A stretch of DNA of 64,000 nucleotides from Streptomonospora nanhaiensis (GTDB lineage: Bacteria; Actinomycetota; Actinomycetes; Streptosporangiales; Streptosporangiaceae). This document shows, one piece after another, positions 1 through 64,000 of the stretch. The stretch covers positions 3,844,001 to 3,908,000 of the forward strand of contig NZ_JACCFO010000001.1 in NCBI RefSeq assembly GCF_013410565.1, read 5' to 3'. Within the stretch, counting starts at the first letter, position 1; each line of letters starts with the position of its first letter. A program made the position numbers and the translations under genes. The notes under the pieces were generated by a model, which did no database searches, was not told where the DNA came from, and saw nothing but the letters and a program-made list of their open reading frames with translations.

Positions 1-378
1 CTGGCCGTCGACCAGCCACGCCGGTTTCTCGTCGTCGGACTGGGTTTCGTCGACCGGTATGACGAGCTCCCCCGGCACCGCGTAGTCAACACTCCCGGTC
101 GGGCCGTGGCTGACGAACTCTACTCGGCGGTCGAACGCCAAGACGATGGCGTTCGGCAGCATGGCGCCGTCGGACTCCAGGTAGCGGCGGATGGCGCGGA
201 TGTGGCTCAGTACTTCGGGCCGCTGGTACCCCTGCAGATTCTTCTCTTCGTCCCTGTGGATTCGAGACACCGCGGCAAAGCCGTGCATCTTCTTGCCGTC
301 CACGGCGAAGCAGTAGATCCGTCGACTTCCTTGGCGAATCTCCAAGGCCGGCAGTCGAAGGGTGTAACGATCGGCCAC
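1..378 (-). CDS. Second DGQHR/ParB-like protein, C-terminus outside window
   Basis: The reading frame runs off the left edge, so only the first 126 residues are visible. GTG at 378 is chosen because AGGAG sits about 6 nt upstream on the minus strand. The protein parallels the DpdB-like protein at 1635-2765: GYQRPE at residues 50-55 is followed by a helix with a YLESD motif, a PNAIVL strand, and a PAWLVDGQ segment at the edge. This is the start of the DGQ(H/Q)R motif of the DndB/ParB-like superfamily. It lies 39 nt after the DpdA-like gene, so it is probably the fourth gene of the leftward operon. By family, it probably assists or regulates DNA modification. Two such proteins in one operon is unusual. 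Identity as a DGQHR protein is fairly sure; the exact role is inference. Confidence 0.75.
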   Translation of the reverse strand, partial: MADRYTLRLPALEIRQGSRRIYCFAVDGKKMHGFAAVSRIHRDEEKNLQGYQRPEVLSHIRAIRRYLESDGAMLPNAIVLAFDRRVEFVSHGPTGSVDYAVPGELVIPVDETQSDDEKPAWLVDGQ

Positions 379-417
379 ATTATCTCCTAGGTCAGATGGC
401 AGGATACCAGGCATCCA

Positions 418-1638
418 TCATGCGATGTCGAGTTCCCGCATCTTTGATTCGAGCACAGTCAGATTGTGGAAGCCCCTGCGTTTGTTTCTTTCTGTGCCCC
501 GAAAGATCGCGATTTCGATCCCGTGCTCTCGGCACAGGGCGCAGGGACATGTTTTCCAGGGGGAAGCCTCAAGGGTTCGACGATAGAAATCGATATAGCT
601 CTTTTTCTTCGGGCCATTGGCGAGTGCCTCGTATATCGCCAAGGCATCGATCACGTCATCGAGGTCGGCTTCACCTAGGTCGAAGGCGCGGAGTCGTTTG
701 AGGCATTCTCGTTCGGCTACAACCGCCTCTGCCTGGGATACTGTTCCCGACAGTATGCGGCGTTTAAGGGACGGGTTTCCGTCAACCTGTGGTACACGTA
801 TGGCGGTGAAGGACTCGTTCCGGGTATGGTAATTGTTGCGATCGTCCATGAAGGACTGTCGAAACGCTGAGGTGCTGTCAAAACTCGTTACGCCGTAGTC
901 CTTGAATTTCGCCATGCTGTCAACACGGGTGATGCCAAGGAGGTGGAGTTGTGTGTCGTCCGCCCTTACCGCATCAATCTCTTCCAGGCACGCGAGGATC
1001 TCGGCAGTCTTCAGGGGGACCATTCCGCCGAGGGCGATCCGGCGGTAGCCCATTGCCTGCAGTTGCTGGACGCTGTCGGCGTAACTCTTCGGGCTCCAGC
1101 CTTGGGCTGCGCCTACGGGTTCGAGGCTGGCCTTGCGCTGCCTGACTTCGGCAATGAAGAGTTCGGCCAGGTTCAACGATATGGATCGGCGGTCCACCCA
1201 CGCGGGATCCACGTCTCTGTCATCGGCGGCTGGAGTGAACCCGAAGATGACATGGTCAATGCTTACTCCTGCGTCGAAACCGCACCCTTCGTAGAAGTCA
1301 AGCACTTCATCTACGGTATACGGAGGATGCTCCTCGTCGATGTAATTAAATGCACCGCAGTCACCCAGGGATTCCATACCCTCCGGAAGTCTGAAGAAAC
1401 GGCGTACCCCCATTCGGTAGAGTCGCGCGCGTTGCGCCGAAGTGTACTTTCCCGAACCCTTGGCTGATCCGTCGACAATCGCCTTGCTGACGAGGATGCC
1501 GTCGTAGGGTTGGGATCCGACTACCTCGTGGGCGTAGAGGTCGTCACGTTGGCGTACGCGCGTTGGCGAGTACTCATCGCTGAGGAAATCATAGGTGGGG
1601 CTGACCAGGTCCTGACTATCGGGGAAATAGAACTTCAC
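418..1638 (-). CDS. dpdA: DpdA-like DNA 7-deazaguanine transglycosylase
   Basis: This 406-residue protein looks like a tRNA-guanine transglycosylase redirected to DNA. It has a GDCGAFNYI strand (92-100), a SIDHV segment (126-130) with the expected catalytic Asp region, an ALGGMVPL strand (202-209), and a C-terminal zinc site C364-x-C366-xx-C369 with H391. DpdA enzymes swap guanine in DNA for preQ0, made by QueC/QueE/QueD, whose genes lie divergently 2 kb away. The GTG start at 1638 overlaps the TGA of the DpdB-like gene (GTGA), showing translational coupling. The length fits DpdA better than an ordinary bacterial Tgt with PUA. Substrate (DNA) is inferred from the DpdB-like neighbours. GC content is lower than in most genes of the window. 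Confidence 0.85.
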   Translation of the reverse strand: MKFYFPDSQDLVSPTYDFLSDEYSPTRVRQRDDLYAHEVVGSQPYDGILVSKAIVDGSAKGSGKYTSAQRARLYRMGVRRFFRLPEGMESLGDCGAFNYIDEEHPPYTVDEVLDFYEGCGFDAGVSIDHVIFGFTPAADDRDVDPAWVDRRSISLNLAELFIAEVRQRKASLEPVGAAQGWSPKSYADSVQQLQAMGYRRIALGGMVPLKTAEILACLEEIDAVRADDTQLHLLGITRVDSMAKFKDYGVTSFDSTSAFRQSFMDDRNNYHTRNESFTAIRVPQVDGNPSLKRRILSGTVSQAEAVVAERECLKRLRAFDLGEADLDDVIDALAIYEALANGPKKKSYIDFYRRTLEASPWKTCPCALCREHGIEIAIFRGTERNKRRGFHNLTVLESKMRELDIA

Positions 1639-2765
1639 GACGCGCTTGCCCTAGCCTGAACATATACACGAATAAGGAAATTTGAGAGAGTGCTGATATG
1701 TCGCGGAGTGTTCTGAAGTTCGTTCCAGTTGACACCGAGTTCCGGCCAGCGTCCCTGTGTCCAATGGCATTGTTCTTTTATTACCGACAATTCTCCGCGT
1801 GCGCTGAGAATCGGATCTTCGGTGTTCAAGTCCACATTCGCCATGACCTTGTCCATAAGGCGGCCCATGGCTCGGATTCCGACTCCGTGCATCAAGCGAC
1901 TCTTTGTAGGAGGCAGTCCCCATGCGTTGGGAAACGTCTCACGCACCGCAGACCAATAAGTGATGAGAAGGCGGCGGATGGTGACTGTGTCGGTGGTGTT
2001 GTTGGACAGGTTTCGGTGCAAAAATAGGATACCGGCGGATGAGTTCAGCGATTCCTCGATCGCGGTGATCAGGCCGTTGTCAGCGATCACCGCGCCGCGC
2101 TTGTCCGAGCCGGTGGAGGCTCGTTTGATCATTCCGCGCAGCGGGGATTCAGGATCCTGGTTGAGCACGTCTACCAGGGCCGATGGCAGTTTTCGTGCCG
2201 ACAGCTTGGCGGGAAGCGGGGTCCACACCTCTGGCAGGAGTTCTGAGACAAGATTGCTCGGGAGCGGCGAAACGGTGTTGACGCGAAGAAACTGCTCGCG
2301 CTGAGTCGGGATGTCTTCGGCGACAAAGCCGGCGGCGGTGACGGGCAGCCTTGTCCTCCGGGTACGGGACAACGCCAGACTGCGCTGCTGGCCGTCGACG
2401 ATCCAGGCGGGGCGAGGCTCGGCGTCGGATTCAGGAAGTGGGATCTCCAGCGTTCCGCTGGTCGCCAGGCCGTCAAAGGAGGAGGGGCCGGGACTCGAAC
2501 GAAAGCGCACCGACTTGGGCAGCGCCAGGATCAATCCATTGGGGAAGAGGACCTCATCGCTGTCAAGGTACTCAAGGATCTGCTTGACATGCTGCTTCTT
2601 CTCCGGGCGCTGGTATCCGATGAGCTTTCCCGCATCGTCGCGCGAGATGCGGGCCACATCGGCAACCTGGCTCACCTCCTCGGCCGCCAGGGTGAACACA
2701 TAGAGCGGCACTTCGGAGTGCTGGTGAATGCGCAGAGCCCGGCGCTTGAGGACGCGACCGCCCAT
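1635..2765 (-). CDS. dpdB: DpdB-like DGQHR-domain protein
   Basis: A 376-residue protein with GYQRPE at 50-55, YLDSDEVLFPNG at 66-77 and PAWIVDGQQRSLALS with DGQQR at 124-128. These are the marks of the DndB/ParB-like DGQHR family. In known Dpd systems DpdB works with DpdA to put preQ0 into DNA and is needed for modification. It overlaps the preceding gene by ATGA at 2765 and the dpdA-like gene by GTGA at 1635, so the three are translated as one coupled set. Its best visible relative is the truncated gene at the left window edge. DndB of phosphorothioation systems shares the fold, but the dpdA and que neighbours argue for the deazaguanine role. Confidence 0.82.
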   Translation of the reverse strand: MGGRVLKRRALRIHQHSEVPLYVFTLAAEEVSQVADVARISRDDAGKLIGYQRPEKKQHVKQILEYLDSDEVLFPNGLILALPKSVRFRSSPGPSSFDGLATSGTLEIPLPESDAEPRPAWIVDGQQRSLALSRTRRTRLPVTAAGFVAEDIPTQREQFLRVNTVSPLPSNLVSELLPEVWTPLPAKLSARKLPSALVDVLNQDPESPLRGMIKRASTGSDKRGAVIADNGLITAIEESLNSSAGILFLHRNLSNNTTDTVTIRRLLITYWSAVRETFPNAWGLPPTKSRLMHGVGIRAMGRLMDKVMANVDLNTEDPILSARGELSVIKEQCHWTQGRWPELGVNWNELQNTPRHISTLSNFLIRVYVQARASAS

Positions 2766-3655
2766 CAGGCGCCCATCGTCTGTGCGTACAGCATGGCGAA
2801 CCGCTTCTGCTCGCAGGCCCTTCCGCTTTCCCGGAGCAGTCGGTGCAGTCTTGTCCTGGAGTACTCGGGATGCTGCTCCGTCTGTACGCGGATGAACGCA
2901 CGTACGGCTTCATCACTCATAGGTGTGCGGTCATACCTTTCGGGGGATCGCACCGACTCCGCCCACCGAGTCCAGGCGGCAGTGGTGTCGGACGACGTCA
3001 GACGACCGGCTGGGCTGCAGTGTTCGAGCCAGGAGATCGCCATGCGGACGTTCAGGCTCGTCAGTGTCCCACCCAGAGCGCGGCGCAAGGCCCTGTTGGC
3101 CGGCACGCGTTGAATACCGGTCACGTCTCTGTCTCCTCCCACAAGGAGGACGTCATCTCCTGCCTCACCCAACGCACACAGTTCCGCGTTCAAAGCCGTG
3201 GCGTATACCTCAGACAGTACAAGCAGCACGGGGCCACGCTTGGCCAAGTCCTGGAGGCGGGCGGCTCCTCGCGCTGCCTGGAGACGTGCCCACCAGCGGA
3301 TCCGCTCCTCGCTGGTGGAGGCCACAGAGTCGGCGTGCCGAGGGCTGAGCGCGGCGGCATAGGAAGGGGCGGTCGCTAAGGCGGGCTGCAGTCCCAGCCC
3401 AGCTGAGACCACCCACAGTTCAGGAGTGAAACCCGCCTGACGAGCGCGCTCGATCAGTGCACCGACCTGCACCCAGTGCTCACCCTTGTAGAGCCGGTTC
3501 AAGGGGAGATGATCGTCAGCCCGGTCGATGCGAGCCGTCCAGACGCTCACCCGATGGTCGACGTCCCCCTCGGGGAGCGTCTGCACCCGCAAGTCTGGGT
3601 CCGGAGTCGTTATCTTGCGGTCCGTGCAGGTAACTACCAACGACAGTTGCCTCAC
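2765..3655 (-). CDS. Unrecognised first gene of the Dpd-like operon
   Basis: A 296-residue protein that I do not recognise with certainty. The N-terminus has CTDRK at about 10-14, then LYKGEHW, a VVSAGLGL strand and PSYAAAL. This pattern resembles the DUF6884/YaaA-like proteins found near deazaguanine and nucleic-acid modification genes, but the match is by eye only. The second half has LLVLSEVYA and [16 protein letters not shown], then a helical C-terminus. GTG at 3655 follows GGGAG about 9 nt upstream. As the first gene, overlapping dpdB by ATGA, it very probably serves the same system. It occupies a place where a modification-tailoring enzyme (DpdC-like, converting preQ0 in DNA) or a nuclease could sit. 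Neither is shown by the sequence. Confidence 0.55.
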
Positions 3656-3765
3656 GCGGACTGACTCCCTGTGCTTCTAACTCGGGCATGAGCGCCCGCT
3701 ACTCTACCGGTCGGTTGCGAGCGCTATGCTCGCGGGGATGTTGCTGTCAACTGAAGGGCGATGAC
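3656..3765. promoter_or_regulatory. Divergent intergenic control region of the Dpd/que operons
   Basis: The 110 bases between the leftward operon (GTG at 3655) and queC (ATG at 3766) must hold both promoters. A TATGCT hexamer at 3724-3729 lies 37 nt before queC and could be its -10; I see no good -35. No preQ1/preQ0 riboswitch fold is evident in this short space. Confidence 0.35.
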
Positions 3766-4461
3766 ATGGAGCGACCTGCGATCGTGCTGCTCAGCGGGGG
3801 CCTGGACTCCACCACCGTCCTGGCAATCGCGAAAGACCGCGGCTTTGCCCCTTACGCGCTGAGCTTTCGATACGGTCAGCGCCACAGCGTCGAGCTCGAG
3901 GCAGCGCAAAGGGTCGCTCAGACGATGTCCGTGGTGCGACACGTGGTTGCCGACATCGATCTTCGCGTCTTCGGTGGTTCGGCGCTGACTGATGATATCT
4001 CCGTTCCCAAGCACGAGAGCGTGGACGAGGTCGCCTCTACGAGCGTGCCGATCACCTACGTTCCGGCCCGCAACACGGTATTCCTCTCCTATGCATTGGC
4101 CTACGCCGAAGTCGTGGGGGCGTTTGACATCTTCACTGGAATCACTGCGGTGGACTACAGTGGGTATCCCGACTGCAGGCCCGAGTACGTTGAGGCGTAC
4201 GAGAAGATGGCCAATCTCGCGACGCGCGCTGCGGTCGAGGGAAAGCAGCGGCTAAGGATTCACTCGCCTCTAATCGAGATGTCGAAGGCGGACATCGTCC
4301 GCGAAGGGCTTCGCCTTGGTGTGGACTACTCGCTGACTTCGAGTTGCTATGACCCCGACGAGCAGGGAAGGGCGTGCGGGCACTGCGACACATGCCTGCT
4401 CCGGCTCAAGGGATTTTCCGAGGCCGGCGTCACTGACCCGATCCGGTATCAGGACGCCTAA
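3766..4461 (+). CDS. queC: 7-cyano-7-deazaguanine (preQ0) synthase QueC
   Basis: QueC turns 7-carboxy-7-deazaguanine into preQ0 using ATP and ammonia. The 231-residue protein has the adenylation P-loop SGGLDSTT at 10-17, the [19 protein letters not shown] block, an [16 protein letters not shown] block and the zinc site C194, C204, C207, C210 (ACGHCDTC). ATG at 3766 is chosen over upstream starts because the conserved AIVLLSGG begins at once and AAGGG lies about 8 nt upstream. It is followed two bases later by queE and then queD, so the three form an operon that feeds the divergent Dpd genes. folE is not in the window; FolE would come from elsewhere in the genome. Confidence 0.96.
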
Positions 4462-4463
4462 TT

Positions 4464-5099
4464 ATGCGTTATTTTGTCAAAGAGATCTTCTATACTCTGC
4501 AGGGAGAAGGCAGCCACGCCGGCCGGCCTGCGGTCTTCTGCCGCATGTCACGTTGCAACCTGTGGACCGGCTACGAAAAAGATCGCCATCGGGCGATCTG
4601 CAAGTTTTGCGACACCGATTTCGTTGGCACGGACGGCGTTGGGGGCGGGCGGTTTCAATCGGCGGAGAAATTGGCGGACGCGGTTGAGCGCGCCTGGCCG
4701 TCGGAATCACGGGGCCATCGGTTCGTGGTGTGCACCGGTGGTGAGCCGCTCTTGCAGTTGGACGACGCGGCTGTGGCCGCTCTACACGAGCGAGGTTTTG
4801 AGGTAGCTGTCGAGACCAATGGCACCCGGCGTCCGCCTCGAGGAGTTGACTGGCTGTGCGTAAGTCCAAAAATCGGGGCTGAGCTGGTGGTTTCCGAGGG
4901 CGACGAACTGAAGTTGGTCTACCCGCAGGCCGGAGGTGACCCCGCACAGTTCGAACATCTGGATTTCGGTGTTTTCCGGTTGCAGCCGATGGATGGTCCT
5001 GAGTTGGCGGCCAACACCGAGGCAGCCGTTGAATACTGCCTCAAGAACCCCCGGTGGCGGCTCTCGCTGCAGACGCACAAATATCTGGGGATTCGTTAG
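4464..5099 (+). CDS. queE: 7-carboxy-7-deazaguanine synthase QueE
   Basis: QueE is a radical SAM enzyme converting 6-carboxy-5,6,7,8-tetrahydropterin into 7-carboxy-7-deazaguanine. The 211-residue protein shows the QueE-specific cluster motif C31-x14-C46-x2-C49 (not the usual CX3CX2C), as in Burkholderia-type QueE. It also has LQGEGSHAGRPAVF at 12-25, VVCTGGEPLLQ (the GGE SAM motif), VETNGT and WLCVSPK. It starts two bases after queC, and queD follows without a gap. The length is typical. Nothing looks broken. Confidence 0.96.
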   Translation: MRYFVKEIFYTLQGEGSHAGRPAVFCRMSRCNLWTGYEKDRHRAICKFCDTDFVGTDGVGGGRFQSAEKLADAVERAWPSESRGHRFVVCTGGEPLLQLDDAAVAALHERGFEVAVETNGTRRPPRGVDWLCVSPKIGAELVVSEGDELKLVYPQAGGDPAQFEHLDFGVFRLQPMDGPELAANTEAAVEYCLKNPRWRLSLQTHKYLGIR

Positions 5100-5456
5100 A
5101 TGGAAATATTTCGAGAGTTCACCTTTGAGGCGGCCCATCGGCTTCCCCGTGTCCCGGAAGGGCACAAGTGCGCGCGTCTTCATGGGCATTCATACCGAGT
5201 GACCGTGCACCTGGACGCTGAAGTCGACCCGCAGGCGGGTTGGGTCATGGACTTCGGTGAAGTGAAGCAGGTTTTCGAGCCTATTCGGGCACAACTTGAT
5301 CACTACTATCTCAACGAGGTTCCTGGACTGGAAAACCCGACAAGCGAGAATCTGGCGCAGTGGATATGGAGGCGCCTGGAACCGGCTCTTCCGGAACTCT
5401 CTGCGGTAACCATCCGGGAGACGTGTACCTCGGGAGTCACGTTCCGGGGGAGGTAA
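5100..5456 (+). CDS. queD: 6-carboxy-5,6,7,8-tetrahydropterin synthase QueD
   Basis: QueD makes 6-carboxytetrahydropterin from dihydroneopterin triphosphate, the first committed step to preQ0. The 118-residue protein has the three zinc histidines H13, H28 and H30 (AAH, HGH), the catalytic C24 in [26 protein letters not shown] and the C-terminal IRETCTSG. The ATG directly follows the queE stop (TAGATG), so translation is coupled. This is the last gene of the que operon and marks the right edge of the lower-GC island; bases after it are much richer in G and C. Confidence 0.96.
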
Positions 5457-5675
5457 GGCAAGGGCTGCTTCGCTGAGGGCTGCGGTCGCTGGTCCGGGAC
5501 GGCTAGGGGGCCGGGGTGGTGGGGCGGCAGGGGGTGGGTCACCGGGGGGCTCCTGGGCGGCTCGGGGGTGGCCTGGGCCAGTGTGCGGTGCGCGCCGCTC
5601 GCGGTGCTCCGGTTGTCCACAGGCTGTGGGCGGGGCGTCGTCGGCCGGCGGGGTGGACGGCGCCCCGCCCGGGGG

Positions 5676-6023
5676 TCAGCGCTCCTGCGCGTCGACCAGG
5701 TCGGCCAGGAGGCGGGCCTTGGGGCGGGCGCCCACCAGGACGCGCTCGGGGTGGCCGCCGCGGAACAGCATCAGGGTCGGCAGCGACATCACCTGGTACT
5801 CCCGCGCGGTGAGCGGGTTCTCGTCGCTGTTGACCTTCACGACGGTGAGGGAGTCGGCGCGCTCGGCGGCGATCTCCTCCAGTACCGGGGCGATCATGTG
5901 GCACGGTGGGCACCACTCCGCCCAGAAGTCGACCAGCACCGGTCCGTCGGCGTTGAGGACCCGCTCCTCGAACTCCGCGTCGGTGACCGCGGTGACCCGG
6001 CCGGACACACTCGTCTGTGGCAT
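5676..6023 (-). CDS. Thioredoxin-fold protein with WCPPC active site
   Basis: A 115-residue thioredoxin. VDFWAEWCPPCHMIAPVLEEIA (31-52) holds the redox pair C38/C41; SLPTLMLFRGG gives the cis-Pro loop. The usual WCGPC has become WCPPC, which should change the redox potential. ATG at 6023 is used because it overlaps the MerR stop (TAATG). The gene is the second member of a merR-trx operon, so it likely serves a thiol or metal stress response sensed by the MerR protein. It converges with queD. A general cytosolic reductant is the alternative. Confidence 0.93.
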   Translation of the reverse strand: MPQTSVSGRVTAVTDAEFEERVLNADGPVLVDFWAEWCPPCHMIAPVLEEIAAERADSLTVVKVNSDENPLTAREYQVMSLPTLMLFRGGHPERVLVGARPKARLLADLVDAQER

Positions 6024-6439
6024 TACGGCTCCTCGTCGCCTGGGGTATCGCCGGGGAGCGGCCCGGTCATGTTGCACATGCCCGGCTGCCGCTCCAGCGC
6101 GTCGGTGAGTTTGACGACCAGACCCGCCCGGACCTCCTTGAGGCGGTCGATGCAGGCGTCCACGTCGGCCAGTTTGCGGCGGTACACCTCGATGGAGTCC
6201 GGGCAGGAGTCCCCGGACTCGTGCCCCGAGCGCAGGCAGTCCACGAACGGCCGCGTGTCGTTGAGGCTCAGGCCCGCCGCCTGCAGTGCCAGGATCTCGC
6301 TGACCAGCCGGTAGTCGGCTTCGTCGTACTCCCGGTAGCCGTTGGGCGCGCGCCGCGCGCTCAGCAGGCCCTGGGACTCGTAGAACCGCAGCGCTCGGGT
6401 GGTGGTCCCGGCGCGTCTGGCGAGTTCACCGATGCGCAT
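6023..6439 (-). CDS. MerR-family transcriptional regulator
   Basis: A 138-residue regulator. The N-terminal winged helix (MRIGELARRAGTTTRALRFYESQGLL) is typical of MerR proteins, followed by a coiled coil and a short effector part with cysteines (CPDSI, CIDRL, GMCNM). These could sense metal or redox state, as in SoxR or MerR-like sensors. The gene shares its stop with the start of the thioredoxin gene. The 19-bp-spaced promoter and dyads directly before the ATG argue for autoregulation and activation of trx by promoter twisting. Confidence 0.92.
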   Translation of the reverse strand: MRIGELARRAGTTTRALRFYESQGLLSARRAPNGYREYDEADYRLVSEILALQAAGLSLNDTRPFVDCLRSGHESGDSCPDSIEVYRRKLADVDACIDRLKEVRAGLVVKLTDALERQPGMCNMTGPLPGDTPGDEEP

Positions 6440-6440
6440 G

Positions 6441-6478
6441 CCTTGACGTTAGACCTTGCCGTCAACGTCAAGGCAAGG
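6441..6478 (-). promoter_or_regulatory. MerR-type promoter and operator, nearly leaderless
   Basis: Two nested dyads are visible: CCTTGACGTT (6441-6450) with AACGTCAAGG (6464-6473), perfect over 10 bp; and CCTTGCC (6454-6460) with GGCAAGG (6472-6478). On the minus strand TTGCCT and TAACGT are separated by 19 bp, the long spacer typical of MerR-controlled promoters. The ATG lies about 7 nt past the -10, so the transcript would be leaderless. Confidence 0.6.
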
Positions 6479-6491
6479 CCGGCGCCCCGGG

Positions 6492-7022
6492 TCAGTCGGA
6501 CCGCCGCGCGGCGCGCACCATCCGCAGCTGCCCGATCTCGGAGGCGTTCTTCATCAGCTCGGCGTTCAGCCAGGCCAGCATGTGCCCCACGGTCATGCCG
6601 GGGTCGCCCTGCCAGGGGAAGGGGGCGGCCGCGTCCAGGTCGGGCTCCTCAAGGCGGTCCAGCACCGAGGTCCACTCCGCCCGCAGCCCGCGCAGCCACT
6701 CCACGCTCGCCTCGCCCGGCCCCGGCCACACGATGTCGTCGCGCTCCCGGGGCGTGCGCCCCTGCGCGTGGTCCAGAGCCACACCCCACCACCAGCCGAT
6801 GTGCCAGGTCACCCACGCGATCGTGGGCACGGGGACGGGATCGGGCTCGGTCTCGGCCCAGTCGGGGCGCCAGGTGCCGGCGGCGTCGCGGCGCATCGTC
6901 CAGCACAGCGCCGCCGGCTCCCACAGGAAGTCGTCGGGCCGCAGCCGCTCCAGGTGGTACTCGAACAGGGACCAGGTCATCTCGAACTGCCAGCGCAGCA
7001 GCTCGCGTCGTGTCGTAGGCAT
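6492..7022 (-). CDS. DinB-like protein
   Basis: A 176-residue protein beginning MPTTRRELLRWQFEMTW. The four-helix pattern with a histidine early on (YHLERL), VTWHIGWWWGVALDH in the middle and GHMLAWLNAELMKN near the end matches the DinB/mycothiol-dependent maleylpyruvate-isomerase-like metalloenzyme family, whose three His residues bind a metal. Many members act as thiol S-transferases; the substrate here is unknown. ATG at 7022 is the first start before the conserved part; the upstream sequence reads as Arg-rich junk. It lies upstream of the merR-trx pair on the same strand but outside its promoter. Confidence 0.8.
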   Translation of the reverse strand: MPTTRRELLRWQFEMTWSLFEYHLERLRPDDFLWEPAALCWTMRRDAAGTWRPDWAETEPDPVPVPTIAWVTWHIGWWWGVALDHAQGRTPRERDDIVWPGPGEASVEWLRGLRAEWTSVLDRLEEPDLDAAAPFPWQGDPGMTVGHMLAWLNAELMKNASEIGQLRMVRAARRSD

Positions 7023-7092
7023 GCGGGCCAGGCTCGCACGCGCGGTCCGGCGGCGGGAAGCGGTTTTCCCCTGCGCGCGGCGGCTCCCGCGG

Positions 7093-8109
7093 TCAGTCGG
7101 CGAGGCGGACCAGCATCTTGCCGACGTTCTCGCCGCGCAGCATGCCCAGGAACGCCTCCGGCGCCGCCTCGATCCCCTCGCGCACGGTCTCCTCGGTGCG
7201 CAGGCCGCCGTCGGCCAGCCACTCACCGGCCCGCCGCACGTACTCGGGGAAGAGGTGCAGGTAGGACTGCACGAGCATCCCGCGCAGCGTCAGCTCCCGC
7301 TTGACCGCCAGGAACAGGTTGCTCGGACCCGGGACGGGCTCGGTGGCGTTGTAGACGCTGATGGCGCCGACCAGCGCGAACCGGGCGCCGGTGCGGGCGG
7401 CGCCGAGGGCGGCCTCCAGGTGGTCGCCGCCCACGTTGTCGAGGTAGACGTCGATGCCGTCGGGCGCGGCCTCGGCGAGCTGGTCGGCGACCGGCCCGGC
7501 CTTGTAGTCGATGGCGGCGTCGAAGCCGAAGTCGTCCAGCAGCATCGCGGTCTTGCGCCGGCCCCCGGCCGACCCGATCACCCGCGAGGCGCCGAGCTTG
7601 CGCGCGATCTGCCCGGCGACGCTGCCGACCGCCCCGGCCGCGGCCGACACGAACACCACGTCGCCCTCGCGCACGGGCGCGACCTCGACCAGCGAGGCGT
7701 AGGCGGTGAGCCCGGTGGAGCCGAGGGGCCCGAGGTAGGCGCGCGCGGGCGCCGCCTCGGCGTCGACCACGGTGGCGGAGTCGGCGTCGAGCACGGCGTA
7801 CTCGCGCCAGCCGAGGAAGTGCGTGACGGTCGCGCCGACCGGGACGGAGTCGGAGCGGGAGGCGACGACCTCGCCGACCGCGCTCCCGGTCATCGGCTCG
7901 CCCAGCTTGAAGGGCGGGATGTAGGACTCCACGTCGTCCATCCGGCCCCGCATGTAGGGGTCGACCGACATCCAGGTGTTGCGGACGAGGACCTGCCCCT
8001 CGCCGGGTTCGGGCACCGCGACCTCGGCGACCTCGAAGTCGGCGAGCGTCGGCTCCCCCTTCGGCCGCGCGGCCAGCCGGACCTCGCGCCCTGTTCTCTC
8101 CCCCGCCAT
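7093..8109 (-). CDS. MDR-family NADP-dependent oxidoreductase (CurA-like)
   Basis: A 338-residue medium-chain dehydrogenase/reductase without zinc ligands. PGEGQVLVRNTWMSVDPYMRGRM, a GWREYAVLD segment, GPLGSTGLTAYASL, the NADPH loop SAAAGAVGSVAGQIARKLGA and YLDNVGGDHLEAAL mark the prostaglandin-reductase/CurA-like group. It likely reduces alkenals, enones or quinones with NADPH. ATG at 8109 (MAGERTGREV) is the start best matching family N-termini. It is co-directional with the MFS gene upstream but 156 bp away. Confidence 0.88.
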   Translation of the reverse strand: MAGERTGREVRLAARPKGEPTLADFEVAEVAVPEPGEGQVLVRNTWMSVDPYMRGRMDDVESYIPPFKLGEPMTGSAVGEVVASRSDSVPVGATVTHFLGWREYAVLDADSATVVDAEAAPARAYLGPLGSTGLTAYASLVEVAPVREGDVVFVSAAAGAVGSVAGQIARKLGASRVIGSAGGRRKTAMLLDDFGFDAAIDYKAGPVADQLAEAAPDGIDVYLDNVGGDHLEAALGAARTGARFALVGAISVYNATEPVPGPSNLFLAVKRELTLRGMLVQSYLHLFPEYVRRAGEWLADGGLRTEETVREGIEAAPEAFLGMLRGENVGKMLVRLAD

Positions 8110-8265
8110 GGCGTGCCTCCTCGTCGTGCGGTGGTTGGCGTCCGAACGCCTGTCGGCGGACCGACTACCCGGCCCCCTGCCCGGCCAACACGTCGCGTGC
8201 CGCACAGGGGGAGGGCCGGGCGGTGCCCGCGCCCTCCCGCGGAACGCCGATGGGCGCCGAGGGGA

Positions 8266-9462
8266 TCACGGGCTCTGCGCGGGCACCGCCGCCCGCCGCC
8301 CCGTCACGCCGCAGACGGCAAGGGCCAGCGCCATCGAGACCGCCGCGGCCACCGGAAGGAGCCCCGCGCCCGCCGACAGCGCCGCTCCGCCCGCGACACC
8401 CCCCGCGGCCGCGCCCACGTAGACCGACGCGCTGTGCACCGCCATCGCCTGCGTGGCCGCCTCGGTCCCCGTGCGGGAGAGCATCAGGGCCTGGAGGGTC
8501 GGCGGGATCGCCCACGCGGCGGCCGACCAGCCGACCAGGAGCACCGCCGCGAGCGCGACCGGGACCGGGCGCAGCAGCCACAGCCCCGCGAGCGCGGCCA
8601 TCGCGGCGCAGAACAGCGCCCCCGTGGTGAAGAAGGTCGCCGACGCGCCGAAGCGGTCGACCAGGCGGCCGGCCGCCTGCGTCCCCGCCAGTCCGCCGGC
8701 TCCCGCGCAGACCAGCAGGACGGCCAGCAGCCGCGGGCCCACGTCGGCGATCCCGCTCAGCAGCACCGAGATGTAGGTCTGGAACGCCAGGTTCCCCGCC
8801 ACCGCCAGCACGGTCACGGCCAGCACCCCGGCCACCGCGGTGTTCAGCAGCGGCCGGACCAGTGCCGTCCGCGAGGGCGCGGAAGCACCCTCCGCGCTCT
8901 CCCGCGGCAGGGACGGCGCCGCGAGGAGCAGGGCCGCCGCGCCGAGCAGGCCGCCGAACACGAACGTCGCGCGCCAGCCGAAGGCCGCGCCGATCCAGGT
9001 GCCCGCGGGCACGCCGATGAGGATCGCGCCGGTCAGCCCGGTCATCACCGCGGCCAGGTAGCGCCCCTTGCGGTCGGCCGGAGCCGCCGCGCCCGCCACC
9101 GCCAGCGCCGTGGGCAGCACGACGGCCGCCGCCAGCGCGGCCACCACGCGCAGCGCCATCAGCGGCCAGTAGCCGTCCACCGCGAGCACCGCGATGTTGG
9201 CCGCCGTGAACACGGTCAGGGCCCACACCAGCAGCGCGCGGCGGGGCACGCGCGCCAGCGCGACGGCCCACACCGGCGCCGTCAGCGCGTAGATCAGCGA
9301 GTACGCCGTGACCAGCTGCCCGGCGGCGGTCTCCGAGACGTGCGTGCCCTCGGCTATCGCCGCGAGCACGCCGATGATGACGAAGTCGTCGGTCTGCACC
9401 GCGAAGGCGGCGAGTGCGAGTGCGGCCAGCCACAGGGGCGTCCGGTGAGAGGAAGTCGGCAT
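8266..9462 (-). CDS. MFS transporter, DHA1-type drug efflux
   Basis: A 398-residue membrane protein with about 12 hydrophobic segments. TDDFVIIGVLAAIA in TM1 and a VTAYSLIYALTAPVWAVALARVPRR loop (motif-A region) are typical of the AraJ/YdhP-like DHA1 exporters. It is divergent from a TetR gene at 9538, with one strong palindrome between them, so it is probably repressed by that regulator and induced by the exported compound. Substrate unknown. Confidence 0.9.
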   Translation of the reverse strand: MPTSSHRTPLWLAALALAAFAVQTDDFVIIGVLAAIAEGTHVSETAAGQLVTAYSLIYALTAPVWAVALARVPRRALLVWALTVFTAANIAVLAVDGYWPLMALRVVAALAAAVVLPTALAVAGAAAPADRKGRYLAAVMTGLTGAILIGVPAGTWIGAAFGWRATFVFGGLLGAAALLLAAPSLPRESAEGASAPSRTALVRPLLNTAVAGVLAVTVLAVAGNLAFQTYISVLLSGIADVGPRLLAVLLVCAGAGGLAGTQAAGRLVDRFGASATFFTTGALFCAAMAALAGLWLLRPVPVALAAVLLVGWSAAAWAIPPTLQALMLSRTGTEAATQAMAVHSASVYVGAAAGGVAGGAALSAGAGLLPVAAAVSMALALAVCGVTGRRAAVPAQSP

Positions 9463-9465
9463 GCA

Positions 9466-9491
9466 ATTAGGGTAACAGTTGTTTCCCTAAT
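9466..9491. promoter_or_regulatory. TetR operator between MFS pump and regulator
   Basis: The imperfect palindrome has half-sites ATTAGGGTAACAG and TTGTTTCCCTAAT, matching at 11 of 13 positions. It sits 4 bp before the MFS ATG (9462) and 46 bp before the TetR ATG (9538). Position and symmetry fit a TetR-family operator controlling both genes. Confidence 0.65.
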
Positions 9492-9537
9492 GGATGTGTC
9501 ACAGTGTCCTCGGCGGGAAACGGGGAGGTGCTGCGAC

Positions 9538-10122
9538 ATGGCCAGGACCGCCGACCCTCAGCGGCGCCGCGCGGTGGTCGACGCGGTCATCGAGCAGCTC
9601 GCGCGCACCGGCATCGCCGACTTCACCCTCCGCGGGCTCGCCGAGGGCCTGGGGCAGAGCACCCGCGTGCTCACCCACCACTTCGCGGACAAGAACGCCC
9701 TGCTCACGGCCGTCCTGGAGCGGCTGGACGAACGCCAGCACACCGCGCTGCGCGCCACCCCCGGATGGGACGACCCGGCGGTCCCCGTCGGCTCGATCGT
9801 CGAGGACGCCTGGCGGCGCAACCTCGGCCCCGACGAGGTGGCCATGACCCGCCTCATCCGTGAGATCGAGGGCCTGGCCGCCGCCGGGCGCCTCCCCCTG
9901 CCGGTTCCCGGCTTCGTGCGCGGCCGCGCCGAGTTCGTCGGCACCTGCCTGGTCCGGCGCGGCATGTCCGAGGCGGCGGCCCGCACCACGGCGACCCTGC
10001 TCAACGCGGCCTACGCCGGCCTGGAGGGCGACTACCTGGCCACCGGCGACCGCGACCGGGTCGAGGCCGCGCTGAAGGACCTGTGCGCGTGGGTCGACGC
10101 CCGGGTGGCGGCGGCGCGCTGA
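9538..10122 (+). CDS. TetR-family repressor
   Basis: A 194-residue regulator. The helix-turn-helix lies in GIADFTLRGLAEGLGQSTRVLTHHFADKNALL (about 22-53); the rest is a helical ligand-binding domain. ATG at 9538 (MARTADPQRR) follows GGGGAGG. Divergent from the MFS pump, with a palindrome between, so it most likely represses the pump and itself. The ligand cannot be read from the sequence. Confidence 0.9.
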   Translation: MARTADPQRRRAVVDAVIEQLARTGIADFTLRGLAEGLGQSTRVLTHHFADKNALLTAVLERLDERQHTALRATPGWDDPAVPVGSIVEDAWRRNLGPDEVAMTRLIREIEGLAAAGRLPLPVPGFVRGRAEFVGTCLVRRGMSEAAARTTATLLNAAYAGLEGDYLATGDRDRVEAALKDLCAWVDARVAAAR

Positions 10123-10606
10123 GCGGCGGGTCCGCGCCCGCGCCGGCCGCTCCGGTGCCGGGGGCGGCGGCCCGCGACCGGGTGCGCCCCGTCCGCGCGG
10201 CACCGTCGTGCCACGTCGACTGGTCGGCATGGCGGTACGGCGGCACGCCGACATGTCGATTCCGGGCGCGACACCGCGGCCACCTGGGGAGCCCTGTATC
10301 CGGTTCCCGGCCGAAACCCCGTTGACCTGCGGTCCGGCGCGTTGCTTGCCCTCGGGACGACTTCGCAGTACCTCTCGTTGCGGGTCCGCGGCCCGGGGGC
10401 CACCGGTCGGCAGGGGGGTGCCGATCGCGTCGTCCACAGGGGTGTGGACTTCTTGACGCTTCCATGACCGCCTATTTACCGTTAAGTCACCGAATGGATT
10501 GGCGTGACCACGGAGAGAGGTGATCGCCCGTCGGGGCAATCGCGCCGGGGGTGGGGCCGCCGGGCTTTCGCAGCGCCGCAGCAGGCGCATCACAAGGAGG
10601 TTGACG
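10123..10606. other. Intergenic region upstream of the GH3 gene
   Basis: No gene of 484 bases. TTGACG at 10453-10458 with TTACCG 17 bp further on is a possible promoter for the GH3 gene. A CGACATGTCG palindrome is at 10249-10258. No CelR/CebR-type operator is visible here, although the gene downstream is a secreted glycosidase. Ribosome site AAGGAGG at 10594-10600. Confidence 0.4.
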
Positions 10607-12478
10607 ATGGCAGGTCCCCATACCCGATCCGTGAGACCCCGCAGGCCCGGGCCGCTCGCCGCGGCGTGCACGCTGGCGGCCGCGGCCCTCGCGCTGCCCC
10701 TCATGACGGCGGCCGCTCCCACGGCCTCGGCCGCGCCGCGCTGCACCTCCACCGAGGACTGCCTGGCGCAGATGACCCTCGCCGAGAAGGCCGGGCAGAT
10801 GACCCAGGTCGACCACGCCCACGTCATGGACAACAAGGACGACCTCGCCGAATACGGCATCGGGTCGCTCCTGTCGGGCGGCGGCAGCGGCCCCGGCGGG
10901 CGGGCCGGCGGCACCGCCGAGGAGTGGGCCGACATGTACGACGACTACCAGCGGCACGCCCTGCGCAGTCGGCTCGGCATCCCGCTGATCTACGGCATCG
11001 ACGCCGTCCACGGCCACAACAGCGTCGAGGGCGCCACGGTCTTCCCGCACAACATCGGCCTGGGCGCCACCCGCGACTCCCGGCTCGTCGAGCGGGTCCA
11101 GGACATCACCCGGCGCGAGGTGCTGGGCACCGGCATCGACTGGACCTTCGCCCCGGCCGTCAGCGTGCCGCGCGACGACCGCTGGGGCCGCACCTACGAG
11201 GGCTTCGGCGAGGTCCCCTCGATCGTCAAGCCGCTGGCCGCCGCCTCGGTGCGCGGCCTCCAGGGCGACCGGCTCGGCCCCAACGGCGTCGCCGCCACCG
11301 CCAAGCACTACGTCGCCGACGGCGGCACCACCTGGGGCACCGGCGACAACGGCTACCGGATCGACCAGGGCGACTCCCGGCTCAGCGAGGCCGAACTCCG
11401 CGAGATCCACCTGCCGCCCTACCGCAGCGCCGTCAAGGCCGGGGTCGCCTCGGTCATGGTGTCCTACAGCAGCTGGAACGGCCTGAAGATGCACGAGCAC
11501 GACTACCTGATCAACGACGTGCTCAAGGGCGAACTCGGCTTCCAGGGCGTGGTGATCTCCGACTACGCCGGGGTCCGCCAGGTCGAGGGCGACACCTACG
11601 CCGAGCAGCTGCGCAAGTCCATCAACGCCGGCGTCGACATGATCATGGTGCCCGACGACTACCGGCTGAACATCGAGACCATCGTCAGCGAGGTCGAGGC
11701 CGGGCGCATCAGCGAGGCCCGCGTCGACGACGCCGTCCGCCGCATCCTCGACCTCAAGTTCCAGCAGGACCTGTTCGCGCGGCCGTTCACCGACCGCTCC
11801 CACACCGACGACGTCGGCTCCGACCGCCACCGCGCCGTGGCGCGCGAGGCGGTCGCCCGGTCGCAGGTGCTGCTGAAGAACGACGGCGTGCTTCCGCTGT
11901 CGGCCGGCTCCGGCGCCGACATCGTCGTGGGCGGCCGCACCGCCGACGACCTCGGCAACCAGCTCGGCGGCTGGTCCATCTCCTGGCAGGGCCAGAGCGG
12001 CGACATCACCGAGGGCACCACCTTCTGGGAGGCGATCCAGGCCGAGACCGCCGGCACCGCCACCGACCTGGAGTACGTCGGCACCGACACCGGCGGCGAC
12101 TACTCCGGCGACATCGGCATCTGGGTGGGCGGCGAGACCCCCTACGCCGAGGGCCGCGGCGACAGCGCCACGCTCGCGCTCAGCGACCAGGACAAGCGCA
12201 ACCTCCGCGAGATCTGCGCGCGCACCGAGGTCTGCGTGGCGCTGCTGGTGTCGGGGCGGCCGCTGGTCGTCAGCGACGAGCTGCGCACCGCCGACGCGTT
12301 CGTCGCCTCATGGCTGCCGGGCACCGAGGGCGCGGGCATGACCGACGTCCTCTTCGGGCGCCGCGAGTTCACCGGCCGGCTGCCCGTCACCTGGCCGGCC
12401 TCGGTCGACCAGGAGCCGATCAACAAGGGCGACGGCCAGCAGCCGCTGTTCCCGGTGGGCCACGGCCTCACCTCGTAG
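10607..12478 (+). CDS. Secreted GH3 beta-glucosidase-type glycoside hydrolase
   Basis: A 623-residue secreted enzyme. A signal peptide (RPRRPGPLAAACTLAAAALALPLM, cleavage near ASA-APRC at about 42-43) is followed by the GH3 barrel: GIDAVHGHN, GIDWTFAPAVSV, RTYEGFGE, AKHYVADGG, VMVSYSSWNG and the nucleophile loop VVISDYAGV with Asp319. Next comes the GH3 C-terminal domain (SQVLLKNDGVLPL and the C-terminal LPVTWP and FPVGHGL). It matches exo-beta-glucosidases of the ExoP/barley-type group, cutting terminal glucose from beta-glucans or cello-oligosaccharides. ATG at 10607 has AAGGAGG 6 nt upstream. With the mannanase 2 kb away it suggests plant-polysaccharide use. Confidence 0.92.
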   Translation: MAGPHTRSVRPRRPGPLAAACTLAAAALALPLMTAAAPTASAAPRCTSTEDCLAQMTLAEKAGQMTQVDHAHVMDNKDDLAEYGIGSLLSGGGSGPGGRAGGTAEEWADMYDDYQRHALRSRLGIPLIYGIDAVHGHNSVEGATVFPHNIGLGATRDSRLVERVQDITRREVLGTGIDWTFAPAVSVPRDDRWGRTYEGFGEVPSIVKPLAAASVRGLQGDRLGPNGVAATAKHYVADGGTTWGTGDNGYRIDQGDSRLSEAELREIHLPPYRSAVKAGVASVMVSYSSWNGLKMHEHDYLINDVLKGELGFQGVVISDYAGVRQVEGDTYAEQLRKSINAGVDMIMVPDDYRLNIETIVSEVEAGRISEARVDDAVRRILDLKFQQDLFARPFTDRSHTDDVGSDRHRAVAREAVARSQVLLKNDGVLPLSAGSGADIVVGGRTADDLGNQLGGWSISWQGQSGDITEGTTFWEAIQAETAGTATDLEYVGTDTGGDYSGDIGIWVGGETPYAEGRGDSATLALSDQDKRNLREICARTEVCVALLVSGRPLVVSDELRTADAFVASWLPGTEGAGMTDVLFGRREFTGRLPVTWPASVDQEPINKGDGQQPLFPVGHGLTS

Positions 12479-12499
12479 TCCGTTCGGCGGTCCGCCCGC

Positions 12500-12537
12500 G
12501 CGGCGGCCGCCCCGGGAGAGACCGGTGCGGCCGCCGC
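12500..12537 (+). terminator. GC-rich hairpin after the GH3 gene
   Basis: An 11-bp perfect stem (GCGGCGGCCGC with GCGGCCGCCGC) and a 16-nt loop, 22 nt after the GH3 stop, with no T-run. Actinobacterial terminators often look like this. Confidence 0.5.
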
Positions 12538-12545
12538 CGACCACG

Positions 12546-12589
12546 TAATGCGAAGGATGTTGCATTAGCGGCGGCGCGTGTGCCATACT
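12546..12589 (+). promoter_or_regulatory. Promoter of the ABC-F transcript with an overlapping dyad
   Basis: TTGCAT (12561-12566) and CATACT (12584-12589) are 17 bp apart, a good vegetative promoter. The dyad TAATGC (12546-12551) / GCATTA (12562-12567) overlaps the -35 and may be an operator. The transcript would begin near 12596 and carry the leader reading frame below. Confidence 0.55.
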
Positions 12590-12653
12590 GAGCGTGCGGC
12601 ACCGCGCCGTCGGCGGCTGGCACCCGCCGTCAACCGACAAGGAGGACCCCACG

Positions 12654-12773
12654 TTGCGCCTGTTCAACGGGACCGCGCTGGTCGAGACCCGTTCGTTCAT
12701 CCGGCACAACACTCCAGGGGCCCCTTTTGTCACACTCCATCGTCTGCACCGACCTCTCCTTCGACTGGGCTGA
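12654..12773 (+). CDS. Possible leader peptide of the ABC-F gene
   Basis: A 39-codon reading frame beginning TTG has a far stronger ribosome site (AAGGAGG at 12639-12645, 8 nt spacing) than the ABC-F gene itself. It starts MRLFNGTALVETRSF and ends at a TGA 47 nt inside the ABC-F gene, in another frame. This arrangement is what is seen for ribosome-mediated attenuation of antibiotic-resistance ABC-F genes: a drug-stalled ribosome on the leader changes access to the downstream start. No experiment is known to me; the call rests on ribosome site, position and overlap. Confidence 0.45.
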   Translation: MRLFNGTALVETRSFIRHNTPGAPFVTLHRLHRPLLRLG

Positions 12774-14340
12774 CGGCACCGCCGTCTTCAGCGGCCTCAA
12801 CGCCGCCTTCGACCGCGGCCGCACCGGCCTGATCGGCCGCAACGGGTCCGGCAAGTCCACGCTGCTCAAGCTCATCACCGGGCGGCTCGCGCCTGACTCC
12901 GGCACCATCACCACCGTCGGCGACGTCGGCTACCTCGACCAGCGGCTCACCCTCGACACCGGCCAGAGCGTCGCCGACCTGCTCGGCATCGCCCGCACCC
13001 GCGCCGCCCTGCGCGCCATCGAGGCCGGCGACGCCTCCGAGGCCAACTTCACCGCCGTGGGCGACGACTGGGACATCGAGGAGCGCGCGATCGCCGAGCT
13101 GGCGCGGTTCGGCATCTCCCTCGGCCCGTCCGGCACCGGCGACCCGCTCGACCGCACCGTGGGCACCCTCTCCGGCGGCGAGGCGGTGCTCACCGGACTC
13201 GCCGGCCTGCTCCTGCGCCGGCCCGCCATCACCCTGCTCGACGAGCCCACCAACAACCTCGACCGCCGCGCGCGCGGCCTGCTCTATGAGGCCGTCGACT
13301 CCTGGCGCGGGGTGCTGGTGGTCGTCAGCCACGACCGCGAACTGCTCGACCGCGTCGACCAGATCGCCGAACTCCGCGACGGCCGGCTGCGCACGTGGGG
13401 CGGCAACTACACCGCCTACACCGAACAGCTCGCCGCCGAGCAGGAGGCCGCCCAGCGCATGGTCCGCGCGGCCGAGGCCGAGGTCCGCCGCGAGAAGCGC
13501 CAGCTCGTCGAGGCCCGCACCAAGCTCGACCGCCGGCTCCGCTACGGCAACAAGATGTATGAGTCCAAACGCGAGCCCAAGATCGTCATGAACGCCCGCA
13601 AGCGCGAGGCCCAGGTGTCGGCGGGCAAGCACCGCATCATGCAGACCGAGAAGGTGGAGGAGGCCGAACAGGCGCTGGCGGAGTCCGAGGCCGCCGTCCG
13701 CGACGACGACCGCATCCGCATCGCGCTGCCCGACACCGACGTCCCCGCCGGACGCGACGTCCTCCAGCTCGCCACCCCGCAGGGCGCGCTCTACGTGCGC
13801 GGCCCCGAGCGGATCGCCCTCGTCGGCGACAACGGCAGCGGCAAGACCACGCTGCTGCGGGCGATCACCGGCGGCGCCGACCACCCCGTGGTCCGGGTCG
13901 TCCGCGCCACCGACCGCATCGGCTACCTCCCGCAGCGCCTGGACATCCTCGACGACCGGCTCAGCGTCATGGACAACGTCCGCGCCGCCGCGCCTTCGGC
14001 CACCCCGCACGAGGTCCGGGCCAACCTGGCCCGCTTCCTCATCCGGGGCGACCGCGTCGACCAGACCGCCGGGGAGCTCTCGGGCGGCGAGCGGTTCCGC
14101 GTCTCCCTGGCGTGCCTGCTGCTGGCCGACCCCCCGCCCCAGCTGCTGGTCCTGGACGAGCCCACCAACAACCTCGACCTCGACAGCGTCCGCCAGCTCA
14201 CCGAGGCGCTGGCCGCCTACCGGGGCGCGCTGCTGGTGGCCGGGCACGACACCGCGTTCCTCGCCGACATCGGCGTCACGCGCTGGTGGCGGGTCGAACG
14301 CGGCAGGGCGCCGGTCGACACCGACCCCCTCCAGGACTGA
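12727..14340 (+). CDS. ABC-F ribosome-protection ATPase
   Basis: A 537-residue protein with two ATPase domains and no membrane segments. First domain: Walker A GRNGSGKST at about 38-46, signature LSGGEAVL, Walker B ITLLDEPTNNLD. Then a charged helical linker (residues about 235-320, rich in Lys, Arg and Glu) and a second domain with GDNGSGKTT, LSGGERFR and LLVLDEPTNNLDLDS. Members bind the ribosomal E site; those linked to resistance push macrolides, lincosamides or pleuromutilins off the ribosome. TTG at 12727 is the only start in reach of AGGGGCC. A possible leader peptide overlaps the start. Drug specificity cannot be told by eye. Confidence 0.9.
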   Translation: MSHSIVCTDLSFDWADGTAVFSGLNAAFDRGRTGLIGRNGSGKSTLLKLITGRLAPDSGTITTVGDVGYLDQRLTLDTGQSVADLLGIARTRAALRAIEAGDASEANFTAVGDDWDIEERAIAELARFGISLGPSGTGDPLDRTVGTLSGGEAVLTGLAGLLLRRPAITLLDEPTNNLDRRARGLLYEAVDSWRGVLVVVSHDRELLDRVDQIAELRDGRLRTWGGNYTAYTEQLAAEQEAAQRMVRAAEAEVRREKRQLVEARTKLDRRLRYGNKMYESKREPKIVMNARKREAQVSAGKHRIMQTEKVEEAEQALAESEAAVRDDDRIRIALPDTDVPAGRDVLQLATPQGALYVRGPERIALVGDNGSGKTTLLRAITGGADHPVVRVVRATDRIGYLPQRLDILDDRLSVMDNVRAAAPSATPHEVRANLARFLIRGDRVDQTAGELSGGERFRVSLACLLLADPPPQLLVLDEPTNNLDLDSVRQLTEALAAYRGALLVAGHDTAFLADIGVTRWWRVERGRAPVDTDPLQD

Positions 14341-14349
14341 TCCGCACGC

Positions 14350-14380
14350 TCCCGCGCCGCCGCCCGGCGGCGGCGCGGGA
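14350..14380 (+). terminator. Terminator after the ABC-F gene
   Basis: Perfect inverted repeat TCCCGCGCCGCCGCC / GGCGGCGGCGCGGGA separated by one base, starting 10 nt after the stop; in RNA the innermost pairs must open to form the loop. No T-run. Confidence 0.6.
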
Positions 14381-14439
14381 CCTCCCCGCCACCCGGCGGC
14401 GCGGCGGCCCGCGCGCCGGGCTGTTTCTTACTTCAGCAG

Positions 14440-14469
14440 TTGAGTGAACAAAGTCACGTCGCTTATAGT
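14440..14469 (+). promoter_or_regulatory. Promoter of the mannanase gene
   Basis: TTGAGT (14440-14445), an 18-bp spacer and TATAGT (14464-14469). It lies in a locally AT-richer stretch about 100 nt before the ATG. No CelR/CebR palindrome overlaps it. Confidence 0.5.
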
Positions 14470-14568
14470 TGCGATGGCGCTTCAGGGGGAAGCCGTCCGG
14501 CCGGCCGGTACGTCCGTTCACGTTCCGGGTCCACGACCCGTGACGACATCCACCTTGAGGAAACACCC

Positions 14569-15921
14569 ATGCGTACACGCCTCGCCATCACCGCCTCGGC
14601 GGTGGCCGCCCTCTTACTCTCCCTCCTCTTCGTCGTCCAGCCGGCCCACGCCGAGACCGGCTTCGAGATCCGCGACGGCCGCCTGGTGGACGCCAACGGC
14701 AACGACTTCGTCTTCCGCGGGGTCAACCACCCCCACGCCTGGTACACCGGCGAGACCGAGTCTTTCGCCGAGATCGCCGACCTCGGGGCCAACTCCGTGC
14801 GCGTGGTCCTGAGCAGCGGACACCGCTGGACCCGCACCGAGGCCGCCGACCTCGCCAACGTCATCGCCGAGTGCAAGGCCAACAAGCTGATCTGCGTGCT
14901 GGAGGTCCACGACACCACCGGCTACGGCGAGGAAGGCGCCGCGGCCAGCCTGGACCAGGCGGTGGACTACTGGATCGACATGCAGGACGTCCTGGCCGGC
15001 CAGGAGCCCTACGTGCTGCTCAACATCGGCAACGAGCCGTGGGGCAACACCAACTACCAGCAGTGGACCGGCGCCACCACCCAGGCGATCGACCGGCTCC
15101 GCGACGCCGGGTTCGACCACACCATCGTGGTGGACGCCCCCAACTGGGGCCAGGACTGGTCGTTCACCATGCGCGACAACGCCCGGCAGATCTTCCAGAG
15201 CGACCCGGCCGCCAACCTCATCTTCGACGTGCACATGTACGGCGTCTACGACACCGCCGCCGAGATCCAGAGCTACCTGAACTTCTACGTCGACGCCGGG
15301 CTGCCGATCATGGTCGGCGAGTTCGGCCACAACCACAGCGACGGCAACCCCGACGAGGACGCCATCCTCGCCACCGCCGAGGACCTGGGGATCGGCTACC
15401 TGGGGTGGTCCTACAGCGGCAACGGCGGCGGGGTGGAGTACCTCGACCTGGTGGAGGACTTCAACCCCGACACCCTGACCTCGTGGGGGCAGCGGCTGTT
15501 CAACGGCCCCAACGGGATCGTCGAGACCGCCGAGACCGCCAGCGTCTACGACGGCTCGGACCCGGACCCCTCGCCCTCCCCCACGCCCTCGCCCGACCCC
15601 AGCCCCACGCCCGACCCCGAGGCCGGCTGCACCGCCGCCTACGAGGTCGTCAACCAGTGGGGCGGCGGCTTCCAGGGCGAGGTCGAGGTCACGGCCGACG
15701 AGGACATCGACGGCTGGCAGGTCACCTGGACCTTCACCAACGGCCAGCGCATCACCCAGGCGTGGAACGCCGACGTCACCTCCAGCGGCAGCGCCGTCAC
15801 CGCGGTGAACAAGAGCTACAACGGCGACCTCTCCGCGGGGCAGAGCACGTCGTTCGGGTTCACCGGCTCCCACAGCGGCACCAACTCCGCGCCGGTGCCC
15901 ACCTGCACCCCGCGCGGCTGA
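14569..15921 (+). CDS. Secreted GH5 endo-beta-1,4-mannanase with CBM2
   Basis: A 450-residue secreted modular enzyme. Signal peptide 1-28 (cleavage after PAHA); catalytic GH5 domain about 29-320 with GVNHPHAWY, NSVRVVLS, LEVHDTTGYGE, the acid/base Glu156 in NIGNEPWGN and the nucleophile Glu251 in MVGEFGHN. The VLEVHDTTGYG block and the general layout are those of subfamily GH5_8 beta-mannanases such as the Thermobifida enzyme. A Pro/Ser/Asp linker (about 331-350) joins a family 2 carbohydrate-binding module (352-449) with exposed Trp residues and a terminal Cys pair. It cuts mannan backbones outside the cell while held on cellulose or mannan. A cellulase of GH5 is the less likely alternative. 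Confidence 0.93.
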   Translation: MRTRLAITASAVAALLLSLLFVVQPAHAETGFEIRDGRLVDANGNDFVFRGVNHPHAWYTGETESFAEIADLGANSVRVVLSSGHRWTRTEAADLANVIAECKANKLICVLEVHDTTGYGEEGAAASLDQAVDYWIDMQDVLAGQEPYVLLNIGNEPWGNTNYQQWTGATTQAIDRLRDAGFDHTIVVDAPNWGQDWSFTMRDNARQIFQSDPAANLIFDVHMYGVYDTAAEIQSYLNFYVDAGLPIMVGEFGHNHSDGNPDEDAILATAEDLGIGYLGWSYSGNGGGVEYLDLVEDFNPDTLTSWGQRLFNGPNGIVETAETASVYDGSDPDPSPSPTPSPDPSPTPDPEAGCTAAYEVVNQWGGGFQGEVEVTADEDIDGWQVTWTFTNGQRITQAWNADVTSSGSAVTAVNKSYNGDLSAGQSTSFGFTGSHSGTNSAPVPTCTPRG

Positions 15922-15958
15922 CGCCCCCCACCGCGTCCGCCGCACCCGGCGGAGCCGA

Positions 15959-15994
15959 CCGCGCGCGTATGGGAGCGCTCCCATACGCGCGCGG
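15959..15994. promoter_or_regulatory. 36-bp perfect palindrome with CelR/CebR operator core
   Basis: All 36 bases are perfectly self-complementary around 15976/15977. The core at 15970-15983 is TGGGAGCGCTCCCA, the published binding site of the LacI-family repressors CelR (Thermobifida) and CebR (Streptomyces). It lies 38 bp behind the mannanase gene and 88 bp before the next GTG, not before a glycosidase. With no central loop it is a better DNA site than an RNA hairpin, but it could also stop transcription. Confidence 0.75.
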
Positions 15995-16082
15995 CGGCCC
16001 GCCGGGCCCCATCCCGCCCGCGTGGGCGCCGCGCCGCCGTGGCAGTCTGGAACCCCCCACCCACCACGGAGGAGACGCGAAC

Positions 16083-16535
16083 GTGACCGCAGCACCGCCG
16101 CCCCGCGCGCCCCGGCAGCGCAAGCAGGACACCCTCGACCGGCTCGCCGCCGACGTGGACCTGTGGGTGGCCACCGCCGGAGGGGGCCTGCCCTACCTGG
16201 TGCCGCTGTCCTTCCTCTGGGACGGCGAGACCCTGCTGCTGGCCACGCCGATCACCAGCCCGACCGGCCGCAACCTGGCGGCCTCCGGGCGGGTGCGGCT
16301 CGGGATCGGCCCCACCCGCGACGTGGTCCTGGTCGACGGCACGGTCGAGGTGGTCGCGGCCGCCGAGCTGCCCGACACGACGCTCGACGCCTTCGCCGCC
16401 AAGACCGGATTCGACCCGCGGGGGCTCGCGGACTACCGCTACTTCCGGGTCCGCCCGAGCCGCGTCCAGGCCTGGCGCGAGGTCAACGAGCTGGCCGAAC
16501 GCGACCTGATGCGCGACGGCCGCTGGCTCGTCTGA
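16083..16535 (+). CDS. Pyridoxamine-5'-phosphate-oxidase-like flavin/F420-binding protein
   Basis: A 150-residue split-barrel protein. LDRLAADVDLWVATAGGGLPYLVPLSFLWDGETLLLAT, SPTGRNLAASGRVRLGIG and a late YRYFRVRPSRVQAWRE strand are typical of the PNPOx-like family; in actinomycetes many bind F420 or FMN and reduce small molecules or heme products. The GTG at 16083 follows GGAGGAG. Its only upstream space holds the CelR/CebR-like palindrome, so sugar-dependent control is possible but unproven. Confidence 0.82.
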   Translation: MTAAPPPRAPRQRKQDTLDRLAADVDLWVATAGGGLPYLVPLSFLWDGETLLLATPITSPTGRNLAASGRVRLGIGPTRDVVLVDGTVEVVAAAELPDTTLDAFAAKTGFDPRGLADYRYFRVRPSRVQAWREVNELAERDLMRDGRWLV

Positions 16536-17225
16536 GCCGCGGCGGCGGCGCCGGCCCGCCGCCGTGCCGACCCGCGGACACGGCGCCGCATCGGCACATC
16601 GGCACATCGGCATGTCGACCCGGCCGCCATGCCCCGGCGGCGGCCGAGGACGCGCACGGGTCCGTCCATCCGGCGGCCTATTGGCGGACCCCGGGCCGGA
16701 AAAAGCCGCAGCCCTCGTTTTCCGCGTTTTCCGTGCGGACCGGGGCGAACGGTTCGTTTCTTCAGAATGCGCCCGGCCGTTCACCGTCGGTCCGGTCGTG
16801 CGGCGCCGCGGCAGGGCGGCGGTCCCCCGGGTCGTTAGGGTGTTCCCCGGCCGGTCGCGATTGGGGAAAACTGCCGATACTCACGCCGTTCGCCGGGTCA
16901 AAGCCCGCCAAGCGCCGCGGAGTCCCCGGTCGCGTCCCGTAGCCGGGTGCGACGCCTCGCCGCCGTGTCGGCCGGTCACCGGCTCCGCCGCCCCCAGAGG
17001 GTGCCCGCCGCCGCTCCGGGCGGATAAACCCCCATTCGGGCGATGGGTGGAATCCCTCATTGTCTGCGCGCGTTTCCGGTTCTTTATCCGGGAAATGCGG
17101 AATTGGCGTTTTTGGAATCCCCGGGAAGAGTGTTGCGGCGCAATGGTGCTGCGGGGATAATCGAATTCCGTTGGTTCGGGCGGGTGCTCGCCCGTCATTC
17201 GCAGCGAGGAAATCGGGGAATTCGG
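16536..17225. other. Intergenic region before the lipid/PKS cluster
   Basis: About 690 bases with no convincing gene. Near 16590-16610 the unit CGGCACAT recurs twice. From about 17040 the sequence becomes clearly richer in A and T up to the ACP start, as expected for a promoter and 5' leader of the cluster; I cannot fix the hexamers. Confidence 0.4.
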
Positions 17226-17549
17226 ATGACCGGGTCCACCGCCGGCACAGCCGAGGTTCGGGCGTTGCTGATCGACTCCGTGGCGCGGCGCACCGGGACC
17301 GACCCCGCTGACGTCGACCCCCGCCTGCCTTTCCTCTCTCTCGGACTCTCCTCGCGCGACGCCGTCTCGCTGTGCGGCGAACTGGAGTCGCGCCTGGGCC
17401 GCCCGGTGCCGGTCCTGCTGCCGTGGCGCTACCCCTCCATCGACTCCCTGGCCGCCCACCTGACCGGGGCCGCAGGGCCGGTGGGAGGCCCCGGCCGCAC
17501 CGGCACCCCCGAGCGCGCCGGCACACCCGACGACGACCCCGTCGGCTGA
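17226..17549 (+). CDS. Stand-alone acyl carrier protein of the PKS/FAAL cluster
   Basis: A 107-residue carrier protein. PFLSLGLSSRDAVSLCGELESRLGRPV holds the phosphopantetheine serine (Ser43 by alignment with the usual GxDS motif; here D is replaced by S), followed by LLPWRYPSIDSLAAHL. The GLSSRDAV form is the one I know from carrier domains loaded by fatty-acyl-AMP ligases, such as the first ACP of mycobacterial Pks13. It lies 25 nt before the PKS gene, and a FAAL is encoded at the other end of the cluster. I infer that FAAL loads this ACP, which primes the PKS. The tail is disordered (Gly, Pro, Thr). Confidence 0.85.
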   Translation: MTGSTAGTAEVRALLIDSVARRTGTDPADVDPRLPFLSLGLSSRDAVSLCGELESRLGRPVPVLLPWRYPSIDSLAAHLTGAAGPVGGPGRTGTPERAGTPDDDPVG

Positions 17550-17574
17550 CACACCGCCCCGGAACGGAGCCCCC

Positions 17575-22122
<4,548 letters not shown>

Positions 22123-24114
22123 CGGTGTCACCGCACCGCGCCCCGGTGACCGCGTGGCCATGATGGGCGACCTCGGTATCAGCAGCCACGCCGTCGTGCC
22201 GGCCGCCGCCGTGCTGCCGCTGCCCGCCGACACCGACCTCACCGAGGCCGCCGCGCTGCCCTGCGTCCTCACCACCGCCTGGTACGCGCTGCGCCACCTC
22301 GCCCGGCCCCGGCCCGGCGAGACCGTGCTCGTCCACGCCGCGACGGGCGGCGTGGGGCTGTGCGCGGTGCACATCGCCCAGGCCATGGGCGCCCGCGTGC
22401 TGGCCACGGCGGGCAGCGAGGCCAAGCGCGCCCTGCTGCGCGACCTCGGCGTCGAGCACGTGATGGACTCCCGCGGCCTGGACTTCGCGCGTGAGGTGCG
22501 CGAGGCCACCGGCGGCGCGGGCGTGGACGTGGTGCTCAACTGCCTCACCGGGCGGGCGCAGCGCGCCGGCCTGGAGGCCCTGGCGGTGGGCGGCCGGTTC
22601 GTGGAGCTGGGCAAGCGGGACATCTACGCGGGCAACGGGATCGACCCCGCGCCGTTCCGCAGGAACATCGTGTTCGCCAGCGTCGACCTCCAGGCGCTCG
22701 CCGCCGGCCGGCCGGCGTTCATGGCCGGGCTCCTGGCCGAGGTCGCCGACGAGATCGCGGCGGGCCGCGCTCCGCGCGTCCCGGTCACCGCGCGGCCCTA
22801 CGCCGAGGCGCCGGCGGCGTTTCGCACCATGGCCGCCGCCCAGCACATCGGCAAGCTCGTGCTGACCGCCCCCACCGCCCAGACCGAGATCGCGCTCGAC
22901 CCCGACCAGGTGCCGGTCGTGCGCGGCGACGGCGCCTACATCGTCACCGGCGGCCTGGGCGCCATCGGGCTGCGGCTGGCCGCGCACCTCGCCCGGTCCG
23001 GCGCCGCCCGCCTCGTCCTCAACGGGCGCTCGGCGCCGGGCCCCCGGGCCGAGGAGGTGATCGGCAAGCTGCGCGCGGGCGGCACCGACGTCCGCGTGGT
23101 GCGGGGCGACATCGCCGAGCCCGGACTCGCCGAGGAACTGGTCGCCGAGGCCGAGGCGGAGGGCGCCCGGCTGCGCGGGGTGGCCCACGCCGCCGCCGTG
23201 ATCGCCGACGGCACCGTGGCCCTGCTCGACGACTCCACCCTGGAGCGCACCTGGCACGCCAAGACCCAGGGCGCCTGGCGGCTGCACGAGGCCACCGGCG
23301 GCCGCGCGTTCGACTGGTTCGTCTGCTTCTCCTCGGCCGCCGCGCTGGTGGGCTCGCCCGGACAGGCCGGCTACGCCTCCGCCAACGCCTGGCTGGACGC
23401 CTTCACGGTGTGGCGGCGCGCCCAGGGGCTGCCCGCCACCAGCGTGGCCTGGGGCGCGTGGGGCGAGGACGGCGCCGGGGCGCACCTGGCCGAACGCGGC
23501 ATGACCATGATCGACCCCGACGAGGGGATCGCGGCGCTGGACCGGCTGCTGCGCCACGACCGCGCCTGCACCGGCTACCTGCCCGTCGACATCGACCTGT
23601 GGAGCGCGGTGATGCCGCACGCGCTGGAGTCGCCGTACTTCGCCGACCTCGCGCGGCAGCGGCGGGCGCCCGAGGGCGAGGGGCGCGACACCGAGCTGAT
23701 CGCCATGGCGCTGGCCGCGATCGCCGAGGGCCGGGGCGCGGCCGTCATCGCCGAGTACCTGTCCGACCAGCTCGGCGAGATCATCGGCGACTCGGCGCGG
23801 GAGCTGGGCCCCGACGTCCGGCTCACCGATCTCGGCATCGACTCCCTGCGCGCGCTGGAGCTGCGCACGCGCATCGAGCAGCGCGCCGGGGTGCGCATCC
23901 CGACCAAGCTGCTGTGGACCGGCGGCACGCTGGGCGGTCTGGCGGAGTTCATCGCCGACGCGATCGCCGCCGAGGCGCCCTCGCCCGAAGGCGGCACAGG
24001 GGGCACGGGCGGCACGGGCGGTGCCGCGCGCACCGGGGCGGGCGCGGCCACCGGGGCCCCCGGGGCCGCGGCCCCCGCCTCGCGCCCGGACGGCGCCGAG
24101 CCCGAGGCCGCCCG

Positions 24115-25176
24115 GTGACCAGCGCCGTCACCGGCGCCACGGGGTTCGTCGGCCTGTGGCTGCTGGCGGAGCTGCTCGACCGCGAGGACCGGGTCATCGT
24201 CCTGGCCCGGTCCGGCCCCGCGCCGGTGCTGGAGCGCGTCGCCGCGTTCCTTCGGGCGCGCGGCGCCCCGCCCGGGGACCTGCACGCGCTCCCGCTGCGG
24301 GTGCGGGTGGTGCACGCCGACATCACCCGGCGCGACCTCGGGCTGGACCCCGGCGACCGCGCGACGCTGGTCCGCGAGACCACCGTGCTGTGGCACAACG
24401 CCGCCCACACCGGCCTCAGCGCGGTCTCCGCCGAGGTGCGCCGCACCAACCTCGCGGGCACGCGCAACGTCCTGGCGCTGGCCGACCACTGCCCGGGGCT
24501 GCGCGCGTTCCGGCACAGCAGCACGTTCGCGGTGGCCGGCCGGCGGGCGCACGGCGTCATCGGCGACGACGACCTGGACGACTCCCACGGCTTCTGCAGC
24601 GAGTACGAGCGCTCCAAGTACGACGCCGAAGTGCGCGTGCGGCGCTGGGCCGCCGCCCACCCGCAGTGCGACGTGCTGGTGTTCCGCCTGGCCCTGCTCA
24701 CCAGCGACCTGCCGCCCTACCCGGGCGCGCCCGCCCAGCCGCTGGTGGTGGCCCGCGACACCGCCGCCTGGCTGGTCGAGCGCTACCCGCAGGTGCGCGC
24801 GGGGATCGCCGTGCCCGGCGACGGCGACGCCCCGGTCAACGTGCTGCCGGTGGAGCACGCCGCCCGGGCCATGGCCGACGCGAGCAGCAAGGCCGTGGGC
24901 ATCCCGATGCGCACCCTCAACGTCGTGGCCCCCGACCACGTGCCCGCCCGCCTTCTGGTGGAGGCCGTGGCCGAGCGGGTGGGCGTGCCGTGCGTCCTCG
25001 ACCCCCGCCTGCCCGACCTGCGCGCGCCGGGCGTGCTCGGGGACCTCGTGCCCGGGATCCTGCCGATGGGGCGGATGACGCGCACGTTCGCCGACACCGC
25101 CCTCACCGAACTCGGCCTCGCCTGCCCCCGCGAGCCCGCCGTCGACCGCGACTACCTGCGGGCCTGCCTGCGCTGA
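24115..25176 (+). CDS. Stand-alone thioester reductase (extended SDR)
   Basis: A 353-residue Rossmann-fold protein. The NADPH loop VTGATGFVGLWLLAELL (5-21), VVHADITRRDLGL, LWHNAAHTGLS, RRTNLAGTRNVLAL, the Ser of HSSTFAV and the catalytic YERSKYDAE define the SDR thioester-reductase type known at the end of NRPS, PKS and carboxylic acid reductases. It reduces a carrier-bound acyl thioester to an aldehyde, sometimes on to an alcohol. The GTG at 24115 overlaps the PKS TGA (gTGA), so it is translationally coupled to the ACP-bearing end of the PKS. No thioesterase gene is present, supporting reductive release. Confidence 0.88.
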   Translation: MTSAVTGATGFVGLWLLAELLDREDRVIVLARSGPAPVLERVAAFLRARGAPPGDLHALPLRVRVVHADITRRDLGLDPGDRATLVRETTVLWHNAAHTGLSAVSAEVRRTNLAGTRNVLALADHCPGLRAFRHSSTFAVAGRRAHGVIGDDDLDDSHGFCSEYERSKYDAEVRVRRWAAAHPQCDVLVFRLALLTSDLPPYPGAPAQPLVVARDTAAWLVERYPQVRAGIAVPGDGDAPVNVLPVEHAARAMADASSKAVGIPMRTLNVVAPDHVPARLLVEAVAERVGVPCVLDPRLPDLRAPGVLGDLVPGILPMGRMTRTFADTALTELGLACPREPAVDRDYLRACLR

Positions 25177-25324
25177 CGGGGGTGGTCGGTATGGGCGCGG
25201 GTGAAGGGCGCGACGGCGCCGGCCCGCCCGGCCCGGCCGCCGCGCCGGCGGCGCCCCGCAGCCGCACCCTCCCCTCCCGCCGGGGCGCCGCCCCGTACCG
25301 CCACACCCAACGAAAAGGACCGGC

Positions 25325-27079
25325 ATGACCGTCCCGCCCGACCTGCTCGCCCGCATCCGCCACCACGCCGCCGAGCGGCCCGACGCGCCCGCCATCACCT
25401 TCGTCGACTTCGCGGCCGACCCCGAGGGCGCCCCCGCCACGTGGACCTACGCCGACGTCGACCGGCACGCCCGCCGCGTGGCCGCCCTCCTCGGCGCGCA
25501 CTGCCCGCCCGACCGGACCGCCGCGATCTGCTGCCCGCAGGGCCTGGACTACGCCGCCGCCTTTCTGGGCTGCCTGTACGCGGGCGTGTGCGCGGTCCCG
25601 CTGTATGTGCCCGTGCCGTTCCGGCACAACGGGCGGTTGCGCGCGCTGCTCGGCCAGGCCGCGCCGGCCTGCGTGCTCACCACGGCCGGGCACGCCTCGG
25701 CCGTGGCGCGGCTCACCGGCGGGGCGGGTGCGGACCCGGCGCCCGTGGTCCTGGACACCGCCGCCCCGGCCCCGCCGCGCGACGTCGAGCGGATGAGCGC
25801 CGCGCAGCGGGGCGGCGCGGCGGCCACCGGAGAGGTCGCCTACCTCCAGTACACGTCCGGCTCGACCGGTGCGCCGCGCGGCGTCCGCGTCACCCGCGCC
25901 AACATCGCGCACACCGCCGAGCAGTCCGGGCGCGCGTTCGGCCAGGACGCCGCCTCCGTCTCGGTGACGTGGCTGCCGCTGTTCCACGACTTCGGGCTGG
26001 CCGCCGCCATCACCGTGCCATTGCACCTGGGCTGCCACGCCGTCCTCTTCGACCCGATGGAGTTCGTGCTGCGCCCGCTGCGCTGGTTGCGGCTGATCTC
26101 CGAGCACGGCGGCACCTTCGCGCCCTGCCCCGACTTCGCGCTGGGCATGCTGTGCGACGCCGCCGAGGCGGCGCCCGCGGACGAACTGCGCGGCCTCGAC
26201 CTCACCACGCTGAAGGCGCTGGTCAACGGCAGCGAGCCGGTGCGCCCGGCGAGTCTGGACCGGTTCACCCGGGTGTTCGCGCCCTACGGCTTCACCCCCG
26301 AGGCGCACGCCCCCGCCTACGGGCTGGCCGAGGCCACCATCCTGGTGTCGGCAACCCCGCCCGGTGCCCGGCCGCGCGTCTTCGCCTGCGACCGCCGCGA
26401 ACTGGCCAAGGGCCAGGCGGTGCCCGCCGCCGAGGGCAGCGGTGACGCGGCGCGCGCGGTGGTGGAGTGCGGCACCGCCTGGGGACAGGAGTTCGCCGTG
26501 GTCGACCCGGCGACGCTGATAGGGCTGCCCCCGCGCCACGTCGGGGAGATCTGGGCGCGCGGACCGGCGGTCACCGCGGGCTACCACGGCAGCCCCGCCG
26601 CCACCGCCGAGGTCTACGGGCGCCGGCGGGCCGACGCCGCGCCCAATGAGCCCGCCGACTGGCTGCGCACCGGTGACCTGGGGTTCGTCGACGACGGGCA
26701 CCTGTTCGTCGTGGGCCGGCTCAAGGACCTGGTGATCATCGACGGCCGCAACCACCACCCGGCCGACCTGGAGGCCACCGTCGCGGCGGCGCCGGGCGCG
26801 GCCGAGGCGCTGCGGCGCGGCCACGCGGCGGCCGTGCCGGTGGACGACGGCGAGGGGGAGTACCTGGTGGTGATCGCCGAGCGCGCCGAGGGGGTGGTGC
26901 TGGACGAGTTGGCGGAGCGCCGCCTGGCCGCGCGCGTGCGCACGGCGATCGCCGAGCGGCACGGTGTGGGCGTGCACTCCCTGGTCCTGGTGGACGCGGG
27001 CACGCTGCCCAAGACCTCCAGCGGCAAGCTGCGTCGGGCGGAGTGCCGCGAGCGCTACCTGGCCGGCCGCTACAGCTGA
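25325..27079 (+). CDS. Fatty-acyl-AMP ligase (FAAL)
   Basis: A 584-residue adenylating enzyme. YLQYTSGSTGAPRGVRVTRAN (173 onward) is the P-loop; WLPLFHDFGLA, LVNGSEPVRPASLDRF, AYGLAEATILVS, WLRTGDLGFVDDGHLFVVGRLKDLVIIDGRNHHPADLE and the late TSSGKLRRAE follow in order. FVDFAADPEGAPATWTYADV and LPLFHDFGL are FAAL rather than acyl-CoA-ligase features. It activates a free fatty acid as acyl-AMP and hands it to an ACP, most likely the one at 17226. It is 148 bp after the thioester reductase, still on the same strand. Acyl chain length is unknown. Confidence 0.92.
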   Translation: MTVPPDLLARIRHHAAERPDAPAITFVDFAADPEGAPATWTYADVDRHARRVAALLGAHCPPDRTAAICCPQGLDYAAAFLGCLYAGVCAVPLYVPVPFRHNGRLRALLGQAAPACVLTTAGHASAVARLTGGAGADPAPVVLDTAAPAPPRDVERMSAAQRGGAAATGEVAYLQYTSGSTGAPRGVRVTRANIAHTAEQSGRAFGQDAASVSVTWLPLFHDFGLAAAITVPLHLGCHAVLFDPMEFVLRPLRWLRLISEHGGTFAPCPDFALGMLCDAAEAAPADELRGLDLTTLKALVNGSEPVRPASLDRFTRVFAPYGFTPEAHAPAYGLAEATILVSATPPGARPRVFACDRRELAKGQAVPAAEGSGDAARAVVECGTAWGQEFAVVDPATLIGLPPRHVGEIWARGPAVTAGYHGSPAATAEVYGRRRADAAPNEPADWLRTGDLGFVDDGHLFVVGRLKDLVIIDGRNHHPADLEATVAAAPGAAEALRRGHAAAVPVDDGEGEYLVVIAERAEGVVLDELAERRLAARVRTAIAERHGVGVHSLVLVDAGTLPKTSSGKLRRAECRERYLAGRYS

Positions 27080-27137
27080 GGTGGCGCGGTCGCCGATCGC
27101 CGACGGCCACTGGGCGGGGCGCCGACCTCCTCCCCCG

Positions 27138-27350
27138 TCAACGGGCTAGGCCCGCGGCGTCGCGCGCGGCGCCGGGCCGGAGCGCCCCGCCAGGCGGTTC
27201 ACCCGGTGCGCGCCGCTGGAAGAGGGCCATCGCCAGCACGCCGGCGGCGATCGAGGTGAAGGCGGTGGCGGCGGCTCCGGCGTAGTCCACCCGCGTCAGG
27301 ACGAGCGCGGCCAGCACCAGCAGCACCCACCCGCCCAGCGCGTTGGGCAC
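27138..27350 (-). CDS. Small membrane protein or fragment
   Basis: A 70-residue frame with two hydrophobic helices (GGWVLLVLAALVLTR and TAFTSIAAGVLAMALF) and a Pro/Gly/Arg tail. GTG at 27350 lacks a clear ribosome site, and the frame stays protein-like for some codons upstream with no start, so it may be the remnant of a longer gene. Divergent from the TetR gene. Function unknown. Confidence 0.35.
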   Translation of the reverse strand: MPNALGGWVLLVLAALVLTRVDYAGAAATAFTSIAAGVLAMALFQRRAPGEPPGGALRPGAARDAAGLAR

Positions 27351-27467
27351 CGGCCCGTCGCCCAGCAGGGCGGGGTAGTCGCGGCCGGTGATCGTTGACT
27401 GAATTCAGAGCCTAGAGGCGCTCGGGGTTTCGGTCAACGCCTGTAGACCGATGCCTACAATCGAGCC

Positions 27468-28100
27468 GTGACCCCACCGCAGCCGACCGGCACCCCGCGC
27501 CCGGGCACCCGCGCCGAGCGGCGGCGCCGCACCGAGGAGCGCGTCCTCGCCTCCGCGCGCGCCCTGTTCGCCGAGTCCGGCTACGACCGCACCACCATCC
27601 GCGCCGTCGCCGCCGCCGCCAACACCGACCCCGCCCTGGTGATGCGCTACTTCGGGTCCAAGGAGGAGCTGTTCTCCCGGGCGACCGAGGCCGCGCCCGA
27701 GGCTCCCATCAGCGGCACCCCCGACGAGGTCGCCGAACTCCTGCTGGCGTCCTTCGCCGACAAGCTCGACACCGACGCCACCGCCACCCTGGCCATGCTC
27801 CGCTCGATGCTGACCCACCCCGAGGCCGCGAGCGACGTCCGCGCGGCGGTCAGCGCCCAGCAGGGCCAGGCGGCCGCCGCCATGCCCGGCGACAACGCCG
27901 ACGTGCGGGCCGGGATCATCGGGGCCGCCATCCTGGGCGTGGTCGTGGGCCGCCGCCTGCTCCGCCTCGACGGTCTGGCCGACGCCCCGGCCGAGGAGGT
28001 CGTGGCGCTGCTGCGCCCGGTCGTGCGCGGGCTGGTCAACGGCGTGCGCGAGCCCGGCCCGGCGGGCACCGCCGATCCCGATTCCGACCCCGGCGCCTGA
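27468..28100 (+). CDS. TetR-family regulator
   Basis: A 210-residue regulator. The HTH region is ARALFAESGYDRTTIRAVAAAANTDPALVMRYFGSKEELF (about 29-68). The rest is helical, with a disordered acidic tail. GTG at 27468 has -10-like TACAAT about 15 nt upstream, so the mRNA may be almost leaderless. A CTGAATTCAG palindrome at 27395-27404 lies in the divergent space and could be its operator. Possible targets are the membrane gene at 27350, the broken ABC gene downstream or the FAAL cluster. Confidence 0.88.
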   Translation: MTPPQPTGTPRPGTRAERRRRTEERVLASARALFAESGYDRTTIRAVAAAANTDPALVMRYFGSKEELFSRATEAAPEAPISGTPDEVAELLLASFADKLDTDATATLAMLRSMLTHPEAASDVRAAVSAQQGQAAAAMPGDNADVRAGIIGAAILGVVVGRRLLRLDGLADAPAEEVVALLRPVVRGLVNGVREPGPAGTADPDSDPGA

Positions 28101-28238
28101 GCGCGCCGTCCGCCGCCCCGGGCCGTTCCGGTCCGACCGTTACCCGCCCCGCTCGGCCGTCCGTACCGCCGCGCTTGCGCCGCGCCGACCCTGCGGGCCT
28201 GCGGCAACGGCGCGGGCCCACCGCGGGGCGCCCACCGG

Positions 28239-29155
28239 GTGATCCGGTCCCACCCCAACACCCCCGTCCACGGAAAACGGCTGTCGCCCACGCCCGCGGC
28301 GGCGGATCATCGGATCGAACCGGTGTTCCGGTGCTCACCGCCGGTCCGCTTCACCGGGCTCAGCGCGCGCGGGCTGGTGTTGTGCTACCCGGGCGCCGAG
28401 CGCCCGGCGCTGCGCGGGGTCGACCTCGACATCCGCCGGGGCGAGGTGGTGGCCCTGGTCGGCGAGAACGGATCGGGCAAGAGCACGCCGGCCCGGCTGG
28501 TCTCCGGGCTGTACACCCCGCAGGAGGGCGTCATCCGCTGGAGCGGAGTCGACACCGCCGAGCTGTCGCCGGAACTGCTGCGCGAGCGCATCGGGCTGAT
28601 CAGTCAGGACTACACGCAGTGGCCGCTGAGCGCCCGCCGCAACATCACCATGTCCGCCGACACCGACGAGGAGCGGCTGCTGCGCGCGCTGGAACTGAGC
28701 AGCGCCGACGCGGTCATCGCCGACCTCCCGCACGGGCTCGACACCCTGCTGGACAAGCGGTTCGTCGACGGCGCCGACCTCTCGGGCGGCCAGCGCCAGC
28801 GCATCGCCGCCGCCCGCGGGCTCTACCGCACCGCCGACCTGGTCATCGCCGACGAACCCACCGCGGCCCTGGACGCCCGCGCCGAGAAGCGGCTGTTCGA
28901 CACCCTGCACGCGGCGGCGGCGCGCAGCACGGTCCTGCTGATCACCCCCGCCTGGCGTCGGTGCAGATGGCCGACCGCATCTATGTGCTGCACGAGGGAG
29001 AGGTGGTGGAGCACGGCACCCACGACGAGCTGGTGGCCCGCCCCGAGGGGCGCTACCGGCAGCTCTTCAGCCTCCAGGCGGAGTCCTACGCCTCCGCGGG
29101 CGGGTCCGGGCAGCCCGCCGCGGGTCCGCCGGCGGGCGTGGAGCCCGCCACCTGA
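28239..29155 (+). pseudogene. ABC exporter nucleotide-binding domain, truncated and frameshifted
   Basis: The frame from 28239 carries the ATPase half of an ABC exporter: ALRGVDLDIRRGEVVALVGENGSGKST (Walker A), ISQDYTQWPLSARRNI (Q-loop), LSGGQRQRIAAARGLY (signature) and DLVIADEPTAALD (Walker B). Directly at the H-loop one base is missing: codons for ITHRLAS would need one more base, and the text reads on in frame 2 as RLASVQMADRIYVLHEGEVVEHGTHDELVA to 29155. The membrane domain that normally precedes this ATPase is absent, and the residue after Walker A ST is Pro where Leu is usual. All this says decayed gene. Confidence 0.8.
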
Positions 29156-29218
29156 GCACCTCGACCGGCCCCGAAAAGCCGAAAAGCGGCGCGCGCACCG
29201 GGGTCAGGGGTGCGCCGC

Positions 29219-29271
29219 CGCATGGGCGGGCCGGAGTCGGCCCGCCCATGCGCCGGCCTTGTGGGCCGGCG
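29219..29271. terminator. Overlapping hairpins between convergent genes
   Basis: A perfect 14-bp stem (CGCATGGGCGGGCC, 6-nt loop, to 29252) and a second 8-bp stem CGCCGGCC/GGCCGGCG (29251-29271) that shares its first two bases with the first. They can end transcription from both the ABC remnant and wrbA. Confidence 0.65.
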
Positions 29272-29296
29272 CGGTCCTGGGGACCGGCGGGGCCGG

Positions 29297-29917
29297 TCAG
29301 CTGTCGGCGCGGCTGGCCTTGAGGGCGGCGGCCACCCGCACGACGCGCCGGGCCTGCACCTGGGCGGCGGTCCGGGTCACGTCGTCCACCGCGTTCTGGC
29401 CCTGGGCGTCGACGTGCGAGGTGCCGTAGGGGTTGCCGTCGGCGAACTTGCTGGCGTCGGTGTAGCCGGGGGGCACGATGATGCCGCCGAAGTGGTAGAA
29501 GGTGTTCGACAGCGCCAGCAGCGTGGATTCCTGGCCGCCGTGCAGCGTGGCCGAGGACGTGAAGCCGCTGTAGACCTTGTCGGCGAGCAGGCCCTGCTGC
29601 CACTGCGGGCCGAGGGTGTCGATGAACTGCTTCAGCTGCGACGTGATGTTGCCGTAGCGGGTCGGCGAGCCGAAGACCACGGCGTCGGCCCAGACGATGT
29701 CGTCGGGGGTGGCCTCGGCGACGTCCTTGGTGGCCTCGGCGTTGGCGGCCCAGGCCGGGTTGCTGGCGATCGCGGCCTCGGGGGCCAGCTCTGCGACCTT
29801 GCGCAGGCGGACCTCCGCGCCTTCCTTCTCGGCGGTGTCCACGATCTCGCGCGCGATCTGGTAGCCGGTGCCGGTGGCGGAGTAGTAGATGACACTCAGC
29901 TTCACAGGCTCGCTCAT
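29297..29917 (-). CDS. wrbA: NAD(P)H:quinone oxidoreductase WrbA
   Basis: A 206-residue flavodoxin-like protein. LSVIYYSATGTGYQIAREI (FMN phosphate loop), DAVVFGSPTRYGNITSQLKQFID, FTSSATLHGGQESTLLAL and FHFGGIIVPPGYTD-type blocks are those of WrbA, a tetrameric FMN enzyme that reduces quinones by two electrons. The start has GGAGG 8-9 nt upstream. The divergent region to 30162 is AT-rich and holds a GGATGCATTATC stretch about 50 bp before the start. Likely an oxidative-stress gene. Confidence 0.93.
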   Translation of the reverse strand: MSEPVKLSVIYYSATGTGYQIAREIVDTAEKEGAEVRLRKVAELAPEAAIASNPAWAANAEATKDVAEATPDDIVWADAVVFGSPTRYGNITSQLKQFIDTLGPQWQQGLLADKVYSGFTSSATLHGGQESTLLALSNTFYHFGGIIVPPGYTDASKFADGNPYGTSHVDAQGQNAVDDVTRTAAQVQARRVVRVAAALKASRADS

Positions 29918-30072
29918 GGCCGTTTCCTCCGGTGGGTAATGCGGGTGCGATTTACCTTCCTAGAAAGATAATGCATCCGCATTTATTCCAGGCCGGCCCG
30001 GAGGCGAATGTGGGGACCGTCACTGCGCGGGCTTGCGGGCGGGCCGGAAAGCATCGATGCGCTTACAAGATG

Positions 30073-30101
30073 TCTCATATGTTGAGAAATCAATCTCATA
30101 T
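30073..30101. promoter_or_regulatory. Repeated TCTCA elements before the aminotransferase gene
   Basis: TCTCA (30073-30077) and TGAGA (30083-30087) form a dyad, and TCTCATAT occurs twice (30073, 30094), 21 bp apart, i.e. two helical turns. They lie 60-90 bp before the ATG in an AT-rich patch. Likely a regulator site. Confidence 0.4.
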
Positions 30102-30161
30102 TCAGGAACTCCGGAGTAGGCTGGACCCTCCACCAGCACGTCCGCCGCACAAGGAGCCCTC

Positions 30162-31370
30162 ATGGTCCAGCCCGCGCCCCCTCCGCCGCCCGCCGCCCGC
30201 CTCGCCGGTGTGGGGAGTTCCCCGGTGCGCGACCTGCTCGCGCTGGTCTCCAGCGCCAAGCACGGCGACCTCGTCTCCTTCGCCGGCGGGCTGCCCGCGC
30301 CCGAGCTGTTCGACAGCCACGGCCTGCGTGACGCGTTCGACAGCGTCCTGCGCGACGACCCCCGCCGGGCGCTCCAGTACTCCCCCACCGAGGGCGACCC
30401 CCGCCTGAGCGACTGGATCGCCGCCCGCCACACCGGCCGCGGCCTGCCCACCGACCCCGCCCAGGTCATCGTGACCACCGGCTCCCAGCAGGGGCTCTCC
30501 CTCGTCGCCGCCGCCCTGCTCGACCCCGGCGACACCGTCCTCGTCGAGGAGCCCGGCTACCTCGCCGCCCTCCAGTGCTTCCGCCTGGCCGGGGCGCGCG
30601 TGGCCACCGTCGCCACCGACGACGACGGCACCGACCCCGACGCCCTGGCCGAAGCCGTCCAGCGGCACCGCCCCAAGCTGCTCTACCTGGTCCCCACCTT
30701 CCAGAACCCCACCGGCCGCACCCTCCCCCACGAGCGCCGCGCCGCCATCGCCGCCGTCGCCGCCCGCCACGGCCTGTGGATCGTCGAGGACGACCCCTAC
30801 AGCGAACTCCGCTACGCGGGCGCCCCGCTCCCCTCCCTCGCCGCCTACGACGGCGCCGCCGACCGCACCGTCGTGCTCGGCAGCATGTCCAAGGTCATGT
30901 CCCCCGGCATGCGCCTGGGCTGGGTCCGGGCCCCCGAACCCCTGCGCCCCTCGCTCGCCGTCGCCAAGCAGGCCGCCGACCTGCACACCAGCACCATCGA
31001 CCAGGCCGCGGCGGCGGTCTACCTGGCCGAGGCCGACTTCCCGGCCCACATCGACCGGCTGTGCGCCGCCTACCGCCCCCGCCGCGACGCCATGCTCGCC
31101 GGCCTCCCCGATGCGCTGCCCCCGGGCAGCACCTGGACCCGGCCCCAGGGCGGCATGTTCGTCTGGGTGCGCCTGCCCGAAGGCGCCGACGCCCAGAGCC
31201 ACCTGCGCGCCGCCCTGGACAACGGCGTGGCCTTCGTCCCCGGCGCCCCCTTCTACGCCGAGCGTCCCGACCCCGCCACCCTGCGGCTCTCCTTCACCAC
31301 CCACACCCCCGAGGAGATCGGCAAGGGGCTGGCCCGCCTCGGCGCCGTGCTCACGCGGCGCACCGGCTGA
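30162..31370 (+). CDS. PLP-dependent aminotransferase (class I/II, LysN/2-aminoadipate-like)
   Basis: A 402-residue fold-type I enzyme. FAGGLPAPELFD, LQYSPTEGDPRLSDWIA, VTTGSQQGLSLVAAALLDPGD, VPTFQNPTGRTL, VEDDPYSELRY, the PLP lysine in LGSMSKVMSPGMRLGW and PQGGMFVWVRLP make it a member of the 2-aminoadipate / MocR-type transaminase group. It lacks the GntR DNA-binding half of MocR. Substrates are probably aromatic or branched amino acids or 2-aminoadipate with 2-oxoglutarate. ATG at 30162 follows AAGGAG. Confidence 0.9.
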   Translation: MVQPAPPPPPAARLAGVGSSPVRDLLALVSSAKHGDLVSFAGGLPAPELFDSHGLRDAFDSVLRDDPRRALQYSPTEGDPRLSDWIAARHTGRGLPTDPAQVIVTTGSQQGLSLVAAALLDPGDTVLVEEPGYLAALQCFRLAGARVATVATDDDGTDPDALAEAVQRHRPKLLYLVPTFQNPTGRTLPHERRAAIAAVAARHGLWIVEDDPYSELRYAGAPLPSLAAYDGAADRTVVLGSMSKVMSPGMRLGWVRAPEPLRPSLAVAKQAADLHTSTIDQAAAAVYLAEADFPAHIDRLCAAYRPRRDAMLAGLPDALPPGSTWTRPQGGMFVWVRLPEGADAQSHLRAALDNGVAFVPGAPFYAERPDPATLRLSFTTHTPEEIGKGLARLGAVLTRRTG

Positions 31371-31373
31371 CGA

Positions 31374-31411
31374 ACCGGGCGGGCGCCGAGAGGAGCCGGC
31401 GCCCGCCCGGT
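31374..31411. terminator. Bidirectional terminator between convergent genes
   Basis: A perfect 15-bp stem (ACCGGGCGGGCGCCG with its complement) and an 8-nt loop, starting 4 nt after the aminotransferase stop and ending 31 nt before the stop of the leftward secreted-protein gene. Confidence 0.7.
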
Positions 31412-31442
31412 CACCGGACCGCCGGACCGGCGGACCGGGGCC

Positions 31443-32150
31443 CTACTGGATCGCGATCGGGGTGGCGGGGTCGGTCTCGTTGGCGACCTCGTAGACCGCC
31501 GAGAACGCCGCGGAGGGCTCCGCCGTCGGGCAGCCGAACCCGCCGGTCGTCTCCACCGGGGTCGAGACACCCGAGAACGTCAGTGTCGCGGGGTCGCCGT
31601 TGGCCCACGCACCGGTCACGGTCGCCGGCGCGTCCGGCGCGGCGGTGGACCGGCACGAGGCCAGCCCGCTCGTCTGCACCACCAGGCCGCCCTGCGGCAG
31701 CACCAGGGAGGCGGTCGGCGACGCGCCGCCCTGCGCGGCGATGGTCCAGGAGCCCGACGTCGTCACCACGGCACTGACCAGCGGGATGTTGGTCGTGCAG
31801 TCCTCGAACGTCGGCGGGTTGATCGCCGAGCTGACGGTCCCGTCGGGGTTGCTGTTCTGGGCCGGGACCTGGTTGGCGGCGTCGGTGCCCAGCGGCTGCG
31901 TCGGCGTCGTCGCCGAGGTGTCGCAGGTGACGGTCACGCCGCCCACGGTGAAGGTGGCGCTCGTGGTGGCGGTCGCCGAGAAGTAGGCGCCGGCCGGGGT
32001 GACGGTCGTCGGGTCGGCCGCCAGCGCGGTACCGGCGCTCAGCGCGACCGCGCCGAGCCCGGCCAGCGCGACGAACCCGCCGCGCAGCACGCGGGCGCGG
32101 GCCCGGGAGGGGTGGGAGGGGCGCTTCGTCGACATGTCGGTCCTGGTCAT
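31443..32150 (-). CDS. Secreted protein of unknown function
   Basis: A 235-residue protein exported through a signal peptide (RARVLRGGFVALAGLGAVALSAGTALA, cleavage before ADPTTV). The mature part is rich in Thr, Ser, Ala and Gly with scattered Cys (VTCDTS, FEDCTTN, LASCRS, FGCPTA) that could form two disulfides, and looks all-beta. ATG at 32150 is chosen for AAGGAG about 10 nt upstream. It is the third gene of a leftward set with the DUF6114- and DUF6230-like genes. I do not know its function. Confidence 0.8.
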   Translation of the reverse strand: MTRTDMSTKRPSHPSRARARVLRGGFVALAGLGAVALSAGTALAADPTTVTPAGAYFSATATTSATFTVGGVTVTCDTSATTPTQPLGTDAANQVPAQNSNPDGTVSSAINPPTFEDCTTNIPLVSAVVTTSGSWTIAAQGGASPTASLVLPQGGLVVQTSGLASCRSTAAPDAPATVTGAWANGDPATLTFSGVSTPVETTGGFGCPTAEPSAAFSAVYEVANETDPATPIAIQ

Positions 32151-32353
32151 GGGGTGACGGACTCCTTCCGGAGCGGATACGAGGCGGGGCGGCGCCGATC
32201 GCCGCCCTCGCGGCCGCACCGGCCGGTCGACGCGCCTGGGTCCACGACCCCAAGCCGACCGATGCGGGGTTCAGCGCGTGGCTGTCGGTTCCGGGGGCGG
32301 CCGCGTATCCGCGCGGCCACCGGCTGCGGTGGGCGTTCAGGCGGCGGAGCAGA

Positions 32354-32899
32354 TCACGGCGGGCGCCGGTCCACGGGCTCGCCCGGGCGGGGTCCGGGCC
32401 GGGGCGCCGGACCGCCGCCCTCGGCCGGAGCGGAACGCGGGGCCGGCGCGCCCACCGGGTCGGCCGCCCGCGCGGCGCGGCGCCGGTCGCGCCGCCGCAC
32501 CCGGGGCGTGGGGCGCCAGGCGAACATCAGCCCGCCGCCCGCGAAGGCGAGCAGGCTGCCCACGACGAACCCGCCGAGGTTGGACATGACCAGCGCGGCC
32601 AGCCCGATCAGGACCGTCAGCACCCCGGCGATGGTGGCCTGGCGGGGCTGGGCCCAGACGATCATGCCCAGGGCCATCAGGAAGACCCCCATCAGCACCG
32701 AGGGGACGCCGGCGATGCCCTGGGCGATCATCACGGTGACGGGCGCCAGCGGCAGGGCGCAGATCCACGCGCCGGACAGGATGGCCAGCAGGCCGCCGGT
32801 GAAGGGGCGCCGGCGGCGCCAGCTGCGCAGCCGCGTCCAGAGGCGGAACGGCAGCGGCCGGCGCCGCGCACGGCCGGCCGGAGCGGTGCCAGGGTTCAT
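32354..32899 (-). CDS. DUF6114-like four-helix membrane protein
   Basis: A 181-residue protein. After a basic N-terminus (RSWRRRRPFTGG), four hydrophobic helices follow (LLAILSGAWICALPLA, VTVMIAQGIAGVPSVLMGVFLMALGMIVW, ATIAGVLTVLIGLAALVMSNLGGFVVG, SLLAFAGGGLMFAW), then a long Arg/Pro tail in the cytosol. The pattern matches actinobacterial DUF6114. ATG at 32899 is preferred; GTG at 32908 in frame is the alternative. It starts 21 bases after the DUF6230-like stop codon, so the two are surely co-transcribed. Function unknown. Confidence 0.8.
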   Translation of the reverse strand: MNPGTAPAGRARRRPLPFRLWTRLRSWRRRRPFTGGLLAILSGAWICALPLAPVTVMIAQGIAGVPSVLMGVFLMALGMIVWAQPRQATIAGVLTVLIGLAALVMSNLGGFVVGSLLAFAGGGLMFAWRPTPRVRRRDRRRAARAADPVGAPAPRSAPAEGGGPAPRPGPRPGEPVDRRPP

Positions 32900-32920
32900 G
32901 CGAGTCACCCCCGCGCCACG

Positions 32921-33583
32921 TCAGAAGCACTCGTCGTCGCCGCGCGCGACGGCGAGGTCGAGTCCGCTCAGCCGGAAGGTGCCGGCGTTGGCGGCCCAGG
33001 CGGTCTGCTCCAGCCCGCTGACCGTCAGCGTCTCGCCCTGCATGCCGAAGAGGTCCTGCATGCCCCGCGCGTTGGCGGGGCCCTGGTCCAGGGTGGAGGC
33101 GTCGCGGCCGATCTCCATGTCCCCGAACCGGGTGTCGCCGGACATCCGCGTCATGTCGATGAACAGGTTCGTGGCGTGCACGGGGGTGTCGCCGGTGCCG
33201 GCGGACAGCTTGAGCGAGACCGTGCCCAGGATGGGGAACTCGGTGAGGACGGACTGGCACAGGTTGTCGATCTCGGCGTCGCGGATGGCGGCCGTTGCGA
33301 CGGGGTGCACGTTCTGCCGCAGGTCGTAGTCGATACCGCCGTAAATGGCCACGCCCTCGCCGCGCATTTCGTCGGCGGAGATTTTGAACTGCTGCCCGGA
33401 AACGGCGAACGACGCGGCGATGGCGCCGTTCATGATTCCAAAGAGCAGCGCGCCCGCGCCCACGGCGGCGGGAACGGTCAGCAGGGCGAAGCGCTTCCAA
33501 CTGGTGTGTCCGTGCTCCTCCGCCGACGCGTCGTGCTCGAAGTCGCTGGGGGGACCGGGGGATTCTTCGACCATCGTTGCCAT
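32921..33583 (-). CDS. DUF6230-like membrane-anchored protein
   Basis: A 220-residue protein. An acidic cytosolic start (to about 28) is followed by one membrane helix (FALLTVPAAVGAGALLFGIMNGAIAASFA) and an extracellular beta-rich domain (FKISADEMRGEGVAIYGG, VSLKLSAGTGDTPVHATNLFIDMTRM) ending in ECF. This is the layout of DUF6230 proteins, which in streptomycetes stand next to DUF6114 genes. ATG at 33583 has GGAGG 7 nt upstream. It heads the three-gene leftward operon. Function unknown; a cell-surface role is inferred. Confidence 0.82.
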   Translation of the reverse strand: MATMVEESPGPPSDFEHDASAEEHGHTSWKRFALLTVPAAVGAGALLFGIMNGAIAASFAVSGQQFKISADEMRGEGVAIYGGIDYDLRQNVHPVATAAIRDAEIDNLCQSVLTEFPILGTVSLKLSAGTGDTPVHATNLFIDMTRMSGDTRFGDMEIGRDASTLDQGPANARGMQDLFGMQGETLTVSGLEQTAWAANAGTFRLSGLDLAVARGDDECF

Positions 33584-34494
33584 GGGGGAGCCTCCTTGCG
33601 CGCCCCGGGGGCGGCGGGGCGCGCACGTGCGACAACGCACTTCGGGCGGTCGACTCCGCAGCAGAGCGAGCGGGGCGGAGGGGTGCCGGGGTGGAATCGA
33701 CCGTGCGGTTGATAAAGCCGACACGAGTAATCATGGAAGTGTCCATGCTCCCGATTCAAGGGAATCGGCGATTATTCGCGTGCTCGGGATGGAAACGGCG
33801 ATCATTGCGGGCGGCGGCCGTGACATGGCGCTATGGGGCTTCCTTGTCACCGCGGTGACAAATGCGGAGGGGAATATTCATAGCGCCGTGCGCGCCGGAG
33901 GAGGCGGAGCCGGGGGCGTCGGGTCGGCAGCGGGGTGAGGGCGCGGGCCGGCTCGCGCAGGGGCGGGCCCGCGGCAGGGGTAGGGCGGGGAGGCAGCAGG
34001 GAGAGGAGAAGAGGACAGGAGGAAGGGCCGGGGTCGGCGGTGGCATCCAGCGGGACACGGAGACCACCGGGTACCGTGGCGAGGCCGAGGCCAGGGGGCG
34101 GGCTCGCGCGCAGGGAGCTGCGGGTTCTGTCGTGGAACCGGGGAGGACCGGGGAGTTCGCGCGGAAGCCTCGGCAGAGAGGGGCCCAGGCGGACGTCGCC
34201 CGAGCGGGGCAACACCCAGGCACGACAAGTGACCCAGATCACTGTCGTGCGAGTTGGCAGTGGCAGACTCCCCGGCTATTCTCGGTCGAGCCGCCTGAAA
34301 CAGTGCTGAGTCTTCAGCGCGCTCGGGCGACGGTCTTCCGGTCGCAACGAACACCATCCGGTGGGCGTGGCCGCATCTCACCTCAACGCCTTATCGGGCA
34401 CAAGGACTGTTTCGCATCGTTTATGGTGTGATTCGCCATGTGCGCCCAAAGGTGTTGCGTGCGGATGTTTTCGGGTATTCAGCAAAACCGCCGA
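33584..34494. other. Long gene-free region with purine-rich tract before the rRNA operon
   Basis: About 900 bases without a believable gene. From about 33890 to 34060 the plus strand is strongly G/A-rich (runs such as GGGGAGGCAGCAGGGAGAGG), a possible triplex- or R-loop-forming tract. The first rRNA promoter candidate begins at 34254. Confidence 0.5.
34254..34282 (+). promoter_or_regulatory. Upstream rRNA operon promoter candidate
   Basis: TTGGCA (34254-34259), 17 bp, TATTCT (34277-34282), about 490 nt before the 16S gene. Actinomycete rRNA operons usually have several tandem promoters. Confidence 0.45.
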
Positions 34495-34522
34495 TTTGGC
34501 GGGGCGTGGAACGCCTGATAAT
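34495..34522 (+). promoter_or_regulatory. Proximal rRNA operon promoter candidate
   Basis: TTTGGC (34495-34500), 16 bp, GATAAT (34517-34522), about 250 nt before 16S. The best -10 in the leader. Confidence 0.5.
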
Positions 34523-34636
34523 GTGAAGACACAACAAAGCGGAAACGCGGAGATTGATCCGCCCCGTGGGGGAAGAGCCTTTGCGGGCCTGCCGATTGAG
34601 TGGGTTCGGGGTTTGTACCCGGTGAGCGGTTGCTTC

Positions 34637-34651
34637 TTGAGAACTCAACAG
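34637..34651 (+). promoter_or_regulatory. rRNA leader antitermination-type element
   Basis: TTGAGAACTCAACAG occurs in almost this form in leaders of many actinomycete rRNA operons, close to the boxA/antitermination and processing signals. It lies about 130 nt before the 16S gene. Confidence 0.55.
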
Positions 34652-34769
34652 CGCGTGTATGACATTCTTTGTGCCATGTTTGTTTTGGCCCCGTTGAACA
34701 CCCTCGGGTGTTCGGGGTTCCTTTGATGGGTCCGCCCTGTGTGGGTGGGCCGGTCAGGATTGAAGACCT

Positions 34770-39703
<4,934 letters not shown>

Positions 39704-39781
39704 CCATGGATGCTGGGTGTTCGCGCACATTGTTCATTGTTTTCCCTGGGCCTGCTTTGTTGGTGGGTGTGGGGGTTGGGT

Positions 39782-39899
39782 TTGCGGTGGTTATGGTGGG
39801 AGGGTCACACCCGGTCTCTTTCCGAACCCGGTCGTTAAGCCTCTTTACGCTGATGGTACTGCCCTGTTGTGGGGTGGGAGAGTAGGTTGCTGCCGCAAT
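39782..39899 (+). rRNA. rrf: 5S ribosomal RNA
   Basis: About 118 nt. The ends TTGCGG and CCGCAA pair. CTTTCCGAACCCGGTCGTTAAG, CTGATGGTACTGC and GTGGGAGAGTAGGTTGCTGCC are 5S signatures. It follows 23S by about 80 nt. Confidence 0.93.
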
Positions 39900-39906
39900 T
39901 CTTGTT

Positions 39907-39946
39907 GGGGGTGGAGTCTTTTGGGGCTCCACCCCCTTTTTTTTTT
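39907..39946 (+). terminator. Rho-independent terminator of the rRNA operon
   Basis: A 10-bp stem GGGGGTGGAG / CTCCACCCCC, a 10-nt loop and then ten T. It is the only T-run terminator I see in the window. Confidence 0.92.
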
Positions 39947-40262
39947 ATGCCCGGAATTCGGATGGGCCTGCGAGCCGCCACGCGCTCCCCGCTCTTCTCT
40001 CCCCCAGGGCTCGTTCTCCAGCGGCTCCCGGATCACCGCCGCCGGCCCGACCCGCCGCCGCCTCCGGGGCACCCACCGTCCTCCTCGTCCTTCTTCTCTC
40101 CCCGTCCTCTCCCCCGCGGGCGCGCCCTGGCCTGCCCTCCGACCCCGGGTTCCCTCCCCCGCGTGCTACAGGAAGCGATCCCTTCCCTACTCGTGGTCGT
40201 CCCAGGGGTGAACTAGTGGCAATGTTGTCGTTACGTCGACATGTCCATGAAGGGATCCATCG

Positions 40263-41483
40263 ATGCCGATCGAGTTGGACGCCGAGGGCCTGCGCGCCGC
40301 CCGCATGAACGCCCAGTTGCTCATGGGCCCGCCCGCGGCCGGCGTCGTCGGTGCCGTCCGCGGGGCCGCCGCAGTCCAGGCGCAGGATCTCAACGCGTCG
40401 CGCCTGGCCGTGCGCGCCCGCACGTCGGGGCTTGTCGTGGCGGACGTGCGCCGGGCCATCGCCGAAGAGCGCTCCATCATCCGCACGTGGGCCATGCGCG
40501 GCACCCTCCACGCGATCCCGGCCGCGGACGCGGGGTGGATGGTGGGCCTGCTCGGCCCGGTCTTCGTGGCCAAGACCGCCCGCCGCCGGTCCGAACTCGG
40601 GCTGGACGACGACCTGTGCGCCCGTGCCGAGTCGGCGATGGCGGACCTCCTCTCCGGAGGCCGGGCGCTGACCCGCGCCGAACTGGTCGACGAACTCGTG
40701 AAGGCCGACGTGCCCGTCCCGACCGTCGGCCAGGCCCCCGCCCACCTCGTCTCCTACGCCTCCCTGCGGGGGCTGATCTGCCGTGGGCCCGACCGGGAGG
40801 ACGGCGAGGCCACCTACGTCCTCACCCGCGAGTGGGTGGGCACCTGGGACTCCCGCGACACCGACTCCGCCCTCGCCAAGCTCGCGCGGCGCTACCTCTG
40901 GGGACACGGGCCGGCCGGCCTCGCCGACTTCGCCGCGTGGTCGGGGCTTCCGGCCGCCATGGCGCGGCGCGGCTGGGAGCTGGTCGCGAAGGACACCGAG
41001 GAGGTCGCCACTCCCTACGGTCCGATGCTGGCCCCGCGCGAGTTCGCGGAGTCGCTGCCCTCCCCGCCCTCACCGTGGCAGGTGCGCCTGGTCGGCGCGT
41101 TCGACTCCTACCTGCTCGGCTACAAGGACCGCGGGTTCGCGCTGCCCGGCCGGCACGCGCACGCGGTGGTGCCGGGTGGCGGGATCATCCATCCGGCGGT
41201 GCTGGTCAACGGCCGGGCCGTGGCGCGCTGGAAGTGGGCGGCCGACCGCCGCACGATCGTCGTGGAGCCGTTCGGCGCGCTGGCGCCCGAGCTGCCGCAG
41301 GGCGTCGTGGCCGAGGTGGTGGACATCGGCCGCTTCCTCGGGGTGGAGACCCGGCTGAAGATATCGGACCCGCCCCGGCCCCGCGTCGGGGCCGTTCCCA
41401 CTGAGGCGCCCACCGAGGCGGCCGGGGAGGAGCCGGCGGAGGCCGTCGGCGGCACGGGCCGACCGCGCGAGGACGCGTCCTGA
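40263..41483 (+). CDS. AlkZ-like winged-helix DNA glycosylase family protein (HTH_42)
   Basis: A 406-residue protein of the winged-helix DNA-binding/AlkZ (YcaQ) family. The N-terminal AAAVQAQDLNASRLAVRAR contains Gln39-x-Gln41, matching the catalytic QxQ of AlkZ glycosylases that unhook interstrand crosslinks and alkylated bases. RTWAMRGTLHAIPAAD, DFAAWSGLPAAMARRGWELV and a late FDSYLLGYKDRGFALPGRHAHAVVPGGGIIHPAVLVNGRAVARWKW are family blocks. In producers of DNA-damaging metabolites such genes can give self-resistance. The C-terminal 40 residues are disordered. It stands alone after the rRNA operon. Confidence 0.85.
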   Translation: MPIELDAEGLRAARMNAQLLMGPPAAGVVGAVRGAAAVQAQDLNASRLAVRARTSGLVVADVRRAIAEERSIIRTWAMRGTLHAIPAADAGWMVGLLGPVFVAKTARRRSELGLDDDLCARAESAMADLLSGGRALTRAELVDELVKADVPVPTVGQAPAHLVSYASLRGLICRGPDREDGEATYVLTREWVGTWDSRDTDSALAKLARRYLWGHGPAGLADFAAWSGLPAAMARRGWELVAKDTEEVATPYGPMLAPREFAESLPSPPSPWQVRLVGAFDSYLLGYKDRGFALPGRHAHAVVPGGGIIHPAVLVNGRAVARWKWAADRRTIVVEPFGALAPELPQGVVAEVVDIGRFLGVETRLKISDPPRPRVGAVPTEAPTEAAGEEPAEAVGGTGRPREDAS

Positions 41484-41583
41484 CGAGGCCGCGCGACCAG
41501 GGGCACGCGGCACACCCGCACGCGGCGAGGGAGTTCAGAGGCCGCGTGCGGCCGTCACCACGAAGCAGGGGCGGTGGTGAGGG

Positions 41584-41685
41584 CTAGTCGTCGTCGGAGT
41601 CGACCCCCGGGCTTTCCAGAAGCTGGCGCAGCAGCGCCATGAACTCTTCGTCGCTCATCGCGGCCCAGTCCACACGCTCGTTCAT
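41584..41685 (-). CDS. Possible 33-residue acidic small protein
   Basis: MNERVDWAAMSDEEFMALLR begins a short frame that ends in SDDD and TAG. The composition is amphipathic-helical and strongly acidic. The ribosome site is weak (GGGGAAA 9 nt upstream). It sits alone in a 480-base gap between two unrelated genes. It is either a genuine small protein or chance; I recognise no family. Confidence 0.35.
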   Translation of the reverse strand: MNERVDWAAMSDEEFMALLRQLLESPGVDSDDD

Positions 41686-41965
41686 GGTGTGCGGTTTCCC
41701 CAGCTTGAAGATCAATAAGCCTAAAAGGTCGGTTCCGCTGGATAATTCTGGGTAAACGGGGAAGGCGCGATGGTAGACCGCACGTAAAGCCGCTGATCAT
41801 CGGCTTGATGATCCGCCCTGGCCGCTGGGCGGCGGCCACTGGGGCCGACCGGGACGGCGGCTGGGCCGCGGCAAGGGCGGCGGCGGGTACTGCGGCCGAG
41901 AGGGACGGCCCGGGTGGGGAGCGGACCCTGCGGGGCAGACCCGCGGGGAATCGGCGCCGCGCAGG

Positions 41966-42274
41966 TCAGAGGCTGCGGTTCACCGCGCCCCGGCACTGCG
42001 GGCAGCGGCAGCGCTTGTTGTAGCCGGTGACCGTGCCGTGCGGCAGCGCGGGATCGCGCTCGGCGGTGAGCGTGGAGTCGAGCTGCTCGCCGAAGGTGGT
42101 GAGGATGCGCGCGGCCGAGAACACGCGCTGGGTGCTGACACCGAGTTCACGCGCGGCGTCATCGATGTGGACGCCCTTGCGCAGCTTGGCGATCAACCGC
42201 GAACGCATGGGCGGAGGGAGCTCCTCCTCGGCGTCGGCGATGAGCTGCTCGGTGTCGTTCATCGGATAGCTCAT
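41966..42274 (-). CDS. Small HTH protein with C-terminal cysteine motif
   Basis: A 102-residue protein. IAKLRKGVHIDDAARELGVSTQRVFSAARIL (about 28-58) is a helix-turn-helix of sigma-region-4/recombinase type; the end HGTVTGYNKRCRCPQCRGA carries CxCxxC plus His, a likely zinc site seen in many small phage and actinomycete DNA-binding proteins. ATG at 42274 follows AAGGAA. Divergent from the riboswitch-controlled exporter, with about 200 bp between. Target genes unknown. Confidence 0.75.
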   Translation of the reverse strand: MSYPMNDTEQLIADAEEELPPPMRSRLIAKLRKGVHIDDAARELGVSTQRVFSAARILTTFGEQLDSTLTAERDPALPHGTVTGYNKRCRCPQCRGAVNRSL

Positions 42275-42469
42275 GGGGTTCCTTGCCTGTGCACGGGTGC
42301 ATACTCCCGTCGATTCACTTTGCATCGTATGCCCTCGCGACGACACCCGCGGCGCCCGGACGCGACCGGTCACGGCCGGTGGGGGCCGACCCGTCACACC
42401 GCCGGCCGGCCGGAATACCCCGCAGGTGCCACGGGTTGTCGCTGGTGGGCAGCCTCCGAGCGGCCGCCC

Positions 42470-42510
42470 CCGGACGAGGTGCGCCGTACCCGGCAGTGAC
42501 AAGACGGCGC
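42470..42510 (+). ncRNA. Guanidine-III (ykkC-III) riboswitch
   Basis: The 41-nt element begins CCGGACGAGGTGCGCCGTAC and ends ACAAGACGGCGC. The conserved pseudoknot partners GCGCCGT and ACGGCGC and the ACGAGG core are those of the guanidine-III class, including the crystallised Thermobifida RNA as I remember it. It lies 31 nt before the start of an SMR exporter gene whose GGAGG is at 42531-42535, so guanidinium would free or expose translation of the exporter. Confidence 0.92.
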
Positions 42511-42541
42511 GGTAAGCACTGAGTCGACCTCGGAGGCGTTC

Positions 42542-42856
42542 ATGGCCTGGGTTCTTCTTGTTCTGTCCGGTCTTCTCGAAAGCGTGTGGGCCACCGCGCT
42601 GGCCGCGTCCAACGGCCTGTCCCGGCTGTGGCCGTCCGTCGTCTTCGGCGTGGCCCTGCTGCTGAGCATGTCGGGCCTGGCGCTGGCGCTGCGCACCATC
42701 CCCGTGGGCACCGGCTACGCGGTGTGGGTCGGTATCGGCGCGGTCGGCACCGCCGTCATCGGCATGACGTGGCTCGGCGAGGGCGTGACCACGGCCAAGA
42801 TCGTGTGCCTGGTGCTGATCGTGAGCGGCGTGGTGGGGCTGAAGGTCCTGCACTGA
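42542..42856 (+). CDS. gdx: SMR-family guanidinium exporter (Gdx/SugE)
   Basis: A 104-residue protein with four membrane helices. The essential Glu13 is in LLVLSGLLESVWATALAAS, and VGTGYAVWVGIGAVGTAVIGMTWLGE is the SugE/Gdx-type TM3 loop rather than EmrE. Gdx exports guanidinium in exchange for protons, working as an antiparallel dimer. The upstream guanidine-III riboswitch fixes the substrate with good confidence. A strong terminator follows 77 nt after the stop. Confidence 0.94.
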   Translation: MAWVLLVLSGLLESVWATALAASNGLSRLWPSVVFGVALLLSMSGLALALRTIPVGTGYAVWVGIGAVGTAVIGMTWLGEGVTTAKIVCLVLIVSGVVGLKVLH

Positions 42857-42933
42857 CCTCCGCGTCCGCCGGTGTCCCCGCCGTTGCGCCCGTCGGCCTC
42901 CGCGCCGGCCCTCTCGCGCACCCCTTCCTCCCC

Positions 42934-42971
42934 GGAGCCCCCGCCGGTCACCCGTGACCGGCGGGGGCTCC
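42934..42971 (+). terminator. Terminator after the guanidinium exporter gene
   Basis: A perfect inverted repeat with 18-nt arms (GGAGCCCCCGCCGGTCAC and complement) around CC. In RNA the inner pairs open to make the loop. Confidence 0.75.
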
Positions 42972-43220
42972 CGGTCTTCCCGCGCTTCTTGGCCGCCGTG
43001 CGGCGCGCATTGGGGCCGCCCGAAGGAGCGCGATCCGGACGGTCGCCAATCCGCCGTCGGCCTCCCGCGTTCCCCGACTTCGCGGCGTCTTACGCTGCGT
43101 GGCGGGTTAACAGGGCTCACGCTGGTGATATGCCGCCTCTTCCAGCGCGGGGACGGCACGTGCGGTACCGGGCCGTGACAGGCAAAGCGTCGAAATCGGG
43201 GACCAATTTCTAGAAACGCA

Positions 43221-43253
43221 TTGCTAGAGGCTAGGTCTGGTGCTTCTCTAGTG
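43221..43253 (+). promoter_or_regulatory. Two-part motif before the XRE/DUF5753 gene
   Basis: TTGCTAG (43221-43227) and TTCTCTAGTG (43244-43253). The same two motifs occur before the DLW-39 gene, with the spacing longer by exactly 10 bp. CTAG occurs four times in 50 bases. Likely site of a shared regulator, perhaps the XRE protein itself. Confidence 0.45.
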
Positions 43254-43291
43254 CCACAACACCGGTACTCAGCGTGTACGGGACAGGCGCC

Positions 43292-44125
43292 ATGACCAGC
43301 CCCACTGTTCGACGCCGTCGCCTATCTGCGGAATTGCGCCGACGACGCGTCCAAGCAGGAATGACCCTCAGCGACGTCGCCGACGTACTTGAATGGTCCC
43401 CCGCCAAACTCGGACATATCGAGACGGGTATCCGCAAATGGCCTTCGGTTATGGAGGTCTCCGCGCTGCTCAAGCTCTACGGTGTCACGGGCGGCCAGCG
43501 CGAGGCCATCCTCACCATGGTCCGCGAGTCCCGGCTGCGCCCCTGGTGGACGGAGTACGAGGACGTCATCTCCTCGGCCTACGTCGGCAACGAGGCGGGC
43601 GCGGTGGCCATCGACACCTACGCCGGCATGGTCGTCCCCGACCTCCTCCAGGTGCCCGAGTACACCGCCGCGCTGGCGCGCTCCCAGGGCTACGACGAAA
43701 CCGGGGTGGAGCGCATGGTGGCCGCCTTCCTCAAGCGGCAGGAGGTGCTCGACCGCGACTCCCTGGAGCGCTACCACGCCGTCGTCGAGGAGGACGCGCT
43801 GCGCCGGGTCAGCGGCGACCCCGAACTGCTGCACGCCCAGCTGCGCCGGCTCATCGACCTCGGCCGCGGCCACGACCGCGTGGTGATCCGGCTGCTGCCC
43901 ACCTCGGCGGGGCTGCACGCCGGCAGCGCGGGGCCGTTCACCGTGCTGGAGTTCGACGAGGGCGAGGCGTCGCTGGCGTTCGTCGAGGCCACCCACGGCG
44001 GCGGCATCGTGGAGTCGGAGGACGCGGTGGCCGCCTGCCAGGAGGTCTGGCGGCGGCTGACCGCGGCGGCCAGCTCGCCCGAGGCCACGTTGACGACGCT
44101 GAAACGCCTTTCGCTGCTGACGTGA
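43292..44125 (+). CDS. XRE-family regulator with DUF5753
   Basis: A 277-residue regulator of the kind abundant in streptomycetes and relatives. The HTH is LRRRRVQAGMTLSDVADVLEWSPAKLGHIETG (about 15-46). The C-terminal DUF5753 has WWTEYEDVISSAYVGNEAGAVAIDTYAGMVVPDLLQVPEYTAAL, FLKRQEVLDRD and AGLHAGSAGPFTVLEF. ATG at 43292 is chosen because the homology begins soon after; GTG at 43274 is also possible. Usually such genes pair with a small DUF397 gene; none is seen here. Confidence 0.9.
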   Translation: MTSPTVRRRRLSAELRRRRVQAGMTLSDVADVLEWSPAKLGHIETGIRKWPSVMEVSALLKLYGVTGGQREAILTMVRESRLRPWWTEYEDVISSAYVGNEAGAVAIDTYAGMVVPDLLQVPEYTAALARSQGYDETGVERMVAAFLKRQEVLDRDSLERYHAVVEEDALRRVSGDPELLHAQLRRLIDLGRGHDRVVIRLLPTSAGLHAGSAGPFTVLEFDEGEASLAFVEATHGGGIVESEDAVAACQEVWRRLTAAASSPEATLTTLKRLSLLT

Positions 44126-44162
44126 GTCCCCCGCCGCGTCGGGCGGGAACCCGGCGGCCGGG

Positions 44163-44205
44163 TTGCTAGTCTGCTGGGGAGACAACCCCATAAAGTTCTC
44201 TAGTG
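44163..44205 (+). promoter_or_regulatory. Second copy of the two-part motif, before the DLW-39 gene
   Basis: TTGCTAG (44163-44169) and TTCTCTAGTG (44196-44205), start-to-start 33 bp against 23 bp in the first copy. It lies about 120 bp before the GTG. Confidence 0.45.
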
Positions 44206-44322
44206 ACGCCTTCCGCTCAGGAGACGGGTAGGGAGTCCGGCGCCCGCGCCGCCCTCTCGACCTCCAGGCCGCCGCGTCGCTGTCCGATACCCGTATCCGT
44301 GATCGAAGTAGGGGTGCACACC

Positions 44323-44442
44323 GTGAAGAAGATCATCGTGCTCGTGCTGGTGGCCCTCGGCGCGTTCGCCGTGTACCGCAAGATCCAGGCCGACCGCGCC
44401 GAGCTTGACCTCTGGACCGAGGCCACGGCCGGCGACAACTGA
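44323..44442 (+). CDS. DLW-39 family small membrane protein
   Basis: A 39-residue protein: one membrane helix (KKIIVLVLVALGAFAVYRKI), then IQADRAELDLWTEATA with the DLW motif that gives the family its name. GTG at 44323 follows AGGGG. In actinomycetes this gene lies between gyrA and ppi near the origin; here that order is kept but with foreign genes in between. Function unknown. Confidence 0.88.
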   Translation: MKKIIVLVLVALGAFAVYRKIQADRAELDLWTEATAGDN

Positions 44443-45106
44443 CCCGACCGGTCCCCCGTCGGCCTCGGCGCCCCGCCGCGCCGGCGGCCCGACGCGTTTT
44501 TCGTGTACCCGAAGCCGTGGGCGGGCGTCGTCCCCTGCGCCCCCACGCTTCCGGGCGCCACCGCAGGCGTGCCCGTGCCCCCGGCCCCGGCCGCCGCGCC
44601 CCGGCAGGGGCGGTGCGGTGCGATGCCCTGGTCCGTTCCGCCGCCCGCGACACCGGCGGCGGGAGGGTTCTCCTTCCGATGGCCGCCGGCCCGGTCGGCT
44701 CGGCGCGGCCGAGTCGGCGTGCTCATCGGTCCTCCACCGCCTCCGACCGCACGTGCCGTCCGCGGGCGGATTTCCGGCCCACTCGCGGCGCTTCGTTCCG
44801 GTCGGCCCGGCGCCCTTCTCCCAGCGCGCACACCCCCGCCGCGGCGCGGTCCCCGACCCGCGCGCGACCGCCTCTGTCCTCTGGTGGGAAGCCGGTGTGA
44901 AGAAGAGACTTTGGACTCGCCGGGACACCGGTGACCTATGGGACGATACTCCATGATCACCAGGCCGAATCCCCGGCGCCACAGGCGTTAGCGGGCCCGG
45001 CCTGCCCCCCGGAGACCGCGGCGCGGAGCACACCGGGGCCCGGCCGGGCACGCGGCTGGGGTACCCCTTGCGCCCGTGCGCCGCCCCCGTGTGTGCGAGG
45101 AGAGCC
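44443..45106. other. Gene-free region before the flavin monooxygenase
   Basis: About 660 bases of Pro/Arg/Gly-coding noise in all frames, with no believable gene and no clear repeat. The last 180 bases should contain the promoter of the monooxygenase gene (a GATACT hexamer at 44945-44950). Confidence 0.4.
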
Positions 45107-46414
45107 ATGCGCAAGATCCTGATCGTCGGTGCGGGCTACAGCGGCTTGACGCTGGCCCACATGCTGCTGGGCGCCGGCTACGACGTCACCGTGATGACCG
45201 GCCAGACCTCCACCGAGATCCGCCGGGGCCGCACGAAGCCGTTCGCCATGACCTGGCCCGCCACGCTGGCCATGGAGCGGGAGGCCGGGCTGTTCTTCCC
45301 CCAGTGGGAGGAGGCGCCCACGGCGCCGGGCATCCACTTCTCGCTGCGGGCTCCGGGCATGCCCCCCATGGAGTTCGGCGGCGCCAACGCGGCCGGGACC
45401 GCCCTGGCGGTGGAGAGCCGGCTGAAGATGGCCGACTGGCTGGAGTTCTTCGAGGACCGCGGCGGCAAGGTCGTCGTGCAGGGGTGCACGCTGTCCGACC
45501 TCGAATTCTTCACGCGCGGCATGTTCGACCTGACGGTCATCGCCGTCGGCGCGGGCGAGCTGGGCGCGCTCTTCGACCGCGACCCCTCGCGGACCGGCGG
45601 CGCCTTCGCCGGCCGCATCACCCAGGCCAGCATGTTCGACGTGGAGCCCTCGGAGAACCCCGAGGCGCGCCAGCGCGGCCTGGAGGTCGTGTCCGTGCCG
45701 GGCGCCGGCAACATCTTCGTCGTCCCCCAGCTCACCGCCTACGGCCCGGCTACCACGATCTTCGTCAAGGGCGAGGTCGGCCCGAACGGCGCCGACGCCC
45801 TGGCCTGGCAGGAGCGGCTGGGCCGGCCCAGCGACACCCCCGACCAGATCGCGCAGCTGCGGCTGTCGTGGCTGCTGGAGCAGCTGTGGGAGTACGCGCC
45901 CGACGTGGCCCGGCGCTGCCACAGCGCCCAGCTCGTCGACCGCGGGTCGGTGATCATGGAGGAGATCCGGCCGCAGGTGCGCCGTCCGGTCGCCACCCTG
46001 GCGGGCGGCGGCATGGTGCTGGGCATGGCCGACGCGGTGATCAGCGTGGACCCGGTCTCGGGCCAGCAGCACGCCAACGCGGCCGCGTGCGCGCGCACCT
46101 ACTTCGACGCGATCCGCGCCCACGGCGACCAGCCGTTCACCGCCGAGTGGGGCGAGGAGGCGTTCGACCGCTTCTGGCGCAAGACCGGGCAGTACGCCGC
46201 GTGGTTCACCGAGCTGCTGGTGGCCAACTTCTGGGACGAGTCCAAGCGGCCGGACTACTTCCCCGAGCTGCTGGAGGCCGTGTTCACGCTGCCGGAGATC
46301 CAGGACGCCTGGGTGACGGGCGTGTGCGACCCCACCCAGCTGGCGTGGATGCTCGACGCCGACACCTGCCGGACGCGCATCGCCGAGGCGCGCCGCAACG
46401 CCGGGTTGGCCTGA
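45107..46414 (+). CDS. StyA-type FAD monooxygenase
   Basis: A 435-residue flavoprotein. KILIVGAGYSGLTLAHMLLGAGYDVTVMTGQ (3-33) is the FAD dinucleotide loop. TSTEIRRGRTKPFAMTWPATLAME and the C-terminal half (LGMADAVISVDPVSGQQHANAAACARTYFDAI) are those of the styrene/indole monooxygenase (StyA) group, which epoxidises vinyl or indole substrates with reduced FAD. StyA enzymes need a separate reductase (StyB), and none is encoded nearby. ATG at 45107 follows GAGGAGA. The related methyltransferase, TetR and P450 genes downstream may belong to the same small-molecule pathway. Confidence 0.85.
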   Translation: MRKILIVGAGYSGLTLAHMLLGAGYDVTVMTGQTSTEIRRGRTKPFAMTWPATLAMEREAGLFFPQWEEAPTAPGIHFSLRAPGMPPMEFGGANAAGTALAVESRLKMADWLEFFEDRGGKVVVQGCTLSDLEFFTRGMFDLTVIAVGAGELGALFDRDPSRTGGAFAGRITQASMFDVEPSENPEARQRGLEVVSVPGAGNIFVVPQLTAYGPATTIFVKGEVGPNGADALAWQERLGRPSDTPDQIAQLRLSWLLEQLWEYAPDVARRCHSAQLVDRGSVIMEEIRPQVRRPVATLAGGGMVLGMADAVISVDPVSGQQHANAAACARTYFDAIRAHGDQPFTAEWGEEAFDRFWRKTGQYAAWFTELLVANFWDESKRPDYFPELLEAVFTLPEIQDAWVTGVCDPTQLAWMLDADTCRTRIAEARRNAGLA

Positions 46415-46442
46415 GCCGCGGCCGCGCGGAGCGGTGCGGTGC

Positions 46443-46470
46443 GGGGCGGCCCGGGGTACCCGGCCGCCCC
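46443..46470. terminator. Bidirectional terminator
   Basis: GGGGCGGCC / GGCCGCCCC, 9 bp, with the loop CGGGGTACCC that can pair further, between two convergent stop codons 63 bp apart. Confidence 0.65.
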
Positions 46471-46477
46471 GTGAGCC

Positions 46478-47170
46478 TCAGACCGACTTGGCCGCCTGCC
46501 ACAGCACCAGGCTGCCCTCGACCCACACCCGCACGCCGGTGAAGCGCTTGTTCAGCTCCGCCTCCAGGTCGGCGGGGGTGTCGGCGCGGTTGGAGAACCA
46601 CTTCAGCCGGTTGTAGAGGGCCATCATAGGCGCGGCGAAGGGCCGCCGCAGCAGGCCCGGCTGGCCGGGCATCAGCGTGCAGCCGTAGAACGTGCCGCCC
46701 GGCGCCAGGACCGCGGCCGCCGAGTCCAGCAGCGCGGTCTTGGCGGCGATGCCCCGCCGGTGGGGGTCGGGCAGGCAGTGGATCACGTTCATGCAGCCGA
46801 TCGAGGCGAACGGCGCGCCCATGTCTCCCCAGTCGGCGAGCGCGTCGGCGCGGGTGGTCAGCGGACGGTGCCGCGCCATGCGTTCGGCGGTCTCCTGCAG
46901 CGGTCCGGGGTTGGCGTCGAGCAGGTGCAGGCGGTCGAAGTGGGGGCGGTTGGCCCGCTGGAGGAGCAGCCCCGTGCCGACGCCGACCTCCAGGTGGTCG
47001 GCGCTGAGGTGCCGGCCGTAGAACCCGAGGATCCGTTCGAGTGTGGGACCCCAGGCCCACGGCTTGAAGCTGAACCCCCACACGAGCTTGTCGTAGGCGG
47101 TGGCAAGGGGTGCGCGCTCGTAGATCGCGGAGGTGGGGCGGTCGGGTTCGGTGTCGGGGGACGGGGCCAC
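46478..47170 (-). CDS. Class I SAM-dependent methyltransferase
   Basis: A Rossmann methyltransferase of about 230 residues. LEVGVGTGLLLQRA is the SAM loop, DRLHLLDANPGPLQ the ribose-binding Asp, MGAPFASIGCMNVIHCLPD the post-II strand, and LAPGGTFYGCTLMPGQPG motif III. The block YDKLVWGFSFKPWAWGPTLERILGF before the domain is shared with UbiE-like small-molecule methyltransferases. GTG at 47170 is preferred (GGGAG at 6 nt spacing); ATG at 47242 in frame is possible, but the extra codons use fewer G/C third bases. Substrate unknown; convergent with the StyA-like gene. Confidence 0.85.
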   Translation of the reverse strand: MAPSPDTEPDRPTSAIYERAPLATAYDKLVWGFSFKPWAWGPTLERILGFYGRHLSADHLEVGVGTGLLLQRANRPHFDRLHLLDANPGPLQETAERMARHRPLTTRADALADWGDMGAPFASIGCMNVIHCLPDPHRRGIAAKTALLDSAAAVLAPGGTFYGCTLMPGQPGLLRRPFAAPMMALYNRLKWFSNRADTPADLEAELNKRFTGVRVWVEGSLVLWQAAKSV

Positions 47171-47396
47171 GGGCAGCTCCCACAGGGCAGGGGATGGACA
47201 GGAGGCCGCGGCCCGGGGCTGACCGGACCGCGCTATCCGCATGTATCTCCCAAAGTGGGCATGGCGGACATGGGAATTGTGTACCCGCCTGGGGCGGCGC
47301 GCTACCGGCGTTGGTCCCGTGGATCGCGCCACTTTTCGGTGCGTGTGGGGCGTGCGGGGCGGGCGGTGCCCGCGCCGGAGGGTGCCGGAGCGCCGG

Positions 47397-48083
47397 TCAG
47401 CCGGCGGGCGCGGCGGTCGTGTGCTCCAGTCCGCAGGCCGCCACCAGGGTGTCGACCAGGGCCGCGGCGGTGGCCGCCTCCTCGGCGGGGGTGTGTTCGG
47501 GCGAGGAGAGCAGCCGGGAGAGGACGAACCCCGCGCCGGTCAGCCAGGCGCCGACCCGCGCCTCCAGGTTGGCGGGTGCGGGGGTGCCGCGCTCGGTGTG
47601 GGCCTCGCGCACCCTGGCGGACATCACCTCGGCCCACGAGCGCAGGACCGCGGACCACTCGCGCTCCAGGGCCGCCCCCTGCGGGCCGAGCTGGTCGAGG
47701 TGCAGGGTGGCCCGCCACACCGGGGCGCGCCCGCGCCAGGTGTCGAGCACGCCCATGGCGGACCGGCGCAGGTAGTCCTCGGCGGGCTCGCCGGGCGCGG
47801 GCCGGATGACCTCGCGCATCTCCTCCCGGCGCGCGGCGATCAGCGCGCGCAGCAGTCCGCAGACGCCGTCGGGGAAGTGGCTGTAGAACGTCTTGCGCGA
47901 GCGCAGGCCGGCCCGGTCGGTCACGGCCGTGACGGTCAGGCGCGCCACCGGCGCCTCGCCCAGGAGTTCCTCGGCCGCGGCGACCAGCCGGGCGCGGGTC
48001 CGCTCCAGGCGGCGGTGGACGTGGGGGGCGCGCTCCGGCTGCGCAGGTGAGGCCGAGTCCGCGCCGACCGGAGGACGAGGCAT
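47397..48083 (-). CDS. TetR-family regulator
   Basis: A 228-residue regulator. The HTH is AAEELLGEAPVARLTVTAVTDRAGLRSRKTFYSHFPDGVCGLL (about 36-78), where TFYSHFPD is the recognition helix end. ATG at 48083. It is divergent from the P450 gene with 120 bp between, so it probably controls the P450. The C-terminal part is an Ala-rich helical ligand domain. Confidence 0.88.
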   Translation of the reverse strand: MPRPPVGADSASPAQPERAPHVHRRLERTRARLVAAAEELLGEAPVARLTVTAVTDRAGLRSRKTFYSHFPDGVCGLLRALIAARREEMREVIRPAPGEPAEDYLRRSAMGVLDTWRGRAPVWRATLHLDQLGPQGAALEREWSAVLRSWAEVMSARVREAHTERGTPAPANLEARVGAWLTGAGFVLSRLLSSPEHTPAEEAATAAALVDTLVAACGLEHTTAAPAG

Positions 48084-48114
48084 GACCCTCAGCCTACTTC
48101 AAATACACACACTG

Positions 48115-48144
48115 TTGCTTTTACCAAGGTCACGTGTGCACAAT
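48115..48144 (+). promoter_or_regulatory. P450 gene promoter candidate
   Basis: TTGCTT (48115-48120), 18 bp, CACAAT (48139-48144) in the divergent, AT-richer space between the TetR and P450 genes. Confidence 0.4.
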
Positions 48145-48203
48145 CAGGCCCGTACGGATGCATGATCCCGCAAATCCGCTCATCTATCGAGGGGACGCCG
48201 CGC

Positions 48204-49448
48204 GTGACCCATACTTCCCTGCAACCCGCACAAGCCATGCTGGGCCTGCTCGACCCGGAGAACGACGACCCCTACCCCCTGTACGCGGCGCTGCGCGAGA
48301 GCGGCGACGGCGTGCAGTGGTGCGAGCCGATGCAGGCGTGGTTCGCCACCCGCCACGAGCACATCCTGGAGATGTGCCGCAACCCGCGGGTGTACTCGTC
48401 GGAGCACTTCTGGGCGGGGCCGGTCAGTGAGCACAACCCCGCCGACCCCCGCCAGGTGGCCAGCATCGACGTGGCCTCGCGCCAGTTCATGGTCACCGAC
48501 CCGCCGGACCACACCCGGCTGCGCCGGATCCTGTCCCCGCACTTCAACAACACCGCCCTCAACGGCCGCTGGCGCGACCTGGTCGAGCGCGTGGTCGCCG
48601 ACCGGCTCGACCGGCTGCGGCCCGGGCAGACCATCGACTTCATGGACGAGGTCGCCAACCTCGTGCCCGTGGCCGTCATCGCCGGCGTGCTCGGGGCGCC
48701 CTTCGAGACCGACGAGGACCTCGCGCAGTGGCGGTCCTGGTCGCGCGACATGGGCGCCACCCTCGACATCAGCATCCACGGCGAGGCCCAGGAGAAGGCG
48801 GTGCTGGGCCAGGGCGAGCTGATCGACGCCCTCGCCGAGATCCTGCACCTGCGCCGCGACGACCCGCGCGACGACCTCATCTCGGCCGTGGCGCACCTGG
48901 CAGACGACGACGGCGAGCCGGTCGACGAGCGCGACGTGCTGGCCCAGCTGATGCTGCTGTTCGCGGCCGGCAACGACACCACCATCGGCCTGCTGGGCAA
49001 CGGCGTGGAGCTGCTGCTCAAGCACCCCGAGACCACGGCGCGGGTGGTCGCCGAGGGCGCCGTCGACGCCGCGGTCGAGGAGATCCTGCGCTTCGAGCCG
49101 CCGGTGCACTTCGACCTGCGGCTGACCACGGAGCCGGTCGTCCTGGGCGAGACGGAGATCGACGCCGGCCAGCAGGTGTTCCAGATCCTCCCGGCCGCCA
49201 ACCGCGACCCGCGGGTCTTCGCCGACCCCGACACCTACGACCCGTGGCGCCCCAACGCGCGCTCGCACCTGAGCTTCCTGCACGGCCCGCACCACTGCAT
49301 CGGCTCGGGCCTGGCCCGCCTGGAGGGCCGGATCATGTTCACGCGCCTGCTGGAGCGGTTCCCCGGCATCCGCCTGGCCGGCGACCCGGTGCGCTTCACC
49401 CGCAACAAGGCCACCCGCGGCCTGGCCCTGCTCCCCGTCACCCTCTAG
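48204..49448 (+). CDS. Cytochrome P450
   Basis: A 414-residue bacterial P450. The I-helix reads LMLLFAAGNDTTIGLLGNG, the K-helix EEILRFEPPVHFDLR (ExxR), and the heme loop LSFLHGPHHCIGSGLARLEGR with the ligand Cys; the usual first Gly of FGxGxHxC is Leu here. It has no redox partner gene nearby. GTG at 48204 follows GAGGGGA; ATG at 48162 is an in-frame alternative. The divergent TetR gene suggests substrate-induced expression. Substrate unknown. Confidence 0.93.
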   Translation: MTHTSLQPAQAMLGLLDPENDDPYPLYAALRESGDGVQWCEPMQAWFATRHEHILEMCRNPRVYSSEHFWAGPVSEHNPADPRQVASIDVASRQFMVTDPPDHTRLRRILSPHFNNTALNGRWRDLVERVVADRLDRLRPGQTIDFMDEVANLVPVAVIAGVLGAPFETDEDLAQWRSWSRDMGATLDISIHGEAQEKAVLGQGELIDALAEILHLRRDDPRDDLISAVAHLADDDGEPVDERDVLAQLMLLFAAGNDTTIGLLGNGVELLLKHPETTARVVAEGAVDAAVEEILRFEPPVHFDLRLTTEPVVLGETEIDAGQQVFQILPAANRDPRVFADPDTYDPWRPNARSHLSFLHGPHHCIGSGLARLEGRIMFTRLLERFPGIRLAGDPVRFTRNKATRGLALLPVTL

Positions 49449-49569
49449 CGCCGCGTCCCCGGCCCACCATGCCCGGCCCCGCCAACCCCATGGTGAGCCC
49501 CGCCGCCGCCCCCGAAAACCCGGCAACCGGCACCGCCCGCCTAGCGGTATGCTCGTCTCTGATCCAATC

Positions 49570-49645
49570 GGGGCCATAGCTCAGCTGGCAGAGCGCCGGT
49601 TTTGCATACCGGAGGTCAGGGGTTCGACTCCCCTTGGCTCCACCA
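49570..49645 (+). tRNA. tRNA-Ala (anticodon TGC)
   Basis: 76 nt with encoded CCA. The acceptor stem GGGGCCA pairs with TGGCTCC (one G-T pair); the anticodon arm is CCGGTTTTGCATACCGG; the T arm is AGGGGTTCGACTCCCCT. In actinomycetes this tRNA lies close to gyrA and the origin, in keeping with its neighbours. Confidence 0.97.
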
Positions 49646-49734
49646 GGGTTCTCGCAGGCAGAACGCACCGCATCGGCCGCCCGGGTCCACGACCGGGGCG
49701 GCCGACGCGCGTTCGACGCCCACGCGTGGGCGGG

Positions 49735-50775
49735 TCAGGCCGCGCGGGAGCGGCGGCGCCGGCGCGGGTCCGTCACGGACGGGGGGACGTAGAACGTCGC
49801 GTCGCGGGTGACGTCGGTGCCCGGGGGGACGATCTCGTCGATGCGGTCGAGGATCTCGTCGGACAGGCGCAGGCCCGACGCCGACAGCAGGCCCTCCAAC
49901 TGCTCGGGGGTGCGCGGGCCGATGATCACCGACGTCACGTCCAGGTGGCTCAGCACGAAGGCGATCGCCAGCTGGGGCAGGGTCAGGCCCGCGTCGGCCG
50001 CGACCTTGTGGAGTTCGGTGACCGCGGCCAGCTTGGCGGCGTTGCCCGGCAGGGACAAGTCATACATCGGCGACAGCTGGCCGCTGCGGTGGGCCGTGGC
50101 CGGGTCGGCGCCGTCCGGGCCGCCGTACCTGCCCGACAGCCAGCCCGCGCTCAGCGGGCTCCAGGTCAGCACGCCCATGCCGTGGCGGCGCGCCGTCGGC
50201 AGGACGCCGGCCTCGATCCCGCGCGCCAGGATGGAGTAGGGCGGCTGCTCGCTGCGCGGCTTGAGCAGCCCGCGCCGCTCGGCCGTCCAGTGGGCCTCCA
50301 CCAGCTCCTCGGCGGGGAACGCCGAGGTGCCGAACGCGCGGATCTTGCCGGCGCGCACCAGGTCCGTCAGCGCCGCCAGGGTCTCCTCGATGTCGGTCGC
50401 GGGGTCGGGCCGGTGGATCTGGTAGAGGTCGATCCAGTCGGTGTCCAGCCGCCGAAGGCTGTCCTCGACCGCCCGCATGATCCAGCGGCGGGAGTTGCCC
50501 CGGTGGTTGGCGTCGGGCCCCATCGGGTTGTGGAACTTGGTGGCCAGCACGACGTCGTCGCGGCGGCCCTTGAGGGCCTTGCCGACGATGACCTCCGACT
50601 CTCCGTCGGAGTACATGTCGGCGGTGTCGATGAAGTTCACCCCGGCGTCCAGCGCCCGGTGCACCATGGCGACCGACGCGTCGTGGTCGGGGTTGCCCCA
50701 GGCGCCGAGCATCATCGCGCCCAGCGCGAACTCGCTGACGGAGATACCGGTGGCTCCGAGGATGCGGCGTTCCAT
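49735..50775 (-). CDS. Aldo/keto reductase
   Basis: A 346-residue (beta/alpha)8 NADPH reductase. VNFIDTADMYSDGESEVIVGKALKGRRDDVVLATKF holds the catalytic Asp, Tyr and Lys, and DLYQIHRPDP the His; VIIGPRTPEQLEGLL binds the cofactor. It most resembles the AKR11/12-like YajO/Tas group. The divergent XRE-type gene across a palindrome may regulate it. Substrate: some aldehyde or ketone, not readable. Confidence 0.92.
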   Translation of the reverse strand: MERRILGATGISVSEFALGAMMLGAWGNPDHDASVAMVHRALDAGVNFIDTADMYSDGESEVIVGKALKGRRDDVVLATKFHNPMGPDANHRGNSRRWIMRAVEDSLRRLDTDWIDLYQIHRPDPATDIEETLAALTDLVRAGKIRAFGTSAFPAEELVEAHWTAERRGLLKPRSEQPPYSILARGIEAGVLPTARRHGMGVLTWSPLSAGWLSGRYGGPDGADPATAHRSGQLSPMYDLSLPGNAAKLAAVTELHKVAADAGLTLPQLAIAFVLSHLDVTSVIIGPRTPEQLEGLLSASGLRLSDEILDRIDEIVPPGTDVTRDATFYVPPSVTDPRRRRRSRAA

Positions 50776-50871
50776 GTGAAACCTCGCTCAGGTGAGTGGC
50801 GGCCCGGACGCGGCCCGTCCGGGAACGGTCACCACCCTGCTCCGGGCGCGGCGGCCGGACCAGGCCCGGTG

Positions 50872-50906
50872 CAGCCTGGGTCTGCCGGTACCAGGCTGGC
50901 TAGGCT
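50872..50906 (+). promoter_or_regulatory. Operator and leaderless promoter of the XRE-type gene
   Basis: CAGCCTGG (50872-50879) and CCAGGCTG (50891-50898) form a perfect 8-bp dyad with an 11-bp gap. TAGGCT (50901-50906), a likely -10, ends 7 nt before the ATG, so the message would be leaderless. Position suggests autoregulation and control of the divergent aldo/keto reductase gene. Confidence 0.5.
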
Positions 50907-50913
50907 GGTGGCC

Positions 50914-51786
50914 ATGGTGCACAGGGACGACGAACTCGGCCGCTTCCTCATCAGGGCCCGCCGCGCGGCGCTCACCCCCGAGCGGGTCGGCCTGCCCGCC
51001 GGGGTGAACCGGCGCCGCGTCGCGGGGCTGCGCCGCGAGGAGGTCGCCCTGCTCGCGGGGGTCAGCGTCGACTACTACACCCGCATCGAGCAGGGCCGCG
51101 GCCGCGCGGTCTCGCCCGAGGTGCTGCACGCCCTGGCCGACGCCCTGCGCCTCAACCGGGACGAGCGGGCCTACCTCGACAACCTCGCCGCACACCTGGC
51201 CCGGCCGCGGACCGACCCCGGATGCGCCCCGCCCGACGCCCCGCGCGCGGCCGTGCGGCCCGAACTCCACGCGCTGCTGAACGCCATGACCGGCGTGACC
51301 GCCTACATCCTGGGCCCCGGCCTGGACCTGCTCGCGTGGAACCGGATGGGCGCGCTGCTGTGGCCCGGTATCGAGGACCTCCCCGAGGCCCACCTCAACA
51401 TCGCCCACCTGGTCTTCCTCGACCCCGGCAGCGCCGCGCTGCACGCCGACGCGTCGGCTCTGCGCCGCGACGTCACGGCCCGGCTGCGCGCCGACACCGG
51501 CCGCGACCCCGACGACCCGCGGCTGTGCGCGGTGGTGCAGCGCCTGCGCCGCGCCAGCCCGGAGTTCCGCGAACTGTGGGAGACCCACCTGGTCGAGGAG
51601 AACCCGCACGGCACGCACACCCTGCACCACCCCGAGGCCGGCGCCCTCACCCTGCACTTCGAGAAGCTGCCGCTGCCCGCCGACCCCGGCCAGGTGCTGC
51701 TGACCTACTCGGCCGCGCCCGGCAGCGCCGACGAGCGGGCGCTGCGCGCCCTGGCCGAACGGCACCCCCACCTCACCGCCGGCTGA
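50914..51786 (+). CDS. XRE-family regulator of the MmyB type
   Basis: A 290-residue regulator. LRREEVALLAGVSVDYYTRIEQGRGRAVSPEVLHALADALRLNRDERAYLDNLA (about 43-96) is the HTH, and the remainder (VTAYILGPGLDLLAWNRMGALLWPG, LWETHLVEENPHGTHTLHHPEAGALTLHFE) is the PAS-like MmyB ligand domain that may bind fatty acids or small hydrophobics. It is usually divergent from a reductase, as here with the aldo/keto reductase. The gene lacks a ribosome site, fitting the leaderless promoter. Confidence 0.92.
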   Translation: MVHRDDELGRFLIRARRAALTPERVGLPAGVNRRRVAGLRREEVALLAGVSVDYYTRIEQGRGRAVSPEVLHALADALRLNRDERAYLDNLAAHLARPRTDPGCAPPDAPRAAVRPELHALLNAMTGVTAYILGPGLDLLAWNRMGALLWPGIEDLPEAHLNIAHLVFLDPGSAALHADASALRRDVTARLRADTGRDPDDPRLCAVVQRLRRASPEFRELWETHLVEENPHGTHTLHHPEAGALTLHFEKLPLPADPGQVLLTYSAAPGSADERALRALAERHPHLTAG

Positions 51787-51800
51787 GGGGCCGGCGCGCC

Positions 51801-53402
51801 TCACCCGGGCACGGAGTCCGGCGCGGGCTCGGACGGTTCAGACGGTTTGGGCGGTTCCGGGGCTTCGGGCGCGTCGGACTCGGCGCGGACGTGGCGGAGC
51901 AGCACCACCACCAGGACGGCGGCGGCGCCCGTGGCCAGCGCGGCGATCAGGAAGCTGGTCTGGGCGGCAGCGGTGAACGCGTCCCGGGCCGCCGCCACCA
52001 GGTCGGCGGCCGTAGCGCCGGGCAGCGACTCCGCGGCCGCCAGCGCGCCGCCGACACTGCCCCGCGCCGCCTCCTCGACCTCGGCGGGCAGCCCGGCGGG
52101 GGCCGACTCCGCCATCCCCGCCCGGTAGACCACCGCGCCGGCGCTGCCCACCAGCGCCACGCCCAGCGCGCCGCCGAGTTCGCCGCTGACCTCCTGCATC
52201 GCCGAGGCCGACCCGGCGCGCTCGGGCGGCGAACTCGCGATGATCAGGTCGCTGCCCAGCGTCCAGGTGGGGCCCTGCCCGACGAACGCCACGAGCAGGG
52301 CGGCGAGCGCGACGGCGAGTCCGGCGCTGTCGCCCAGGACGGCGATCGACGCGTACCCGGCCGTGGTCGCCAGCAGCCCGGCGCCCATGACGTAGGCGGG
52401 CCGGAACCGCCGCGCCAGGGCGGGCGCGGCCATGGTGCCCACGAGCACGACCGTCGAGGGCAGGATCATCAGCAGGCCCGCGCGCAGCGGTGTCAGCCCC
52501 AGCACCGACTGGAGGTACTGCGCCAGGAAGAACTCGGCGCCCATGATCCCGATCGCCACGACGAGCACGCCCACCAGCGACACGCTGAAGGCGCGGTTGG
52601 CGAACAGCCGCAGGTCCAGCAAGGGGTCGCGCAGCCGCAGTTGGCGCCGGACGAACACGGTGCCCAGCACCGCGCCGCCGACGATCGCGCCGCCCGCCGG
52701 CCAGGTCGCGCCGTGCTCGGCGGCGTCCTGCACCCCGTAGACGACTCCGAGGACCGCGAACAGCGACAGCGCGACGCTGGCGAGGTCCAGAGGCGCCGAC
52801 GCCCGGCTGCGGTACTCGGGCAGCAGGAGCGGCCCCAGCACCAGCAGCAGGGCGGTCAGCGGCACGTTGACCAGGAACACCGATCCCCACCAGAAGTGCG
52901 CCAGCAGCAGGCCGCCCAGCGGCATGCCCAGCGACACCCCGACGGTGAAGGTGCTCACCACCACCGCCAGCGCGAAGGTGAACTCGCGGCGCAGCGGGAA
53001 CATCGGCCGCAGCAGCGAGTAGACCGACGGCATCAGCGCCGCCCCGGCCACGCCCTGCAGCGCGCGGGCGGCGATGAGCGCCTCGGGGGTGGGCGCGAAC
53101 GCGGCGGCCGCCGACAGCGCGCCGAAGGCGGCGGTGCCCGTGAGCAGCAGCCGGCGCCGGCCCAGCCGGTCGCCCAGGCGCCCCATCGTGATGAGGAACC
53201 CGGCGATGAGGAAGCCGTAGACGTGCATGATCCACAGCGTCTGCGACGCGCTGGGCCGCAGGTCGGCGCTGATGGAGGGGATGGCCAGCATCAGCACCGT
53301 CATGTCGGCGGCGAGCATGAACAGCGGGATGGTCAGCACGGCCAGCCCGGTCCACTCCCGCCAGGTCGCCCGCTGCGCCGGATCGGCCGGATCAGCACTC
53401 AT
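51801..53402 (-). CDS. MFS multidrug exporter, DHA2 (14-TM) type
   Basis: A 533-residue membrane protein with about 14 helices. LTIPLFMLAADMTVLMLAIPSI (TM1), GRLGDRLGRRRLLLTG (motif A), ARALQGVAGAALMPSVYSLL and VSTFTVGVSLGMPLGGLLLAHFWWGSVFLVNVP (antiporter motif C) are the marks of DHA2 proton-drug antiporters. A palindrome sits inside its promoter, but no regulator gene is adjacent on that side. The C-terminal tail is Pro/Glu-rich. Convergent, 14 nt apart, with the XRE-type gene. Confidence 0.93.
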   Translation of the reverse strand: MSADPADPAQRATWREWTGLAVLTIPLFMLAADMTVLMLAIPSISADLRPSASQTLWIMHVYGFLIAGFLITMGRLGDRLGRRRLLLTGTAAFGALSAAAAFAPTPEALIAARALQGVAGAALMPSVYSLLRPMFPLRREFTFALAVVVSTFTVGVSLGMPLGGLLLAHFWWGSVFLVNVPLTALLLVLGPLLLPEYRSRASAPLDLASVALSLFAVLGVVYGVQDAAEHGATWPAGGAIVGGAVLGTVFVRRQLRLRDPLLDLRLFANRAFSVSLVGVLVVAIGIMGAEFFLAQYLQSVLGLTPLRAGLLMILPSTVVLVGTMAAPALARRFRPAYVMGAGLLATTAGYASIAVLGDSAGLAVALAALLVAFVGQGPTWTLGSDLIIASSPPERAGSASAMQEVSGELGGALGVALVGSAGAVVYRAGMAESAPAGLPAEVEEAARGSVGGALAAAESLPGATAADLVAAARDAFTAAAQTSFLIAALATGAAAVLVVVLLRHVRAESDAPEAPEPPKPSEPSEPAPDSVPG

Positions 53403-53455
53403 GTCACGCCTCGCCTCCACGTCGGCCCCCTGCGGTGGGGACTTCACGAGCGAGG

Positions 53456-53483
53456 CTAAAAGCTCGACTTAAGTCGAGGTCAA
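53456..53483 (-). promoter_or_regulatory. DHA2 pump promoter with perfect 16-bp operator in its spacer
   Basis: On the minus strand TTGACC (53483-53478) is followed by the perfect palindrome CTCGACTTAAGTCGAG (53463-53478, overlapping the -35 by one base) and then TTTAGC (17-bp spacer). A repressor bound here would block RNA polymerase directly; MarR and TetR proteins use such sites. Confidence 0.6.
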
Positions 53484-54040
53484 TGGCGTTGCCGGCGGCC
53501 CGCCGCGGTGGCGGTCGCCCTCCAGGGCGTCGGATTCAGGCGTGTGACATGCGGATGCGCGGATCTTCGGAGACGCGCCCCCGCGGGCGCGCGGGGGTGT
53601 GACGTTCGTCCCGTCGCCGCGGCGGGCCGGGCGGCCGGGCCGGGGAGGCGGGGTCAACGGCGAGGCGGGCGCGAAGGCGGACCGCGGGGTTGTCGGGGAG
53701 AGGCGGGCGCCGCACGGGGGTCAGTGGGCCGCGCGGGGCGCGCGGTGCGCGGCGGAGGCCCCGGCCGCTCGGGTGCCCGGCGCCTCCGGGCGCGGGTGCG
53801 CCGGGCGGGAGGGGGCGCCGGGGCGCCCGGTCAGGTGCGCGCGGGCCGGGCGCAGCCAGGGGCGCAGTACGGTTCGCGAGCACATCCGGCAGGGGCAGGT
53901 GTCGTGCGCTGTGTTCGTCATGCCGACCAGTCTGGCGGTGCCCCCGCCCCCGCGCCTGAGTAGCCACACCCAGGCGGCCGGGACCGGCCACGCCCGCCGC
54001 GCCGCGCGCCGCCCGCGCGGTGAGGCGGGGCGCGGTGCGG
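53484..54040. other. Gene-poor region between DHA2 pump and TetR genes
   Basis: About 560 bases without a firm gene. A minus-strand frame from 53921 (MTNTAHDTCPCRMCSRTV...) has a CxCxxC motif but no ribosome site and a Pro/Ala/Arg tail typical of random high-GC frames; I do not call it. Confidence 0.4.
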
Positions 54041-54685
54041 TCAGGCGGCGTCCGGCGGGTAGCGCAGCCGGAACGCCTCCAGCACCACTGGGGTGCGGCG
54101 GGAGAACCGGCCCTCGGCGAAGGGGGTGCCGGGTTCGTTGGCCAACTGCTGGGTGACCACCCCGGCCAGCAGCACCGCCAGGACCTCGCGCCCCTCGTCG
54201 GTGGCGGCGTCGGGGTGCAGGTGGCCCTCGCGCACGGCTCCGGCGACCAGGTCGGCGATGCGCCCCACCGCCTCAAGCGCGGGCGCGTAGGACTCCGCCG
54301 AGGGCGCGAACCCCGGCACCGGGCGCCAGAACAGCAGTTGCGCCAGCGGCGGGTGCTCCACCGCCCACCGCAGGCCGGCGGTCACCCCCGCCTCCAGGGC
54401 GGGCAGCCCGGGCGGCGCGCCCTCGGCGCCCTCGCGCAGCGCCGCCGAGAACGCCCGCTGGCCCTCGGCGAACAGCGCGTCGTAGACCGCGTTGCGCGAG
54501 GCGAAGTACTTGTACAGCGACGGCGGCTGGATGCCCATGCGCCGGGCGATCGCCGACAGGCTGAGCCCGCCCGCGCCCTCGGCCGCCATCAGCTCCACCG
54601 CGATCCGCAGGATCTCGGCCTTGGTGGCGGCCCGCCGCTGCCGGCGGCGGTCGCCACCGGGGGCCGATGCGTGTGTGGTCGCCAT
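54041..54685 (-). CDS. TetR-family repressor of the UvrA-like resistance gene
   Basis: A 214-residue regulator. LMAAEGAGGLSLSAIARRMGIQPPSLYKYFASRNAVYDALF (about 32-72) is the HTH; the C-terminal domain (WAVEHPPLAQLLFWRPVPGF) is of the TetR_C_13-like type. ATG at 54685. It is divergent from the UvrA-like gene, with a strong palindrome over the latter's promoter region, so it most likely represses it until a DNA-binding drug appears. Confidence 0.9.
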   Translation of the reverse strand: MATTHASAPGGDRRRQRRAATKAEILRIAVELMAAEGAGGLSLSAIARRMGIQPPSLYKYFASRNAVYDALFAEGQRAFSAALREGAEGAPPGLPALEAGVTAGLRWAVEHPPLAQLLFWRPVPGFAPSAESYAPALEAVGRIADLVAGAVREGHLHPDAATDEGREVLAVLLAGVVTQQLANEPGTPFAEGRFSRRTPVVLEAFRLRYPPDAA

Positions 54686-54723
54686 GGCCGGAGCCTAACG
54701 CATCGCCTCATGGTGGTAGCTTT

Positions 54724-54746
54724 AGCTATGGCTATTAGCCATAGCT
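54724..54746. promoter_or_regulatory. TetR operator before the UvrA-like gene
   Basis: Perfect 10-bp arms AGCTATGGCT (54724-54733) and AGCCATAGCT (54737-54746) around ATT, 17 bp before the GTG at 54764. Very likely the binding site of the divergent TetR protein. Confidence 0.75.
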
Positions 54747-54763
54747 GATTGGGGGGAGCCTCC

Positions 54764-57070
54764 GTGACCACCGACCGCGCCGCCGCGCCCATCACCGTCA
54801 TCGGCGCCCGCGAGAACAACCTCAGGGACGTCTCGCTGCGCATTCCCAAGGGCAGGCTCACCGTGTTCACCGGGGTGTCGGGCTCGGGCAAGTCCTCGCT
54901 GGTGTTCGACACCATCGCGGCGGAGTCCCAGCGCCGGCTCAACGAGCTGTTCCCGGCGTTCGTGCGCAACCGCATGCCGCTGCGCGAGCGGACCAGTGCC
55001 GACGCCGTCGACAACCTCACCGCCGCCGTCGTCGTGGACCAGCGCCCGCTGAGCGGCAACTCCCGCTCCACCGTGGGCACCGCCACCGAGGTCCACCCCG
55101 TCCTGCGCGTGCTGTTCTCCCGCCTGGGCGAGCCCAGCGCCGGGCCCGCCTCCGCCTACTCGTTCAACGACCCCCAGGGCATGTGCCCGGAGTGCGACGG
55201 TCTGGGCCGCGCCACGCGCGTGGACACCGCGCGGCTGCTCGACGAGGACCGCAGTCTCAACCAGGGCGCCATCCGCTTCCCCGCCATGGCCGTGGGCACT
55301 CCCTCCTGGCAGCTCTACGCCGAGTCCGGGCTGTTCGACCCCGACAAGCCGCTGCGCGACTTCACCGCCGAGGAGCGCGAACTGCTGCTCCACGGCAAAG
55401 GGTTTCGCGTGAAACGTGCCAGCCGCCGCGGCGTCTACCAGAACGAGTACGAGGGCGTGGTCGAGGCCATCACCCGCCGCTACCTTCGCCGCGACCTCGA
55501 CTCCATGGGCGCGCGCACCCGCGAGGCGGTCGAGCGCGTCGCCGTGGGCGGCATCTGCCCCGCGTGCGGCGGCACCCGCCTCAACGAGGCGGCGCGCGCC
55601 TCGACCGTCGCCGGGCGCACCATCACCGAACTGGCCGCGCTGGAGATCACCGACCTGGTCGCCGAACTCCAGGGCATCGCCGAGGGGCTGGGCACCCGCC
55701 CCCACGAGCGGGCCGCCCGTCCGGTCATCGCCACCGCGCTGGCCGTCCTGCGCCGCGTGGCCGACGTCGGCCTGGGCTACCTCAGCCTCGACCGCGCCAC
55801 CACCACCCTGTCCGGCGGCGAGGCCCAGCGCCTGAAGACCGTGCGCTACCTGGGGTCCGGCCTCACCGGGCTCACCTACGTGTTCGACGAGCCCAGCGCC
55901 GGGCTGCACCCGCGCGACGTGCACCGGCTCGGCCGCCTGCTGCTGGAGCTGCGCGACCAGGGCAACACCGTGCTGCTGGTCGAGCACGACCGCTCCCTCA
56001 TCGCCCTGGCCGACCACGTGGTCGACATGGGTCCGGGCGCGGGCACGCGGGGCGGGCGCGTGGTCTTCGAGGGCCCCGTCGACCGGCTGCGCCGCGCCGG
56101 CACCCTCACCGCCCGCCGCCTCACCGAGCCCCGCCGGCTCAAGCCCGCCGTGCGCACCCCCACCGGCGCGCTGACCGTGCGCGGCGCCGACCTGCACAAC
56201 CTGCGCGGGATCACCGTGGAGATCCCCACCGGGGTGCTCACCGCCGTCACCGGGGTGGCCGGGTCGGGCAAGAGCAGCCTGGTCACCGGCGCGCTCCCCG
56301 CCCAGCACCCCGGTGTGGTCGTGGTCGACCAGTCCGCCGTCGGCGCCTCGGCGCGCGCCACCCCCGGCAGCTACGTCGACGTCCTCGACACCGTGCGCGG
56401 GCTGTTCGCCGCCGCCCACGGCGTGCGGCCCGGCCTGTTCAGCTTCAACTCCGCGGGCGCCTGCCCCACCTGCCGCGGCCGCGGCACGGTCCGCACCGAC
56501 CTCGCGTTCCTGGAACCGGTCACCGCCGTGTGCGAGGAGTGCGGCGGCGGGCGGTTCCGCCCCGACGTGCTGGAACTGCGGCTGGCCGGACGCAGCATCG
56601 CCGACGTGCTGGCCATGACCGCCGACGAGGCCGCGGAGTTCTTCACCGACCCCGCCGTGCTGCGCGGCGTGGGCACCCTGCGCGAGGCCGGGCTGGGCTA
56701 CCTCGCGCTCGGCCAGCCGCTGAGCACGCTCTCCGGCGGAGAGCTGCAGCGCCTCAAACTCGCCCAGCGCATGCGCGAGGGCGCGGCGGTCTACGTGCTC
56801 GACGAGCCGACCACCGGCCTGCACCCCGCCGACGTCGACGCGCTGCTGGAGCTGCTCGACCGGATCGTCGACCGCGGCGGCACGGCGGTGGTGGCCGAGC
56901 ACGACCTCGGGGTGGTCCGCAACGCCGACTGGGTCATCGACATCGGCCCCGAGGCCGGGCGGCGCGGCGGGACGGTGGTGTTCGAGGGCACCCCCGCCGC
57001 GCTCGCCCCGGCGCCCGGATCGGTGACGGGGGAGTACCTGCGCCGCGAACTCGCGGGCGGCCCCGCCTGA
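54764..57070 (+). CDS. UvrA-like ABC ATPase (DrrC/UvrA2 type)
   Basis: A 768-residue UvrA homologue, shorter than housekeeping UvrA (about 950). Two ATPase halves: GVSGSGKSSLVFDT and, later, GVAGSGKSSLVTG (Walker A); TLSGGEAQRLK and TLSGGELQRLKLAQR (signatures); YVFDEPSAGLHPRD and YVLDEPTTGLHPAD (Walker B). Zinc-type pairs CPECDG, CPACGG, CPTCRG, CEECGG are present. Such short UvrA proteins (DrrC of the daunorubicin producer, UvrA2) protect DNA from intercalating drugs by removing them. GTG at 54764 follows GGGGGAG. Control by the divergent TetR repressor fits a drug-induced resistance role. Confidence 0.92.
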   Translation: MTTDRAAAPITVIGARENNLRDVSLRIPKGRLTVFTGVSGSGKSSLVFDTIAAESQRRLNELFPAFVRNRMPLRERTSADAVDNLTAAVVVDQRPLSGNSRSTVGTATEVHPVLRVLFSRLGEPSAGPASAYSFNDPQGMCPECDGLGRATRVDTARLLDEDRSLNQGAIRFPAMAVGTPSWQLYAESGLFDPDKPLRDFTAEERELLLHGKGFRVKRASRRGVYQNEYEGVVEAITRRYLRRDLDSMGARTREAVERVAVGGICPACGGTRLNEAARASTVAGRTITELAALEITDLVAELQGIAEGLGTRPHERAARPVIATALAVLRRVADVGLGYLSLDRATTTLSGGEAQRLKTVRYLGSGLTGLTYVFDEPSAGLHPRDVHRLGRLLLELRDQGNTVLLVEHDRSLIALADHVVDMGPGAGTRGGRVVFEGPVDRLRRAGTLTARRLTEPRRLKPAVRTPTGALTVRGADLHNLRGITVEIPTGVLTAVTGVAGSGKSSLVTGALPAQHPGVVVVDQSAVGASARATPGSYVDVLDTVRGLFAAAHGVRPGLFSFNSAGACPTCRGRGTVRTDLAFLEPVTAVCEECGGGRFRPDVLELRLAGRSIADVLAMTADEAAEFFTDPAVLRGVGTLREAGLGYLALGQPLSTLSGGELQRLKLAQRMREGAAVYVLDEPTTGLHPADVDALLELLDRIVDRGGTAVVAEHDLGVVRNADWVIDIGPEAGRRGGTVVFEGTPAALAPAPGSVTGEYLRRELAGGPA

Positions 57071-57071
57071 T

Positions 57072-57090
57072 GCGGCGGCCGGGCCGCCGC
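57072..57090. terminator. Hairpin between convergent genes
   Basis: GCGGCGGCC / GGCCGCCGC around one G, directly after the UvrA-like stop. In RNA about 7 bp with a 5-nt loop. Confidence 0.5.
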
Positions 57091-57112
57091 CCGACCCGGC
57101 GCGCGGCCGGGC

Positions 57113-57607
57113 TCAGGCCGGGCGCACCAGGTAGGAGATCTCCACCGAGCACGGGCCCGCCGCACCCGCCAACCCGCTGAGCAGGAACTCGAACCGCCCG
57201 CCCCACACCTGGGTGGGCCCCTCGCCCCGGTTGTCCCAGGTCAGGCCCTGCCCGCTGGCCCAGTCCTGCAGCCGCGCGTGGGCGGTGTCGATGCGCTCGG
57301 GGTCGCCGGTGTGCGCCAGGGTGACGTAGGAGCCCCCCGGGATGGACCCGGCCACCACCCGGCCGTCGCCCTCCACCGCGACGTGCCCGCGCACCGGCGC
57401 GCCGACCTCGATGATGTGCTCCCGGCCGCCCCCGCCGATCACCCAGTACCGCAGGAACGGCGGCCCGGCGGCCCCCACGCCCCTGCGGTGCAGCCACTCC
57501 TGGACCTCGGCCACCAGCGCGGCGGCCCGGCCGCGCCCGGTCACCTTGGCCGGGATGGCGACATAGGGCTGCTCCGCCCGTGTCTCGTGCCTGGGTCCTG
57601 CGGTCAT
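57113..57607 (-). CDS. GyrI-like (AraC effector-binding type) protein
   Basis: A 164-residue protein with a single GyrI-like/effector-binding fold: VAIPAKVTGRGRAAALVAEVQEWLHRRGV, PPFLRYWVIG, HIIEVGAPVRGHV, VAGSIPGGSYVTLAHTGDPERI, and a final FEFLLSG plus SVEISYLVRPA. Members bind small hydrophobic or cationic drugs; some protect DNA gyrase or hydrolyse cyclopropanoid DNA alkylators. ATG at 57607 (MTAGPRHE) is the start nearest the conserved part. It converges with the UvrA-like resistance gene. Confidence 0.85.
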   Translation of the reverse strand: MTAGPRHETRAEQPYVAIPAKVTGRGRAAALVAEVQEWLHRRGVGAAGPPFLRYWVIGGGGREHIIEVGAPVRGHVAVEGDGRVVAGSIPGGSYVTLAHTGDPERIDTAHARLQDWASGQGLTWDNRGEGPTQVWGGRFEFLLSGLAGAAGPCSVEISYLVRPA

Positions 57608-58264
57608 CGCGACTCCCCCCTCGACGGCGCCGGCCGCTCGCGGCCGCGCCGACCCGTGGCCCGGTGCCCGGCCGGTGCGCACCGGGCACGCGCAAACGCT
57701 ACTTTGGGTCACTACCCAACTCTCCACGGTAACGCTTCGTGGCGACCGGTTCCCTCCGCGCCCCGGCGACCGCCCTCAGCCCGAGCCCGCCGGCAGCGCG
57801 CTCAGCCCCCGCGCGCAGGAGTCGGCCGCCTCCGCTTCCAGGGCCACTGACACCGGCGCGGTCGTCACCTGGGCGGGCGCGGCCCAGATCGCCGAAGGCC
57901 GGGGACGAGGCGGAGGGGGCCGCCCAGCCGTGGCGCTACGGCGAGGCCGGGGCCACCGACCTGCAGGTGGTGCCGGTGGGCACCCCTGCCGAACGGGCGC
58001 GGACGGTACGGGCGGTGCCGCGCCTGCTCTGGCACTCCCTCCCCTCCGGACCCGGGGCGCCCGGACGGGATGGGGGCGCACATCACGTGCCCCGGCGGGA
58101 CGCGGCGCATATTGTGGATGGGGCGAGGCCCGGTGGGAATCCGCGAACCAGGGGAGGCTCAGGGGCTTCCCCCATACCGTGCGGCCGGACCCCCGCGCAT
58201 GATGGGAGACGGGCAGTCCCCGCCGCCTCGCGGCGGCCCAGTGTCGAGGTGCGTCGAGGAGTTG
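57608..58264. other. Region without a firm gene
   Basis: About 660 bases. Around 57905-58060 one plus-strand frame (DEAEGAAQPWRYGEAGATDL...) keeps high G/C in third positions and reads protein-like, but it has no start, ribosome site or known family; it may be a gene remnant. Otherwise I see nothing. Confidence 0.3.
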
Positions 58265-58903
58265 ATGGTGGCAGTGCACGAACCGCCGTCTCCACCGTCC
58301 CCGGGCGGACGGTGGAGCCCCGCCCCACGCCGGAACCCCAGCACGGCCCAGGTGCGCCTGACCCACGCCGACCGCGACTCCGCCATGGAGGCGCTGCGTG
58401 AGGCATACGCCCTGGGGCAGCTGGACGAGGCCGAGCTGGAGGAGCGCCTCGACCTCGCCTTGAAGGCGAAGTTCCCGGCCGACCTCCAGCCGCTGCTGGC
58501 CGACGTGGTCCCCCAGCAGCGCGGCGCGCGAGGGTGGCCGCCCCGGCCGGGCGCCGCCGGGCCCGAGCCCGAGGTCTCCTCCAACCCCTCGGAGCGCCTG
58601 CTGGCCTCGGTCGCGCACTTCTCCGGCTACGCCTCGGTGTTCGGCCCGCTGCTGATGCTGCTGGTGGCCCGCGACACCGCCCCCTACGTGCGCCGCCACA
58701 TCCTGGAGGCGCTCAACTACCAGATCACCGTCATGGCCGGTTCCGTGGTCCTGCTGATGCTGAGCTGGCTGATCCTGCCGGCGGTGGCGTTCGTGTTCCT
58801 GGTGCTGGGCTGGGTGTTCCTGCCGGCCGTGGCCGCGATCGCCACCCTCGCCCAGGGCACCTGGCGCTACCCGCTGACCTGGCGGCCGGTGCGCGACTCC
58901 TAG
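58265..58903 (+). CDS. DUF1707/DUF4870 membrane protein
   Basis: A 212-residue protein. RLTHADRDSAMEALREAYALGQLDEAELEERLDLALKAKFPADLQPLLADV (about 33-83) is a DUF1707 (SHOCT-like) domain, followed by a DUF4870-type membrane part: SERLLASVAHFSGYASVFGPLLMLLVARDTAPYVRRHILEALNYQ and two or three more helices. Such proteins are common in actinomycetes; no function is established. ATG at 58265 follows GAGGAG. Convergent with the next gene across a strong hairpin. Confidence 0.85.
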   Translation: MVAVHEPPSPPSPGGRWSPAPRRNPSTAQVRLTHADRDSAMEALREAYALGQLDEAELEERLDLALKAKFPADLQPLLADVVPQQRGARGWPPRPGAAGPEPEVSSNPSERLLASVAHFSGYASVFGPLLMLLVARDTAPYVRRHILEALNYQITVMAGSVVLLMLSWLILPAVAFVFLVLGWVFLPAVAAIATLAQGTWRYPLTWRPVRDS

Positions 58904-58951
58904 CCCGCCCGCCGGCCACCCGCCCCGCCCCCGCGTCGGCCGCCTCGCGTA

Positions 58952-58995
58952 CACGGCGGTGGCCCCGTCGCCGAAGCGACGGGGCCACCGCCGTG
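58952..58995. terminator. Strong bidirectional terminator
   Basis: A perfect 20-bp stem (CACGGCGGTGGCCCCGTCGC and complement) closed by the tetraloop CGAA, between two convergent genes (stops at 58903 and 59037). Confidence 0.88.
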
Positions 58996-59036
58996 CCTGT
59001 CCGCGCCTGGGGCGCGGCGCGCCCGCCAGGGGCGCG

Positions 59037-59615
59037 CTACTTGCTGACCTTGCCGTTCAGGTCGCTGGCCGCCTGCTTGCCGCCGGCGGCCGCGGTGTCC
59101 TTGGCCTCCTCGGCGTCGGCCTTGAGGTCGGACGCCGTGCCCGACACCCGGGCCTTGGCGTCGCGCGCCTTGGCCGCCAGTTGGTCGCGGGTCTCGCGGA
59201 CCTGCTCGCGGGCCTGGTCGAGGTTCTCCTGCCAGGTGGCGTCCTGCGCGGCGCGGCGCAGCCGCAGCACGCCGTAGACGGCGGCGGCGCCGGCCGCCGC
59301 CACACCGAGCACGAGCACGGCGCGGGGGACGCGCCGCCCGCTCCGGCGGGCCTTGGGGGGCTCCACACGCTGCGCCGCCTGGCTGAGGAGGCCGGCCACG
59401 CGCGGCGCGACGGTGTCCTCGACGCGCTGGGCCGCGGTTTCGAGCCGGGGGGCGGTCCAGCCGCGGGCCTGGTTGAGGCGCTGTGCCGCGGTGTCCCTGG
59501 CCTGCTCGGCGTAGGGGGCGAACCGGTCGGACGATTCGCGTGCGAGTTCCTGCAACCGGGCCAGTGCCGCCTCAGTCTCGAAGCCGCCCTTGTGGCGCTT
59601 CAGTGTCATGGGCAC
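59037..59615 (-). CDS. Coiled-coil membrane protein of unknown function
   Basis: A 192-residue protein. An Ala/Arg/Glu-rich amphipathic N-terminal half (ARLQELARESSDRFAPYAEQARDTAAQRL) is followed by one membrane helix (AVLVLGVAAAGAAAVYGVL, about 104-122) and a long charged coil (WQENLDQAREQVRETRDQLAAKARDAKARV) ending in a Lys/Ala tail. The layout is known from apolipoprotein-like or YtxH-like proteins; no function can be given. GTG at 59615 has GGAGG 5 nt upstream; ATG at 59609 is in frame. It lies just before ppi, in the place of a conserved backbone gene. Confidence 0.75.
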   Translation of the reverse strand: MPMTLKRHKGGFETEAALARLQELARESSDRFAPYAEQARDTAAQRLNQARGWTAPRLETAAQRVEDTVAPRVAGLLSQAAQRVEPPKARRSGRRVPRAVLVLGVAAAGAAAVYGVLRLRRAAQDATWQENLDQAREQVRETRDQLAAKARDAKARVSGTASDLKADAEEAKDTAAAGGKQAASDLNGKVSK

Positions 59616-59950
59616 GGTGACCTCCTTTACTGTCTGCGTCTGGGTTGCACTTGCCCGATGCGGCACGACCTATGCGCGCGCGCCGGGCCTGGTGCGGCAC
59701 AACCCCGTCCCGATCGGCGTTTTCCGACGTTATCGACGTGTTACCTCAACATATCCGCTGGGGCGGGTTCACACCGGTTCGACACGCCTGCGGGTAGCCG
59801 CGCCCCATTTGGCCGCTCCCGGCCCGCCCGGGGACGGACCCGACCCGCCCCGGCCCCCCGGGCGCCCGGCGCGCGCCGGCGCCCACGAACCCCGCGCGGG
59901 AAGGCGGGTAACGTGGACCGCGCAAGCGAACGCAACGGAAAGGCACCCAG

Positions 59951-60478
59951 GTGTCCGAGGTCAACGGTCAGCCCCTCGCGCGGCTGAACACCACCAAGGG
60001 GACGATCACCGTCAGGCTCTTCGCCCGGCAGGCGCCCGAAACGGTCGAGAACTTCGTCGGCCTGGCCGAGGGGACCAAGCAGTGGGTCGACCCCACCACG
60101 GGACGGCCCAGCACCGAGCCCCTCTACAACGGCACGATCTTCCACCGCGTCATCAGCGGGTTCATGATCCAGGGCGGCGACCCCCTGGGCAACGGCCGCG
60201 GCGGCCCCGGCTACAAGTTCAAGGACGAGTTCGACAGCTCGCTGAAGTTCGACCGCCCCTACCTGCTGGCCATGGCCAACGCCGGCCCCAACACCAACGG
60301 CTCGCAGTTCTTCATCACGGTCGGCACCCCCGACTGGCTGAACAACAAGCACACCATCTTCGGTGAGGTGGTCTCGGGCACCGAGGTCGTCGACGCCATC
60401 GCCGGCGTCAAGACCAACGCCCAGGACCGCCCGGTGGAGGACGTGGTCATCTCCTCCGTCGAGATCGAGCGCTCCTAG
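59951..60478 (+). CDS. Peptidyl-prolyl cis-trans isomerase, cyclophilin type
   Basis: A 175-residue cytosolic cyclophilin. FARQAPETVENFVGLAEG, the catalytic Arg in YNGTIFHRVISGFMIQGGDPLGNGRGGPGYKFKDE, LLAMANAGPNTNGSQFFITVG and HTIFGEVVSG are all intact. It speeds proline isomerisation in folding proteins. GTG at 59951 follows AAAGG. This gene (ppiA/ppiB in actinomycete genomes) stands with the rhomboid and crgA genes near the replication origin, and the rhomboid gene follows after 14 bp. Confidence 0.95.
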   Translation: MSEVNGQPLARLNTTKGTITVRLFARQAPETVENFVGLAEGTKQWVDPTTGRPSTEPLYNGTIFHRVISGFMIQGGDPLGNGRGGPGYKFKDEFDSSLKFDRPYLLAMANAGPNTNGSQFFITVGTPDWLNNKHTIFGEVVSGTEVVDAIAGVKTNAQDRPVEDVVISSVEIERS

Positions 60479-60492
60479 GGCGGCCGGCGCCC

Positions 60493-61368
60493 ATGGCCTC
60501 CTCCCCGACCGGCGGCACCGAACCCGGTGCCGCGGCCGTGCCGACGTGCTACCGCCACCGCGACCGCGAGACCTATCTGCGGTGCTCGCGGTGCGACCGG
60601 CCCATCTGCCCTGACTGCATCCGCGAGGCGCCGGTCGGCCAGCACTGCCCCGAGTGCGTGGCCGAGGGGCGGCGCGGCATGCGCCAGGCCCGCACCGTGT
60701 TCGGGGGGCGGGTCGCCGACCGGCCCCTGGTGACGTGGGTCCTGCTGGGCCTGATGGGCCTGGGGTTCGTCGCCCAGCTCGCCGTGCCGCAGCTGGTGGG
60801 GCTGCTGGGGATGTCCGGCTACTACGCCGTCGTCGACGGCCAGTGGTACCGGCTCCTCACGGCCGCGTTCCTGCACGGCGGCGTCATGCACCTGCTGTTC
60901 AACGGGATGGCGCTGTACGTGCTGGGCCAGCAGGTCGAGACCGTGCTCGGCCACGCCCGCTACCTGGCGCTGTGGGTGCTCAGCGCGGTCGGGGGGTCGG
61001 TGCTGAGCCTGCTCGTGGTGCCGCAGACCATGTCCGTGGGCGCCTCGGGCGCCATCTTCGGCCTGTTCGGGGCCGTGTTCGTCATCGGCCGCCGGCTGCG
61101 GCTGGACACCCGGTTCGTGGTCGGCCTGCTGGCGGTGAACCTGCTGATCACCTTCCTGGTGCCCAACATCTCCTGGACCGGGCACATCGGGGGGCTGGTC
61201 ACCGGGCTGCTGCTGGCGGCCGCCTACGCCTACCTGCCGCCGGGCTCGGGGCGTCCGGGCGCCGCCCGGCGGCGCGGCCAGGCCGCCGCGCACGCGCTGG
61301 CCACGGCCGGCGTGGTCGCGCTGCTGGCCGCGGGCGCGGTGGCCGGGACGGCGCTGATGGGCCTCTAA
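60493..61368 (+). CDS. Rhomboid-family intramembrane serine protease
   Basis: A 291-residue protein. An N-terminal B-box-like zinc finger (CYRHRDRETYLRCSRCDRPICPDCIREAPVGQHCPEC, about 19-55) is followed by a six-or-seven-helix rhomboid domain: WYRLLTAAFLHGGVMHLLFNGMALYVLG, the catalytic Ser in VGASGAIFGLFGAVFV and the His in WTGHIGGLVTGLLL. It cuts membrane proteins within their helices. It starts 14 bp after ppi. Natural substrates are unknown. Confidence 0.93.
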   Translation: MASSPTGGTEPGAAAVPTCYRHRDRETYLRCSRCDRPICPDCIREAPVGQHCPECVAEGRRGMRQARTVFGGRVADRPLVTWVLLGLMGLGFVAQLAVPQLVGLLGMSGYYAVVDGQWYRLLTAAFLHGGVMHLLFNGMALYVLGQQVETVLGHARYLALWVLSAVGGSVLSLLVVPQTMSVGASGAIFGLFGAVFVIGRRLRLDTRFVVGLLAVNLLITFLVPNISWTGHIGGLVTGLLLAAAYAYLPPGSGRPGAARRRGQAAAHALATAGVVALLAAGAVAGTALMGL

Positions 61369-61402
61369 GCGGCCGCTGACACCCCGCCCACGCCTGCTCG
61401 TG

Positions 61403-61436
61403 CGGGGGCCGCGGACCCGCGGGCCCGCGGCCCCCG
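61403..61436. terminator. Bidirectional terminator between rhomboid and crgA genes
   Basis: CGGGGGCCGCGG / CCGCGGCCCCCG, 12 bp, 10-nt loop that is itself partly self-complementary (CCCGCGGG). Confidence 0.7.
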
Positions 61437-61515
61437 CCGTGTCCGGTCCGCCGGACGCGGCGGGGGCCGCTGCCCGTCCGGCCTGCGGGCATGCCGAGAA
61501 GAGCTACCCACAGCC

Positions 61516-61614
61516 TGTGGATAACTCTGTGGACAAGCCGGTGACCGCTGGTGATTCAGCCGCGGGATGCGCCCGCGACCTGCGACGACGCGCTCAGTGC
61601 CAGCGTGTGGACAA
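61516..61614. repeat. Cluster of three DnaA-box-like 9-mers
   Basis: On the minus strand TTATCCACA (61516-61524) and TTGTCCACA twice (61528-61536 and 61606-61614, the last inside the 3' end of crgA). The 9-mer TTGTCCACA is the actinomycete DnaA box. All have the same direction. Confidence 0.55.
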
Positions 61615-61848
61615 GATGATGCACGCGATGATGCCCGCGAACCCGATGGCGAGGTTCCACTCCGCCCAGTCGCGCATGTAGGGGATCGACGCCCCGGCGA
61701 TGTAGTACACCGCGATCCACAAGACGCCGAACACGCCGCACGCGATCATCAGCGGTGCCAGCCAGCGCGGGCTGACCTTCGGCTTGGCCGCCGACGGCGG
61801 GGGCGTGTAGACGGCCTTCTTCTTGCGATCGTTGCGGGACTTGGGCAC
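61594..61848 (-). CDS. crgA: Cell division protein CrgA
   Basis: An 84-residue protein, the normal CrgA length. A basic start (VPKSRNDRKKKAVYTPPPSAAKPKVSPRW) leads to two membrane helices (LAPLMIACGVFGVLWIAVYYIAG and WNLAIGFAGIIACIILST) joined by ASIPYMRDWAEW. CrgA binds FtsZ-linked division proteins and PBPs and restrains septation in actinomycetes. GTG at 61848 with GGAG 8 nt before. Its position between the rhomboid and pknB genes is conserved. Confidence 0.95.
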   Translation of the reverse strand: MPKSRNDRKKKAVYTPPPSAAKPKVSPRWLAPLMIACGVFGVLWIAVYYIAGASIPYMRDWAEWNLAIGFAGIIACIILSTRWH

Positions 61849-62062
61849 GGTCGCTGCTCCAAAAACGAATCGGCCGGAATGGACGCGTGACGGATGCTCC
61901 AGTCTACGCCCAGTCGGGTGGGGATGGGACGTCCGTAACACCCGTTAGTGCTACTGCAAGCCTACTGACCTGCGAAGACCGGTTCCAAGTCGGTCCGGGC
62001 CCCGGGTCGGGCACATCCGCGGCGGCGGACCCGCCCGACCCGGGCGGCGGCTCGACCGGCGG

Positions 62063-63835
<1,773 letters not shown>

Positions 63836-63918
63836 GTCGTGAACAGTTCCTCGTCATCTCCGCGGCGCGCGGGGGTCCCGCGTCGCCTGGCGAGTGGTGG
63901 TCCGCCGCACCATCGCGG

Positions 63919-64000
63919 TCAGTTCTGGCCCGTCTCCCCTCCGCGGCCGGACTCGTCGCCTTCGTCATCGGGGACGGGAGGGTTCACGGGGGGTGTCCCC
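63919..64000 (-). CDS. C-terminal end of the gene upstream of pknB, partial
   Basis: The minus strand from the right edge reads GTPPVNPPVPDDEGDESGRG and ends GETGQN before a TGA at 63919-63921. A Pro/Asp/Gly-rich tail is common at the end of actinomycete PknA or PbpA, which precede pknB in the conserved order. Too short to name. Confidence 0.45.
   Translation of the reverse strand, partial: GTPPVNPPVPDDEGDESGRGGETGQN

Follow-up and report, generated by a model that had tools for sequence, protein, structure and literature searches.

A Dpd restriction-modification island with two DpdB proteins and its own preQ0 genes in Streptomonospora nanhaiensis

The window, the whole stretch of 64,000 nucleotides of Streptomonospora nanhaiensis analysed in our study, was found to contain Dpd genes at positions 1–5456, with matches to PADLOC and NCBIfam profiles far above chance. 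The order on the minus strand was dpdB-down (cut by the left edge), dpdA, dpdB-up and dpdC, with queC-queE-queD divergent. The dpdA gene (418–1638, minus strand) encoded a DNA-guanine transglycosylase of 406 amino acids, scoring 632 bits with NF041059 (cut-off 200) and 629 bits with PADLOC. The dpdB-up gene (1635–2765, minus strand), located between dpdC and dpdA, encoded a DGQHR/ParB-like protein of 376 amino acids, with 403 bits for NF041060 (cut-off 300) and 487 bits in PADLOC. The N-terminal 138 codons of dpdB-down were present in the window (1–414, minus strand; PADLOC DpdB 156 bits for this part); the whole gene, of 383 amino acids, was found at 16263–17414 of L004, a duplicate of the window, reaches 737 bases beyond the left edge of the window and scored 506 bits with PADLOC DpdB. 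These PADLOC scores bear out the original prediction of a transglycosylase flanked by two DGQHR proteins. The dpdC gene (2765–3655, minus strand; 296 amino acids, PADLOC DpdC 389 bits), whose product had no Pfam match with an E value up to 1, had been overlooked there. Since dpdC stands between dpdB-up and queC, it is dpdC from which the que operon diverges, which corrects the original description.

The queC gene (3688–4461, plus strand) encoded a 7-cyano-7-deazaguanine synthase with an SGGLDS motif and 203 bits for TIGR00364 (cut-off 150), whereas with the QatC model of the CBASS QueC-like proteins it reached 16.8 bits against a cut-off of 280. Its start is more likely at 3766 than at 3688; with the start at 3766, direct reading of the sequence gives 110 bases of divergent intergenic DNA (3656–3765) that separate dpdC from the que operon. 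It was followed by queE (4464–5099, plus strand), a 7-carboxy-7-deazaguanine synthase of the Cx14CxxC type with 345 bits for TIGR04508 (cut-off 240), and by queD (5100–5456, plus strand), a 6-carboxytetrahydropterin synthase with 114 bits for TIGR03367 (cut-off 89), which forms the right boundary of the island. All three passed the NCBIfam equivalogue cut-offs, which supports the original prediction that this Dpd-type system carries preQ0 genes of its own.

To the left of the window the island continued with dpdD, dpdK, dpdJ, dpdI, dpdH, dpdG, dpdF and dpdE. The PADLOC scores were 671 bits for DpdD, 1031 for DpdF, 1229 for DpdH, 1752 for DpdJ and 192 for DpdK, and 681 bits for DpdE with 625 of 1102 amino acids scanned; the match of DpdG was weak (34 bits), and the dpdI gene, of 229 amino acids and with no profile match, was named by position alone. 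The restriction part, which had been suspected to the left of the window, was thus located there, with D, E, F, H, J and K at 192–1752 bits. Together, DpdA, DpdB, DpdC, dpdD-dpdK and the preQ0 genes, the components by which a Dpd restriction-modification island is recognised, were all present. The island was ~24 kb long with a GC content of 64.5%, against 75.2 and 74.2% in the flanks, and the orthologous site in the sister genome G398 was empty of the island and contained an HNH gene instead. Dpd islands mark DNA by a base taken from the cell's own metabolism, not by methylation; to our knowledge, little is known about their choice of sites and their destruction of unmarked DNA.

When DpdA was compared with the sequences in the PDB, the sole match at E up to 1 was 7ui4, a 'DNA-guanine transglycosylase' (E 2e-125). 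The scores of DpdA were under the cut-offs of the tRNA TGT models, with 17.4 bits for PF01702 (cut-off 26.3) and 14.9 bits for TIGR00449 (cut-off 47.6). By family score, therefore, the enzyme does not fall among the tRNA-acting TGTs, a placement that would have spoken against the original prediction. The residues D93, D254, C364, C366, C369 and H391, which we take to be active-site residues by TGT enzymology, were present and were identical in 89 of 89 aligned DpdAs.

The DpdB-up protein belonged to the DGQHR/DndB superfamily, with 216 bits for TIGR03187 (cut-off 58.85), 53.5 bits for PF14072 (cut-off 29.1) and a DGQxR signature. It stands apart from the DGQHR proteins of DNA phosphorothioation, with 56 bits for the DGQHR_dnd_1 model against a cut-off of 450, and no Dnd model was found among the PADLOC matches listed for the island proteins. 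The DndB/DGQHR proteins and the DUF262 NTPases (GmrS, SspE and BrxU) also contain a DGQxR signature, which in them lies in a ParB/sulfiredoxin-type domain, and in GmrS the motif is predicted to bind NTP, according to the accessible part of PMC4619093. In the predicted models of both DpdBs, the top VIA rows for the N-domain were ParB, Noc and KorB, joined for DpdB-down by Srx, all at Z ~7, which perhaps reflects just a common arrangement. The best Foldseek match of DpdB-up was ParB, with an E value of 0.042. For DpdB-down the best E value was 0.12, and ParB came third, behind two rows of the unrelated RAG1; no Foldseek match of either DpdB was at E 0.001 or better. The PDB sequence search gave nothing for DpdB-up with E values up to 1, and the four rows found with the DpdB-down profile were all at chance level (E 0.67 or worse).

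In our comparison, a dpdB gene was present on each side of dpdA in 71 of the 80 closest relatives, these being the best 80 of 123 DpdA relatives, with a lean to Actinomycetota, and in 78 of the 89 loci compared. The divergent que layout was found in 43 of the 89 loci. In the accessible part of the 2025 preprint PMC11888242, dpdB is the dpd gene with the most extra copies (n = 801), whereas extra copies are not mentioned in the accessible parts of PMC12839542, PMC6884629, PMC12707154, PMC4619093 and PMC13329287. The doubling of the DGQHR component and the compact divergent layout, both originally put forward as new, are thus not supported as such, and the doubling is widely shared. According to the accessible part of PMC11888242, the Dpd islands of Salmonella Montevideo and Kineococcus radiotolerans likewise contain dpdA-C and dpdD-K, and preQ0 genes lie nearby in many islands. 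The present locus is an ordinary, intact example of the known Dpd islands. Nocardiopsis sinuspersici (L010) contained the same dpdC-dpdB-dpdA-dpdB order with divergent que genes, together with dpdD, K, J and H, and showed identities of 81% for DpdA, 80% for DpdB-down and 82% for DpdB-up, and no difference from the island was seen in its stretch, which ends inside dpdH. The dpdC-A-B set of an Enterobacter plasmid contained one dpdB, whereas two surround dpdA here. Alphaproteobacterial plasmids of Sinorhizobium, Caulobacter, Skermanella, Methylobacterium and Agrobacterium, chosen partly for their two DpdB places and thus an illustration, not a sample, likewise contained dpdB-dpdA-dpdB with both annotated as DpdB. 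A weakly DpdC-like gene (39–48 bits) was present in front in these five loci, followed by que genes collinear downstream, whereas que is divergent in the window; dpdF/dpdH-like genes were found in two of the five, within the stretches examined.

Two FolE1 genes were found elsewhere in the genome and none in the island, where the FolE2 query gave no match either. A FolE2 gene was present in 34 of the 43 divergent and 22 of the 26 collinear-upstream loci, so the idea that loci of divergent layout are marked by a missing folE was rejected. The window belongs to the nine divergent loci with no FolE2 match in the stretches covered, some of which are cut by contig ends. The FolE1 query gave no match in any locus compared.

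The trees of our study were quick, unrooted trees with SH-aLRT support only and with long branches flagged; L004 and any DpdB fragment with no more than 250 aligned residues were left out of the DpdB tree, and a weak upstream DGQHR gene of L085 (42 bits) was classed as 'other', not 'up'. A branch with an SH-aLRT support of 100 had all 78 upstream DpdBs on the same side, and this group, in its fixed position, spanned Actinomycetota, Myxococcota and Alphaproteobacteria. The downstream DpdBs and the single or odd DpdBs did not form one clean group (4 changes on the unrooted tree). The core motifs were kept in both kinds of DpdB, and VDGQQR was found in both copies. The two DpdBs are, judged by their sequences, old and position-fixed paralogues; DpdB-up may, however, have spread over the phyla by transfer rather than by great age. 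In none of the 78 loci was DpdB-up the sole DpdB, and eight loci (seven scan loci and Enterobacter L092) lacked it and kept dpdA, dpdB-down and dpdC. The single DpdB of Enterobacter was nearer to DpdB-down than to DpdB-up (320 vs. 212 bits). Because DpdB-up is missing from those eight loci, we read it as a putative accessory subunit. The distinct, position-fixed groups turn the 'extra dpdB copies' into a testable question on the accessory role of DpdB-up.

The best explanation, with a probability of about 0.88, is that the locus is a complete Dpd restriction-modification island gained by horizontal transfer, in which DpdB-down works with DpdA and DpdB-up is an accessory paralogue. The gene content, the family membership, the separate DpdB groups, the repeated presence and absence of DpdB-up and the empty site were observed directly. 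Judging from the protein families, QueD, QueE and QueC would make preQ0 in this strain, and the starting pterin is probably supplied by a chromosomal FolE, because no folE was found in the island. DpdA and DpdB-down, a putative DGQHR ParB-like NTPase and the copy that more closely resembles the lone DpdB of simpler islands, would swap guanine in DNA for preQ0, followed by DpdC, which would turn the nitrile into an amide (dADG). The DpdD-K half, with its helicases, ATPase and PLD-type protein, would attack unmarked DNA. DpdB-up, presumably dispensable for the core reaction, would assist the modification half beside DpdB-down; its simplest role would be that of a heteromeric partner, and it possibly adds target range.

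A more specific arrangement can be offered tentatively, as possible but doubtful: the DpdBs may form an asymmetric pair, a split ParB-like, NTP-driven DNA clamp. DpdA would be delivered by DpdB-down, and DpdB-up would contribute a second activity, either a further target sequence or the hand-over of preQ0-DNA to DpdC. If so, the loader of most actinobacterial Dpd systems would be heteromeric, in contrast to the enterobacterial enzyme with its single DpdB.

It is unlikely that DpdB-up works specifically with DpdC in the dPreQ0-to-dADG step, with DpdB-down serving DpdA and one NTPase for each step. The place of dpdB-up between dpdC and dpdA favours this division, as does L074, which lacks both dpdC and dpdB-up. 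In the gene trees of 66 loci, the changes of que layout numbered 1 for DpdB-up, 1 for DpdC, 3 for DpdA and 4 for DpdB-down. The partial correlation of distances was 0.72 for DpdC/DpdB-up and 0.80 for DpdA/DpdB-down in 62 loci; in 16 non-recombinant collinear loci it was 0.42 for DpdB-up/DpdC (0 of 500 permutations) and -0.13 for DpdB-up/DpdB-down. However, after the removal of 9 recombinant loci, chosen by us from score and tree patterns, the values in the 53 loci left were 0.13 for DpdB-up/DpdC and 0.43 for DpdB-up/DpdB-down, and those in 37 divergent loci were 0.10 and 0.45, respectively. Because the correlation drops in this way, most of the DpdB-up/DpdC signal comes from a few recombinations. 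Furthermore, DpdC occurred without DpdB-up in the seven scan loci and Enterobacter L092, and the DpdC of L082 was 71% identical to that of L089, a locus without DpdB-up. In 64 loci the DpdB-up/DpdC partial correlation was 0.495 (0 of 500 permutations). Coevolution of the two was not retained as a positive result, the outcome being mixed between the 62, 53 and 16 loci, and entry of DpdB-up together with a particular DpdC was not supported, as DpdB-up has to be gained or lost 4 times on the DpdC tree. The correlations, the layout changes and the DpdC tree were computed with near-identical loci, such as L016, excluded. On firmer ground, the que layout follows dpdC and dpdB-up but neither dpdA nor dpdB-down, as though these two parts of the island had been swapped on several occasions.

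DpdB-up could also be a redundant copy from an old duplication, retained for dosage and interchangeable with DpdB-down, as the shared core motifs and the several lineages without DpdB-up might suggest; this is quite improbable against the single upstream group, held in a fixed position over Actinomycetota, Myxococcota and Alphaproteobacteria, and the fact that DpdB-up never stood alone in the 78 loci.

At E up to 0.1 the genome contained no match to the TGT family, in a search that also misses DpdA, and a TGT was over the cut-off in 33 of 60 genomes of the phylum; the preQ0 made by the island is therefore probably not destined for queuosine. A second queC-queE-folE set (with queD recognised by eye) was found in the genome beside an adenylation-reductase gene, and preQ0 therefore has another use in the cell. 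That the que genes and DpdA of the island act on behalf of tRNA queuosine or of a natural product rather than on DNA is nevertheless extremely improbable, given the family scores and the 7ui4 match of DpdA; the second set lies ~2 Mb from the island, whose own que operon is found next to dpdC and the restriction genes.

On the minus strand of the window (G000:C1:3844001-3908000), we found dpdC (2765-3655), dpdB-up (1635-2765), dpdA (418-1638) and, at 1-414, the initial 138 codons of dpdB-down, whose remainder runs left of the window to L004:16263, in the adjoining source-genome DNA. The two dpdB genes encode the DGQHR proteins upstream and downstream of dpdA. dpdC and dpdB-up overlapped by 1 base, dpdB-up and dpdA by 4 bases, and a gap of 3 bases separated dpdA from dpdB-down, a spacing that resembles that of a single operon. 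Divergent from them on the plus strand were queC (ATG at 3688, although 3766 is the more probable start), queE and queD, the last ending at 5456. The original prediction contained all of these dpd and que genes except dpdC, and its suggestion that a restriction part might lie left of the window was borne out by PADLOC in the flanking DNA. From the left, all on the plus strand, dpdE (681 bits; 625 aa scanned), dpdF (1031 bits), dpdG (only 34 bits), dpdH (1229 bits), a 229-aa gene, dpdJ (1752 bits), dpdK (192 bits) and dpdD (671 bits) were present. The 229-aa gene (L004:8420-9109) was placed as dpdI by its position between dpdH and dpdJ alone; the PADLOC scan gave no match to it, and its relatives occurred at the same place in many compared loci. 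DpdK scored 27.9 bits with the Pfam PLD-like domain, barely over the cut-off of 27. Judged by its genes, the locus is an intact and ordinary Dpd system.

The doubled DGQHR component and the divergent que layout had been considered new; both were found to be widespread. We compared 89 loci: the best 80 of 123 relatives from a DpdA scan of genome contigs, the window, one further genome (G031) and seven plasmid loci. dpdB was present on both sides of dpdA in 78 loci, downstream only in 10 and absent in one; among the scan loci alone (the best 80 of 123), 71 contained both copies and nine the downstream copy only, one of which (L080) ended at a contig edge and carried a DpdB-up-like fragment. Of the 89 loci, 43 had a divergent que operon upstream, 26 had a collinear one upstream and 7 a collinear one downstream; within the stretch compared, no que operon was observed in the other 13. 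The GATOR-GC preprint described 333 unique actinomycetotal islands and dpdB as the dpd gene with the most additional copies (n=801), in a section that gives neither positions nor relationships of the extra copies (PMC11888242). Unlike the window locus with its two copies, an Enterobacter plasmid segment contained a dpdC-like gene, dpdA and a single dpdB; among 5426 complete E. coli genomes, 161 contained a near match to it, at one place each, and the ten matches listed each named a single dpdA and a single DpdB.

A branch with an SH-aLRT of 100 separated the 78 upstream copies, from Actinomycetota, Myxococcota and Alphaproteobacteria, from all other members of a tree of 174 DpdB and DGQHR sequences. 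The 88 downstream copies required 4 changes on the tree and were intermixed with single and odd DpdBs; the single DpdB of Enterobacter was nearer to DpdB-down (320 bits) than to DpdB-up (212 bits). The G-x-QR stretch, VDGQQR and N followed by ELLP were at least 95% conserved in both kinds, so neither copy is degenerate. Differently conserved positions included L174 (down) vs R166 (up) and P23 (down) vs R14 (up), numbered by trimmed alignment rows. None of the 78 loci contained DpdB-up without DpdB-down, whereas dpdA, dpdB-down and dpdC were kept without DpdB-up in L076, L078, L079, L084, L085, L088, L089 and the Enterobacter locus L092; L074 lacked both dpdB-up and dpdC. The genomes behind eight scan loci devoid of DpdB-up, mostly metagenome assemblies and maybe incomplete, were searched for DpdB: five contained a single match genome-wide (G401, G403, G404, G405 and G408), two an extra fragment or weak match (G402 and G406), and a true DpdB-up was found only in G407, the genome also holding L082. 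G407, a metagenome-assembled Acidimicrobiaceae, contained two dpd loci, L082 with DpdB-up and L088 without. Since L082 was close kin of L088 and L089 in DpdA, DpdB-down and DpdC, the comparison shows that DpdB-up was gained or lost on its own. Short DpdB-like fragments directly downstream of the intact DpdB at L076:3327-3985 may be what is left of an additional copy that was broken. The history of the two paralogues is a modest addition.

Distances over 64 loci suggested two halves, DpdA with DpdB-down and DpdC with DpdB-up, and the que layout changed once each on the DpdB-up and DpdC trees, against 3 times on the DpdA tree and 4 on the DpdB-down tree. Because of these two patterns, we read the loci as having undergone exchanges whose junction would lie between dpdB-up and dpdA. 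With the recombinant loci removed, as chosen by us from score and tree patterns, DpdB-up did not stand nearer to DpdC than to DpdB-down: the distance partial correlations in 53 loci were 0.13 for DpdB-up/DpdC and 0.43 for DpdB-up/DpdB-down. The 37 divergent loci gave 0.10 and 0.45, whereas the 16 collinear loci showed the reverse (0.42 and -0.13). As the subsets disagree, we claim no partnership of DpdB-up with DpdC.

ParB proteins act as nucleotide-gated dimers, and our preferred guess is therefore that DpdB-up would be one member of a hetero-pair. AlphaFold2 models of the window DpdB-up (mean pLDDT 78.9, pTM 0.52) and of DpdB-down from the Nocardiopsis sinuspersici locus L010 (mean pLDDT 87.6, pTM 0.71) had N-terminal domains whose best structural matches were ParB, Noc and KorB (Z up to 7.2 and 6.9, respectively), with sulfiredoxin also among those of DpdB-down. 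The modelled folds would agree with the assignment of DGQHR-like domains to ParB/Srx (PMC4619093) and with the description of DpdB as a ParB-like ATPase (PMC12839542). Foldseek gave nothing significant with either model, the first two rows for DpdB-down being unrelated proteins.

DpdA scored 632 bits with the DpdA equivalogue model and 17.4 bits, under the cut-off, with the tRNA TGT family. A PDB sequence search (E up to 1) gave one relative, 7ui4, 'DNA-guanine transglycosylase' (E 2e-125, residues 1-400). Six residues, which we take to be the catalytic aspartates and zinc ligands of TGTs, were identical in all 89 DpdAs aligned. The preQ0 of the source cell is probably not destined for queuosine via the usual enzyme, since the TGT family gave no match in its genome (E up to 0.1; DpdA itself also went undetected), whereas 33 of 60 genomes of the phylum contained a match over the cut-off. 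We found no folE within the island; the source genome (6,283,946 bases, two contigs) contained two FolE1 genes, one inside a second queC-queE set of 72% DNA identity at C1 ~5.90 Mb, with queD recognized by eye. This second set (L005:8487-15540; G000:C1 ~5903486-5910539), with queC, queE and folE beside an AMP-binding/carrier/reductase protein and a P450-like reading frame identified by eye alone, is probably a preQ0-derived natural-product cluster. FolE2 was present in the stretch compared in 34 of 43 relatives with divergent and 22 of 26 with collinear-upstream que genes.

Measured between the start of dpdE and the stop of queD, the island was 23,868 bases long with 64.5% GC, vs 75.2% (17.6 kb) and 74.2% (14.5 kb) in the flanks, and dpdA was found in only one of six genomes searched within the genus, the source genome; we regard it as a putatively acquired island. 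Within window 1-2000, over dpdA and the adjoining dpdB ends, GC fell to 57.5%, below the rest of the island. The sister species G398 kept both flanks (88-90% identity), which lay 1.2 kb apart, vs ~25 kb in the source genome. Because an HNH endonuclease gene (L143:4256-5245; PF01844, 44 bits) occupied this interval, the single comparison suggests a spot for the swapping of defence genes.

Other arrangements were observed on plasmids. On a Paenibacillus plasmid (L100:5158-9132), DpdA was unusually long (~689 aa) and the que genes were divergent; a gene of the VUT family (preQ0-salvage type) and a second TGT-like gene were also present, but no DpdB was found within the stretch. The DpdB of a Euzebya pacifica plasmid (L097:9016-10161), nearer to the downstream type, had no DpdA in the stretch and lay near two annotated DNA cytosine methyltransferase genes; it is perhaps used with another modifier. 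In a Variovorax plasmid (L096:8992-10559), also with no DpdA in the stretch, DpdB was followed by a DUF6884 (DpdC-like) gene, the pair being present directly after a type I-E CRISPR-cas operon.

Follow-up and report, generated by a model that had tools for sequence, protein, structure and literature searches.

An apparently orphan gene of Streptomonospora nanhaiensis as the dpdC of a Dpd island

What is already known of DpdC? In one published account, the DpdC step is given as the hydrolysis of dPreQ0 to dADG (PMC12839542), and according to the GATOR-GC survey, dADG in Salmonella Montevideo requires dpdC (PMC11888242). As to the protein family, dpdC is already given as a DUF6884 protein by the GATOR-GC authors (PMC11888242), and as DUF328/YaaA elsewhere (PMC12839542). 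CxxxK and LSAxxG motifs are described for DUF6884, as is a fold that is related to YaaA and has a cleft for binding DNA (PMC11701544). YaaA, according to its descriptions, binds DNA and has a part in oxidative stress, without known enzyme activity.

Here, we have gone through a stretch of 64,000 nucleotides of the S. nanhaiensis genome (the window), near the left edge of which lies a gene that seemed to be unassigned, because a Pfam search with its product was blank and NCBIfam gave a single weak match to an IS3 transposase and no DpdC. It is a gene already known in kind, an ordinary dpdC of a Dpd island. Thus, an apparently orphan gene gets an assignment, and the window turns out to hold one end of an essentially complete Dpd restriction-modification island.

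Identity of the gene and its operon

The open reading frame at 2765..3655 on the minus strand, with a GTG start at 3655 and a TGA stop at 2765, encodes a protein of 296 amino acids. It is a true gene, having full-length homologues of 35-63% identity in the same gene order in other genomes. A preliminary description, made from the letters of the window, had placed the first gene of a Dpd-like operon at this very position, where dpdC does open a compact operon, and both the frame and the motif pattern quoted for its product (19 residues, and PSY) are present as described. It had also held that the product is not a known Dpd protein, and this, together with the label of an unassigned gene, is ruled out by the PADLOC model of DpdC (PDLC02817), which matches residues 1-295 of the protein on positions 1-295 of 299 with an E-value of 4.5e-117. 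A PDB search with the sequence gave nothing useful, and a PDB profile search (A1) nothing meaningful.

Does the PADLOC label really correspond to the DpdC of the enterobacterial system? As a check, we took the 'hypothetical protein' whose gene lies upstream of dpdA in an Enterobacter Dpd island that is annotated as such (L018, full frame from 18962). It matches PDLC02818 at 2e-159 and also PDLC02817 at 2e-36, and it aligns with the window protein at about 22% identity with the invariant residues in register. We are highly confident that the gene at 2765..3655 is the dpdC of the island. Its function is most likely the established DpdC step, in which the nitrile of DNA-bound preQ0 is hydrated to the amide (ADG). 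It is to be noted that the reaction from dPreQ0 to dADG is taken from the published Salmonella system, while the family, the gene set, the synteny and the motifs come from the present analysis. The preliminary description had guessed at a new enzyme for a DpdC-like step; the role in that step stands while the novelty does not, and the guess came close since the gene is DpdC itself.

Downstream of dpdC on the same strand follow dpdB1, encoding a DGQHR/DndB-like protein (1635..2765; NCBIfam NF041060, E 1.3e-120), dpdA, encoding a TGT-like preQ0 DNA transglycosylase (418..1638; NF041059, E 3.8e-190), and the start of dpdB2 (1..414; NF041060, E 1e-159), which runs 738 bases past the left edge of the window and occupies C1:3843263-3844414 of the genome. 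An ATGA overlap had been claimed for the dpdC-dpdB1 junction, which actually reads TGATG, so that stop and start share one base at 2765; the overlap between dpdB1 and dpdA is four bases (GTGA). On the plus strand, divergent from dpdC, lie queC for preQ0 synthase (3766..4461; PF06508, E 1.3e-74), queE for 7-carboxy-7-deazaguanine synthase (4464..5099; TIGR04508, E 1.6e-103) and queD for 6-carboxytetrahydropterin synthase (5100..5456; TIGR03367, E 3.9e-33). A scan of the sequence between dpdC and queC (3656..3765) for consensus promoters found none.

The island, its relatives and its two dpdB genes

Just outside the window, to the left, the same genome carries the rest of dpdB2 and then a set of genes facing the other way, dpdE, F, G, H, J, K and D together with a short gene at the position of dpdI, between dpdH and dpdJ. 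Matches of dpdD, E, F, H, J and K are over the cut-off, and that of dpdG is weak (6.7e-9). The gene at the dpdI position (L021:11421-12110, plus strand) has no match in PADLOC or NCBIfam, and counterparts of 28-45% identity occupy the same place in related islands; it is likely to be dpdI, an assignment made by position. Because dpdB2, dpdE, F, G, H, J, K and D and this likely dpdI are all there, the island is essentially complete. Its G+C content is 58-67%, a sharp drop from the value of about 73% beyond its borders. Of the six genomes of the genus, the DpdA model finds a match in this one and none in the other five. The island was therefore probably acquired horizontally, and likely in recent times.

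All the genes of the preQ0 supply set, folE, queD, queE and queC, are found in the genome, which has two genes for GTP cyclohydrolase I (folE). The TGT family model PF01702 has no match in the genome. With folE present and PF01702 without a match, nothing points to a use of the preQ0 genes for queuosine in tRNA, and they seem to be devoted to DNA modification.

How common is this arrangement? A strong DpdC match is found in 14 of 299 genomes of the taxonomic family and in 2 of 396 genomes sampled across the phylum, the source genome being counted in both. All of the 13 other strong loci of the family have queC, queE, queD, dpdC, dpdB1, dpdA and dpdB2 together, and the same set came out of an independent scan in Crossiella sp. 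SN42. At 12 of these 13 family loci, the stretches fetched contain dpdD, dpdJ or dpdK as well; such restriction genes (dpdD-K) near dpdC are common in Dpd systems, not obligatory. Two weak DpdC homologues (G276 and G033) sit outside any Dpd island. A tblastn search of plasmids with DpdC found nothing despite the existence of plasmid dpdA genes, and this shows that DpdC diverges fast.

Here and in the related actinobacterial islands examined, the order is dpdC-dpdB1-dpdA-dpdB2, with two dpdB genes flanking dpdA. A tree built from 21 DpdB proteins separates B1 from B2 by a branch with full support, and both keep the DGQQR motif; the single DpdB of the Enterobacter island groups with B2 on a long branch. 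Judged from this tree, dpdB1 and dpdB2 are ancient paralogues, and their products may act as a hetero-complex. The GATOR-GC survey counts 801 extra dpdB copies, and the text consulted does not describe this arrangement (PMC11888242).

Fold, motifs and the probable reaction on DNA

An alignment of 16 sequences of the DpdC family shows no variation at ten residues of the window protein, C10, K14, Y56, G58, W61, S84, A85, G86, G88 and Y99. They include the CxxxK motif (C10-TDR-K14) and the SAxxG motif (S84-A-G-L-G88). Pfam DUF6884 matches 12 of the 16 members (best E 1.9e-5), the window protein being below threshold, and YaaA (PF03883) matches 6 of the 16 (best 6e-4). The AlphaFold (AF2) model of DpdC has a pLDDT of 90.5 and places a DUF6884/YaaA-like domain at residues ~1-211. 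The preliminary description had proposed such a fold, and structure prediction with a fold search as its check; these point to it, the best PDB match being E. coli YaaA (5caj), although its significance is only borderline (Z 8.0 and rmsd 5.3 for 182 residues; Foldseek E 0.038). Models of phage DUF6884 proteins and of YaaA match that of DpdC with a probability of 1.00, viral DUF6884 models on top.

The last 85 residues, modelled separately, form a helical domain that folds on its own (pLDDT 81.6), with an HTH-like part at residues ~244-296. The weak IS3 transposase match of NCBIfam (E 0.0035, residues 241-292) was followed as a hint of an HTH, and a Pfam search with C-terminal fragments gave no relevant match. 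The C-terminal model resembles the HTH domains of PAX, FapR and Fur at only Z 5-6.2, with the unrelated YqeY and MutYX scoring just above, and the resemblance in the model may be a common arrangement only.

Since dPreQ0 is reported to be converted to dADG (PMC12839542) and dADG to depend on dpdC (PMC11888242), the likely mechanism is nitrile hydration on DNA. FolE and QueD, QueE and QueC would make preQ0, and DpdA, aided by the DpdB ATPase (two paralogues here), would exchange selected guanines of DNA for it. DpdC would then bind the preQ0-containing DNA and add water to the nitrile, and the resulting dADG would mark self for the restriction operon dpdD-K.

Might the protein instead be a descendant of dpdC turned into a YaaA-like DNA-binding accessory that no longer hydrates the nitrile, so that the DNA carries dPreQ0 only? 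The closest solved structure is indeed that of a protein described as binding DNA and not as an enzyme, and the distance in sequence from the enterobacterial DpdC would also fit. However, the match to DpdC is full-length, and actinobacteria and Enterobacter share the invariant residues of CxxxK and SAxxG along with a good number of aromatic positions. In addition, PMC11888242 reports both dPreQ0 and dADG in Dpd-modified DNA, a result given for a group of organisms, among them the actinobacterium Kineococcus. This makes loss of the activity very unlikely. More improbable still is a new tailoring enzyme that yields another base in place of ADG, such as an ArcS-like amidine product, although this nitrile is also the one on which ArcS works in nucleic acids, and a functional parallel between ArcS and DpdC has been raised (PMC6884629). 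The protein matches DpdC fully, shows no detectable profile similarity to the one or two ArcS sequences compared, and has beyond QueE no amine-donor or radical-SAM partner among the identified island genes.

How would DpdC hydrate the DNA-bound nitrile? A tentative idea, for which we claim no great likelihood, is that DpdC might hydrate the nitrile on DNA without a metal, by an attack on preQ0 from the Cys that never varies in the CxxxK motif; DUF6884/YaaA might then be a catalytic fold, perhaps common to ArcS, and not a mere DNA-binding fold. To go by invariance, Cys10 could be the nucleophile forming a thioimidate intermediate with the assistance of Lys14; the SAxxG strand-loop might shape a base-flipping pocket, and the C-terminal helical domain might contact DNA. 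If the Cys mechanism is true, DUF6884 proteins, which are widespread in phages and bacteria and uncharacterised, would become candidate enzymes.

Comparison with described families

ArcS, the archaeosine synthase core (PF17884; AF0587, 2q07), also acts on the preQ0 nitrile in nucleic acid, and by eye a short motif with a Cys, placed ahead of an Ile/Val-Ser strand, resembles that of DpdC. Profile comparison of DpdC with ArcS by hhalign, with one or two ArcS sequences only (Vibrio phage nt-1 ArcS and part of AF0587), yielded probabilities of 8.7% and 0.6%, too low to show a relation, and AF0587 is absent among the fold matches listed for the DpdC model. As to the phage, VPFG_00173 was rejected as its ArcS after a PF17884 search; VPFG_00169 (L044:14416-15096), annotated as hypothetical, matches this domain, which is rare among the phages of the collection searched, with 3 records in all.

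E. coli YaaA (PF03883, DUF328; 5caj), the top structural match, is 9% identical to DpdC over the aligned part. DUF6884 (PF21818, e.g. B. subtilis YfjM) has the CxxxK and SAxxG motifs in common with DpdC, whereas DpdC is longer, with an added C-terminal helical domain. The closest system is the bacterial DpdC of the Salmonella Montevideo type (PDLC02817, PDLC02818), which has the same full-length family, the same neighbourhood and the same partner genes; the S. nanhaiensis protein differs from enterobacterial DpdC in the low identity given above, and its island in having two dpdB genes.
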